Below are positions 1 to 64,000 of a stretch of 64,000 bases of DNA, in pieces; the stretch's first letter is position 1, and each line of letters begins with the position of its first letter. The position numbers and the translations under genes were made by a program. Source of the DNA: Anastatus disparis (taxonomy: Eukaryota; Arthropoda; Insecta; Hymenoptera; Eupelmidae). Location: contig JAFFSR010000243.1 in NCBI GenBank assembly GCA_017163975.1, positions 1,922,001 to 1,986,000 of the forward strand, written 5' to 3'. The notes beneath the pieces are model-generated. The model was not told the origin of the DNA and made no database searches. It worked only from the letters and a program-made list of their open reading frames with translations.

Positions 1-1090
1 ATGCGATAATTGGTATTTTAATAATTATACAAGGATATACAATCGACGACTTCCTTCAGATGCTTTACTATTGAAAGCGCGATACCATATCCTAGTCATA
101 AATGCAACTTATAAAAGTACAATAATCGACGACGTTCGCTGGATGCTTTACCATTGAACGTACGATAATGTGTACTTCAAAGATAAGATGTATTATTACC
201 TTTATTATCTGAAATTAGTGTAAAACTGATTTAATTTAATGAATTTAGAGTCATTTTCAATAATTTTAAATTATTAAATTTATTTAATATAATTAATCTT
301 TTTTTAAATGAATTAGAAATATACAATAATTTATTTAAATAAACAATTAAATGAAATGAGAATCTTATAGTAAGCTAGTCTCTACATGTTGTTGCGCAGA
401 GAGACGGATCAAAAATCCGATAGAATACATCTTAGATGTTACATGATCGAACATCTAAGAGAGAATGAGAGAGCTTGGATGGATTCACGCTCTTTTATGT
501 TATTTCATAAACCTTTTATGAAGTTCTCTTTCTCACTAAAGAATCATACATTAGGAAATAGAATGTTCGATAAAATTCATTTTATATATTTGCCAAAGAA
601 ATATTTAATTAGGATAAATATATTTGTAAAAGAAACATTCTATTTCCTTTACATTTCAAAAAACTATTTTTAATAATTTATTTTATTATTTATTAACTAA
701 AAAAGCTAATTTTTTATATTTTATATTATATCTTCAAACTTTAAATAGAATAATCATAATAGGAATTGAATGTTCTATTTATGTATAAACAATTATATTA
801 ATAAGCTACATCTTATATATTTTATTATTAACAATCAAATATTGCTAATACTTTTTCTTTAAAAGAAATAGAACATTCCATTTCTATATTTATTTCACTA
901 TATCTATATATATACATTTTGAGTTATCTCCATTATTGGCCTCAGTAGATAACTATGAAGTCCTACTTATACTTTTAACGTAATTTAAATTTATTATTAC
1001 AGAAAATTATTCTATGTCTTAAATAATGTCCAATTATTTATAAAATATTCATATTCAATTTAATAAGTCTATGAAAAATTGATATGAGCC
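1..1090. other. AT-rich intergenic DNA with short diverged repeats
   Basis: No gene is visible. Between about 40 and 175 two diverged copies of a roughly 80 base unit lie head to tail, sharing the core ATCGACGAC and ATGCTTTAC. Between 555 and 885 a short motif close to GAAATAGAATGTTC recurs four times in both orientations (near 558, 637, 765 and 868). The 95-codon open frame at 386-673 has no recognisable domain and its composition follows the AT-rich surroundings, so I do not call it a gene. Confidence 0.5.
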
Positions 1091-1096
1091 GTTACA

Positions 1097-1169
<73 letters not shown>
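1097..1169. repeat. (TA)n microsatellite
   Basis: About 70 bases of almost pure alternating TA. A short (CA)n tract follows at about 1219-1249. Confidence 0.95.
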
Positions 1170-1173
<4 letters not shown>

Positions 1174-1393
1174 TACATTTTGTAATTTTTCACTTTCAAA
1201 TTAAAGCCTAATGAAATACACACACGCACACACACACACACACACACAAATACATACGCATACACACGTGAATTATTAAAATTTAAAATTTACATAAAAA
1301 TTGAACAAAATATAGATATACATATATACACATAAATTTTTAAATATATCAACTTCAAATTAAAGTTCAATGAAATACCTTATTTTATTTTAA

Positions 1394-1768
1394 GGGGATG
1401 TAAAACGGACACTACACCTGTACTCATAAATTTGGCCTATCTTTTCATCATATTGCAAAACTTGAGGAAAAGAAATGCTTTAGCTTGTTGTATTTACCAT
1501 GAAGATTATTCAGTTAAATTTTCAAATGAATTTATTCATTAGTTTTTCATAATTTTGGGTACCAATATTATATATTAAAATTTTTAGATTTTGTATAAGA
1601 AATCTAAAATTCGGAGAAACTAATGAATGAATTTATTTCAAAATTTAACTGAATAATCTTCATGGTACATACTACAAGCTAAAGCATTTATTTTCTTAAA
1701 ATTTTGTAATAAAATGAAAAGATAGTCAAAATTTATGAGTACAGGTGTAGTATCCATTTTACATCTCC
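1394..1768. mobile_element. TTAA-flanked MITE (foldback)
   Basis: Inverted arms begin GGGGATGTAAAAC on the left and end with the complement (CATCTCC) on the right, and run about 150 bases each. TTAA stands directly outside both ends (1390-1393 and 1769-1772). A TTAA target duplication is the hallmark of piggyBac and Kolobok-type elements; I cannot say which. No coding capacity. Confidence 0.8.
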
Positions 1769-2046
1769 TTAAGACACGTATACACTTACACTCAGTTTAA
1801 AAAACACGTAAGAAGTACTTAAAATTAAAATTACTCAGAATTGAAATTATTAAAATTATTAAATTATTTTTTAAACACCAAAATAATATATTTTCATCCT
1901 GGCAATGAATTGGTTCAGCCGAGCAATCTGGGCATAGCCACGGACCGCAATCCGCATACCGTTTCCACATTCTAATGCGTTGGATATAGAACGGTTTTGA
2001 AAACCCTCAGCAGATATCATGATTTCTGCGGGGGTGATCAATATTT

Positions 2047-2632
2047 TTATTTTCTTGGAGGCGACGCTTTCAACGCCTTCAACCGTAACTCCCTCAACGC
2101 CTTAAGCCAATATAGTTTTTTTACGTCGACCAAACGGTGTTGTCTGGCTTCACTGGACCGCACAGAACAATATAAATTTATAATTTGTTCTTCGATGTCG
2201 TTTTCTTCTTCTATTTGCCGACCCGGAGGCTGGTGATCCGGGTCGTCCCTCATTGTATTGGTGTTCGTCCAATATCCAGAATCGGCATCACCGTCGATAT
2301 TATTATCCCCGATTTCTTGTTGATGTTCTTGTTGTTGTTGCTGCTCCATATCTTGTTGTTGTTCTTGCTGCTCCAAGTCTTGTTGTTCTTGATGCTCCTG
2401 TTACTACTCTTCCTGAGGTTGATAGTGGTCGTCAACCACTATCAACTGACTCCTCGGTAGCTGGCTCGTTCAGGAGCAAATATTGATTAATTGGTATTAA
2501 AAATTGGACACCAAGGTTAATATAGTTGACCAAGGATGCAATGTCTACCACCTGGCTATCTTGTTGGTGTCCTGCAAAATTGTCGTTGTTACCGGCTATT
2601 ACAGGCAAATTGACATTGACTTGACCCAACAT
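2047..2632 (-). pseudogene. Unrecognised Q-rich protein fragment, broken
   Basis: I do not recognise this protein. Reading the minus strand, one frame runs from an ATG at 2632 to a stop at 2432 (66 codons, hydrophobic centre, acidic end). A second frame continues from about 2400 to a stop at 2047 with a run of Gln/Glu/His repeats, then an acidic stretch and a Leu/Arg/Lys-rich end. The frames differ by one base and are separated by two stops. The join lies at a small perfect palindrome (2429-2452, GATAGTGG...CCACTATC), which may mark the lesion. Base composition here is less AT-rich than the surroundings, which favours a once-coding origin. It could be a host gene fragment or part of a degraded element. 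Confidence 0.35.
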
Positions 2633-2639
2633 TTTTATT

Positions 2640-3180
2640 TCTTTTTAAAACGCGATAATAACTTTTGAGATGCCTGCAGTAGACTGATCACGAGACTACG
2701 CCCGTAGCTATTAAAACTTAATTTACACCACCACAGAATTATAAAAAACTGCATTGTTTTTTCAATTTTCTCACTGAAACTGATATTAAGATACTTTTTG
2801 CGAGAGATAATTTTAAAATAGGTTTAATATTTCAAATTTCAGAAGGAATGAAATCCGAATAATGCCAATGTAGGTGGTAAAGATATTCTTATTTCACTGC
2901 GAACTAGTGGACACAGTGCTGATTTCGTATAAATAATTCTAAATCGTCTAGAAAAATTGTATTTAACAGATAACACGTATGTTGAGGGTGCATCTAATAC
3001 CAAAAATTTAAAAAAAGTCACATACCACTCTCACGCTACGCGTGTCAACTTGATTCCTTTTCCGCAAGAAAAGATGAATTTGAAACAAATTCAAAAACCT
3101 AACACCGCCTGGAAAAATTTATTTTACATTCACAAGACGTATATAGGACTGCTTATTTTGTAAAGCTTAAAATTTTAGCG
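2640..3180. other. No recognisable feature
   Basis: AT-rich sequence without a convincing gene or repeat. Short open frames on both strands overlap each other and show no domain. Confidence 0.4.
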
Positions 3181-3299
3181 TGAGAAATGTCTCTCACTGT
3201 CTCTCTCTTTTTCCCCTATTTTATCATTATGAAATAAATAAAAATATATGTATATGTATATATATGTATATATATCTAAGCCTCTCTCTCTCTCTTGCC

Positions 3300-4230
3300 G
3301 TAAGTAGCGCCATACGTACTTTTTTCGCTCCTCTCAAAACTTGTCTTAAACATTATTTTTTCACTTTGCGGAGTGGAATTTTTTGCAGGGAATCGTCCTA
3401 CTTGGAGTCTGAGAGTGTTGGCCTCATTCATTTGTATTTTGCAATTGCATTTTGGACTCTGGACGATTTCTTGCTGTGGAAGTGCAGTCTATCAACACCA
3501 ACTTGATTTTTTTCTTGACGTTACTGTGGATTCTGCTGCTGCCTGTAAAAGTTGCTATGGGCCTGCTTTGGTTATTGACTGTTATGTTAATTGCATTATG
3601 TTGTGTACATTGCATCACAATTTCTCTTATATTTTAACTGAAACATAACCTCAATCTTTTTTGGCGCAATCATATACTGCAAGAAGGGTCATATTTATTT
3701 GGCGCTGATAGATCCATCTCTCGGATAATCTATACACTAACTTCATTGTCCTTTTGGAAGAAATCTAGTGGTAACAACGTGGAATTTGCTGCATGCCTGC
3801 TTTAGTTGCTGTATGTTACAATAGTGCAGTATATTGTATGCAGATGCATTGCAGCTTGTTTTATCTATTGTCTACAACCTAACCTCAATCTTTTTTGGCG
3901 CAATCATATACTGCAAGAGGAGTCTTATTTACTTAGTGCTGGTGGCTCCATCTCTTAGATAACGTGTATATTAGCATCTTTGCCCGTCTATATGATATTT
4001 AATGGTAACTTCTCCAGTTAAGGCGCTTTTCCACTATTATCTTTTGCTCTCTCTAATCACAGTCCTACGAATCTTACTCTGTTACAAATTAAGCTGCTTT
4101 TCCACTTACAACAACTAAAACTTAGAAGCAACTCAGAGTGCATTTATTAAGCTGCTTATCCACTTTTAAATATACAACTTGCACCAAATTTAAAATTTAG
4201 GATTCGTTTTGATTAAGCTGTTTTCTAATC
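3300..4230 (+). repeat. Probable LINE 5' UTR with tandem direct repeats
   Basis: Two direct copies of a segment beginning AACCTCAATCTTTTTTGGCG lie at about 3647-3741 and 3881-3975, inside a repeat unit of about 234 bases. They stand directly upstream of the PHD-finger ORF at 4231. Tandem promoter-like units in front of ORF1 are common in LINE 5' UTRs, so I read this as the 5' end of a second CR1-like LINE. From 4020 to 4200 a short phrase GCTGCTTTTCCACTT also recurs. Confidence 0.45.
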
Positions 4231-4504
4231 TTGGAGGTCACTATGTCCAATCAATGTGGTCTCTGTTTTAAGAACTTTAGTGCTGCATCCAAGTCTCAGC
4301 TTTGTGGTCGCTGTGTTAAGACTTATCACAGCTCTTGTACTAAACTGCTCATAGTCAGAGATAATAATGACCAACAAATGAAGGCATGTAACTTTTGCAT
4401 AGCAGCTGTAAATCCTGATTGCAATCGATCACGTTCTAGTTCTGTGGGTTCTATAAGTGATGTCTCAGCTTCTCTGTCTGTGTCGCGTACTCCAACTCCG
4501 ACTC
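4231..4504 (+). pseudogene. CR1-like LINE ORF1, N-terminal PHD-finger fragment
   Basis: The reading frame starts at ATG 4231; a second ATG at 4243 fits the position of the first cysteine pair as well. Within the first 65 residues it carries Cys and His in the spacing of a PHD-type zinc finger (CGLC, CGRC, YHSSC, CNFC), followed by a Ser/Thr-rich linker. The same arrangement stands at the N terminus of ORF1 in the LINE at 16.2-21.8 kb. PHD fingers in ORF1 are known from CR1-group non-LTR elements. The frame runs into an inserted MITE at 4505 and I find no LINE coding sequence after it, so this copy is truncated. The last 36 or so codons of the open frame belong to the MITE. Confidence 0.6.
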
Positions 4505-4891
4505 TTACGTGTTCTCTAAAAAAAATAGATGAAACACGCATGTTTATTATTATGTATTGTATGCGCCCCACGTTTTTTTTATTTCAAATCATTATTCATT
4601 TTTCATTTTATTACACATTATTTTATACTTTTTGGTTCATTATAAAAACGTAGTACATTAAAAAATTTTTTTTTTATTTTTAATATTATTTTATACTTTT
4701 TAGTTCAATTAAAAAACGTGGTAGATTGAAAATTTTTTTTTTATTTAAATATTATCTTATACATTTTGGTATTATTATTATTATTAATAATATTATTTAT
4801 CGTGTTGTCCAACAGTGCATATTATATAGCATATATATTGTTGTCAAGGGACTAAAACGTGTTTCATCTATTTTTTTTAGAGAACACGTAA
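4505..4891. mobile_element. MITE with TTACGTGTTCTC termini
   Basis: Inverted ends of about 33 bases (left TTACGTGTTCTCTAA..., right its near-perfect complement ending GAGAACACGTAA) enclose about 320 bases. The interior has three diverged direct copies (near 4613, 4685 and 4750) of an AT-rich 70 base unit. The target duplication is not separable because the ends are themselves palindromic. It interrupts the LINE ORF1 fragment. Confidence 0.75.
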
Positions 4892-5029
4892 TCGCATGGT
4901 GAGTTTCCCATTTTGACGATAATGACGCCATTAGAAATTCAACCAAGATTTATTGTTTTATATATTGTTAGACCATAAAATGAATAAAATACAGTCTCCA
5001 ATTTTATATGTATAGTAGAAAATGCTGTA

Positions 5030-5560
5030 ATTTATGTCTAATTGCAATACATGACAAGTTAAAGAATTTTAAAAATTTTCGAAGATGGTTAGACATTAAT
5101 GTTAAAAGTATATCTATATATAAAATCTTCAAATCTTCAATTTTGCCAATATCTCCGTATATAATTAAATATATTAATATATTTTTCGGTGGGAATATAT
5201 ATTTTTAATTATATTATCCAACAATGAGTGCAAAAATATAATATTGAATATATTAATATATTAATATATCAAAAAAGGATTTTTAAAATTTTCGAAGATG
5301 TTTAGACACTAATGTTAAAAGTGTATCTATATATAAAATCTTCAAATCTTCAATCCAACATCTCCGTATATGATTGAATATATTAATATATTGTTCGGTA
5401 GATATATATATATTTTTTATAATATTGCATTGTCATCCAGTTCTGAGCTATATTTAAAATTTCAAGTCTCTAGCTCATCGGGAAGTTAGTTTACAATCGG
5501 TTGCAAAATTTGTACCGAACAGACAGATAGACAGACAGACAGACAGACACCACCAAAGCG
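5030..5560 (+). repeat. Two tandem copies of a ~210 bp unit, then (CAGA)n
   Basis: Copy one at about 5063-5215 and copy two at about 5278-5430 share the cores TTTTCGAAGATG and TATATAAAATCTTCAAATC. They are followed by GGGAAGTTAGTTTACAATCG and a (CAGA)n tract at 5521-5551. The order unit, conserved block, CAGA tract is common in dispersed arthropod repeats, but I cannot assign a family. Confidence 0.55.
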
Positions 5561-5585
5561 AGTTAATAAAAACGTAGTAAAATAG

Positions 5586-6245
5586 AATGCTCACTCACCC
5601 TGAATCACACTATTTATAACTTGCAATAAAAAAAAGTCATTACAAAGTATCAACCATTATTTCAAACAAATTTGTCAGGATATACATTCATACATGTTTT
5701 AAAGTACCCAGTTGAAAAAATTCATATAAATTTTAATATGAATTTTTATATGAATTTTTAATCTGAATTTTTCATATGAATTTTTTATACATTCAATATA
5801 TATTTTGGTTTTAATTTTTATAAATTGAAAAATTCATATAAAAAATTGCAGGTTGGATTTTGAAGTTTTTTCATACTTTTCCCATATAAAAATAATGAGA
5901 TTGTCACCATGATTATTATTCATTTAAATTTTTCATATGAAATTTTCATATAAATTTTTTATATGTATTTTTCATATAAATTTTTTATATGAATTTTTCA
6001 TGTAAATTTTTCATATGAATTTTCGAATGTATAAAAATGGAACAAAAATGCTTATTGAATATAGGAATAATTCATTCGAAAAATTTATATTAAAAATCGA
6101 TATGAACTTTTTTAACAGGGTACTTTAAAACATGTATGAATGTATATCCTGACAAATTTGTTTTAAATAATGGTTGATACTTTGTAATAACTTTCTTACT
6201 ATTACAAGTTATAGATAATGTGATTTAGGGTGAGTGAGCATTCTA
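5586..6245. mobile_element. Foldback with nested TA-flanked MITE
   Basis: The outer inverted arms are about 120 bases (left from AGAATGCTCACTCACC, right ending GGGTGAGTGAGCATTCT). Inside, at 5705-6122, lies a MITE with ends TACCCAGTTG and CAACAGGGTA (element C here) made of many short inverted phrases such as TTCATATGAA. The same arm plus element C recur at 26.34-30.88 kb, and a fragment of C at 13.10 kb. Confidence 0.7.
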
Positions 6246-6249
6246 TTTA

Positions 6250-7190
6250 TAACAGTACAGATGAATAATATAAATGTGAATAACAGCTAAATGATCATAT
6301 TCTTTTATAGACTTAGTGGATAATAGACACTGACTTGAATTTTATTTCTCGAGTCTTGTTGAAATTAAAGTACCTATTGATCTATGTACTTGGGATAAGT
6401 TTTAGGAAATGAGTGATTCTAATTCTTGCTGTATGTTTTTAGAGTAGCTTATTATATTCACATTGGTAAATAATATTCTCATTTTATGAAAACTGATTTT
6501 CATTTTAATTTGAATTCATCCAATGATATGACAGCAATATTTGAATCTAATCATGTATAAAAACTTAAAAGCCATTTTAACAAATAATTAAAATTAGCAT
6601 GTTACAGACATTGTCATATATTAATATTAAATGAATTCATTCTCATTGTCAGTGATATACGATTAAACTCATGTCAGTTTTGGATGTATTGATATACCAT
6701 ATTTTTTGAGGTTGTACAAGTCGAAATCCCCATAAAATAAACATATATTTATCACTTCTACGTTCAGCCATAACAATCTTCAAAATTATTTTTACTTTAA
6801 TTACAATAAATGTATACTAAAAACATAGAAATGCACTTTCTTAAACAATTATAAGATTTTTTTCACCTATTATTGATACAATGATTTCATAAATGAACAC
6901 ATAAAGTCAATTTATTTATTTTCAACATTTATCTCACTTCACAGTAACACAGATTTGATAATTCTGAAATTGAGTAATCAATTTATTATTTACAGTCAAA
7001 AAATTTTGCAAACCAATACTTTTATGTTGTAAATACAATAAAAAATCCAAAAATATGTTTTACAAAAAAATATCGATTTCCAATATCGGATCAATAATTT
7101 ATAGATTTCATATTAATGGTCGGAGAACTACGCAAAATAAGATTTTTTTGTTTTAAATAGTGTAACTTTAATAGATATGATATTAAAAAA
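6250..7190. repeat. Long inverted arm L1, immediately 5' of the polymerase gene
   Basis: This 0.9 kb segment has its inverted partner in pieces at 14,498-14,950 (pairs with 6730-7190), 23,385-23,797 (pairs with 6310-6740) and 26,282-26,345 (pairs with 6245-6312). The partner is interrupted by a foldback, the LINE and element G. The arm ends about 20 bases before the first polymerase ORF, so it may be a Polinton terminal repeat. No coding sequence is seen in it. Confidence 0.65.
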
Positions 7191-7208
7191 TTTTTAGAGC
7201 TGCAAAAC

Positions 7209-10200
7209 ATGATGAAGGATAGTGGTGGGGATAAGTTACTGATGAATCTTCTATCAGCAGAAGAACAGCTGTTAAATTCGAGAGATCCCGCACTACTGCC
7301 ACCCACCAAAGAAGTACGAGAAGTTATAAATTCGTTCGATGATCACGTGACTTATGATCATAGTACTCCAAATACGATGTTGGAGGGGGTAATTGCTGAT
7401 ACTGCAGCGCCACCACCACCTAATGAACCGTTGCCTGGTTGCTCTTACTGAAATGAGTAGGATATACAAACGTCGAATAAAATAGTTTCACCTGAAACTA
7501 CATTATCTGCAATATCGACACCAGGTACGGAAAATCTCGACTATTAGATGTATGTAATTTTATAATTGTATTAATTCTTAAATATTATTGCACGGTATTG
7601 TGGATGAATGTCTTTAACAGGAAGATGGTACTTTTTCTCAGAAACACATTACCATTCATGAAGAAACTTCACGATATTACAAACAGTTTAAGCTTCAAGG
7701 GTGTCAATAAAGAGTGTTGGTATTACCTCGACCAGCTAATGCAAATGTATATGGTTAGTTGGAGACCGCTATGAACGATTTATATCATCACATGTGTGAA
7801 TATGCACAGTCATCAGATTATATCGGCATGACTATAAGCTCTGAATGTCTCGTGCACGGACCTATATGGATTTCTTTTAGACTGCTTCGTGATTTTCACT
7901 GGTATATTTATCCGAACTGATAGCTAGTATAGCGCAGAGTAATCATGGTTTCGAAATTGACAATGAAACGAATGTTCAAGTCAGTACTGTGACTAAACCA
8001 GAGGGCCGGGGTCGTATGTCTCTCACGAGTGAATCAGTTTTCAAGAAATCCATTCTAAATATTGAAAATAGCGACAGTATTTGTCTTCCACACTCGCTAG
8101 TCGCTGCTCACGTATACGCCATACGTGGTCGAACGCATAGTGGAACTTTCCATGACAAATCGAATGAAATGAGACATCATAAAGCACAATATCAGAAAGA
8201 CAAGCATTAAAACTTGTCAGAGCTGCGAGAGTTACGATACCCGAGACGGGCTGTGGTATAGGGAAGATTAAATTATTTCAAGAATATTATGCACTATTCA
8301 GAGTCACAATCGTCGTTTATTCATTTTAAAATTTTGCTTATGGATATAGGCTGCTTTACGATGGTTCACGTTTCGTACACGACGCTGGTAATGTCGTGAG
8401 ACATACTCTAAATATCATGTATTATAAAAATTCTAGACATTACTAGCCAATTTTAAATTTACTCGCAGCGGCTGGGAGTCGAGGCTACTGTATATCTTGC
8501 AATAAAAAATTTAGTTTATACGGAAAATCATAAATGTGAACAAAAATGCTATAAATATTTACAGAAGCCTCCTTGTGATATAAACCAGGAAAAAATAAAA
8601 TACTTCCAATGTAGCAGAGATTTTTACGGTACCGTTTGTTTTAAAAATCATAAAAATTCAAAATCTTTTCATAGTTCTTGGTCGGTATGCGAGAGTATAA
8701 AAATTTGTCGTGTATGTAGTAAAACAGTGCGCATCAACGATGAAGAACCACATGATTGTAATACAATATTTTATAAAATATGTAATGGTAAAAGACCAAT
8801 AGAACATCTTTGTTACATGCAGCCTATTGTCGATGAAAAAGGGTTCATGATGAATAAAAAAACAGTTCTTTATTTATATTATGATTCTGAGACTCAGCAT
8901 TTAGAGAATCTGAGGCTGTGAGGCTGAAAAAGTAAGGCTGTATGTACCAAATTTGTGTGTTGTCCAGCAAGTGTGTAGTTACTGTTTGAACGATGAAAAT
9001 GTATCAAATTCTTGCAAAGTATCGACCTCGTGAAACAGCTAGTCGATTTGGCCTTGACACCAAGAAAAGATTACAAACAAATCATTTGTATAGCACACAA
9101 TGCGCAGGGTTTTAACCCTTTGAGGGGTGGTGGTACATATATGTACCACCTCTTTCGCCTTGGTTTTTCTCGTACTTGCAGTACATTTTGTCAACTTGTA
9201 AATGCTTACAAACACTTTCTAGACTCTTGCGACTGTAAGGTATTAAGGCCCGGCACAATTTATTAATAATTTATATAATTTAAGTTTTTTTTTAAACAAT
9301 TAACGTGGAAAAACGCGTTTTTTCAGATAAAAATGTGCCCCTCAAAGGGTTAATACACAATTTATTTTTAAACATGTAACAGAACGTAAAGATCTGAGAA
9401 ATAAGCGAAATGTAATTTGAAACGGGTCAAAAATAATCATAATGGAAATTTTATCGGTTAAATTCATAGATTGTTTGAATTATCTACATATGAGTTTAGC
9501 TGGACTACCAAAAGCTTACGGTCTTGTTAATATTGAGAAAGTTACGTTTCCTCATCTTTTCAATACACCGGAAAACCAGAATTACGTGGAAGAAATGCCA
9601 CCAATTTGTACTTTTTCGCTAGATTCGATGAACATCAAAGAGCGATGCGAATTTATGCAGTGGTATAACAAAAAAAAAGCTAAAAATTATATATTCAATT
9701 TTAGAAATGAAATTATAAAATACTGTAAGCAAGATGTAAGAATTAATAGAAAAAATTTTTTTCAAAAAGATACAATAGGTATTATACCTCAAGGTGGCTA
9801 TAGACAAGCAAATAAACAATCTATAAAGGCGATGCGATGGTTGTGCTGGATGGAAAATGTGCTGAATCGACAAATTCAGTATACTGTTCGTGGACGAGAA
9901 AAGAGGCTTCCCAAAGGCCCTCTAGTAGACGGATATTGCGTACTTGAAAATAGGAAGAAAATTGTTTCACAATTTCGCGGGTGTAATTGGCATGACTGTG
10001 TGTGGTTTTACACAATAAACCGAGACTCGAGGCTCGTAAATGGTGAAAACATGGACGAACGTTTCGAGAGAACCACGCGGATATCGAAAAAAATATGAGC
10101 CCATGGCTATAAATTTATCCAAAAGTGTGAGTGTAATTTCGATCAAGAGTACTCGAAGAACGAGAATATGAGACCGTACATTGAAGATGAGATACGAAAA

Positions 10201-11378
10201 TAACATGCACCGCTAAATCCTCGAGAAGCATTTTTTGGCGAACAAACGGGCAATACAGTCAGAATTTACGATGCAAAAGAGGGCAAAAAAATAAAATACA
10301 TGGACGTGTGTTTGTTGTATCTGTATATTTGTAAATCTGGGCGATATCCCATTGGTCATCCAACTCTCTACGTGGGCGAGAATGAGTGTCGCATTCTCGT
10401 GGGTTAAACGAATGACATAAGTCACGTTAAAAGTCTTATTAAATGTGAAGTATTGCCGCCGCGAAATTTATATCATGCCCGTTAAAATGTATAATAAGCT
10501 TTTATTTCCACTATGTCCAACATGCGTTGAATCGTTGTATAGCACAGATTGTGATCATGAAAATGTTGGTGATCCAGTTTTTACCGGTAAGTAGGTGGCT
10601 GACGAGTTAAAAAAAGCCGTTCAAATGGGCTATGTAAACAGAAAAATATTTGAAATATGGTCTTATAAAATTACTTAGTACAACAAAGCCACGGATCAGG
10701 GTGGCCTATATTTCCAACTTATATTGATAGACTTTTCGCTGAGAAAACGTACGCGTTGAGTTACCCATCGAAATGTGCTAACGGTGATGAAAACGCGATT
10801 GCTCGAAACATTGAAGAATTCGTGCGACAAGAGGGTTTAAATTATACAAAAATCGAATAAAATATAATGCTGGCCTGAGATCCATAGCAAAACTGTGTCT
10901 AAATTCAGTGTGGGATAAATCGACATAATGTAACGCGTATTGTATTATGATACTGATTCTATTGTATATGTAAGTCGCGTGAGTGAGTACGATGTGGAAA
11001 CAGGACCGTTATTGGATGACTTAACCGACGAATTGGCCTGTCATGGCCTTGGAACGAGTATTACATCATTCGTCTCTAAAGGACCAAAATTTTACGAGTA
11101 CAAATATTTGACCCCAGATGGCGTCGGAGGATGTGTTTGCGAAATCGAAGGCATCTGGCTTGATTCGTCGGTAAGTCAAAAAATAAACTTTGATTGCATA
11201 CGGAAACTTGTTACCGGCAAAATAACGCTACTTTTTGCTAATTACGACGCTACAAGACGTAAACGATTTCATGATGTTGTAACACGACCTGAATTTAAAA
11301 TATGTAAATCCGTATATTCGAAGAGACGCTTGGTAAATAACAAGCTTAGACATCCATAAGGCTATAAATCTAATCAAA
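7209..11378 (+). pseudogene. polB: Polinton-type protein-primed family B DNA polymerase, broken
   Basis: This encoded the replicative, protein-primed DNA polymerase of a Polinton/adintovirus-like element. Visible in order: an N-terminal stretch (7209-7451 and 7625-8215), a Cys-rich zinc-binding region (8530-8780), exonuclease motif I (YYDSET, near 8875), exonuclease motif II (HNAQGF, near 9100, split by a MITE), exonuclease motif III (YCKQDV, near 9722), polymerase motif A (MDVCLLY, altered from the usual DxxSLYP pattern, near 10,300), motif B remnant (KLCLNS, near 10,890) and motif C (YYDTDS, near 10,945). It ends near 11,378. Lesions include several frameshifts (near 8000, 8920, 10,100), stops, an in-frame loss of some tens of residues after exonuclease motif III and a larger loss between motifs B and C. 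A possible short intron (GTATGT at about 7552 to AG at 7620) precedes the conserved part. The gene is dead. The family call is from motif order and is firm; the 7209-7451 piece as its start is less sure. Confidence 0.85.
9116..9349. mobile_element. piggyBac-type MITE inside polB
   Basis: Ends are CCCTTTGAGGGG and its complement CCCCTCAAAGGG, with TTAA on both sides (9112-9115 and 9350-9353). Removing the element and one TTAA rejoins the polymerase frame exactly at exonuclease motif II. Short TIRs beginning CCCTTT next to TTAA fit piggyBac-derived MITEs. Confidence 0.9.
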
Positions 11379-11649
11379 TAATAAATAATTGCTGATATAT
11401 TATTACCCAAATAAAAATATTATATACATATATATCGCACATTCTCTCTTAAATCGAAGGATAAAATTTTTTTTTCCCTAAAAATTAGTAAAATGGTTCT
11501 TTTCCATAGTATAGACCACTCAGAATTTTTGTAGATCTTTTTAGTACATATTTTTAGAGCTACAAAGCTTCAAAGTTGGGCTGAAAACAATTTTTTTAAC
11601 CTTTTTGACCAATTTTAGGCTAAAATTACTTAGTTGGGTTGCGTTTTAA

Positions 11650-11880
11650 CCCTTTCAGTCACGAATTATTTTCGCAAAAACACGTATTTCTTACCATATT
11701 TTAATTTTTTAGATTTATTTACAATTATATATTCAAAATATATCATATGATACTTATAAAATGAACACTCATTTATATGAAAATGCAAAAAGAATAAAGA
11801 TTAAACTTAAAGTGCGAATAAAACAATAAAAAAAAGAAAATGAGAAAGGGTGCCACTATAGTGGCTCCTGTGACAAAGGG
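11650..11880. mobile_element. piggyBac-type MITE in arm L2
   Basis: Ends CCCTTTCAGTCAC and GTGACAAAGGG with TTAA at 11,646-11,649 and 11,881-11,884. The inverted partner arm near 31,610 has one TTAA at the same point and no insert, so the empty site is present in the window. Confidence 0.88.
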
Positions 11881-12539
11881 TTAAGAATATATTACTGAAA
11901 AACTTTTTTGTTTAAAATATTCTAAATTTTGAGAAAAAAGTAATTTATAAGTGCTAATGTAGCCATTCGCTGAGCTAAAGTCATTTAAGACATTGAAATA
12001 CCACTTTTCAAGGTTTCAAAACATGATTCTATGTCCAAAAAACTCATCGAAGCAGGTAATATATGTATAAATATGGTCTAAAAATTTCAGAGTGGACATC
12101 CTTGGCGATCCCTTAGAAAAAATAAAAATGTAATTAAAAATAATGAAAAATGTGATTTCTAGCTGAATTTCTTTAGTTTTAAACTTGAAATTATTTCCAA
12201 ATAATTTGCAAAATGATACTACGCAAGTTGTATTAAAATTAGTTTATTCACTTTTTTTATAGAATTGATCACTCCATTTCAGAATTATCGAAATTTGTGT
12301 TACTCAGAAGTGGGATAAAAGTTGAAAATTGAGCACTTAACAAGTGTTATTGATGTTTGTTTAGTATTTATTAAGTTCAATATAATCATATTTCGAAGAT
12401 AAATAGCATCGCTTAAGGCTCTTTATTGATTCTGCATTTAAAATGGAAAAGTATGAATCAATTTACGTATTCAAATATTATTACGGTGTAAGAGACTTTT
12501 TATATTATTTTTCAATTACATAAATCATTAATAGGTATT

Positions 12540-13000
12540 TTTTTTTTTTATATATATGCTGCCCTAGTGACCCCTGGTATTCCCAGCCTATCGGCTATAT
12601 ACCGGCATCCCGCACCACCTCTGTGTGAGGATGTTCCTGACCTCTTAACCTTTCTTTTAACTTAAACTAGTATCAGATCCTCGTTTTATCTAAGCTAAGT
12701 TACCCAATTTCCGAGAAATCATGGACTGCCGCGTTCCTAGAACAGTCGGTAAGTAGATTTCTACGGTAGATTCCTGCATTTGCCCAGGCCTAAGCCTGTG
12801 ACGCAGGGAAAACTCCCCCAGGAGAAAATTTACGCCAGGAATATTTACCCATCGCACTCAGAAGTTCTTTTTCCGATGAAAAACATCTGAAAAAAATTTC
12901 AGGTGTTTTCACCGGGAATCGAACCCCCGACCACTTGGAGCGAATGTGTTGAGACCGTATAAGGCGTATGCCTTAGCTGGTTACGCCACAGACGCTCTTT
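12540..13000 (-). mobile_element. tRNA-derived SINE, family A, copy 1
   Basis: On the minus strand the head carries an A box (TGGCGTAACCAGC) and a B box (GGTTCGATTCCC), and the tail is poly-A, seen here as poly-T at the left end. A 15 base target duplication (TCATTAATAGGTATT left, one mismatch on the right) flanks it at 12,525-12,539 and 13,001-13,015. The second copy at 59.69 kb is similar throughout. The unoccupied site is visible near 30,955 in the inverted partner arm. Confidence 0.9.
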
Positions 13001-13100
13001 TCATCAATAGGTATTGTTTATTATGTGATTCATAATGTCTGTAAACTAGTGAGGTTCACAAATCTAAGTGAGCTTGAAAGCTTTGTGGAACTCGATACCC

Positions 13101-13380
13101 TGTTGGAAAAATTATATGAATTTTTATATGAAGTTTCAATCGAAATTTTTCATATGAATTATTCATGTATTCAATCTGCATTTTTTATACATTAAAAAAT
13201 TTATATAAAAAATTTACAGAAAAAATTCAAATTAAAAATTCATATAAGAAATTTATATGAAAAATACATATGAAAAATTTATATGAAAAATTCATAAGAA
13301 AAATTCATATAAAATATCTAAATGAATAATAATCATGGTGATCATCTCATTACTTTTGTATGGGAAAAGTATAAAGAAAC
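13101..13380. mobile_element. Element C fragment (TACCCTGTTG end)
   Basis: Begins TACCCTGTTG like the C copies at 5.7 and 26.5 kb and shares their short inverted TTCATATGAA-type phrases and the block around ATGGTGATCATCTCATTAC. It stops at TTAA 13,381 where foldback D is inserted. The far end of C is not found on the other side of D, so this copy is deleted or rearranged there. Confidence 0.65.
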
Positions 13381-13384
13381 TTAA

Positions 13385-14493
13385 GGATGTGTTCTGGCTA
13401 TACAGTCTATGTCAAAAGTTAGTATTTTTGATAGTGGTTTATATTTTTGGGAGGAAGGGTTTATTCAATTTTCCACAGAGTAATTTATTAGATAATATTA
13501 AAACAATCAATTTAAACCTTGTTTCATTTAAATAAAACAATTTATTAAAAAGTTTTAGCATTTTAAAGTTTATAACTTTTACCGAAATCTAATGTAATCA
13601 TAAACAAAGGTGCCAAAGTTTAAAAAATGATTTTATTCGGCAGTAACAAACTTTATTTTGTTCATTTTAAAATTTCAAATCTATTAAAAAGGATAGAATT
13701 TCGATTTTTATTCTTTATTCAAATTTATTGCTAATTGTTTACGAAAAAATGTAGATGTCTCAGACGATACTCACTGTTTTGTCGTAGGAAATCGGCAATG
13801 AATTTAAGTAAAAAATTAAAATTAAAATTCTATCCTTGTCAATAGATTACAAATTTTTAAACTGAACAAAATAAACTTTGTTGCTGCCAAGCAAAACAAA
13901 GTTTAAAATGACTGTTTTAATATTATCTATTGAGCCGGTCTGTGGCACAGTCGGTAGGAGCGTTGGATTCGTATGCTTGGGGAACCGGGATCGAATCTCG
14001 CTCTCGGCTGTTTTTCAAACGAGCACCTCTGTTATATGTGCTTTGTACGCAGTACACACTTACGAGCTCCGTCGCTAAGGGATGAAAAAGTGCAGTTGTA
14101 AAAATCAACTGACCTTGCGTCCCAGTGGATCGGGGTTTGATTCCCTAGGAAAAATTAGAAAAAATAGTTTTCGAAGTTTTCCGAGGGAATAAACCCGAAG
14201 AACACAAAAACATATATATATATATAAAAGTCCCTCTGGGCAAAACTCGAATTATAATAAAAAGTCCCACTGGGCAACAAAAACAAAATATAATAATCAC
14301 TTGGTGATGGCCTAAGACGTAACGCTCATATGAAGCAAGCCAAGAGGCCAAAATAATAATTAAGAAGAAGAAGAAGAAGAATATTATCTATTAAATTACT
14401 ATGTGAAAAATTATATAAACCCTCTCTACCCAAAAATATAAACCATTATCGAAAATACGAACTTTTGACACGGACTGTATAGCCAGAACAACC
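13385..14493. mobile_element. TTAA-flanked foldback element D, with a SINE inside
   Basis: Left end GGATGTGTTCTGGCTATAC and right end CCAGAACAACC pair as inverted arms over roughly 500 bases each, with TTAA at 13,381-13,384 and 14,494-14,497. Without the SINE at 13,932-14,379 it would be about 0.65 kb. No protein is encoded. Confidence 0.8.
13932..14379 (+). mobile_element. tRNA-derived SINE, family B, copy 1
   Basis: The tRNA-like head has an A-box region (GGCACAGTCGGTAGGAGCG) and a B-box region (GGGATCGAATCTC). The body shares CGCTCTCGG, TGTGCTTTGT and CTCCGTCGCTAA with the SINE at 50.33 kb. The tail ends in (GAA)n. An exact 13 base target duplication AATATTATCTATT flanks it (13,919-13,931 and 14,380-14,392). 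Confidence 0.88.
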
Positions 14494-14497
14494 TTAA

Positions 14498-14950
14498 TCA
14501 TATCTATTAAAGTTATACTATTTTAAATAAAAAAATTTTATTTTGCGTAATTCTCCGACCATCAATATAAAATCTATAAATTATTGATCCGATATTGGAA
14601 ATCGATATTTTTTTGTAAAACAAATTTTTGGATTTATCATTGTATTTACAACATAAAAGTATTGGTTTGCAAAATTTTTTGACTGTAAATAATAAATTGA
14701 TCACTTAATTTTAGAACTATCAAAATTTGTGTTACTCGGAAGTGGGATAAAAGTTGAAAATAAATAAATTGACTTCATGTGTCTATTTATAAAATCATAG
14801 TATCAATGATAAGTTAAAAAAATCTTATGATTTTTTAAGCAAGTGCATTTCCATGTTTTTAGTATACATGTATTGTAATTAAACTTAAAATAATTGTCAG
14901 ATTGTTATGCATGAACGTAAAAGTGATAAGTATAAAAGTTTAAAGTAATT
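14498..14950. repeat. Inverted arm R1, inner segment
   Basis: Reverse complement of 6730-7190 with scattered differences. It begins directly after the TTAA of element D and ends where the foldback at 14,955 starts. The R1 arm resumes at 23,385. Confidence 0.75.
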
Positions 14951-14954
14951 GAAT

Positions 14955-15890
14955 ACAATCAACTATTAAAAAAATCTATTACATCTCTAAAAAAAATGCT
15001 TGAACATCATAGATACTAGAAAAGTGGGAATTCGATTATAACAAAAAAACACTTGAAAAAATACTGAAATCAATAATGTGTGGTCAAGTTTTAATATGAT
15101 TCAAAATATTACTTACAAATGATATTGTACCTATATTTTGATAATAATAATGAATCAATAAAAAATTTCTTGGTTAAAAATAAAGTATAAAAAAAGCCAT
15201 ATAAAATGTTATTAAAAATATAAAACTATCTTCAACAAAATTTAAAAAAATAATAGAATTTTAATTTAAATAATTAACGTAAAAGCAAGAATAGAAGTAA
15301 TATTACAGCTATAAACTTGCCAGGCCCACCCTTCAAAAGTTATATTTCTTGGTGAACACACATCCATTTAAAACATTTTTTAGGATTGACTTTTCAGAAT
15401 CTCGCAAGGAAATTAAAAATATATATTAATTTTCACGATTTAGTATTCAATAAACAAATAATCTAATTTTATAACAATAATGATATATTTAACTTTTGTA
15501 GAGTGGGCCTAGCAAGTTTATAGCTGTAATATTAATTTTATTCTTACTTTTACGTTAATTATTTAAAGTTTTATTATTTTTTTTTATTTTGTTGAAGATA
15601 GTTTTATATTTTCAATAAAATTTAATATAGCTTTCTTTATACTTTATTTTTAACAAAGAAATTTTATATTGATTCATTATTATCATCAAAATATAGGTAC
15701 AATATCAATTGTAAGTATTATTTTAAATCATATTAAAACTTGACCACACATTATTAATTTCAATATTTTTCCAAGTGTATTTTTGTTATAATTGAATTCA
15801 CACTTTTTTATTATCTATAATGTTAAAGCCTTTTTTTAGAGATATAATAGATTTTTTTAATAGTTGATTGTATTAAATTAGTTTGAACTT
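14955..15890. mobile_element. Foldback element, ~0.93 kb
   Basis: Two arms of about 370-450 bases meet near 15,420. The left end reads AGTAATTGAATACAATCAAC and the right end is its near complement. Matching landmarks are GGCCCACCC (15,335) against GGGTGGGCC-like GAGTGGGCC (15,502), and CTATCTTCAAC against GTTGAAGATAG. No coding capacity and no clear target duplication. Confidence 0.75.
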
Positions 15891-16749
15891 TTGACAAAAT
15901 ATTTTTTATTTTTGAGATAGTTTAAAGGACTTTTTTTAAAGCTAACTTGCCGTAATTTTACCTGTTTAAAGGTTTTTCGTGGAGAGATATCATAACTTTT
16001 TCAAAGTCGAAAGTTCTTATCTCAATAGATTTATTAACTTTACCAATAATCTGATACTTTAATATAATAACACTAATTTCATAGCTAATTGTATCAACCT
16101 AATTTTTATATATTTATTATTATTATAAAATATTTGTTTCAGAAAAAATTTTAATCTAATTTTCTTCTACACTTTTAAATTAGATATAGATATAGATATA
16201 GATATTTATTTATTTTGTAATGAGAATACAAAAAGGCGTGTAATACATGAAATAGTAAGTAATAATTCTATAAAAAGTATTGCACATAATAAGATAAGAT
16301 ATCACAGTCAATTATTAAAATTAATATATAATACTGTATCAGTAAGTCACCATATAAAAGTGATATCACAGACTATTCTAAATACACGCAGAAAACATAA
16401 ATTACAATAAAAAACAGTCTTAAATATCTATCAGTCATTGAATTAAAATACATAATTTAAAAGAGGAATCACTGTCATCACATCAATAAAAATAAAATTG
16501 GACAATACTATAAAAATAAAATTGAACAATACAATAACAAAATAATAGTAAATAATTAAAAAATAAAATAATAATTACATTTAAAAACAATACCGAAGAT
16601 GTCATGACTTCTAATAAAAACAGAACCACTTATACTTTCCGCATACATTCATCCATCATTCACGCTAATAAATACATTTACACCTTAAATCTATATATAG
16701 GACAAAACAAAATAAATTAACACAAAAATTAAAATACTTAAAATTAATT

Positions 16750-19614
16750 TCACTCGAGGTCGAGTAAGTACGTCCTCGAAGCCGACTTAAACCTGCCGAG
16801 CGATGGAAGATTTTTTATATGAGCAGGTAGGGAGTTCCAAAAATGCGCACCTTGAACTTGAAAGGAATTTCTTCCAGTCTCAGTACGCATGAAGGGCACC
16901 GCGAAGTCCTTGATCTCTCCCCTAGTGGCTACCCTAGGTACATATCTAGTGAAGAGACTCACTAGATACTCGGGAGTATTCATGCGCACGATTTTGTACA
17001 TAAGTACAGCCATAAAATACTGTCTCCTTGAATCGGTACGCAGCCAACCAAGCGCAGCTCTATGAGGAGAGATATGACCGCCCAATCCTACGCCTAATAC
17101 ATATCTCACACATGAATTTTTTAGTCTTTGTAATTGTCTTCTCAACCCCTGCGAAGCATCAAGCAGAACTACTGAGCAGTAGTCCAGGTGCGGAAATAGC
17201 AATGCGGCTACGAGTTGTTTACGCAGGGCCTCAGTGGTGTACCGACGAAAGAACCGTAAACTATACATTATCCTATTAAATTTTTTAGTCACCATATTAA
17301 TATGCGGCTTCCAAGACAACTTAGCGTCAAGCACAACACCAAGGCTCGTAACGGTATCAGAGAAAGATATGCCGACACCTCCCTCAAGCTCAATCGTTCT
17401 TGGCTCACCAGCATAAAAGTCATTAATAAAACGACTACTGCCAAAAACGATAGCCTTAGTTTTGCTTGCATTTAATGAGAGAGAAGCATCGGCAGCCCAT
17501 CCCGACAACGCCCTGGCCGCCCTCTGCATAATACGAATACCTTCATTCAGATGTTCATAAGGGACCTGAGTATAGATTTGGAGGTCATCAGCATATAATA
17601 TGTGCTTGACACAACAGGGGTCGAGCGTGTCACGTATGTTATTAATGTAAAGGCAGAACAACAGAGGCCCCAGCACTGAACCCTGTGGAACTCCTAGATT
17701 GGTTGTTAGCCAATCCGAATCCTCTTTTAAATGTGTAGAAACCATTTGTTTACTACCTGATAAATAGGAGTTGATCCACTCGAGTGCAGCCCTAGAAAAC
17801 CCCATCAATCTAAGCCTCGCAAGCAATTTGGAAGGGGAGATCGTGTCGAATGCCTTACTAAAGTCAAATAGGAGTAGTATCGTGGCAAGTTTCTTGTCAA
17901 GACCTGATCTTATGTCGTCTGTAAGTTTAAGTATGGCAGTCTGCGTAGAATGATGCTTCCTGAAGCCAGTCTGCAAAGAGTCAAGTATTTTGTGTGTCAT
18001 AATGTACTCCTGCAGTTGGTCATGGGCAATTTTCTCAAGAACCTTTGAAAGAAAACATAATATTGCTATGGGCCTAAAATCTTTAGGCATTTTAGGTGCA
18101 GGGCACTTCTTTAAAGGCACAATACGTGCGCGCTTCCAAAGGCAAGGGAAGACCCCCCGTGCAAAAGAGGAATTGAACAGAGTCACAAGATGCTCTCCAA
18201 TAACCGGAAGTGCTTTAAGTGTCACACTCTGCGGGATGCCATCCTCGCCACAAGCCTGTGATGAAAATTGCGAAATCGCAAGGATTACATCATTAATATT
18301 AATTGGCTTGAAGACAAAACCACTTTCACTACACTCAGAAAGAATCCTTTTACGTTCCGCAGTATCATCGTGTGGCGAGACCGACACCCCCGCAAAATGT
18401 GCATTAAGCTCATCTGGAGTGAATCCATTCAAGTCCCCTTGAGGTCCGGATAGGAGTCCCAGGTCTTTTAACTCCTTCCAGACATTACCTCCAGCAAGAG
18501 CATCGAATAGTCTATTATGATAATAATTTGTTTTAGCTTGTTCCGTCCGTTCATCTATTGTTTTACGCAGCTGCAAAAATTCGGAGAGATATCGCTCCTC
18601 CTTCGTCCGTTTAAATCTACGATACGTGGTATCTCTCTTGTGCCGCATCTGCGACAACTCTTTATCAATCCAAGGAAATTTATCTTTACCAATTTTAAGT
18701 GTTTTTAGTGGCGCTAGATTTTGTATTGCCGCCGTAAGTTTGTCACAGAGGCAGCCAAGTGCAGATTCTGGGTCAACTGTACCAACTGTAAATGGCGTCC
18801 AATCACAGCCGGCCAAACTCTGTACCAATAAGTTTGGACAGATATCTTTGTAATTTCTATACTTAATTATTTTATTATCTGTCTTGATGTGATGACAAGA
18901 AATACATACATCAATTAAGTTGTGCCGACTGTGAAAATTCGCCGGTAAGTTGCGTGCGTCAAGTACTGTGTCATTATCGTCAACAAGAATCAGGTCAATC
19001 CACGTGTGAGACGTTGGAGTGTGATGCGTGGCACCGTGCTGAACCAACTGTAACGAAAGCTCAGCCACCAATTTATTAATAAATTTGGCATCACTGCTCT
19101 TACGCAGGAGATCGGCATTCAGGTCTCTCATTATAATTTTATGAGAGTATTCGGAAGCAAAATTTCTCAAGTTATCCAAAAAATCGGTAGTTTTAAAAGA
19201 GGAAATTGCAGGAGGTCGATAAATAACAGAAACCAACACGGCTTCGGAGCTGCCCAATTGCACGGAACAAAAAATATACTCAGGTACCTCCGGTTTACCT
19301 TCACTATGATTAGTTTGAGTATCCGAAGTAGCCAAAATAGTGCACTTTAAATTGTCTTTAACATACAAAGCAACTCCTCCACCACGCAAGTTTCTGTCCT
19401 GTCTGAATACTTTATATCCTTTGACCCGAATGACGTCATCCGAAACAGATGGACCCAGCCAGGTCTCAGCCACTCCAAATATGTCGCAAGAAGGACCATC
19501 ACTCAGAAACTCACGTACCTGCCCAATGTGAGCCCTCAACGAAGTCACATTCAGAAAGCACGCTCGCAGTTCACCCCTCCTCCCTGTACGACTCTCAGAG
19601 GAGGCCCGGTGCAG
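16750..19614 (-). CDS. LINE ORF2: AP-type endonuclease and reverse transcriptase
   Basis: Encodes the enzyme that nicks target DNA and copies the LINE RNA at the nick. The frame is open for about 955 codons without a stop. N-terminal endonuclease (about residues 20-250) keeps the glutamate of the VAETW motif and the YRPP block. However, the usual GDFN motif reads RDLN and the SDH catalytic motif reads SRH (near 18,925), so the nuclease may be impaired. The reverse transcriptase follows (about 400-750) with DFSKAFDT, GVPQGSVLGPLL and the catalytic YADD box, all intact. A C-terminal thumb-like region reaches the stop at 16,750. No ATG opens the frame: it follows directly, in the same frame, on the TGA that ends ORF1. 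Translation must therefore use readthrough, reinitiation at a non-ATG codon, or an internal ATG. Length is normal for the clade. Confidence 0.9.
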   Translation of the reverse strand: MHRASSESRTGRRGELRACFLNVTSLRAHIGQVREFLSDGPSCDIFGVAETWLGPSVSDDVIRVKGYKVFRQDRNLRGGGVALYVKDNLKCTILATSDTQTNHSEGKPEVPEYIFCSVQLGSSEAVLVSVIYRPPAISSFKTTDFLDNLRNFASEYSHKIIMRDLNADLLRKSSDAKFINKLVAELSLQLVQHGATHHTPTSHTWIDLILVDDNDTVLDARNLPANFHSRHNLIDVCISCHHIKTDNKIIKYRNYKDICPNLLVQSLAGCDWTPFTVGTVDPESALGCLCDKLTAAIQNLAPLKTLKIGKDKFPWIDKELSQMRHKRDTTYRRFKRTKEERYLSEFLQLRKTIDERTEQAKTNYYHNRLFDALAGGNVWKELKDLGLLSGPQGDLNGFTPDELNAHFAGVSVSPHDDTAERKRILSECSESGFVFKPININDVILAISQFSSQACGEDGIPQSVTLKALPVIGEHLVTLFNSSFARGVFPCLWKRARIVPLKKCPAPKMPKDFRPIAILCFLSKVLEKIAHDQLQEYIMTHKILDSLQTGFRKHHSTQTAILKLTDDIRSGLDKKLATILLLFDFSKAFDTISPSKLLARLRLMGFSRAALEWINSYLSGSKQMVSTHLKEDSDWLTTNLGVPQGSVLGPLLFCLYINNIRDTLDPCCVKHILYADDLQIYTQVPYEHLNEGIRIMQRAARALSGWAADASLSLNASKTKAIVFGSSRFINDFYAGEPRTIELEGGVGISFSDTVTSLGVVLDAKLSWKPHINMVTKKFNRIMYSLRFFRRYTTEALRKQLVAALLFPHLDYCSVVLLDASQGLRRQLQRLKNSCVRYVLGVGLGGHISPHRAALGWLRTDSRRQYFMAVLMYKIVRMNTPEYLVSLFTRYVPRVATRGEIKDFAVPFMRTETGRNSFQVQGAHFWNSLPAHIKNLPSLGRFKSASRTYLLDLE

Positions 19615-21390
19615 TCATTGGGGAGAGGCCACACTTGACGTTACTCCATTATTTGTACCTAATAATTGGTTTGTCGACATATTTCGTTGATGTTCAGAGG
19701 CTTCATTATTATCACATATATTATTATTATTACACTTAATATTCGATGGAGTTTCAGAATTTACATTAATTACATGCACACCGTCTTTTAATTTCTTACT
19801 TTCTGTTAATAAATTATCTAAATCATTTTCATTAAAAAATTTGTGAGCTCTCTCCCCTCTCTCCCTCCTTACCAGAAATTTACCATGTCTGTGCCAAACA
19901 AATTTAAAGCCTTTTTCTTTGGCATACTTTTTTAACTTTTTGAAATTAACATATTTTTCTTTAGGCAAAAATTCATTAATAAATATCAAGCCGTGGCGTT
20001 TGATGGCTGGAAGACTGCCAAGGAGGGAGGGATTAAGATCCGCTGTCGAAAAACCAGTGAATTGTCGTTTAGCCTCAAACACCTTATGCACCAGGTTCTC
20101 CTCAGAAAGTCTAACCAGCAATGAGAACGGACCCCCTGGGCCGCCATTGATCCCACGATCTGTAGACACCTCGTTTACATCATCATGTTTAGCGATTTTC
20201 TTAACTGAGATTACATTTGTACGCTTGATTTTCGGAAGAATGGTACCAAGAACGGCACAGGCGTAATCATCAGGCCCAACATTAACTGCTGAACAGTCAA
20301 ACTCGCCAGAGATCACCAATGTACCGCTCCTAGAGCCACACTCCGTCTCAACTTGACGAGGTGCCTCCTCACTAATTACAGTATGAGTGTGTGGTGTTTG
20401 TGGCATTTCTACAGATTTAGATGTGTGTAATGTATGCTCATTCATTCCCGTGAGATCCGCGACGGCCTGCGCCACGCCAGCTACCCCGGTTGTAAGGTCA
20501 AAGAAACCCTTGTCCACTCCGTGAAACTCGTTATTAAGAAAAGTTTGAATATTATCAAATTTACAACTAATTGTTTTATTATATGTTTCAATTTTATTAT
20601 TTAGAGCGGACAAGAAATTCCTTTCCGAAGTGACTATTATTTCCCTAAGTTTGCGATTTTCCTCTAACAGCTGCATCTGCCCAATTTCTAATTTTTTAAT
20701 ATATTCATTCTGTGTATCAATTTTGGACACAATATCCCGCAGGCCTTTGTCAAAATTTTTAACTTGGCTCTCTACAGCCAAAAATCGATCAAAAGAATTT
20801 AGTATTGTGTCAAGCCTGCCAGATAGTGCGCCCTCTAGAGCAGATACAGCTGCCTGCAATGAGGAAGAATCTAAGTCACCTCGGACTACATCAGAATTAT
20901 TTTTCATAAAATTATTACTATTATTATTATTACTCGGGGCAGCGAGCGCAGCGCCACCTCCCAATAGTTTATCAGATAAAGGCATACTTATTCTACTTCT
21001 CCCTCCATCCGCCGTGGCACCGCTGTTGTTGGACAAAGTTTGCGATGATAAAGCAGTTTCCACTCTTTCAGGCTACTTCTGTGAGGTGTTGACAGATGTC
21101 ACTTTCGAGTCAGTTCTTGATGGTGTAGAGGCACTGATTGGCTGATTAGGAGCAGCTTTGCGTGCGACCTGTAGAACTCCATTAGCCTTGATGCTTCCAC
21201 CGGCAGACGACCTTGAATTGTTTCTTATTTTTTCCATGCATCTTTTGCACTCGTATTTTGTGCCACTTTCCATTTTTGAGCGAGTCATGCATTTCGCATG
21301 ACAGCGCTGCCGGCATGTAAAACACAAATGGAGCTTTGCCATGCCCCATTTATCATTAGTGGATAACTTACAGATCGCACAACTGTCCAT
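19615..21390 (-). pseudogene. LINE ORF1: PHD finger, coiled coil, FP-like domain; one internal stop
   Basis: Nucleic-acid-binding partner of ORF2. It starts at ATG 21,390. Residues 1-55 form a PHD-like zinc finger (CAIC, CFTC, CHAKC, CKRC). A Ser-rich linker follows, then a coiled coil (around residues 215-260 of the joined frame, with LEIGQMQLLEENRKL), then a domain in the C-terminal third resembling the baculovirus FP-type fold often seen in LINE ORF1 proteins. An in-frame TAG at 21,073-21,075 cuts it after 105 codons and the frame then stays open to TGA at 19,615. The single stop is the only lesion I see, so the copy is probably young. The protein would be about 591 residues without it. 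Confidence 0.8.
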
Positions 21391-21877
21391 AACTCCAACC
21401 TCTTGTGTATACTCCTTAAAGGGTAAGGTAAACTTCTATATTATTGGTCGAGGAGTAGGTTGAGAAATCAGCCACCAGGATCTCTGCCTGCAGATGAAAA
21501 TTGCCTCCCAACTAACCTCAAAACTGCAACAATTCTAACCTCTAAAGTGCAGCGTCCTGATGTAAATTATGAGATAAAATGCAAGGACCGCCAATAAAAC
21601 TGATGATTTATAGCTGAAACGGTGCCTTGCAAATTGAGCGTGCAAGAATCTGTAAGAAAAACGCCCTAGGGCACAAAAATGCAGTACCAAAACAAAAACA
21701 ACAAGAGTGAAAAATAAAGCGTGTTTAACTACTTACAGATGGAGAGAGAAGTGAAATTAATCAACTATTACAAAACTCATTTTGTCTAAATATCGTATGA
21801 AAAACTAAATAATGAATTAAGAATGTTTTAAAATATGCAAATATTACTTTTTCATTTGTTGTTGTTTTCATTTTTAA
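21391..21877 (-). other. LINE 5' UTR and left-over flank
   Basis: Less AT-rich than its surroundings up to about 21,760, consistent with LINE 5' UTR. No ORF on the minus strand upstream of 21,390 and no promoter that I can assign. Confidence 0.4.
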
Positions 21878-22102
21878 CCGACTTCAAAAAGGAGGAGGTT
21901 CTCAATTCGACTGAATTTTTTTTTTTTTTTTTTTTTTATGTCTGTTACCTTATAACTCTGTCATTTCTTAACCGATTCGAAAAAACTTTTTCTTATCTGA
22001 TAGAGAATGTCTGCAGGAAGGTCCCATACGTGTCCTATAATTATTGGGCCAATATTCGATTTGTATGACCCAATTATCAAATTAAGAAAACTGGTAGTTT
22101 TG

Positions 22103-22143
<41 letters not shown>

Positions 22144-22795
22144 CTGAGCTTGAATATGTATACATGCACACATAAGGACACTGTGTGGTTGAGCCTTATT
22201 TCTTTCCTGCTATATATTGCTTGGTGGTGTACTAATGCATGCGTTATGAATTAATAAGATTTTAAAAACATTGCACTAAAAAATGACAAATAAGAAAAAT
22301 TTTTTAACAAAAAACAAAACTGACTTCAAAAAAATGCACTAAACAGTTACAAATAATTTTTGATCTTCAATAATTATACGCATACTACGCATCTAACTCA
22401 ACACATGTGTAGCAAACATTTTATAAATTATCTAATCATTTGTAAACAGCACAAGCAAATTATATTTTTTTTTAATTCACAAAAAAACATTTTCGAAGTC
22501 GGCGTCAAATTCTACATCTGTGCAGAACGATTCAACAACTTGACGCCGACTTCGGAAATGTTTTTTTGTGAATTAAAAAAAAATATAATTTGCTTGTGCT
22601 GTTTACAAATGATTAGATAATCTATAAAATGTTTGCTACACATGTGTTGAGTTAGATGCGTAGTATGCGTATAATTATTGAAGATCAAAAATTATTTGTA
22701 ACTGTTTAATGCATTTTTTTTAAATTCGGTTTTGTTTTTTGTTAAAAAATTATTTTATTAAATACAAAATCGGTATTACCGACTTTTGAATTTCG
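21878..22795. repeat. Dispersed insect repeat with internal perfect-looking hairpin
   Basis: The left end ACCGACTTCAAAAAGGAGG and the AATTCGACTG-poly(T)-ATGTCTGTTACC block resemble a repeat seen in many insect genomes, whose class I cannot name with confidence. A (TC)n tract lies at 22,105-22,140. From 22,297 to 22,756 two arms of about 210 bases form a near-perfect hairpin with its centre near 22,527. The complementary phrase TTACCGACTTTTG marks the right end at about 22,787. Confidence 0.55.
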
Positions 22796-22799
22796 CCGC

Positions 22800-23380
22800 T
22801 TTCAACTGTTAAATTTTATGTATGGGACGTTTTACTGCGCATGCGTGAACTGATCACATGAACGCCCGTGATTTTGCGGCAGCTCGTCAGCTATATAGAA
22901 CGAGACACCAAATTCTTATATTGTTTATTTACGCGATGCCTTTATACATTTAGCATGTTCTGAAAGCATTCGCCTGAATGCATGCGTTCATTATTAATAG
23001 ATATAACTCGCATTCTCTTTCTTTTTCTCACTCTCTATGCTCTTTTTCTCTCTCTCACTTATTAGCAATCACAGAACTCGTATGCTCTCTCTTTCTTTTA
23101 CATTCTTTAACATCCGCCGGAAATCTAAAACAACCCAATATAGAAAAGAAATCGACAGACTAACCTTTAAATAATATAAAAAAATCATTAAAACTTGACT
23201 TTTGGCCATGTGTTTTTGTTGTCAGATAAAATATTAGATCATTTTATGTATACTTGTAATCAAATAAAATGTAAATATTGAAACATAATCATTTACTCAA
23301 AGTTTTGATCTTTGAACATCACAAATTCAAAGTAAATGGGGAAAGCCATAGCGCTAACTCGCTGTAAGGAGTGCTACCGC
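22800..23380. other. No recognisable gene; TC-rich tracts
   Basis: Contains pyrimidine-rich stretches (23,010-23,100). The short open frames are low-complexity and I do not support them. The last 40 bases lead into arm R1. Confidence 0.4.
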
Positions 23381-23384
23381 GCTT

Positions 23385-23797
23385 CCTGATTTTATGGGGA
23401 TTTAGACTTATACAACCTCAAAAAATATTCTATATCAATACGTCCAAAACTGACATGAGTTTAATCATATATCTTTGACAATGAGAATAAATTAATTTAA
23501 TATTAATACATACCAATATCTATGACATGCTGATTTTAATTATTTGTTCAAATGGCTCCTAAGTTTTTATACATGATTACATTCAATGGATAAATTCAAA
23601 TTAGAATGAAAATTCAGTTTTCATAAAATGAGAATATTATTTACCAATGTAAATATAATTAACTACTCTAAAAAAATACAGCAATAATTAGAATCAATCA
23701 TTTTCTAAAACTTAACTTAAGAATATAGATCAATAGGTACTTTAATTTCAACAAGTCTCGAGAAATAAAATTTAAGTCAGTGTTTATCATCCACTAA
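23385..23797. repeat. Inverted arm R1, outer segment
   Basis: Reverse complement of about 6310-6740. It runs up to the TAA target duplication of element G, and the arm resumes after G at 26,282. Confidence 0.75.
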
Positions 23798-23879
23798 CCA
23801 GGAGAGTAACCCTTGTTTGGGTCACGGATTTTGCTGTAACTTGGGAAAATGTTTTTATAGATAAAATAATGAAAAAAGC

Positions 23880-25668
23880 CGCACACTGTGGTAAAATGAA
23901 ATTTTTTGTTCGTAAACCTAATATCTCAAGATTGGGTGTACCGATTTGGATGAAAATTGGTATGCGTATACTTTAGATTATGTAGAATAAGGGAAAAATA
24001 TAAGTAAGATCTTACAATCATTTTCACAGTCGGTAAAACAGTGCCAAAATTCAGTATTTTACATTTTTTGCTATAAAACCAATCGCAGTATTGCAGCGAG
24101 TGAATTTTTTTTTGTAAAAACACTGTTGCTTATGCATTTGAGTCCGACAAACTTAAATCAAACGATATGCAGGGTTTTCAAAGTGTTTATTTTCATAAAA
24201 AATCGATTAAAGTCAAAAAAACGTGGTTTTTCGTGATAATATAGCAAGTACTTAATACCGATATGTATTTCTTTGAAAATTATGTGAGAATACTGTCGTA
24301 AATTATACAAATATTGTTAAATGTATTATATTTACTGTATCCTCCTTGTAAAAATCCGAAAACCACCCATTAGAAACAAAGGTTTTGCAATATTAAAGTC
24401 AAATTTGAACAAAAACGCTCTTTCAGGGTATAGTGTTACTGCCCAGGATTATCCAGTCCAAATTTCATGTAATTCTATCGAATAGTTTTTAAAAAAAATG
24501 GTGACGCAGCAAACTTGAGACTTATTATGTAGTTATAGATTCACTCAATAGAATTGTAGGCTTGCGGTTCGATGAAACGTTGATTCTATCAAAGGTAAAG
24601 TAAATAAGGTTCGATGGGTTTAACCTTTAGAGGGCCGGAATACGCCTCACCAACATCGCAACTTAGTTTGGCTCTAACTCAGAGACCTTAGACTACATTC
24701 CTATAGAAAAATTCGATTTTCAAATTTTTAAAAACTCCGGCCCTCTAAAGGTTAAAGGCCTGAGATTCAATTAAATTTTTCATCAACTAAGCTCATGATG
24801 CGCAGGGTTTTGTGGGTTTAGGGCTTGCGATTTCGTTGATGGTTTGCTCGATTAAGCTTTTGGAAAGTAGAATCAGGTTGGACGCTTGTGGTTTGAATCA
24901 ACGTTGACTTTATCAATGTTAAACTAAATAAGATTTAGTGGGTTTAAAGGGCTGATATTTGATTGAATATTTCATCAACTAAGCTCATGATGCGCATGGT
25001 TTAGTGGGTTTAGGGCTTTCCCTTCGGTTAATGGTTTGCTTCATTGATCTCATGGACAGTGTAATTTGGTAGATTTGAATACTTACAGTTGGATAAAGGT
25101 TGACTTAATAAACTCAAGGTAAGTGGAGTTTGGTAAGTGTTTTACTGTACGTAAAAGTACGAAAATCGTAATTTTTGGGTGGTTTTCGGATTTTTACAAG
25201 GAGGATACAGTAAATATAATATATTGAACAATATTTGTATAATTGACGACAATATTCTCACATAATTTTCAAAGAAATACATATCGGTGTTAAATACTTG
25301 CTATATTATCACAAAAAACCACGTTTTTTTGACTTTAATCGATTTTTCATGAAAATAAACACTTTGCAAACCCTGCATATCATTTGATTTAAGTTTGTCG
25401 GACTCAAATGCATAAGCAACAGTGTTTTTACAAAAAAAATTTCACTCGCTGCAATACTGCGATTGGTTTTATAGCAAAAAATGTAAAATACTCAATTTTG
25501 GCACTGTTTTACTGACTGTGAAAATGATTGTAAGATCTTACTTATATTTTTCCCTTATTCTACATAATCTAAAGTATACGCATACCAATTTTTATCCAAA
25601 TCGGTACATCCAATCTTGAGATATTAGGTTTACGAACAAAAAATTTCATTTTACCACAGTGTGAGCCG
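23880..25668. mobile_element. Foldback G2 with central tandem repeats
   Basis: Arms of about 500-600 bases start CACACTGTGGTAAAATG and end with the complement. The two open frames of 65 codons in the arms (23,926-24,123 minus and 25,422-25,619 plus) are mirror images of each other, so they are arm sequence rather than genes. The centre (24,540-25,130) has diverged tandem units of roughly 200 bases marked by CATCAACTAAGCTCATGATG. Confidence 0.8.
24624..24751. mobile_element. Small piggyBac-type MITE
   Basis: Ends CCTTTAGAGGGCCGGA and TCCGGCCCTCTAAAGG are exact complements, with TTAA at 24,620-24,623 and 24,752-24,755. It sits in a tandem unit of G2. Confidence 0.88.
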
Positions 25669-25670
25669 CG

Positions 25671-26203
25671 AGCATTCGGTCTAACGCTCGATCATTCCAA
25701 GATTATGAGCTATTTTGTTCAATTTCTTTGAAAAATCATTGTTCATAATATTGAATATTACTCCCCAATGGGAGCTTTTAAGTTCATTCTGCAAAATTCT
25801 TGTAAAAGTTGAGATGAAATCCTTTCGGTTAAAAAAAAAACACGTTTAAAAAGCTCAACCCATTCAAAAGTTATAGCAAAATGAAAAATATGAAAAAAAT
25901 CAGCAGAATAATTTAATGAAAATTTAAGTTTAATTTTATGCTAATTTTTATAACAATTTTTATAACAATTTTTGTTTTTCCATAACTTTTGAATGGGTTG
26001 AGCTTTTTGAAAGCGTTTTTTTTTTAATCACAAGGATTTTATCTCAACTTTCACTAGGATTTTGTAGAATGAACTTGGAAGCTCTTATTGAAGAGTAATA
26101 TTCAATATTATAAACAATGATTTTTCAAAGAAATCTTCAAAACTTGAACAAAATAACTCATAATCTTGGAATGATCGAGCGTTAGACTGAATGCTCGCGG
26201 CTT
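25671..26203. mobile_element. Foldback G3
   Basis: Arms of about 240 bases open with GCGAGCATTCGGTCTAACGC and close with the near-complement, centred near 25,935. It abuts G2 with only GCC between them, within element G. Confidence 0.78.
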
Positions 26204-26667
26204 TTTTCATGATTTTATGTATAAAAACATATCTACAAGTTACAGTGAGATCCGTGACCCAAACAAGGGTTACTCTCCTAGTAAGTCTATAAAAGAATAT
26301 GATCATTTACGTGTTATTTACATTTATATAATTCATCGGTGTTATAAATAGAATGCTCACTCACCCTGAATCACACTATTTATAACTTGTAATAAAAAAA
26401 AGTTATTACAAAGTATCGATCATTATCTTAAACATATTTGTCAGGATATAGATTCATACATGTTTTAAAGTACCCTGTTGAAAAAATTTATATGAATTTT
26501 TATATGAATTTTCCATATGAATTTTTAATATATTCAATATATATTTTTGTTTCATTTTTTTTATATTGAAAAATTCATATTACAAATTGCAGGTTGGATT
26601 TTGAAGTTTCTCTATACTTTTCCCATACAAAAGTAATGAGATGATCACCATAATTATTATTTATTTA

Positions 26668-28167
26668 AAGAGTACCCCCCGTTAAGATAGGTAAAATGCC
26701 CTCCCTCATATATTTCAAAACTAATATTTTTTCTTGTTTTTATAGTAATTAAGATTAGGTTTTGTTATATTTATAGTTTCCTAACACATACCCTAACCTC
26801 AACATAACCTAAAAATCACTTTTTTTATAAAATTTTTTTTTTATCTGGAAGGATGAATGATATTAATCCCGCGAAGAACATATGACTAGGACTTAGCACT
26901 CTCTTTTACTGTGATTTTTTGCGAGTCCTAGAAAGCAGTTTTTCTAACCTAAAAATAATATTTAAATCATAAAATCTCCGTAACTTTGCTCAGGGAGGGG
27001 CTACAAGCAATTTTCTGGGCTTAAAATTTGTATTTTTAAAAAACAAATACAATTTATAATGACCAAAAATTCGATTCTGGCATGGCGCCATAGCGAAAAA
27101 CTCGAAAAACCATTTTTTCATAGGTTTTCTGTCGGTTATTGGTCTCTAGCAACTCACAAATCATTTTTAGAGAAAAAAACATAGCTTCATTGGATTCTAC
27201 GTGAAAAAATACATTGAAAATGTGCATGATTACTTTAGGAATACTTGGATGCTGTTACAAAACAATTAAAAAAAATAAAATAATTCTAAAATTATTACAT
27301 AGCTACTTTGCGTCGTTGCTGCATTTTATGTTTTTATGACCTTGGTCATCTCTTTAGAGTCTCGAAGCTACTATTCAATGTATCCATAGGCAAATTATGT
27401 CCACTACCCGAAAAACAGAGATAAATACTAGACAGATAACTATAACTCCTATATATACATGTATATATATATATATATATGTGTGGAATAACTTGCCATC
27501 CCTCGTATATACATAAGGAATGGCGGGTTGTTCTTAGGGAACGCAAATTATTTTTCTTATACATAGATAAAAAACCAATGTTTATCTATTCCTGTAACTA
27601 TTCTTTTTAGTGTTCTTTTTTAGCTTGTAAGAGACCTAACATGTTTTCTGTCCTCCATAAATCACGAACTCGATAGATTTGAACAATTAAATGATTCCAA
27701 TTAAGTTCCAAATTCAAAAATTAAAAGATCATTATCTCTTTAGAGTCATAAAGCTACTATTCGATGTATTTACAGCTAAATTACGCCTATTGCACGCCAA
27801 AATAAGATTTTTAAACATAACTGAAGTAATGGTCGTATCATCTGTCTTTTTGTATTACAGTAGACTCTGGATACAAGAGAATCAACGGGCCTTCAGGAGA
27901 GGAATTTTCTTGAAAATTCTCTCATACAAAGAGTCCCCAACTCGCTCGAGTCAAAAGTGATACCCACACCTACTGTTTTGTTGTGTGAGTTATATCCAAC
28001 ATGCGTGTCTATTCTGTCTCTCTCACTTTCATAGTGGTGGGATAACGCAAATACTTAGGCTCACGCCCCTATTTAGGAGAAAGAGCTCGAAATCTCTTAT
28101 ATCGCAATCTCTTGTATCGAGAGATCACTGAATCATTAGAGAGACAAAGACGGAATAAGGTTTAAGT

Positions 28168-28256
<89 letters not shown>

Positions 28257-28298
28257 AAGAATAGTGAGCTATTGCTAGGAACTCTAGGAGCTATTGCT

Positions 28299-28361
<63 letters not shown>

Positions 28362-30604
28362 AAGAATAGTGAGCTGTTGCTAGAAACAACGCGCTTGATT
28401 CTCATATATGTAGAAGCAATGTATTTCTTATATCGGTTGCTACTCTATTTTTTGCGTATAATGGCCTGAAGACAAATCATAATTGTGGCAGTTCTAACAA
28501 AGAATATAAATGCTTACATAGAAGTGTACTTTCAGGCTCGAATTTATAGACCCAACACGATTGTTACTAAAACCTTATTCCGTCTTTGTCTCTCTAATGA
28601 TTCAGTGATCTCTCGATACAAGAGATTGCGATATAAGAGATTACGAGCTCTTTCTACTAAATATGGGCGTGAGCCTAAGTATTTGCGTTATCTCACCACT
28701 ATGAAAGTGAGAGAGACAGAATATACACGCATGTTGGATACAACTCACACAACAAAACAGAAGGTGTGGGTATCACTCTTGACTCAAGCGTGTTGGGGAC
28801 TTTTTGTATGAAAGGATTTTCAAGAAAATTCCTCTCCTGAAGGCCCGTTGATTCTCTTGTATCCAGAGTCTACTGTAATACAAAAAGACAGATGATACGA
28901 CCGTTACTTCAGTTATGTTTAAAAATCTTATTTTAGCGTGCAATAGGCGTAATTTGGCTGTGAATACATCGAATAGTAGCTTTATGACTCTAAAGAGATG
29001 ATGATCTTTTAATTTTTGAATTTGGAACCTAATTAGAATCATTTAATTGTTCAAATCTACCGAGTTCGTGATTTATGGAGGACAGAAAACATGTTAGGTC
29101 TCTTACAAGCTAAAAAAGAACACTAAAAAGAATAGTTACAGGAATAGATAAACATTGGTTTTTTATCTATGTATAAGAAAAATAATCACTATTCCTTATG
29201 TATATACGAGGGATAGCAAGTTACTCCACATATATATATATACTAGGGGGGGTCCCCCCCTGCTCACTTCGCTCGCCAACCCCCCATTGTATCAATTATC
29301 AAATCAATATCAATTTCCAAGAGAACGTTCTTAAATTAGATAACAATTAATTAAATTAGCTAACAATTAACTACCTTTCAGCTATCTCTCAGCTAACTTT
29401 CAGCTGAATTTTATCTGAATTTCAGCCAACTTTTAGCTAACTTTCAGCTAAATTTTATCTGAATTTCAGCTATCTCTCAGCTAACTTTCAGCTAAATTTT
29501 ATCTGAATTTCAGCTATCTCTCAGCTAACTTTCAGCTAAATTTTATCTGAATTTCAGCCAACTTTTAGCTAAATTTTATCTGAATTTCAGCTATCTCTGA
29601 GCTAACTTTCAGCTAAATTTTATTTGAATTTCAGCTATCTCTCAGCTAACTTTCAGCTAAATTTTATCTGAATTTCGGCTAACTTTTAGCTAACTTTTAG
29701 CTAAATTTTAGCTGAAATTCAGCTGACTGAGGGCACATAAAATTCTTATACACGGCGGCGGCGGCGGCGGCGTAGGCGATATATCTTTATTATATAGAGA
29801 GATATATATATGTACATATAGGAGTTAACGTTATCTGTCTAGTATTTGTCTCTGTTTTTCGGGTGTAGTGGACATAATTTGCCTATGGATACATTGAATA
29901 GTAGCTTTGAGACTCTAAAGAGATGACCAAGGTCATAAAAACATAAAATGCAGCAACGACGCAAGGTAGCTATGTAATAATTTTAGAATTATTTTATTTT
30001 TTTAATTGTTTTGTAACAGCATCCAAGTATTCCCAAAGTTATTATGCATATTTTCAATGTATTTTTTCACGTAGAATCCAATGAAGCTATTTTTTTTTCT
30101 TTAAAAATGATTTGTGAGTTGCTAGAGACCAATAACCGACAGAAAACCTATGAAAAAATGGTTTTTCGAGTTTTTCGCCATGGCGCCATGCCAGAATCGA
30201 ATTTTCGGTCATCATAAACTTTATTTGTTTTTTAATAATACAAATTTTAAGCCCAGAAAATTACTTATAGTCCCTCCCAGAGCAAAGTTACGGAGATTTT
30301 ATGATTTAAATGTTATTTTTAGGTTAGAAAAACTGCTTTCTAGGACTCGCAAAAAATCACAGTTGAAGAGAGTGCTAAGACCTAGTCATATGTTCTTCGC
30401 GGGATTAATATCATTCATCCTTCCAGATAAAGAAAAAATTTTATAAAAAAAATGATTTTTAGGTTATGTTGAGGTTAGGGTATGTGTTAGGAAACTATAA
30501 ATATAACAAAACCTTATCTTAATTACTATAAAAACAAAAAAAAATATTAGTTTTAAAATATATGAGGGAGGGCATTTTACCTATCTTAACGGGGGGTACT
30601 CTTT
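26668..30604. mobile_element. Foldback B, ~3.9 kb
   Basis: Ends AGAGTACCCCCCGTTAAG and its complement. Arms of about 1.5 kb pair from outside inward: 26,668-27,345 with 29,930-30,604, 27,345-27,560 with 29,190-29,930 (less the Helitron), and 27,560-28,140 with 28,580-29,190. The centre holds two (TA)n tracts (28,171-28,254 and 28,301-28,359). The two 89-codon open frames (27,691-27,960 plus and 28,773-29,042 minus) are mirror copies in the arms. They lack any known domain, so I treat them as arm sequence. Confidence 0.8.
29243..29802 (-). mobile_element. Non-autonomous Helitron
   Basis: On the minus strand it starts TCTCTCTATATAATAAAG and ends with a GC hairpin of G and C runs followed by CTAG, inserted between A and T, as Helitrons are. 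The matching point in the other arm of foldback B (near 27,470) has no insert. Inside are about six tandem units of roughly 59 bases (29,375-29,725, core TTTCAGCTAACTTTCAGC) and a (GGC)n tract at 29,755-29,773. No Rep/helicase gene. Confidence 0.72.
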
Positions 30605-30878
30605 TTTATATGAATTTTTCTTATAAATTTTTCATATGTATTTTTTATATAAATTTTTCATATGTATTTTTCATATAAATTTTTTATATGAATTTTTAAT
30701 TTGAATTTTTTCTGTAGATTCTTTATATAAATTTTTTAATGTATAAAAAATGCATATTGAATACATGAATAATTCATATGAAAAATTTCGATTGAAACTT
30801 CATATGAAAATTCATATAAGAAATTTCGATTGAAACTTCATATAAAAATTCATATGAATTTTTTCAACAGGGTATCGA

Positions 30879-31785
30879 GTTCCACAAAGCTTTTAAGCTC
30901 ACTAAGATTTGTAAACCTCACCATTTTACGGACATTATGAATCACATAATAAACAATACCTATTAATGATTTATGTAACTGAAAAATAATATAAAAAGTC
31001 TCTTACACCGTAATCATATTTGAATACGTAAATTGATTCATACTTTTCCATTTTAAATGCAGAATCAAGAAAGAGCCTTAAGCGATGCTATTTATCTTCG
31101 AAATATGATTATATTGCACTTAATAAATACTAAACAAACATCAATAACACTTGTTAAGTGCTCAATTTTTAACTTTTATCCCACTTTTGAGTAACACAAA
31201 TTTTGATAATTCTGAAATTAAGTGATCAATTCTATAAAAAAAGTGAATAAACTAATTTTAATACAACTTGCGTAGTATCATTTTGCAAATTATTTTGAAA
31301 TAATTTCAAGTTTAAAACTAAAGAAATTCAGCTGGAAATCACATTTTTCATTATTTTTAATTACATTTTTATTTTTTCCAAGGAATCGCCAAGGATGTCC
31401 ACTCTGAAATTTTTAGGCCATATTTATAAATATATTACCTGCTTCGATGAGTTTTTTGGACATAAGATCATGTTTCGAAACCTTGAAAAGTGGTATTTCA
31501 ATGTCTTAAATGACTAGCTCAGCGAATGGCTACATTAGCACTTATGAATTACTTTTTTCTCAAAATTTAGAATATTTTAAACGAAAAAGTTTTTTAGTAA
31601 TATATCCTTAAAACGCAACCCAACTGAGTAATTTTAACCTAAAATTGGTCAAAAATGTCAAAAAAATTGTTTTTAGCCCAACTTTGAAGCTTTGTAGCTC
31701 TAAAAATATGTACTGAAGTGATCCATAAATATTCTGAGTGGTCTATACTATGGAAAAAAACCATTTAACCAATTTTTAGCGAAAT
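30879..31785. repeat. Inverted arm R2 (partner of L2)
   Basis: Reverse complement of L2 (11.47-13.10 kb) and free of L2's SINE and TTAA MITE. It ends near 31,785 where foldback J begins. Confidence 0.75.
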
Positions 31786-31794
31786 AGTATATTA

Positions 31795-32585
31795 TGCTAC
31801 GTGGGGTAAAAATGCGGCATTCTAGGCCGGCATGGATTTTTTATTTCGGCTTCGCCTCGAGAGCTAAAATGCCGGCCTACAGTGTCGCATTTTTATCCCA
31901 AGTGGCATATACGATTTTTTCTCATACCGGGCTAAGAACACGTACAACTTAGACTTATTGATAATTCATCATTAATGAAAAACCAACGCGAAAAATCATC
32001 TGCTACTCTCGGTCGAATGTTTCCTTTTTGTCTGCTACTCTCTCATTGATGATAATTCGTTATAAACCGTCAATATATCATTATAATACGCTCTTATTAT
32101 ACTCTTATTATAACACACTATAGATTATAATTCATAAAAATAAAACAAATATAATTCTAAAAAATATAAAATTAAATTACACAATCAATCGCATCACACA
32201 TTCTAACTTTTTATAACAAACAGTATTATTTACAAACTTTTCTATGATACACATGAGAGACTCCACGTTTATAACCGATGAATAGAATAGGATAGACTTA
32301 TGTAATACATATAAAAGAAAGAGAGAGAGGGAGAGAGCAAATGTTATAGCTGATGTTTTCAAAAGAATAGGCTACAATATACATGAAAGAAAGAAAGAGA
32401 GAGAGAGAGTTGACGCTTATAGCCGTAAACAGAAAAAGATAAGCGTATACTCCCCACTCTTAAAACGCACGAAAGAGACTTGAGAATAAGTCGGAGCGTG
32501 CCGGCCTGAAAGCATAAATTTTTACTGCTTGCGTTCGACCATTAATGACGTGTTTTTAGCCGGGGTATGAGAAAAAAAAATTTTT
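31795..32585. mobile_element. Foldback J, copy 1
   Basis: A short hairpin with ends TATGCTACGTGGGGTAAAAA (31,795-31,910) is followed by a unit with ends CTCATACCGGGCTAAGAACA (31,921) and the near-complement ending GGGGTATGAG (32,573). A second copy in the opposite orientation flanks the large element at 41.6 and 62.6-63.2 kb. A (GA)n tract lies at 32,390-32,410. Confidence 0.6.
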
Positions 32586-32610
32586 GTCCTTCGATTTGAC
32601 AGAGAATGGG

Positions 32611-32657
<47 letters not shown>

Positions 32658-33466
32658 AAAAGAAAACTCTTCGGTGAGAGAAAAAGAGAAGCTCTTTAAA
32701 AACGCAAGCTCAATGAAATTTATTTTCTTTGAGCTTGCGTTATAGGTTATAGAATTAAAATAAAATCAATTTTGTAAAAAATTTTATTATTTATTGAAAT
32801 TTGAAAAATAATATAACAAAATAATAAATTTATTTTCTGTTAATCAAGTAGTCGTCAATTTTTCTCAAAATTATAGGTTTCAGAATAATCTTCATTCTTT
32901 CTACTCTCATTTTAAATCTCTCTCTGTCACGAGCTGCTTGCCCCCTCTCTCAACGTCGCGTTGCACGACTCGCATAGTCTCACACGCGTATCACGTAAAT
33001 ACACGGTTTACCTTCCTTGAAATGCACCTTATTTGTTTGATTCATTATTATTTTTTAATCACCACACTTCCTCATGACAACTTTCTATAAAAGTTTATCA
33101 AAATTTGAGAATTTGAGTCTTTAATGATATTTTTGTAAAAATTTGATTACCTTTTACTCAAATTTTTTGACGATAACTCGTCCAACTCTAACCGAGCACT
33201 ACTGCTGCTTTTACTTTTATACTGAAAATGCAGGGTGACGGTGATGGTGGTGGTGGGAGGTAAAAGTAGTAATGGTGGCGAGCGCTTTTGAGCAAATAAC
33301 AGGTTAATACTTGTTTAGCTCTTCCAGCCTTATAGCTAAAGAGCGGAATAATGCTAGCGTCAGCCAGCTATATGGCTAAACAGCTAAACGATTGGCTAGC
33401 GCCAGCACGATACTGCTCCACGCGCGCGTGCCGCCGCCGCCCCCCCACTTTTGCTGATTACTATTA
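32586..33466. other. Intergenic DNA upstream of the Polinton genes
   Basis: Contains (TA)n at 32,612-32,655, a small hairpin with arms AACGCAAGCTCAATGAAA and TTTCTTTGAGCTTGCGTT near 32,700-32,740, and a GC-rich patch at 33,410-33,450. I see no gene. It may include Polinton terminal sequence, but I found no inverted partner downstream of 39.9 kb. Confidence 0.35.
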
Positions 33467-34213
33467 ATGATCGTATATGTAGAGTGGTTCGTGGATGTGA
33501 TGAGGTTAGTAGCAAAGTTTAGCAGCAGCGGTAACATAGACGTTTGCAGGTGGGTGCATCCGTGGACTTTAATGATTTGTGGACCCAGCTTGTGTGGTAA
33601 AACAGTATTTGTAAAGAATTTTTTGAATTACATTGATCGCATGAGTGATACAAAATTTGAGCAAATACTCTTGTACTATACCAAGGGGCAGCCAATTTAC
33701 AAGTTGTAGGGTGAGGGAATTGAATTTTCCGAGGGTTTACCAAAGAGCAAAGATTATGCCAATGATCCCTGAGCAAAACTCTTGATACTCGACGATCTGA
33801 TGAGAGAATCGTCCAGCAAAGCTTTAGTCAATCTCTTTACAAAAGGCATTCATCACAATAACTTGAGTGTCATCTTTATCTCGCGAAATCTCTTTCACCA
33901 AGGTCAGCGAGAATTCTCTCTATACTCTAATTATATCGTGGTATTTAAAACTCCGCGCAATCAAGCGCAAATATATCATCTGGCGCGTCAAGTCTGCTCC
34001 GAGGAGCCTCGTTTTTTGCGAGAGGCAAATCTCGATGCCACAGAACAGCCACGCGGCTATTAGTTTATAGATCTGAAGCAGGGTACGCCTGAAAACATAA
34101 GATTTCGTACTTGTATATTTCCGTTCGACAAACATCAGTACGCTTATGTGCCTTGTTACACGCTCATAAAAGATGGTGCTCGCTCGAATAATCTACCAGT
34201 CGTGCGATTATAA
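33467..34213 (+). pseudogene. Polinton FtsK/HerA-type genome-packaging ATPase, broken by stops
   Basis: In Polintons and related viruses this ATPase drives DNA into the capsid. Walker A is GPSLCGKT at 33,581-33,604 and Walker B is LLILDD near 33,780. A conserved block follows with SVIFISRNLFHQG and YIVVFKTPR. The whole gene stays in one frame, but TAG at 33,707-33,709, TGA at 33,770-33,772 and TAG at 34,061-34,063 break it. The natural end is TAA 34,211-34,213. Three point nonsense changes without frameshift suggest slow decay. It is the first gene of a same-strand cluster running to 39.9 kb. Confidence 0.88.
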
Positions 34214-34289
34214 TAGAGTCGTTAACACGCCGTAGCAGACCAATTCCAGAAAAGTACTCAATTACATTATTTGTGTAAAATCGAACTTT

Positions 34290-34547
34290 ATGAATTTATA
34301 CATATTCCGCGAAGCAAATTCTAAACTTATAACGTACATTTGCGAGTGTGCTCTAAAAATTTTACGTGGAAATATTCCACTCAGCAAGTATTATAAGAGA
34401 CAATTGCAAAAATTTGCACCTCTGTTGCGAAAACTCGCTAAACCGAGTAGTTTGGAGGCAAAAAGTAAATTGGTGGTAAAATCAGCATATTTACTGCGGC
34501 AAATTGTGAAACCTGTTTTATCGGCACGGAGTATACAAGAAAAATGA
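34290..34547 (+). CDS. Small basic Polinton-associated protein
   Basis: An intact 85-codon frame rich in Lys, Arg and Leu, with a Cys pair in CECAL near the N terminus and a basic middle. I recognise it as a small protein that regularly follows the packaging ATPase in arthropod Polinton-like elements. Its function is not known to me; a capsid or core accessory role is a guess. Its stop (TGA 34,545-34,547) overlaps the ATG of the next frame as ATGA. It is short enough to have escaped mutation by chance. Confidence 0.6.
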   Translation: MNLYIFREANSKLITYICECALKILRGNIPLSKYYKRQLQKFAPLLRKLAKPSSLEAKSKLVVKSAYLLRQIVKPVLSARSIQEK

Positions 34548-35241
34548 TTTTGGTACCGCAAGAGTCTTTGAAGCAACAAAATCAGCAGCAGCATAAGGTA
34601 GGAACTACCAATCATACACCACCAGCATCCAGTATACAGACACCTGGTACAGCCACGACACACCTTGATGAGGAAATGAGTGAAATTTTACATTCTACGG
34701 GTGATGAACGCCAAAAATCTTTGCAATATCAGCAAATCTTGCAGCGTTACTTACATCTAAAAGAAGAGGAGAAGGATGAAAGTAAAGGTACAAACTTTCC
34801 ACACAAGACGACATTATTAGAAACGGAAACGACAATGGATAGAGACAATAATGACGAAATTGACGACAAACACCTTGTCGAGTCGGTACCGCAGACATTT
34901 CGAAATAATGCTAGGCATCTTATTAGATACTTGCGACAAGCTGGTAATATTGAATGGGATAGTCGAAGTGTAATCAAGCTAGATGGCGCTGTTGTTGAGG
35001 GTACTAATATTGTCAATTTAGTAAAGAAGCTATGAGAAGTAGAAAAAGACCACTACCGCGCGGACACAAACAGTTTGCACGCGTCTTGTGGCAAGTTAGT
35101 ACATCTCGAGAATTCATTGGTAGCGATCAATTGTGGCGTACAATTGCATCTCATAGCCTTGAGTCACCACTGTCATCGTCGTCAAAAAACGAAGGTCATT
35201 ATACTTCAACAGCTACTTATCAAACGAGCGTAAAGGAGTAA
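34544..35241 (+). pseudogene. Acidic/polar Polinton-associated protein, probably frameshifted
   Basis: The first frame (34,544-35,035, 163 codons) has a Gln-rich N terminus, a segment around LDEEMSEIL and a conserved end with LIRYLRQAGNIEWD and NIVNLVKKL. A second frame overlaps its stop (ATG at 35,032) and carries GHKQFARVLW, which I expect on the same polypeptide in relatives. The most economical reading is one gene with a one-base deletion near 35,032. It was open to about 35,241 and then contains further stops up to 35,340. The family is widespread in arthropod Polinton-like elements and its function is unknown. Confidence 0.55.
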
Positions 35242-35342
35242 GAAGAGTGAGTTGAGAGTGCGAAAAAGCGTAAAAAATTTGGTAGCAAGCTAGCAGCTAC
35301 GCCATCGACCCCTGCAAAAAAGAGTCGCATCGAACAGCTAAG

Positions 35343-35695
35343 ATGGACCCGTATAAGAAAGCATGGAAAGAAGTAATGGAGGGGGAGGAGAAGGTGGAGG
35401 AGGGAGAGGAAACTGGTACTTTTGTAAGCCGATTGATTTCAGTTGTTCCCTTTGAAATGCATCTTCCAGGCTACCAGTTTCTCGGCCCTGGCACGCATTT
35501 CGAATATCATCTCAGATGTGGTCAGAGAGAAAACCCTCTTGACAATGCCTGTCTAGAGCACGATATTTCATATTCGAATAGAAAAATAACGAATCATATA
35601 ATGTCCGACAGACTGTTTGCTAAGCGAGCATTTCCACTTATGTTCTCGGAGACTGCGGATGGTAAAGTAAAGACTGCAGCTGGTATCACTGTTTT
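35343..35695 (+). pseudogene. Phospholipase A2-like protein, 3' end lost
   Basis: A short PLA2-like domain of the kind found in parvovirus capsid N termini and in Polinton-like elements, where it is thought to help breach membranes. It starts at ATG 35,343 with an acidic leader. The calcium-loop region reads FLGPGT (near 35,477) and the catalytic His-Asp pair stands in CLEHDISY (near 35,550), so the core residues are present. After about 110 residues the frame passes, without a natural end, into integrase sequence in another frame near 35,695. This shows a deletion that removed the end of this gene and the start of the integrase. Confidence 0.78.
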
Positions 35696-36438
35696 GTGCA
35701 TGATGGGTACAGCTATACTTTTATTGTCATTGATGCACTTTCAAAGTTTGCCTTGGCAGAGACACAGATACAGACTGATGAAGGTCAAGAGGTGCAAGAG
35801 GTGCTAAAAAAGAGACATATTATCTACCGAGTCATCAGAGATTCTAAAATAAAGGCAGCCATTGCCGAACGCTTTATTCAAACTCTCGAAGGTCCAATCT
35901 GGCGATACTTTACTGATTTGCGCATAAGACATTATATAGATGTTTTGCAAAAAATTGTGACGTGTTACAACGAGTCGTGGCACAGTGCCATAAAAATGCC
36001 CCCTCCAAGGTTAACTTAGATAATGCCCATGTAGTACGTCGAAATTCGACTTTGCATTACAGCGAAAAAGAGCCGTTTTGAGTAGCTAAATACAGCGTTG
36101 GTGAACAGGTTCGTGTCAGTCGTGCCAAAACAGCCTTCAGGAAAGCATACGAGGGTGGCTGGACTCTGAAGCTGTTTCAAATTGTTAGAGTCGACACAAG
36201 ACGACAACTTCCCGTCTGTACTTTCGCAGATCTTGGTGGGAAAAAAATTGACGGATATTTTTACGAAGAACAGTTAAACAGAGTGCGCAAGAATTTAGAT
36301 TGCGAAGCGTTTAAAGTTGATAAGTTTTTGAAGAGCAAAGGTAAAGGGTCAAATAAACAATATTTGATCAGTTGGAGGGGATATCCAGAAAAATTCAATT
36401 CTTGGATAGCTGTTAAAGATTTGAAAATTTTACAATGA
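35696..36438 (+). pseudogene. Polinton integrase (rve family) with C-terminal chromodomain, partial
   Basis: Retrovirus-like DDE integrase that inserts Polinton DNA. What remains starts at the first catalytic Asp block (FIVIDALSKFA, near 35,720). The N-terminal zinc-binding part is missing, and so is the segment with the second Asp, because the frame jumps from QEVLKK to the helix with the catalytic Glu (AAIAERFIQT). The C-terminal SH3-like part (GEQVRVSRAK) and a chromodomain (YLISWRGYPEKFNSW, near 36,370-36,415) follow. Stops lie at 36,017-36,019 and about 36,079. The end, TGA 36,436-36,438, overlaps the next ATG as ATGA. The two internal losses make it certainly inactive. Confidence 0.87.
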
Positions 36439-37262
36439 ACGATGAATTTTACATGGTTTTACTGAACAACAGAAGCAAGTTTATCTTTCCACACAATGTG
36501 GCGACACATTTTACTACACAATTATCACAAAATTTTCATCATCGTGCTGACTCTTGTGTAGGACTTACGGAAATTTAAATACTTCTCACATTTCAGCATA
36601 TATCAATGGTTGAGCAGGAGGGAGTGATTTCTGTTTAAACAGCCAAACGTAAAATAGGAAATGTTTTGCGAGAAACAAAGGAGACTCAACAGAGGGTCGA
36701 GGTGTTTGCCAAAGTCAAACCTGGTGTTTATCGTGACATTAAAAGTCTTTTAGAAGAGATAAATAATCTCGAGAATATGAAAAATCATTTATATTTTGAA
36801 ATCCAAGCTGGTGGCTATGTACAGATTAGATGTCGATGTGGAAAAGATTGTACAACTTATATGCACATGTTTGCACCATCGGAAAAATTACTTAGAATTT
36901 CAGGTCTGGAAAATACACTAATTTTCTCTTGCAAAGGTAATAAAGAACCTACATTACCGGTAATCGTCCAGCAAATCTTGTTAACGAGTTGTCAACCGTA
37001 CTCATGGTTTACAGCAACATTTGACAGCCGTACGTAACAGGTGATATGCGCCCGAGCATGCTACGTAAAGTCTAGCTTTATTTGCGCGATTACGCTTACG
37101 AAGGCGTTGAAATTAAAAACTTTTCACCACTTATATACCTACCACTGCTGTCTTTAGCGTTTTAGTCGATCGAAATAGATATAAGAGACGAACACAGATT
37201 TCCCATTTCATTTGACTACGGTACGTTGACTGAAACGCTTCACTTCAAGCGCATCCGATAAA
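36435..37262 (+). pseudogene. Candidate Polinton minor capsid/penton-type protein, broken
   Basis: It starts at ATG 36,435 inside the integrase stop. The N terminus (EFYMVL..., then FTTQL) and a later Cys-rich strand (CRCGKDCTTY) match a protein that regularly lies between integrase and major capsid genes in arthropod Polinton-like elements. I take it to be a structural protein, but whether it is the penton protein is inference. A stop occurs near 36,577, the frame reopens from about 36,660 to a stop at 37,036, and a shifted frame continues to the end near 37,262 with further stops. Expected size is about 270 residues. Confidence 0.6.
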
Positions 37263-37295
37263 ATTTCTGAGTTTGAAGATTTTTTCAACAACCAA

Positions 37296-37787
37296 ATGGT
37301 TGGTGGTGGGGGTAAGTGCGTTAGAGTTGGTAAACCTTATTTTGGTTATCAGTAGTCGAGTACAGGAGTAGGTAGTTATTTGGAGGGTCTCTTTCGAGCA
37401 GCTATACCAAAGATCAAGCAGGTGCAAAAACCGTTAGAAAAGAGGCTTTTCGAATAGGTAAAAATATCCTAGATGATATCACTCTAGGTGGCAGACCTGT
37501 CAAAGAGGCGGCCAAAAAGCACATTTGCGAGAGTGGTAGAAATCTCAAAAGAATAGCTGACATTGTTCTGGACAAATTGCTCTTGGGTGAGCCGAGTCCG
37601 AAAGACGGAGAGAAATCAGAATATAAAAAGAAGTACGAGAGATCATCAATTCAGTCGCCAAGTGCACCTGGTACTACAAACACCTCAGCAACTAAACGCT
37701 CGAAAAGTGGTAAAGTTGCGAAAAAGAAGAAGAAGCAGAATAAGAAAGCACGTGTGGCTAGAGATATTTTTGAAAATAAAAATTTCG
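37296..37787 (+). pseudogene. Polinton core-like basic protein (adenovirus pX/pVI-like position)
   Basis: The N terminus from ATG 37,296 is Gly-rich (MVGGGG) and continues with a YLEGLFRAAIPKIKQ segment. After a stop (37,353-37,355), a second stop near 37,456 and a shift it runs on into KEAFRIGKNIL and then a very Lys-rich tail (37,680-37,750, KKKKKQNKKARV). Gly-rich start, amphipathic helix and basic tail are typical of the small DNA-binding or membrane-active capsid proteins encoded just upstream of the major capsid gene in these elements. The exact role is inference. Confidence 0.6.
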
Positions 37788-37958
37788 AGATAGCGTTATT
37801 GCATACAGAATCTTTTTAGTTGATCAAGTCCGAATTATCACTCTTTGAATTACCCTCGACACAGACTGCAATTGAAGGATCTTACTGGGTACAGAACAAA
37901 CCGATATCTTCACTCAACGACCAATCACCAATTAAATTCACCATCCCTGGCAGCACTG

Positions 37959-38634
37959 ACAAGGAGAGTACCCGACCTTCGGGAAACAGATTTGGCTAAA
38001 ACTGCAGGATATGATTTTTTGATGAAAAAAAATGAACCCGTGTTTTTTCTTTTCTTTGAATAGGCCCCATAAACGAAGGTATAGACATTTTTTCGAAAAT
38101 ATAATGAAAAGGAGCTTTTATAAGATCTTGAATAACCAAACAACTAAGACTCTCACAAAAAATGCATAAAAAATAAAATAAAGTACAGATTAAATGCTTA
38201 AATTTAAGCTTTGTTACATTAAAAAAGCTTGTGTGGTTCAAAAGTTGTGCCTAATTGAAAATTACTACATATTTATTAATATTTTTAGCGTGTAACATAT
38301 CGTCAATTTTTTACGCTATTTCATTAGCATATTTTAATCGCCTGTAACTTTTTAACCACACAAGCTTTTTTAATGTAACAAAGCTTAATTTGAAGCATTT
38401 AATATGTATTTTATTTTATTTTCCATACATTTTTTTGTAAGAGTCTTAGTTGTTTGGTTATTCAAGATCTTATAAATGCTCCTTTTTATTGTATTTTCGA
38501 AAAAATGCCTATATCTCCGTCTATGGGGCCTATTCAAAGAAAAGAAAAACACGGGTTTCATTTTTTTTCATCAAAAAATCATATTCTGCAGTTTTAGCCA
38601 AATCCGTTTCCCGAAGGTCGGGTACTCTCCTTGT
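37959..38634. mobile_element. Foldback MITE in the major capsid gene
   Basis: Arms begin ACAAGGAGAGTACCCGACC and end with the complement. They are about 300 bases each and centre near 38,300. The capsid reading resumes directly after it at GAGTATCTAG. The target duplication is not resolvable. The overlapping small open frames are mirror images of each other. Confidence 0.85.
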
Positions 38635-39630
38635 GAGTATCTAGACTTGGCTCACACAATGTTAAGTGTGAGTGTAAGTGTAACATGCACCAGTGCTGAA
38701 TCACATAAAGATCCGAATGTTGGACCAATAAATAATCTTTTGCATTTATTGTTCAATCAAGTCGACATGCTTTTCAATCAGAAACCTGTTTTACCGCCGA
38801 ACAATGCTTATGCATACAGAGCTTACATTGAAAAATTACTAAATTATGGCCCAACAGCTAAAACTTCTCATTCAACGAGTGCATTGTGGTACGATGATAC
38901 AGCAGGGAAAATGGAAGATACCACAGGTGGTAATGCAGGTCTCAGTCAGCGTAAAGCGATTGACAGAAAGATTGATTTACTCGGCCATTTATATTGTGAT
39001 GTTTTTAATGAAGACAAATTATTACTGAGTGGTGTTGAAGTTAGAGTGAGGCTCGTGCGTACTCGTGATGTATTCTGTCTTATGGATCCCGCTAGTGCTT
39101 TCACAGTAAATATTACCAAGGCTACGCTTTTTGTGCGTCGAGTAAGATGAAACCCTTCACTTGTGCTAGCACCCAAAAAACTATTGTTGCAGACTACTGC
39201 AAAATATACTCACTGACACCAGTAGAAGTTGAAGCTGTTACGTTACATAATGGTGTGCATGGGAAAACAATCAACAATGTCATAGTAGGTCAACTGCCAA
39301 AAAGAATTATACATGGTTTTGTTGAGAATCAAGCTTACTACGGCTATAAAAGTCTTAACCCGTTCAATTTCAAGAATTTTAATATAAATTTTTTGTGTCT
39401 GTACGTTGATGTAATGCAGGTGCCATCGAAACCCTTACAGCCAGATTTAAAAAGAAGTATTTATGCACTTTCTTCCGGCACTCTGGTATTTACTTTATGA
39501 ATTCAGGCAACTCGATTACCCGCAAAGACTATGCGGACGGTTACTGCCTATTCGCTTTTGATTTGACACCTGATTTATCGGCGAGTGATGGTAGTCATTG
39601 GAATTTGATAAAAAAATAGTAAGGCACAAT

Positions 39631-39808
39631 CAGTGATGGATTTCGAGGATGCTTTATACATTTATGTATATCTATATATTAGGATATCCTTTAGCCAACT
39701 TCAGAGTATACCGTAGAATTAGAGTATAAGCAGAATATAATATTCTGTAGTATATACTCTGAAGTTGGCTGTTGGATATCATATAAGCATCTTCGAAATC
39801 CATCACTG
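39631..39808. mobile_element. hAT-type MITE in the major capsid gene
   Basis: Ends CAGTGATGGATTTCGAGGAT and its near-complement, with an exact 8 base duplication GGCACAAT at 39,623-39,630 and 39,809-39,816. The 8 bp duplication and CAGNG start are hAT traits. Confidence 0.92.
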
Positions 39809-40116
39809 GGCACAATTGATGTTAGATTCGATGACCCGCTAGAGGGCGCTGTTAATTGTATAATTTATGCTAAATACGAAAATTTGCTCGAAATTTATTC
39901 GTCGAGACAGGTTGTCGTGGATTATAGCGGTTAAGGTAGTTCTCCACGTATATATAGCAATAAATTGTGAATTGTTTCATCTTTATTTTAATTATTTTAT
40001 AAGGGATAAGCAAGTGTACATCGAAAGAAAGAGGTCTTGGGAAGTGATGAAAATTTTTTTCGAGTTAATAGAACCTGCAGATATGCTAATATTGTTAGTT
40101 GAAGAAAAACATTACA

Positions 40117-40414
40117 AAACACTGCAATCTTTTTTATTTTTCGTCCGGTTTTAATGTATCTGGGCTCATTTTATTTCTTTCGAAATTTTGGGAGGGGTTA
40201 CCGTTGGTTATTTGGTAATAACATTTATAGTTGACGCATAAATCTAATTGTTCGTTTAAAATTTATAAAATTTAAGAAAACAATTGAATTTATGCGTAAA
40301 CCATAAATGTTATTGCCAAATTACCTACAGTAACCCCTCCTGAATTTGCATGAGGAACTAAATGAGCCCAGATAAATTAAAATCGGTCGAAAAATAAAGA
40401 AGATTGCAGTGTTT
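40117..40414. mobile_element. Small foldback MITE
   Basis: Ends ACACTGCAATCTT and AAGATTGCAGTGTT. The arms of about 140 bases include GGGCTCATTT and AAATGAGCCC. It lies just downstream of the capsid gene. Confidence 0.75.
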
Positions 40415-40420
40415 TATAAT

Positions 40421-41640
40421 TATAACAAGAAATATTATATAAGGTCATTAAAAAAAACACAGTAAAGTTCTTATTAAATTATTCTTATATCTATCGTTAT
40501 CCTTTTCAAATATATCCTTATATATTAACAGTGTTAATATTTATCTTGAAGAATACCTGCCCCGTCAGACATATTTAAAAAAAAATATCATTAGAAACAT
40601 ATTTAAAAATAAATCTTGAAATAATAATGCGATTATTTAAATTATATTTTGAGTAGATTAGGATAAAATTGTTTTTTTTTTTCGGTCGCTGAGCCAAAAA
40701 AGGGAGTTGAAAAATGTGCTATTGGAAATAGCATTTATTTGTTGTATTTTTTCTTCTTTTTTCGTTCATTGTTTATATTACAGAAGCAAAAAATGTTCAT
40801 CAGCATTATTTCTGTAAAATGAACGTTAAAAACCTCTTCATAATCAATTAGTAAAAAACTTGTTAAAAATAAAATATTTAATTTTTTAACTTAAAAAATA
40901 ATTAAATATCATGTGTACATAATTGTAAAAAAAATTATTATTTAGAAGAGGCTTAAGTCATCTATTAATGATTTATATACAATATCCTTCCATGATTATG
41001 AGATATTTTGATTCACTATTCAAATGAAGTATAACTTCAATGACTTTTGAGGTGTGCTAATTTCTAATTTTTTAATAATTTATTTCGAAATTTTTTTTGG
41101 ATAAATTACGTTTACAAATGAATTTTAGATTAAATTTCAGCATACTTCGAAAATCCGGGAATCATACATGGTTCTTCTAAGTAGTTATGCAACAAATCTT
41201 TCAGGCGTGATGAGGATTATAAATATTAATTTTTGAAAAATGACTCTATAATAATTAAACTTTATAAAAATTATATTGATTCCGAGGTTGCCCAAAAATT
41301 TAAACATTAACTTTTGAGTGTATATTAAAGTTTTTCGATAACCGAAATGTTGATAAAAATTTTCTGTATTCATAATATATAATCTTGAAAAAATGTAATT
41401 TAGAATAAACTATTAAAGTTGAGATTACCATACGAATCAATATCTCTTTGTGAGAATATGTAACTTACAATAATTAATAATGCAATCGAAAGTATATTTA
41501 TACAACAGTGAAACAAGAGAGAAAAAAAAATTCGAGTCAATAAATCTTTTTATTACGGAATAAATAGTAGGTTTCGCCACAAGAGCAGAAAGATCAAGAT
41601 GCCTGCAATTGTTGACATAATGCCCGAGGCGAAGTTAAAG
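40421..41640. other. AT-rich DNA, no recognisable feature
   Basis: No gene, tandem repeat or convincing inverted repeat seen by eye. Confidence 0.4.
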
Positions 41641-41750
41641 ATATTTTCCCCATACCGCGGCCAAAAACACGTCGTTATTCGTCGAACGCATGCAGTAAGC
41701 TTGGCGCCGGCGCAGACCCGTATACTGCTGTGTTTTCAAGTCTCGTTTTA

Positions 41751-42660
41751 GGCCAATCAATAGAGCATATTGTCGTGACAAAAATAACATCCAGAAACTA
41801 ACTATGCCATCATATTAATGGTAGTCCCAGTTGATATTCTGACATGTTTTCAACTCTGAAATATTGTCAGTTAATTTGTTATTAACAATTAATTGCAAAA
41901 AATCGTTTTTTGCTTATAAAATCGAAACTAATGAATCAATCACGATGATGTTGCAAGACAAATTGTAGAGAATAAGAATACGCACGAAACAAGATGTTAA
42001 AGGACTCAAGCGGATATTTAGAAACGTAAAAAAGACAGAAAAATCGCAAAAAATCAGGACTTTTTCGAAAATTTATATCTCTGCCATTTTTCGAGCTTTA
42101 GCGTAGATCTTTCGCGAAATGGTAGCTATTAATATGTACCTTATATGCACTAAAAGTAGGTCTTGTCAGATTATAAGTTTTTGTACAATTGCGATTTTAA
42201 TTTTTTTTAGCAGTATTTTTCAGCGAGCCTGGAAGCGTTATGCGTTGTCCGATTTGAATTTTTAAAAATGATTTTTAAAGTAAAAATGATAAACTACAAA
42301 ATGTCTATTCTAGTTTTGCGTTGCAATGTTGGAAAATATGTGAAAGAAGCCTGTGAATATGACTGAAAACGGCCGAGCGCAGGTAAGTACTCAAATAGTG
42401 GAGGTAACAGCAGTACAGGAGAAACGCGTATATATAGTAATAGTAATGCTTTGTGCGTTGCTCCGAATCTTTTCATTTAATCATTTTAGCAACTATAGCA
42501 AATATTTAAAAGTTATTTTTTTTATTCCGAGGTAACTCGAGCCAAAAAAACTGATTTTTTACTTAGATTTCATAAAAAATCGATGGAAAAACAGATGTTG
42601 GGTGTTATTTAACATTTCATTAAATTTTAAAATATCATTCACTACATTATATTTATTTAT
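41751..42660. repeat. Left terminal inverted arm of element K
   Basis: Pairs with 62,040-62,589 in reverse complement. Shared landmarks are AACTAACTATGCCATCATAT, TTAATTTGTTATTAACAA, GCCGAGCGCAGGTAAGTACT and CGCGTATATATAGTAATAGT. This arm has about 430 bases (roughly 41,925-42,350) absent from the right arm. Confidence 0.8.
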
Positions 42661-42700
42661 AATAATTATAGTTAAATTAATAAATATAATTTTGGTAACA

Positions 42701-43577
42701 GGACAGTTATTTCGCCGAATGAGTCATTTGGCCGAATGGTACATTTGGTCGAAAGGTATTTGGCCGAATGGATCATTTGGTCGAAAGGGACATTCGCGAT
42801 TTGCGTTGAATAACCAGCAAGTTCAATGTATAACAATATCCACATACATTTCTTGTGATAAACGTGGTATTTGTAATATATACTATCAATAACCAACCGC
42901 AATGTGCGCCGAATAACCAGCAAGTTCTATGTATAACAATTTCCACATACATTTTTTGTGATTAACGTGTTATTTGTAATATATACAGTCAATAACTAAC
43001 CGCGATGTGCGCCGGATAACCAGAAAATTTTATATGTAACAATTTCCACATACATTTCTTGTGATAAACGTGGTATATGTAATATATACTGTTGATAACC
43101 AACCGCGATGTGCGCTGAATAACCAGCAAGTTCTATGTATAACAATTTCCGCGTACATTTCTTGTGATAAACGTGTTATTTGGGATATATACTATCAATA
43201 ACCAACTGCAACGTGCGCCGGAAAACCAGCAAGATCCGTGTACTACAATTTCAATGCATTTTTTTGAATAAATAATAACTTTACTTTATTGTTCTTGAAT
43301 ATTGTGGAGTATTAAATAATACCATACTGCTAAATTCTGAAGTACATAGTGCATTTAACAGTGATTATTATGTATTCAAGCAAATATTCCTTTTATCAAA
43401 TGACCCTTTCCGTCAAATAACTTTCGGCCAAATAGCTTCCAGCCAAATGTCTCATTCGTCCGAATAACCCTTTCGATCAAATGGCTTTCGGCCAAATGAC
43501 CAATTCGATCAAATGGCTTTCGGCCAAATAACTTCGGCTAAATAGGATTCGGCTAAGTGGAATTCGGCCAAGCGTCC
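42701..43577. mobile_element. MITE with CATTTGGCCGAAT-type ends and a 103 bp satellite (plus orientation)
   Basis: The left end GGACAGTTATTTCGCCGAAT and right end ...GGCCAAGCGTCC are built of many short inverted phrases of the CATTTGGCCGAA kind. Inside, at 42,805-43,240, about 4.5 tandem units of 103 bases recur, with TAACCAGCAAG starting at 42,811, 42,914, 43,017 and 43,120. Confidence 0.75.
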
Positions 43578-43717
43578 GTAATCCATAATTTTAGTTAAAT
43601 ATTATCATAAAATATGTAGATTGATAAAGGTAAGAAGCAATTTTTAATTCCTCAAGGCTAGGACAGGTATATTTTTAAATTTAGGTGGTTGGATTCTAAA
43701 CATCTAAGTCGAATCCC

Positions 43718-45032
43718 GGACACTTCACCAAATTCCACTTGGTCAAATCCCATTTGGCTGGAAGTTATTTGACCAAAAGCCATTTGGCTGAATGGTACAT
43801 TTGACCGAAAGTCATTTGGCCAAAAGGAATATTTGCTCGAATAATTACTAATCACTGTTGAATGTACAATAAGCTTGAGCATTCAGCAAGAAAATTATAA
43901 TAAAGTTATTATTTATTTTAAAAAATGCATTGAAATGGTTTTACAAAGATCTTGCTGGCTATTCGGCGCACATCGCGGGTGGTTATTGACAGTATACATT
44001 ACAAATAACACGTTAACCGCGGATAATGTGTATAGAAATTGTTATACATAGAACTTGCTAGTTATCCGGCGCAAATCGTGTGTGGTTATTGACAGTATAC
44101 ATTACAAATAACACGTTAACCGCAAGTAATATATATAGAAATTGTTATACATAGAACTTGCTGGTTATCCGGCGCACATAGCAGGTGGTTATTGACAGTA
44201 TACTTTACAAATAACACGTTAACCGCGGATAATGTATATAGAAAGTGTTATACATAGAACTTGCTGGTTATCCAGCGTACATCGCGGGTGGTTATTGACA
44301 GTATACATTACAAATAACACGTTAACCGCGAGTAATGTATATAGAAATTGTTATATATAGAACTTGCTAGTTATCCAGCGCAAATCGTGTGTGGTTATTG
44401 ACAGTATACATTACCAATAACACGTTAACCTCGAGTAATATATATAGAAATTGTTATACATAGAACTTGTTGGTTATCCGGCGCACATCGCGTGTGCTTA
44501 TTGACAGTATACATTACAAATAACAAGTTAACCGCAAGTAATGTGTATAGTAATTGTTATACATAGAACTGGCTAGTTATCCAGCGTACATCACGGGTGG
44601 TTATTGACAGTATACATTACAAATAACACGTTAACCGCGAGTAATGTATATAGAAATTGTTACACATAGAACTTGCTAGTCATCCGGCGCAAATCGTGCG
44701 TGGTTATTGACAGTATACATTACCAATAACACGTTAACCCCGAGTAATATATATAGAAATTGTTATACATAGAACTTGCTGGTTATCTGCACATAGCGGG
44801 TGGTTATTGACAGTATATATTACAAATAACACGTTAATCGCAAGAAATGTATATAGAAATTGTTATACATAAGAAACAAAGTATTATTTCTTTTATGAAA
44901 GAACTATGCTAACTGCTCAAGAGAAAAATTATTTGAAATGGAATCAAATATCCCTTTCAGCTAAATGGCTTTCGGCCAAATGTCCCTTAAGGCCAAATGA
45001 AATTCGGCCACGTGGAATTCGGCGAAGTGTCC
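43718..45032. mobile_element. Second MITE of the same family with the satellite in reverse orientation
   Basis: Ends GGACACTTCACCAAATTCC and GGAATTCGGCGAAGTGTCC. Inside, from 43,951 to about 44,870, about nine 103 base units occur (CTTGCTGGTTAT-type starts at 43,951, 44,054, 44,157, 44,260, 44,363 and on). They are the reverse complement of the satellite in the first MITE. Confidence 0.8.
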
Positions 45033-45039
45033 TGTTACC

Positions 45040-45710
45040 ATCTGAATTATGCTTATATCCTTCGTATAACTGTATCTTTTCTTTTAACATCTGTCCATAG
45101 TGTATAGTTCAGAACTAAGCTATAGAATTAAAAAGTGAAAAAAACGACGTCAACGGTCTGTTTTAGTTGTTTAGTTTGTTTGATACTGTAAAGACATTGC
45201 TAGTTAAATCTACAAATTTATTTATTATTTGTTACTGTATTCTTATTTTTTATAATATTCAATTGTTTCATTTTTAGTTTTTTTTTAATTTAATTTAGAC
45301 CATTATTATAATTCAATAATTACTTTTTCAAGTGTGATAAATATTTCTTGAAGTATTCAAGCAATTCCAAAGTCATTGTACGAGGTACGTATACAAATAC
45401 TAAATATACCTCATAATATTTTTTCTCGGCTACAATAAATTGAAATTACTAAATAATACCTTCCATCTTTGGAAATGAAATCGTAATTCTATTCAATAAA
45501 TACAGTAGTACCTAAAAAGTTGATTAAAAATTCTGAATCCGTTGTGACTGTATATTATTGTAATATTGTCAAATAATATTTGTCAAAGATTTAAACTTTT
45601 TTTATAATTTAAAAAATTTAAATAAATAGATAAATATTACATCATCTTATACAAATCATATATAATCATAAAAAAATACATTGCTTAGATATTTTTCTAT
45701 ATAATTTTTC
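45040..45710. other. AT-rich DNA inside element K, no feature seen
   Basis: No open frame of note and no repeat recognised. Confidence 0.4.
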
Positions 45711-45713
45711 ATA

Positions 45714-45980
45714 TACACGGAGCGAACAAATCGGGAATACTTCCTTGCGCCCTCTACTGCTATAGTTCCGTACACATGTTTTTGGATATAGACCTTGTGT
45801 ATAAGCAACGATTCCATAACCCATCGGGAAAAAGTCCGAACGCTTATAGAGCGTTCGGACTTTTTCCCGATGCCTTATGGAATCGTTGCTTGTACGCAAG
45901 GCCTATTTCCAAAAACGTGCGTACAGAACTGTAGCAGTAGAGGGCGCAAGGAAGTATTCCCGATTTGTTCGCTCCGTGTA
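45714..45980. mobile_element. TA-flanked near-perfect hairpin MITE
   Basis: About 130 base arms pair almost end to end with a short loop near 45,850: TACACGGAGCGAACAAATCG on the left, its complement on the right, and GCGTTCGGACTTTTTCCCGA near the loop. TA stands outside each end. It ends only about 65 bases before the ATG of the K gene, so it could affect that gene's promoter. Confidence 0.85.
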
Positions 45981-47237
45981 TAAGTTTCTTATTTTTTCAA
46001 AACTTACAAAAGAATTGCACAGTAACTCTTGTTTTGATTACTAGATGAAAAAAGGTCATATCGTTGAATCAGATACAGAAGGAGCATCGACCTCTGTAAG
46101 TGATATGTGAGTTATGATTCTAAGTTTCATTTGGCTTATTAAATTGAAATACGAATGTATACTTGTTTTCTGTCAAATACCGATATTTTTTCATTTATTT
46201 TATGTCTATATGTTATTTTACTTTTATTAAATATCATTTTTGATATGCATAAAAAATTTCGATTTCTTTTAAAAAAATATTATAAAACTATGCCATTTTT
46301 TAAATATCAATTATTTTTAATATAAAATTAAAAAATACAATATTTTAATCGAAATAAAATATTATATCGTGTTATAAAAGTCATTCATAATCGGAAAAAA
46401 TTATGTATCGTTTATTTACTTTTCATGTGAAATGTCGATCGTATAATTTTTTTTATTCTATCAAATATTTCATAATGATTTATTTATTATATTTTGTGTT
46501 TGATATAAAAAAATTTAAATCACACGAAAGTTTAATATTTTATAGCACTGCGAAACCTAAATCTGCATTTAGGTAACGCAGCTCCGTTACCTAGGTGACT
46601 TTTTTTTCACAATATAATGATGAATTTACTTATAGGTAACGTACGCATAATAAAAAATAATTTGATATGAAGATTTTTTTTAAAGTATTTTCATAAATAA
46701 CAATAAGCTGTAGTATATTAAAACTCTTTGCTATTAACATTTTTTAAATTAAATAACAATTATGAGTAATTACGGGTAAAACTAAGGTTGATAATAACGT
46801 AACATATGAAGTATCAAAATTTTAATTCGAAGCAAAAAATCAAAATTTTTGAAACAAGAACCACCACAACGAGTTCAAAATTCCGAAAATTTCGGGATTT
46901 TGGTCTCGTTGCAGTTTATAGATGATTCAACAAACAATATCACATAATATCAATGATATTGATAACAATTAATTTTTACACATTTTAAGTATATTTTTGA
47001 AATTATAGTTTCTTTTCTTTTTTAATTTATCATTTATGAAGTATTTAGTTTTAGTTTATTTATAGTTTTCGTTTTTATTTTTGATTTATTATTCACAGGA
47101 TGCCTAGTATTTGGTTTTTTATAGTTTTCGCTTTTAGTTTTTGAATCATCATTTGTGCAGTACATAGTTTTCGTTTATTACTGATTTTGATAAGTACAGA
47201 TTTGATTTGGCGGATTTATGTCCCGCGTGCTACAAAA

Positions 47238-47343
47238 TAGTATACGATACTCGTGACTCAAGTGGAACTTTATTACACGACACGATGTCTCGTGCCGTGT
47301 AATAAAGTGCCACTTAGGTCACATGTATCGTAATGTACTATTA
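47238..47343. repeat. Hairpin in the K gene intron
   Basis: Two arms of about 48 bases (ATAGTATACGATACTCGTGA... and its near-complement) pair around 47,290, with GTGTAATAAAG and CTTTATTACAC next to the loop. Probably a small foldback insertion. Confidence 0.7.
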
Positions 47344-48481
47344 ATACAATTACAATACGAATTAACAAAGCATACTTTCAGAAATTGATAATTTTTTATT
47401 TTTTCATTGATTTATATATATTCATATTTAAAAATTTATGAACAGATTTTATGTAAATTTCATGTAAACCAGAATATTTTCTTAATAATTGGTCAATATG
47501 ATTGTATTAAGTTTTTCCATACAATTTAAATAAAGATTTGATTTTTATAATGTAATAAAATTATGTATAGAATGATGAAAAAATCTGAAATTTAATGCAA
47601 ATGCAATGTAAAACTGGAAGCTTGATTCAAGTCTGTACAAGAAAATTATTAATTTTACCGTAATTCTACAGCGAAATAGCATAAAAATTGATAATTTTAC
47701 CATAATTTTATTGTACTATTGCATGAAATTGTGTGTATGAGCATATAGAAATTTATTTATTTCACATGAGATTTTAGATTTTTAGAATTAAATTTTATAA
47801 ATTTTTATTAAATGTTTGTTAATATACTATGTTATAAATGAAATAGAATTTTTATTTTTTATCTACGTATACATATAACCTTTACACATTCTAAAAATCA
47901 ATTATTATATTTAGGCATGAAGAACTGCCACCAGCTCAAGATGATGATGTATGGGAAGATACCATTGATATCTGTATGCTTTGTGACGAACCCATAGAAT
48001 CTTCAAAATCCCGGCTTGTCAAAGAACGAGGAATAAATAATCTACTTATTGCAAGTACTCGCCGTAAGGACAATAAACATTTAATTTTGCAAAAATTAAA
48101 ACAAGTAACCATACATACAGTTTGCCAAAATATGTATACAAGAGAATCAAATATTGAATTAGCTTCAAAGTCCCAGAAAAAAAGTGGCAAGATGATAGAA
48201 AACGTCGTCAAGATGGTCAAGATTTTGAATTTTCGAAAAATTGTTTCTTTTGTTCTTTTTCGTGTATTGATAGCAAAAAAAATTGTAAACGTATTTCAAA
48301 ACAAACGACAATTGACAATATAAACGCACAATTAATAGTATACCCGAAAACAGAATGAAATAAAATAATAGCATCGCCTCTATGTATTTTAAATATCAAA
48401 GAAGATAATTTCTACACTAATAATGATGTGTTTTACCATTCACAATGCTTAAGAGCATGACGAAGCTGCCCGCCTTATAAT

Positions 48482-48840
48482 AATATTTCCAATCCTAACT
48501 TATGAATAAATGATGCGTTTAATCGAGTTTTTTTGCTTCAAAGAAAAAATTTGTAAGATTAAACTCTAGTGCGGACAACTCAAGAAATCCACCAAAATAT
48601 AATACATACAAAGTTATAATAAAAACTTTCAATGTATCGTATTTTAAGGTTAGGTTTGCCGAGTTTGATATTTAATTTCCAATCCAAACTCATAAAAAAA
48701 TAACAAGACCAAATGATTTTTTATTTTAACAAAAATTATTGTATTAATATAGCTTTAGTGCGGACAAGTCATTATATTTGTTTAATTTATGAATTTAAAA
48801 AAATATTGATAAAATAAAAAAAGCAAAACTCGATTGCTGC
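48482..48840. repeat. Unrecognised insert with two diverged direct copies in the K gene
   Basis: The coding match pauses here. Two stretches starting ATTTCCAATCC (48,485 and 48,674) and both containing AGTGCGGACAA are diverged direct copies. Target duplication not found. Confidence 0.4.
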
Positions 48841-50235
48841 AGCTCCGACATGCCGTTAAGTGTTTTTTATCAATATAATCTAAATACCGTTCTGGGAAGA
48901 CCGATTACAGAGAACATGTCTAACTTAATATCTTTCATTATAAATTATATATTAGAAAATTCTGCCAATTCTCTTTGAGAGTTATTATTAACGAATACAT
49001 AGGCCAATACGGACGAACAGATGTACCTCGATTTGAAAGATTCAAAGATTATTTGAAAGAACATTTTGATGTGTTTCTTTGTTTTAAACGTACTCTAGGA
49101 AAATGTTTAGAAAATGAGTGGTATTCTTTAAGACGAAAAAGCAACGAAGAAGAAGGAAGATTGAGAATAGTCGAAATGGCAGTGCATATTATGCTGCAGG
49201 ATATAAGAGCAATGAACGACATTGAAAATTACAATTCGCCAACAGATTTTTTAACCAACATCAAAGATGTGCCACAAATGTTAAAATTATTAATTGAAAT
49301 TCTAATTAAAACCCATAAACATGAGCCGAAAAATGGGTTGTGGGAGAAATGGGAGAATAGAACATAACAGCAGCTCATATTTTGATATCTTCTGTGAGAC
49401 CGCGATCTTTCTCTTCTCCCATTTTATAAGGTCTATCGTGCATGATGAACACAAAATTTTCAGCACGAGGTCTTATTGATTGTTTGTACAATATAGGTCT
49501 TTGTGCATCGTATTCTGAAACGATGAAATTTGAAAGCTCATTAATAAATGATCCTGAAACTTTCAATTTTGTTACTGATACATATTTACAGTTTGTTTAC
49601 AATAGTGCCGACCATAATACAGCGACTATTTATGGCAAAAATACGTTTCATTGCATGGGTGGTATAATGTGTGTAACGCCATCATCCTCAGTAATTTTTA
49701 ATAGTAATATTCCGCGCTTGAAAGGGACGTTACCTGCCAATCAGAGTTGGGCATAGTTAATTAAATTCGTCAATTGATTGACGAATAACTAATAATTAAG
49801 TGATTAGTTATTAATTAAACTTCAATTAACTGAGAATAATTATCATTATGGGTCAGTTAATTGAAAATAAAATTTTAATTACCAATTACATAAGAGTTTA
49901 ATTGATGATTAAGATTTTAATTATCAATTAAACGATTCGTAATTGATAACTTATTTTAATTGACTAATATTTAATTAAGAATTAAATTTTTATTATCAAT
50001 TAAATACGAGTTTAATTGATAATTAATATTTTAGTTATGAATTAAAAAACCTGTAATTAATAACTAATTTTAATTATCTAAAGTCTAATTGAGAATTAAA
50101 TTTTAATTATAAATCATATAAGAGTTTAATTAAAAATTAAAATTCAGTTATCAATTAAATGACCCATAATTGAGAACTAATTTTAATTATCTGAAGTTTA
50201 ATTAAGAATTAAATTTTAATTATCAATCATATAAG

Positions 50236-50848
50236 AGTTTAAGAGGACGTTGGATCTTTCTATCCTTTTCTAATCGAAAAATGTAGGATATTGGAAAAAC
50301 TAGTAATTATTAGTAGAAATTAAGAGTTAGATCTCAGTGGCTCAGTCGGTAGAGTGAGGGATTCGTAATCTCAAGGTTCCGAGTTCGAATCCCGCTCTCG
50401 GTGACCGAATGATACAAGTACCACTGTACGTTACATGTGCTTTGTTCACAAACACACTGATGATCTCCGTCGCTAATTAGCATCAAATGATAGCATAAAT
50501 AGAGCGACGTTAAATAAAAAAAAAAAAAAAAATAAGAGTTGTCCGCAACTTGTACAGTAAAAAACAATATTTTTTCTTATGAGGACAAATTACTTTTGAT
50601 GCTTTCTTTTCAAGAAAAGTTTGACATACTTAAACATCATAATCTCTAGCTTAACTTATGATTTTTCAAGTATGTCAAACTTTTCTTGAAAACAAAGCAT
50701 CAAAATTAATTTGTCTTCATAAGAAAAATATTGTTTTTTACTGTACAAGTCGGGACAACTCTTAATTTCTATCAATAATCACTAGTTTTTCCAAAACCCT
50801 ACAATTTTTAAGTAAAAAAGGATAGAGAGATCCAGCGTCCTCTTAATT
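50236..50848. mobile_element. Foldback in the left subterminal array
   Basis: Ends AGAGGACGTTGGATCTTTC and its near-complement ...GATCCAGCGTCCTCT, with a centre near 50,650 (GACATACTTAAACATC side). The left arm carries a SINE that the right arm lacks. Confidence 0.82.
50329..50532 (+). mobile_element. tRNA-derived SINE, family B, copy 2
   Basis: Head with A box TGGCTCAGTCGGTAGAGTG and B box GAGTTCGAATCCC, body shared with the SINE at 13.93 kb, and a poly-A tail. The 8 base duplication TAAGAGTT stands at 50,321-50,328 and 50,533-50,540. The unoccupied arm is at about 50,755. Confidence 0.9.
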
Positions 50849-52267
50849 GAGAATTAAATTTTAATTATCAATTAGATAAGAGTTTAAATAAAAATTAAAA
50901 TTCAGTTATCAATTAAATGACCCATAATTAATAACTAATTTTAATTATCTAAAGTTTAATTGAGAATTAAATTTTTATTATCAATTAAATGAGAGTTTAA
51001 TTAAAAATTAAAATCCAGTTATCAATTAAATGACCCATAATTAATAACTAATTTTAATTATCTGAAGTTTAATTGAGAATTAAATTTAAATTATCAATTA
51101 AATGAGAGTTTAATTAAAAATTAAAATTCAGTTATCAATTAAATGACCCATAATTGATGACTAATTTTAATTATCTGAAGTTTAATTGAGGATTAAATTT
51201 TAATTATCAATCACATAGGAGTTGAATTGAGAATTTAATTTTAATTATCAATTTAATAAGAGTTTAATTGAGAATTTAATTTTAATTATTAATTTAATAA
51301 GAGTTTAATTAAAAATTAAAATTTAGTTATCAATTAAATGACCCATAATTGATAACTAATTTTAATTATCTGTAAATTAAATGGCCTGTTAATTGACAAC
51401 TAATTTTAATTATCTGAAGTTCAATTGAGAATTAAATTTTAACTATCAATTACATAAGTTTCATTAATCATTAAAATTTTAGTTATCAATAACATGACCC
51501 GTAATTGGTACCTGATTTCAATTATCTAAAGCTTAATCGAGAATTAAATTTCAACTATCAACTAGCAAAAAATGATGGTTTTTTTTAACTTTTCCGCTAA
51601 ATTAAGCAACGTTTATATTTTTTCACGTTTTGTTCCTTAGTCTTTTTTTTGTTATAGAAAAACGAAAAGAGAGCATTTGAAAAGCAAGTTTAATCTAGGT
51701 AAACTTCCTTTTTTTATATTATACAGTTAATTACCCCGATATGTCCGCTTTCCTTATGACCATACCCCTCCGTTAATGTTTGAAGCTTACCCTCTCCATG
51801 CCTACTAACTCTCAAGCCTTGAAATTTATATCCGAGATTCTCTATATGACCACGAGTTTCTTGAATTCTTATTGATTGGAGAAACATGAATTTAAAAACA
51901 AATTTCACCTAAATCATTTTTATTTAAATATAAAAATGAATTTTATATTATTAATTATTCATCGGAATATCAAACATTATATGATGATGAAATAAAATCA
52001 AAATTTTCATCTTGGTTAGCTTTTCTATCATCAATTTGGAACGATCAACATTGATTGATTCTTTTACTTCTTTTTCATTATGATCATAATTGAATACTAA
52101 AATCATTTAAATCATTAATATTATAACCTTAAGTATTACTTTCTACATATCATGTGTATCAGATACGAAATAATATTTACCATACACGTTTGTTATTAAA
52201 AATATATAAACACTGGATTGTGCCTGGAACCGAGAAATGTAGCATGCGCCTTAGTGAGGGTACATCG

Positions 52268-52530
52268 ATACACTGTAAAAAATTTTGTGTAATTCGTTAA
52301 ATTTTATTTTGTAGAAATATTTTTGTGTTAAAATTTTACAAACGTTTGTAAAATCAACACAAAAAATTTTGTAATTTAAAAATTAAAACAAAAACTTTTG
52401 TAGAATTAACACATGGAGTTTGTAAATTTTACAAACATGTGTGTACTTATAAATTTTAACACAAAAAAATTTGTATTTCATCTCTAACACTTATGTGTGT
52501 TAAAATTACAAATTTTTTTTCACTGTGTAC
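52268..52530. mobile_element. MITE with CACTGT-poly(A) ends
   Basis: Left end TACACTGTAAAAAATT and right end AATTTTTTTTCACTGTGTA are inverted. The interior is made of repeated TTTTGTGTTAAAATTTACAAA phrases in both directions (phrase shortened and variable). Non-coding. Confidence 0.7.
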
Positions 52531-53419
52531 TTGGAATTGTAGGGTCGCGGAGTTTCCGCCAGAAGCATCTTTCGCCAGAAACGGTTTAAGGCCGGTTTAC
52601 ATGGTGCAGCGGCGAAGAAGATTTGTGTATGAGAAAAGATTTCATAGTGTTAAATCATTCCATTTTATTATAAATGTTAAATATACTTGATTTAAAAAAA
52701 ATAAATAAATATACATCATGTAGCAGCATTGAAAGTAGATACATTATAATTAAAATTGTGTCTATAAAAAAATAATATAATAAAAACTATAGTTATTTAA
52801 TATAATAAACTATAATAATTATTACAGTAAGACTATAATTGAAGGCCCGGATGCAATAAGAGCATTTACGCTCGGAGCACGTAAAACTGAAGTCACTTGG
52901 TAGTGAAAATTTCATTTTCTTCAAATAAATTTCAAAAAATTTAACGTTGTAAAACTCATCATGCCGCATCTTTTTTATATTAATAGTTTTTTTATGAAAT
53001 TTTTATTTTTCAAGAAAAAAATTAAAAACAATAAAATTTTTTACATTAAATTTCAATACTTTTTTAAACTTAAATCCTTGTAATTCGAGTAAATATTAAC
53101 CGGTTTTGCTGAAATTTGAAATTTATTTTCTAAATATTATAGCGAAACTTATGATAATTATAAAAAATGTTAATTCTTAAATAGTTAGTCGCAATTGTTT
53201 ATTAATTAATACAAATTACAAATTGTGCGTTTATAATGTACTCGAGAAAAAAGTATCGAGGGAACTTTCAAGTACAAGAAACTTGTAGCGAGAAAGTTTT
53301 TGGTTTTTGTATAAAAAAGATTTGTGGAAAGTTTCAAATCGATTGATGAATAATTAAAATAGATATAACATTTTACAAGTAGCGCGCATGCGGTCGAGCG
53401 CTGCAGTTTTCTTTATCAG
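52531..53419. other. hAT-like element interior, no gene recognised
   Basis: A 65-codon open frame at 52,493-52,690 spans the MITE edge and has no known domain. The rest is AT-rich and without features I can support. Confidence 0.35.
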
Positions 53420-54455
53420 TTAGATTCTCAGTGAATATTATTGTCAACTGAATGACTCTTGGTAATATTATTTGGGCAAAATACAAATATAAATAATAAA
53501 TGATATTTATTTAAAGTAAATAAACATATAAATAAACAAATAAATAAATAAATAAACACAAAATCTGTAATGTAATTATTTAATAATTAAATAATTATGT
53601 TACAGATTTTGTTTAATACTAATTTTTATTGTTTCAAATATTTCTATTTTGTCTGTTAAACCTTTTTTTCTTTCACATTAGTAATATAAGTTTTCTAAAA
53701 AATAAATAAAGAGTATTTTTAAACAATATAATGTTTGGGATTTATATTTATAAAAGTAAACATATATGCGTGTGTACGTTCACTCTTCTTCTACATAAAC
53801 AATTATAAATTTTGCCCGAATATATATATATATATATACGATTTGAAAGTGCTGTGGTCTTAACATATAGGAATATTTTGCTCAGTCTTCTTAAGTTTAA
53901 ATTTGTGAAAATTGTACACCATGAGGAATAATTGAATCAAAAACGGTCAAAAAGGAACAAGAAATGATACATCGTTCTTTTCCGACCGTTTTTTGATTCC
54001 ATTATAAGTATAAAATAATTTTCATTCCTCGTGATGTACAATTTTACAAGTCTAATCGTTATACAAAAGAAGACTAGTAGCAAAATATTCCTAAGAATAT
54101 GCAGTACATACGCATATATGTTTACTTCTATAAATATAAATCCCAACATTATATTGTTTAAAAATATGACATTTTGTGTTTTAAAAAAACTCATATTACT
54201 AATGCGAAAAAAAAAGGTTTAACAGACAAAATAAAAAGAAATCCTTTGAAACAATAAAAAAATCAGTATTAAAGAAAAATCTGTAATGTAATTATTTAAT
54301 TATTAAATAATTACATTATAGATTTTTGTTTATTTATTTATTAGTTTATTTATATGTTTATTTACTTTTAGTAAATATCATATTGTTATATTTGTATTAT
54401 TGCTTTTTCCAAATAATATTACCAAGAGTCATTCAGTTGACGTAATATTCACTAG
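53420..54455. mobile_element. Foldback, ~1.0 kb
   Basis: Arms of about 500 bases; matching landmarks are TGAATGACTCTTGGTAATAT (53,450) with ATATTACCAAGAGTCATTCA (54,420), and AAATCTGTAATGTAATTATT-type phrases at 53,560 and 54,280. The centre is near 53,960. (TA)n lies at 53,820-53,838. Confidence 0.78.
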
Positions 54456-54486
54456 TAAATTATTTACTAAAATTATTTCACGGTAT

Positions 54487-55371
54487 TGTAACGACCTAAA
54501 AAGGCTTTCTAAAATTTTTCTTTTTTATATACTTTAGCAATAGTCAACATCAAGACCTTTTGTATTTATAAAAAGTATATTAGAATCAATATGTACTACT
54601 GTTAGCGTTAGCTTAGGAAATTAGACTCTAGGTCAGCACGTATAATTTTGTTCATATTTCGCTACTAGGCCAATGGAAAACGTACGAAGTTTTATTACCC
54701 TAGTAGACGTTCGTTACCTTTTTTGGGCCTAGCCGAAAAACTTCAACCAATGGTGGCCTATGAAGTTTTGCACGTAATTCTTTTGTTTAAACATTTCGTT
54801 AGGCCACCGGAAACACACGCTTTCTGTTTCCTTTTATGGTTTTAAACAAATTGTACTTGACCAATACCGGCTACAAGAGGTGGACCCAAGTTCGACACGT
54901 GCCATTTCCAATAATTTCTATTGTCTTTTTCCACTTTCGTTCTCTTTTTGTTAGTATAAAAAGACTTGGGAACATCCTCTAGGAAGCCAGTCATTTGCTC
55001 ATTTATAATTGTTACAGATCACTTCAATTATTGACCAGCGGGTCACCATTAATAATAAAAAGAAGCCAGTTTACCAAAATCTATAGTACAGTGCGGCCGT
55101 AAGTTACTTATATATAATAATCTACATTCAGTGAAAAATTAATATTTTATAAATTCTTTATTAACTTGAAAAGTATATTGAAAATCTAAAAGTTATAATC
55201 TAAAAGTATTATTGCATTATTTTGAAATTACAATTTCTTTATTTCTACTTCTAACGTCGGAAAGTGTATTAACAAATATAAACAAAAATCATAAATCTAA
55301 AAATTATTATTATGATACAATCTTCTTGCGAGAACGAATTTATAACAAATTGTGTACCAACGACCGACGAA

Positions 55372-55418
<47 letters not shown>

Positions 55419-55656
55419 TACATATTGTTTAATAAACCAGGAACTTTAAGTAAGCCTGACAAATTATTTAAAAACCTTTCTTTTTCTAGATCCCTTCTGA
55501 TTCTTAACGAGTTCTCGAGCTCGCGAAAGAAATCACATCCTTTCTCCTCTCTGCCACGCAATTAAATATATTTGCTACGCATCCGCTCGGCGTAGCAAAA
55601 CTATAACGTTCATCAATAAAATTATATTTATAATTATAAATAATCAGAACGTTACA
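54487..55656. mobile_element. Gypsy-type solo LTR
   Basis: It begins TGTAACGACC and ends GAACGTTACA, with terminal TG...CA in a short inverted repeat. An exact 4 base duplication GTAT flanks it (54,483-54,486 and 55,657-55,660). A TATA-like AGTATAAAAAGAC stands near 54,952 and AATAAA-like signals near 55,050 and 55,430. A (TA)n tract lies at 55,374-55,425. At 1170 bases it is a typical Gypsy LTR length. No internal region follows, so recombination has left a solo LTR. It sits in one arm of a small AT-rich inverted repeat whose other arm (55,770-55,835) shows the empty site. Orientation is likely plus from the TATA position. Confidence 0.82.
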
Positions 55657-56706
55657 GTATCATAATCAATAACTGTAATCATTACTACAAGATTATAATC
55701 ATTGATTACCCAATGTAGTTGTAGAATTAATCGTTGAATATATTGTAATTAATAATTATGATTTTGTAGTTATTATTATAGTTATTGATTATAATACCGT
55801 GAAATAATTACAGTATATCATAGTTTTACTGTAATAATTATAATATATCATAGTTCAGTAAAGTAAATAACTATAGTTTTTATTATAGTATTTTTTAAAA
55901 GGGTTATAGTAAATATTAGATTATATAACCATAGTTCTATATATATTTATTTATCAAATGTTTTATATCGTAATAAAAATTGTTACTACCATTACAAAAT
56001 TACAAAAAGATATTAAAAGAAATATCAAATGAATGTTCCCTTACGAAAAATAAATTTAAATACACACCGAAAATAACACTGTAATCAGCACTTAATCAAC
56101 ACTAAAATTTTGAGGATTATTTCGTATACCGAAAAAACACCAAGAAAACACCGTCATGAACACCCAAAATTTAAGAGTGCTTTTGATTTTGGTGTACACC
56201 CAGTGTTAGGTATTCATTTTGGTATACACCCAATTTTAGTGTGCATGATGTGTACACTCAGTTTTGGTGTACACAGTGTATATACCCAATTTTGGTGTAC
56301 ACAGTGTATACACGAAATTCTGGTATGCACAGTGTATTTTTAATTTTAGCATACATATAATTACAAAATTTTATTTCTGTAATTATAGGTAAACATTGAA
56401 ATTAGTTATACACGACGTAGACCAGTTTGAGGTACAAATAAATATGAATGCCTAAAAACAAAATACAGATAATAATAATTAAATTTATTAAATTTAAAGA
56501 AAAGTAACTAAATTTGTAAATTTAAATAAATAATTGATAATTATAGAAATTTATTGATACTAAAATAGTTTTTATTTTTTTTTATTATACATTAATCTCT
56601 TTATTAATAATAATACATTATGAAAATACTAAAATTATTAGGCATAACTTTAGTTACGAATTTTATTTTATTATTAAGCGACTAATATAATATTAAATTC
56701 TAAAAA
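55657..56706. repeat. AT-rich inverted phrases and a short tandem repeat
   Basis: 55,660-55,930 is a weak foldback built on ATAGTTATTGATTATAAT-type phrases. 56,170-56,340 holds about six diverged tandem units of about 30 bases marked TTTTGGTGTACACAGTGTA. The small open frame at 56,110-56,343 is this tandem repeat read through. Confidence 0.55.
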
Positions 56707-56795
56707 AGGCGAGAAAGCGTCCGCGACGTGGATCGAACCCCGGGCCTCTTGCACGACAGACAAGCGCTTAAACGTTGAGCCATTCCCACCGATGC
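56707..56795 (-). other. tRNA-like sequence (probably a SINE head or pseudo-tRNA)
   Basis: On the minus strand GGTGGGA and TCTCGCC can pair as a 7 bp acceptor stem. An A-box-like TGGCTCAACG, an anticodon arm CTTGT/GCAAG with loop CTGTCGT and a B box GGTTCGATCC follow in the right order. The T stem does not pair and there are about ten extra bases before the 3' acceptor strand, so I do not call a functional tRNA. Confidence 0.4.
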
Positions 56796-57219
56796 ATTTT
56801 CATTTCTTTGGTCGCTTCATATTCTATAAACTGCATACTTGCATTTTTTCTATATTCGCTACTATACGGCACTCGTAACACGTCTGAGGCCGTGGTAATG
56901 TCGTCTCCGACGTTTTATATATTAACTCCCATAGTTATTATAGAAATCTTCTTGATTTATCGACCGCGCAATCAGAAATTTCGTCAATCAGAAATTGAAA
57001 AACACGAGTCACTTTATGTAGACAATGCCTAGGTCTCAGGATAATCTACGGTTGGACGAAACATCATCCATCATAAGTGTATCTGGTTTTATAGCAGAGA
57101 ATAAAAAAATAAGGTATCATCTACAACGAAGTGCATCTAGTGTTATAGAGGCTTATCGAAAGATAAAAGTCACTTCTTGTAGAGGATGCGTGGATGCCAA
57201 GAATTTAATCATAGTTTGA
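56775..57219 (+). other. Two short overlapping open frames of unknown nature
   Basis: 56,775-57,032 (85 codons, two hydrophobic stretches) overlaps 57,025-57,219 (64 codons) by a few bases. I do not recognise either. They lie between the tRNA-like sequence and the right subterminal array of the hAT-like element, and could be a captured host fragment or chance. Confidence 0.25.
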
Positions 57220-58090
57220 ATAATTAAACCAATTATCAATTACGTGTCATTTAATTAATAACTAAAACTTTAACTATTGATTAAACTCTCGTATAATTGA
57301 TAACTAAACATTTAATCATCATTTAATTTATATATAAAACTTTAATTCTCGATTAAACTTCATATAATTGAAATCAGTTAGCAATTACGGGTCATTTAAT
57401 TGATAAATAAAATATAAACTATCAATAAAACTCTTAAATGATTGATAATTCAAATTTAATTCTCAATTAAACTTTAGATAATTAAAATTAGTTATCAATT
57501 ACGGGTCATGTAATTGATAACTTAAATTTTAATTATCAATGCAACTCTCATGTAATTGATAATTGAAATTTAATTCTCAATTAAATTCAGATAATTAAAA
57601 TTAGTTATCAATTATGGGTCATTTAATTGATAACTGAATTTTAATTTTTAATTACATTCTTATTTAATTGATAATTAAAATTTAATTCTCAATTAAACTT
57701 CAGATAATTAAAATTAGTTATCAATTATGGGTCATTTAATTGATAACTGAATTTTAATTTTTAATTAAACTCTTGTTTAATGGATAATTAAAATTTAATT
57801 TACAATTAAACTCCTATATGATTGATAATTAAAATTTAATTCTTAATTAAACTTAAGATAATTAAAATTAGTTATCAATTATGGGTCATTTAATTGATAA
57901 CTGAATTTTAATTTTTAATTAAGCTCTTATTTAATTAATAGTTAACATTTAATTCTCAATTAAACTCTCATTTAATTGATAATTAAAATTTTATTCTCAA
58001 TTAAACATCAGATAATTATATTAGTTATCGATTACGTGTCTTGTAATTAATGACTAAAAGTTTAATTAATAATTATTAATGGATAATTAC
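57220..58090. repeat. Right subterminal array of the hAT-like element
   Basis: About eleven diverged units carrying AATTATGGGTCATTTAATTG and related phrases, the reverse complement of the left array, ending about 17 bases before the right terminus. Confidence 0.85.
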
Positions 58091-59689
58091 TCATTTGCAC
58101 AACCCTGCTGCCAATACGAGCAGCACATTTGGCTTTCTCCCACTAACAGATTTCAAAAATAATAAACCGTTCAAATTAGACAGTGTGATTGTACAGGATT
58201 GGAAAGAAACAAATATTCCTGACTTTACCCTTCAAATCGAACCGGTCGATCTTTTATACTTCTACGGTAAGCACGCTGCAGCGAAGAAAACTCCTAATTG
58301 GTACGGATTAATGAACAAATTACATACGTTAAATGGAGATTTTTGCACAAGAGTTATTGCATCACCATTTATTAAAGTACCACCAAGCGACCATACTACA
58401 ATTTTAACGCCGCTGATTGATGCTAGGCGTAGAGCAAATCAAAATAATCAAAAACACTGTTTTGTTACATTTCATTTGCTTCTCTATATGAAAACTAATA
58501 AAATTATTTTTTTAATTGATGACACTAATGATTCACATAATGTACGTTCTGTAATCCCTCGTTTAGGAGGTTTTCATTTGGCTATGTCTTTTCTCGGGGC
58601 AATTGGAAATATAATGGCAGGTAGTGGTCTAAAGGAACCTTTTTGTACAATTTACGCTAAATTGTCAGCAGAAAAAGCATTGACCGGTCATGCATTTTCG
58701 AGATCTGTAAAAGGTCATTTGTTAGTAAAAGCTGCACTTGCTACCAATGTTTGTAAAAGCATACAATTTACGCAGCCAGAAACCGAATTTTTAGATTCAA
58801 ATTTAAATGAAATTAGAAAAGAAAATTTTAGAACATTTTTAATGGATTCTTTAATAAAGGAAATTACAAAGAAATTTGAATCTACTTTTTTAATGCTAGA
58901 GAATAATGGACCAACAAGTCAACTCTGGGTTCAGTATTCTAAATTGTTTTACTTGCTACAAAGATATATAGACGCAGAGCGATCAGAAAATTTCGACCTA
59001 CATCTTGAAGCGGTCAAATTAATGACACCCTTCTTTTTCTCCTCGGGGCATCACTTATATGCCAAAGCTTATTTGCTCTACATTCAACGAATGATAAGTT
59101 TAAAAGATATAATGGATATTGTACAGTATGACAAGTTTTGCAAACAAGGATTTAACACTGTTAGGCGGTCCAATCGTTTTTAGTGCGGAATATGGTCAGA
59201 TATGACCATTGAACAGGTATTGATGCGAGCTATTAAATGTACTGGAGGCTTGACACATGGTCGCGGATTAACTGAGAATATTATTGGAAAATGGGTGTCA
59301 TTTAGAATTGTTGTATTAGAAATCGGCAACGCTATGGAAAAATTTTGCGATTTGACGTTTGCGACATCTGAGCAGCATATCAACAACCGTATTTCTCGAA
59401 TATCTAGAGATGCAAATGATTTGGCGAAAGTACAGCAATTCTTTGAAACTTATAATCCCTTTCGGAAATCAGATAAAATATTTGGAATATATTCCGGTAT
59501 AATTGGCGATTTAAAGAATGTAAACTGTGACAAAGCTTTTAAAATTGGAAAACTGTTGATGTTGGAGACGTCGAATAAAAAATTCACAGACATTAAATAT
59601 AAACAAAGTAGTAAGATGGTAAATTTATTATCTACAAACGCTTTGATATAAAATAATGCCAATGAAGAAGTTCACATGTCACCGTTGTT

Positions 59690-60169
59690 TTTTTTTTTTT
59701 TTTTTTTTTTTTATCTGGTTCGCCCTATTGGCCCGGTGCAGCCTCTTGGCCAAGCTACCGACATCCTTGACCACCTCTGTGTCAGGATGTTTGCCTACCT
59801 TTTTCCCTTACCTATATGTTTCCTGTACCTTTATTTTTCCTACCTATTCCTTTACCTATTTTTAATCTACCCATACCCGAGAAATCACAGACTGCCGCGT
59901 TCCTAGAACAGTCGGTAAGTAGATTTCTACGGTAGATTCCTGCATTCGCCCAGGCCTAAGCCTGTGACGTAGGGAAAACTCCCCCAGGAGAAAACCTACG
60001 CCAGGAATATTTACCCATCGCGCTCAGAAGTTCTTTTTCCGATGAAAAACGCCTGAAAAAAATTTCAGGTGTTTTCACCGGGAATCGAACCCCCGACCAC
60101 TCGGAGCGAATGTGTAGAGACCGTATAAGGCGTGTGCCTTAGCCGGTTACGCCACAGACGCTCTTTTTT
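59690..60169 (-). mobile_element. tRNA-derived SINE, family A, copy 2, inside the K gene
   Basis: Same family as 12.54 kb: poly-T at the left end, and on the minus strand a tRNA-like head at the right end (B box GGTTCGATTCCC, A box TGGCGTAACCGGC). An exact 15 base duplication CATGTCACCGTTGTT flanks it (59,675-59,689 and 60,170-60,184). The exact duplication suggests a recent insertion. Confidence 0.93.
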
Positions 60170-61548
60170 CATGTCACCGTTGTTAATCTTTCAAAAAATT
60201 TCTCTTAATATTTAAAATCAAGATGATATGAAAAACTATTGCAGTAATTATGAACTTTCACCAATACCATTATCTTTATTCGATGAAAATGGCATGCAAA
60301 AGACTTCGAAATCTTTGTTTTACTCCAATTTTATTTGTTTCCAAGAAGTGACAGAGAAAGGAAATGTTACGCATTTGTAGATGGTGGTTTTTTCTCAAAT
60401 AAAGTTGTGTGGCAAACGAATGTTTAAATGAGTAAAATAATTGATGGTTACGTTTCTTATGCAAAAAAAAACATTATAATCAGAATAGTCTGATTATTTT
60501 TTATGGCTATCCCGACGACGAGACATCATCAACAAAATCTGTTGAGCGTTTGCGTAGATATTCAAATATTGGACGTGAAATCGTTTTTAATGAAAATACT
60601 ATAATTACTGTGGCACAAAAATAATTTTTAAGTAATGCAAAATATAGTTTGCAGTGCGATTGAAAATGCTCGAATAAATTCCGGAGCTACAATAATTATT
60701 GTAAACGAGGATATCGATTTGTGGGTTATTTTATCGCAGCTGGCATATAATATTAATAACATCTATTTCCACAAAGAGGTTCTAATCCAAATGAATATTA
60801 AAGTAATAGTAGTTTCAAATATCATAATTTACAAAAAATAGTTGCATTTTTACACGCATTTTGTGGATGCGATACAACATGATGTTTTTATAGAATAGGG
60901 AAAAAAATAATTGTCAATTCAACAGATCATCAAAAATTAATTGAATTAGCATCAGCATTTTATAAAGATGATGCCAGTTGCGAGAAAATAACGCAAAATG
61001 CTATAACTTTAATAATGGTGATGTATAGCAGTAAGGCGGAAAAGAAATTGCTAGAAAAAGCTAAAAACTTTAGTTTAAGCGAATTGCGTTATTTGCATTT
61101 TAACTAAGCCAAAATAAAAACCAAATTTGCCTTGGAAACTTTGCCGCTGACGGAAGGAGCAGCAAAACAACACACATATCGCGTTTATTTCCAATTGCAA
61201 TTATGACTAGGGAACACAAATCTGTCTACAACTGATTGGAGATGGGAATTACGACACAATCATTTAATGCCAATTGGGAGTACAGACCCACACATCCCTA
61301 AAAAGTTACTAGACCAGATTTCGTGTTCTTGTAGCAAAAAAGATTGCACAGACGCTTTGTGTAGCTGCAAAAAACATGGTTTGCGCTGCACGAATCTCTG
61401 TGCAAACTGCGACGAAGAAAGTTACAGAAATTTAGATCCAAATAATTATTCTCTTCAATCGGATGACGATATAAGTGATAACGAAGCAGAAAATGAGAAT
61501 GAAAATTATGAGTATTTACCACCTACAAAAAAAAGTAAAATTGCGTAA

Positions 61549-62039
61549 TTTTTAAATTTAAGAATTAAAAAAAATTAAATTAAATTAAATTAAATAAAAT
61601 AAAATTTGTTATTTTTAATTGTTATTAAGTATTTTTTTATAGAAATGAATTCTATTTATTTATTTATTAAAATTAACATTAATAAATAAATAAACACTGA
61701 ATTATATTATATACCTTATCTTATTTTAGAAAATTTATTTTCCTCTATTTTTAATTAAAATGAAATTTCTAATGAAGTTATGTAAAATTATTAGAATTCA
61801 ACAAAAACTCATGTAATCTTGTGCTTTAAAGACGTTTGCATCTTTTTAAATAAATTAGAAATCTTATTCCAATAAACATATTATTTTTATATCTTTGCAA
61901 TAACATAAAATTAATTAGCATTGAAACAAAGTATTGATTATATTAATCAAAAATTAATTCATGCTTTTAACACATTTAAAAATATTCCAAAATAATATTT
62001 ACCAAATTTAGATATATTCAATTCTTTCATGAATTTTAC
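61549..62039. other. 3' flank of the K gene, AT-rich
   Basis: No gene. AATAAA signals near 61,680 and 61,872 could serve as polyadenylation sites for the K gene. Confidence 0.4.
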
Positions 62040-62589
62040 TGAAAATAATGTAATATTGTTTAATTGTTATAAAAAATGGTATTTTAAAATTCAATGAAAT
62101 GTTAAATAACATCCAACATCGGTTTTTCCGTCGATTTTTTATGAAATCTAAGTAAAAAATCAGTTTTTTCGGATCGAGTTACCCCGGAATAAAAAAAATA
62201 ACTTTCAACTAGCTGCTACAGTTGTTGAAATAATCAAATAAAAAGATTTGGAGCAACGCCTAAAGCATTACTATTACTATATATACGCGTTTCTCCCATT
62301 ACTATTATTATATATACGCGTTTCTCCTCAACTGCTGTTACCCCCACTATTTGAGTACTTACCTGCGCTCGGCCGTTTCTAGTCATATACACAGTTTCGA
62401 TTTTATATGCAAAAAACGGAAAAAATTTCGATTTTTTGCAATAAATTGTTAATAACAAATTAACTGACAATATTTCAGAGTTGCAAACATGTCAGAATAT
62501 CAATTGGGACTACTTTAATATGATGGCATAGTTAGTTTCCAGATATTATTTTTGTGACGAAATCAGTTTTTTTTTTCTATTGACTGGCC
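62040..62589. repeat. Right terminal inverted arm of element K
   Basis: Reverse complement of the left arm at 41,751-42,660, with a 430 base gap relative to it near 62,395. Confidence 0.8.
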
Positions 62590-63195
62590 TATTTGTGTGT
62601 GTTGGAAGTAGAGGAGAAATACGTTAATCTTTTTCCACTCACCCGTTATAAGTTATAAGCGTGAACTCTCTCTTTCATATGCATACTATAGTCAAAGAAG
62701 ATAAACGCCGTCTATATTCGTTGCTATGGTTAATCCTTTTTTGTTCACCAGTCACGTGCATCGATTCTCTCTGTCTGATATGTGTTACAAAATAGTGTAC
62801 GAACAATATTTATTTGTTTTAAAGTATTAAAATATAAAATAAACGGTTGATTGTGCTTATTTATTTTGTTTGATTTTATTTATTTTATTGTGATTTAGTT
62901 TTATTTTTATGAATTATAATATGTAGTGTATTATAATAAGAGTGATATATTTATGGATTATATAAATGAATTATCATCAGTGGCAGTAAGGCAGACAGAT
63001 AGTGCGCATGCTCGGTGGAGAGTATTAGATGATTCTTTGCGATACTTTTTTATTCATTGATTTTTCGTCGATAAATGAATTATTGCGAACTTTAAGTTGT
63101 ACGTGTTTTAGCCCGGGGAAAAAATCGTATAAGCCGCGTGGGATAAAAATGCGACACTTTAGGCCGGCATTTTTACCCCACGTAGCATAATATTC
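62590..63195. mobile_element. Foldback J copy 2, right part (split by element K)
   Basis: Matches foldback J (31.8-32.6 kb) in reverse complement up to the end TTTTTACCCCACGTAGCATA (63,172-63,191). The missing other part of J appears at about 41,640-41,750 (CATACCGCGGCCAAAAACAC), on the far side of K, in the matching orientation. Confidence 0.6.
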
Positions 63196-63199
63196 TATT

Positions 63200-64000
63200 T
63201 GTCGCGCAATTCAAAGATTTCTTCCTTATGACCATACAGTATATACAATTTTTATTATACTTCAGCCGAATAAACGTACAATTTTTTTCAATTTCAGACC
63301 ATAATATGTCCCAGGATCAGCTCTTACGTCTATTTTTCGATGCTTACTGCTGCTCGAAGTCAGGCATTGGGAACACGTAAAAGCTGAACATAATTATAAT
63401 TTTTTCATTTGAATGGAATTTCAAAATTATACTATTCTGTGTAATCCACGGTTAATATGGCTAATACATACCTAACATAAATTTGTATTCAAAATTGAAC
63501 CGGTATCTAATGAAGATTATAAATTTTGTCCGTTCACATTCGTTTTATTCAATAGGATTATATTTATTTTTATGATTTCAACTTATATTTGCTGAAGACT
63601 GTTACGTAAGTATCTAACACGTTATGTAAGCTATATAGACCGATTAATAAAAATTCAAAGCCACTCCATTCGTAGAATAATTATGGAATATAGCTACTAG
63701 CAGAAAAAACATTAATAAATCTCGCCGATAGATATAGCTTAATAATGACTGCATATAAAAAAAAGTTACAATTTATCCATGCACAAATCGTAGACTTTAT
63801 GCATCGATCAATATCATTAACGGATGATTAAACTTAAATGACCGATGATTGAGTTTGATTTCACAGTTTTCTTTAACCTCAAATATTGTTTTGACCTTGG
63901 AATTGCCTTGAGATAACCTTATTTAGACGAACAAACTTTAAATTCAGACTTGGTGACCTTAAGTCCTCTAATAATCGATGATTGGACGTAATTGAAAAAC
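63200..64000. other. No recognisable feature
   Basis: AT-rich sequence with no repeat or gene that I can support. It may be genomic flank outside the nested elements. Confidence 0.35.

Follow-up and report, generated by a model that had tools for sequence, protein, structure and literature searches.

The stretch of DNA analysed here, hereafter the window, comprises 64,000 nucleotides of the Anastatus disparis genome and holds an element that we confidently regard as an AcademX-type cut-and-paste transposon, present as an old, broken and immobile copy. The single gene of the element encodes a protein in which a DDE transposase, a nuclease of the EXO1/FEN1/XPG fold and a Cys8 CXC tail are predicted.

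The element is bounded by two long arms in inverted orientation, as proposed in a preliminary description of the window. They align with 298 of 377 identical positions (E 2e-84) and with 166 of 200 (E 1e-48), well above chance. The location given for them was right, but the outer ends lie two bases further out on each side, at 41749 and 62591. The left terminal inverted repeat (TIR; 41749..42640, + strand) was delimited by the arm alignment and by at least 59 matches in the own genome (a lower bound, 40 of 57 candidates scored), and its outer end reads TAGGCCAATCAATAG. The right one (62075..62591, − strand), delimited by the arm alignment and by reading of the end, is without an inner stretch that the left arm carries; reversed, its outer end is TAGGCCAGTCAATAG. 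The termini are TAG...CTA, and the triplet TTT stands directly outside each arm as a target-site duplication (41746..41748 and 62592..62594).

The 20.8 kb first assigned to the transposon hold as its present span, but not as its size, since 11.2 kb consist of three later insertions and about 9.6 kb are its own. The largest is a hAT-like element of 8.4 kb inside the transposase gene (49742..58107), with ends CAGRGTTGKGCA and an 8-bp duplication CTGCCAAT at 49734 and 58108; the list of open reading frames contains none of 130 aa or more inside it. Inverted arrays of an AT-rich repeat of 113–154 bp lie close to both of its ends. A SINE-like insertion (59690..60169, − strand), with a poly-T at its left end and a 15-bp duplication CATGTCACCGTTGTT at 59675 and 60170, also interrupts the gene; ARAGORN detected no tRNA in it. 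The third, a probable element of 2.3 kb located between the left arm and the gene (42694..45039), has the TIR GGTAACAGGACA and 103-bp tandem arrays in opposite orientations, and no target duplication was found for it. Besides the two opposed 103-bp satellite arrays, this unit contains short GGCCGAATGG-like repeats. The window element minus its insertions falls within the size range of the better preserved elements, which measure 8.6 kb (C373), 9.5 kb (C42), 10.2 kb (C340), 10.4 kb (C4) and 11.5 kb (C246, which holds an additional 1.1 kb).

Between the arms lies a transposase pseudogene (47934..61548, + strand), delimited by tblastn with the proteins P0003 and P0005 and by open reading frames, and disrupted by shifts of frame, by stops and by two insertions. 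It matches residues 24–1500 of P0005 in tblastn, in pieces with repeated frame changes; judged from its sequence, the window formerly carried almost the entire protein. All pieces lie on the + strand. The remnant with the first DDE catalytic block (49430..49756) reads VYNSADHN where most relatives have (Y/F)DNADHN, and the DDE domain remnant (58080..59183) reads VTFHLLLY where most have VTFD(Q/L)PLY. An in-frame stop (SNRF*CGIWSDM) precedes the third block, SDMTIEQ, which was recognised from the open reading frames and the comparison with relatives in the next piece (59184..59651) and has kept its glutamate. The window copy has lost the first two aspartates of the transposase, as well as its reading frame. 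The motifs NEDIDLWVIL and HAFCGCDT, initially singled out as candidate catalytic blocks, are present and lie within the remnant of a FEN/XPG-type nuclease domain (60170..61110). The C-terminal piece (61207..61548), defined by open reading frames, Pfam and the comparison with relatives, contains the Cys8 CXC (TCR-like) segment and the stop codon.

The preliminary description had recognised a single CXC-tailed gene close to the right arm, of which this remnant is what is left; the stop codon (61546–61548) is about 530 bases from that arm, not 490. The gene had also been taken for a spliced one. It is better read as a broken single exon, because relatives in the same genome have single uninterrupted ORFs (1505 aa in C42, 1482 aa in C340), and for the window lineage, with its stop and its frame-changing pieces, splicing was rejected.

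When the own genome was searched (939 Mb, 399 contigs), at least 150 matches to the CXC tail and at least 111 to a 366-aa piece of the protein were found, both lower bounds (150 of 433 and 112 of 149 scored, respectively). Pairs of arms only 1–2 kb apart, as expected of short non-autonomous elements, were found in C81, C278, C280, C317 and C362. Such arm-only copies would be in keeping with arms and gene being unrelated repeats that lie together by chance, as would the fact that arms were checked for a minority of the 150 CXC matches listed. We consider this reading extremely improbable. Gene copies were read over wider stretches in C4, C246, C42, C340, C373, C272 and C211 only, and the five for which both flanks were available (C4, C246, C42, C373 and C340) are all enclosed by long TIRs that end in TAG...CTA and are flanked by 3-bp duplications; a chance pairing was rejected on this ground. 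The TIRs extend over 1736 columns at 98.3% identity in C4, 1801 at 94.7% in C42, 1271 at 99.2% in C373 and 1611 at 99.2% in C340, and over 726 bp at 97.7% in C246 within the stretch covered, part of the left arm being outside it. Also against chance, the TIR end of C42, TAGTCCAATCAATAGAG, is almost equal to that of the window, TAGGCCAATCAATAGAG, and in C211, which has arms of the window family, the tail of the gene is followed by its 3' region and then by the right arm, as in the window, save for a 5-kb gap. The pairing, for which a search of the genome had been proposed, is therefore borne out by these copies: gene and arms belong together.

Copies C4 and C246 are 99.6–99.7% identical along most of their length, with different flanks, and in both the gene is spread over several overlapping frames. 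The protein of C42 is 41% identical to that of the window across the 366-aa piece. C272 has an ORF of 1400 aa and, within the 7 kb covered, an inverted match over 322 columns at 59%. C211 has a second tail-like piece on the opposite strand, and its left arm match starts 300 bases in. The ORF of the C4 element runs about 70 bases into the right TIR (L053, 8710–8783). Copies C373 (L058) and C272 (L059) represent another, distantly related lineage of this type of protein, with about 25% identity to P0057; the CXC tail of C373 is in a different piece, seemingly a separate exon, and its 1.27-kb TIRs are 99% identical.

Both ends were read in 11 elements, nine of which have an exact 3-bp duplication: TTT in the window, ATA in C81, C278 and C246, TAT in C362, TTA in C4, AAA in C42, TCT in C373 and CAA in C340. 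No 3-bp duplication was found in the remaining two (C280 and C214), whose left flanks are nearly the same as that of C34. A length test on six of the nine gave 3 bp in 6/6, and 4 or 5 bp in 0/6. Crosswise pairing of flanks gave 6 matches in 30, a consequence of AT-rich targets among which ATA recurs. It had been suggested that TA is the constant target duplication, and TA does occur at both ends of all nine triplet-bearing elements, as it would in a Tc1/mariner-like transposon with a TA duplication outside a TIR starting with GG or GT. However, the bases outside TA form a matching triplet in 9 of the 11 elements, and the predicted transposase fold is P element/hAT/RAG-like. Moreover, the flank of C373 recurs to the left of this copy, in opposite orientation (84 of 92 positions, with 3 gaps), and there lacks an element; this empty site, CCCTCTCGCGG, has TCT once and no TA. 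A TA duplication is therefore excluded; the triplets and the empty site led to its rejection, and a Tc1/mariner-like element is very improbable.

Regarding the protein, the D, D and E of the DDE domain are invariant in relatives, and the fold comparison for this domain has DDE transposases or RAG recombinase in all of its first 25 rows, Foldseek alone giving weak matches. With numbering along the C42 ORF from stop to stop, the predicted DDE residues are 464, 627 and 872, and the Asp residues of the nuclease are 1094, 1134, 1229, 1231 and 1285. A comparison of the folded protein with nucleases and transposases had been advised; an EXO1/FEN1/XPG-fold domain and a P element/hAT/RAG-like DDE domain are predicted. 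The eight-cysteine CXC segment is found in the window and in relatives; the Pfam TCR match to the window tail reaches 14.8 bits, below the cut-off of 23.5, and no Pfam family scored above cut-off for window pieces or own-genome proteins. The sole recurrent Pfam match to the core is DUF6589, above cut-off in 2 of the 17 relatives scanned (P0181 and P0195) and aligned to the DDE core in several, P0181, P0195, P0049 and P0060 among them, which suggests that this family represents the catalytic DDE core of transposases of this kind. Searching solved structures by sequence returned nothing useful (3 chains, best E 0.87). In a rough motif count with narrow patterns, to which no weight is given here (239 proteins; 114 of at least 1400 aa), GCD-type motifs were present in 71/114, CXC in 104/114 and DNxD in 113/114. 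Relatives with a named source are from insects, cnidarians, molluscs, a sea spider, amphioxus and one fish record. Most of the proteins listed are nameless; the names that do occur are mainly "uncharacterized", "hypothetical", "unnamed" or "Tesmin/TSO1-like CXC domain-containing", with one "asteroid-like".

The predicted DDE domain shares with the transposases of P element, hAT (Hermes) and Transib-RAG1 an RNase H-fold core in which a helical insertion precedes the catalytic Glu. Instead of the 3 bp seen here, P element and hAT duplicate 8 bp and Transib 5 bp, and the transposases of these systems are not known to have a flap nuclease or a CXC tail. In contrast to EXO1, FEN1, XPG and GEN1, the nuclease is here a domain within a transposon protein, followed by the CXC tail.

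Academ carries a Cys8 zinc finger and AcademX an XPG-type nuclease; both features agree with the present protein. The likeness extends to TIRs, a DDD/E transposase, a nuclease in the protein and a 3-bp duplication. PMC10045372 gives duplications of 3 or 4 bp for AcademX and of 9 or 10 bp for AcademH, lengths seemingly tied to the encoded nuclease and helicase, respectively. From these descriptions no difference from AcademX was seen, the duplications here being 3-bp only (9 of 11 elements), with none of 4 bp. AcademH belongs to the same superfamily according to that source, but neither its helicase nor its 9–10 bp duplications were seen here: no helicase family was found in Pfam scans of window pieces, own-genome proteins and relatives, and no helicase-fused relative among 120 listed of 301 (precomputed Pfam) or in 10 scanned. 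Other papers mention a RecQ helicase in Academ (PMC3627910), group Academ among the DDD/E superfamilies (PMC9587614) and report it in insects (PMC9143410) and bivalves (PMC10294476). The protein family had been said to have no assigned transposon superfamily; from the nuclease, the DDE domain and the 3-bp duplication, it is most probably AcademX. The features that could be compared agree, and membership is probable.

Alternatively, an undescribed superfamily with the same DDE, FEN/XPG and CXC protein and 3-bp duplications might merely resemble AcademX. This would fit the lack of any name with Academ in 63/63, 120/192 and 120/301 proteins listed, most of them nameless, the recurrence of DUF6589 as the only Pfam match to the core, and an AcademX match made from descriptions rather than a reference sequence. 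Within a limited literature collection, searches on Academ with XPG, Academ with Cys8, and DUF6589 found nothing, which is not proof of absence. The combination of a nuclease with 3–4 bp duplications is nevertheless that of AcademX in PMC10045372, and Academ is placed among DDD/E superfamilies and reported from insects and bivalves in the papers cited above. An undescribed superfamily is thus unlikely.

For the AcademX-type element, a transposition scheme can be proposed. With its zinc-binding ends, formed by N-terminal C/H motifs and the CXC tail, the protein may contact DNA, perhaps at the TIRs. As in the P element, hAT and RAG/Transib enzymes, a helical insertion is predicted to separate the second Asp of the DDE domain from the Glu, and this domain would cut the transposon ends and join them to the target at positions staggered by 3 bases. 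The flap nuclease might act on the non-transferred strand, by trimming or cutting it, or else process a gap or flap remaining after joining. It is quite unlikely that an undescribed superfamily of insects, cnidarians, molluscs and amphioxus exists in which one polypeptide has two unrelated DNA-cutting centres, the P/hAT/RAG-like DDE site serving one strand and the FEN/XPG flap nuclease the other. If true, such a pair of centres would constitute a two-nuclease transposition route.

The window element is very probably a member of Academ, a group that already has a name; it is informative but no new kind of element. The copies with uninterrupted ORFs, C42 and C340, offer material for testing what part a flap nuclease plays in cut-and-paste transposition. 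With this assignment, a large family of animal proteins recorded as "uncharacterized" or "Tesmin/TSO1-like CXC" gains an identity, that of the transposase of a TIR element.
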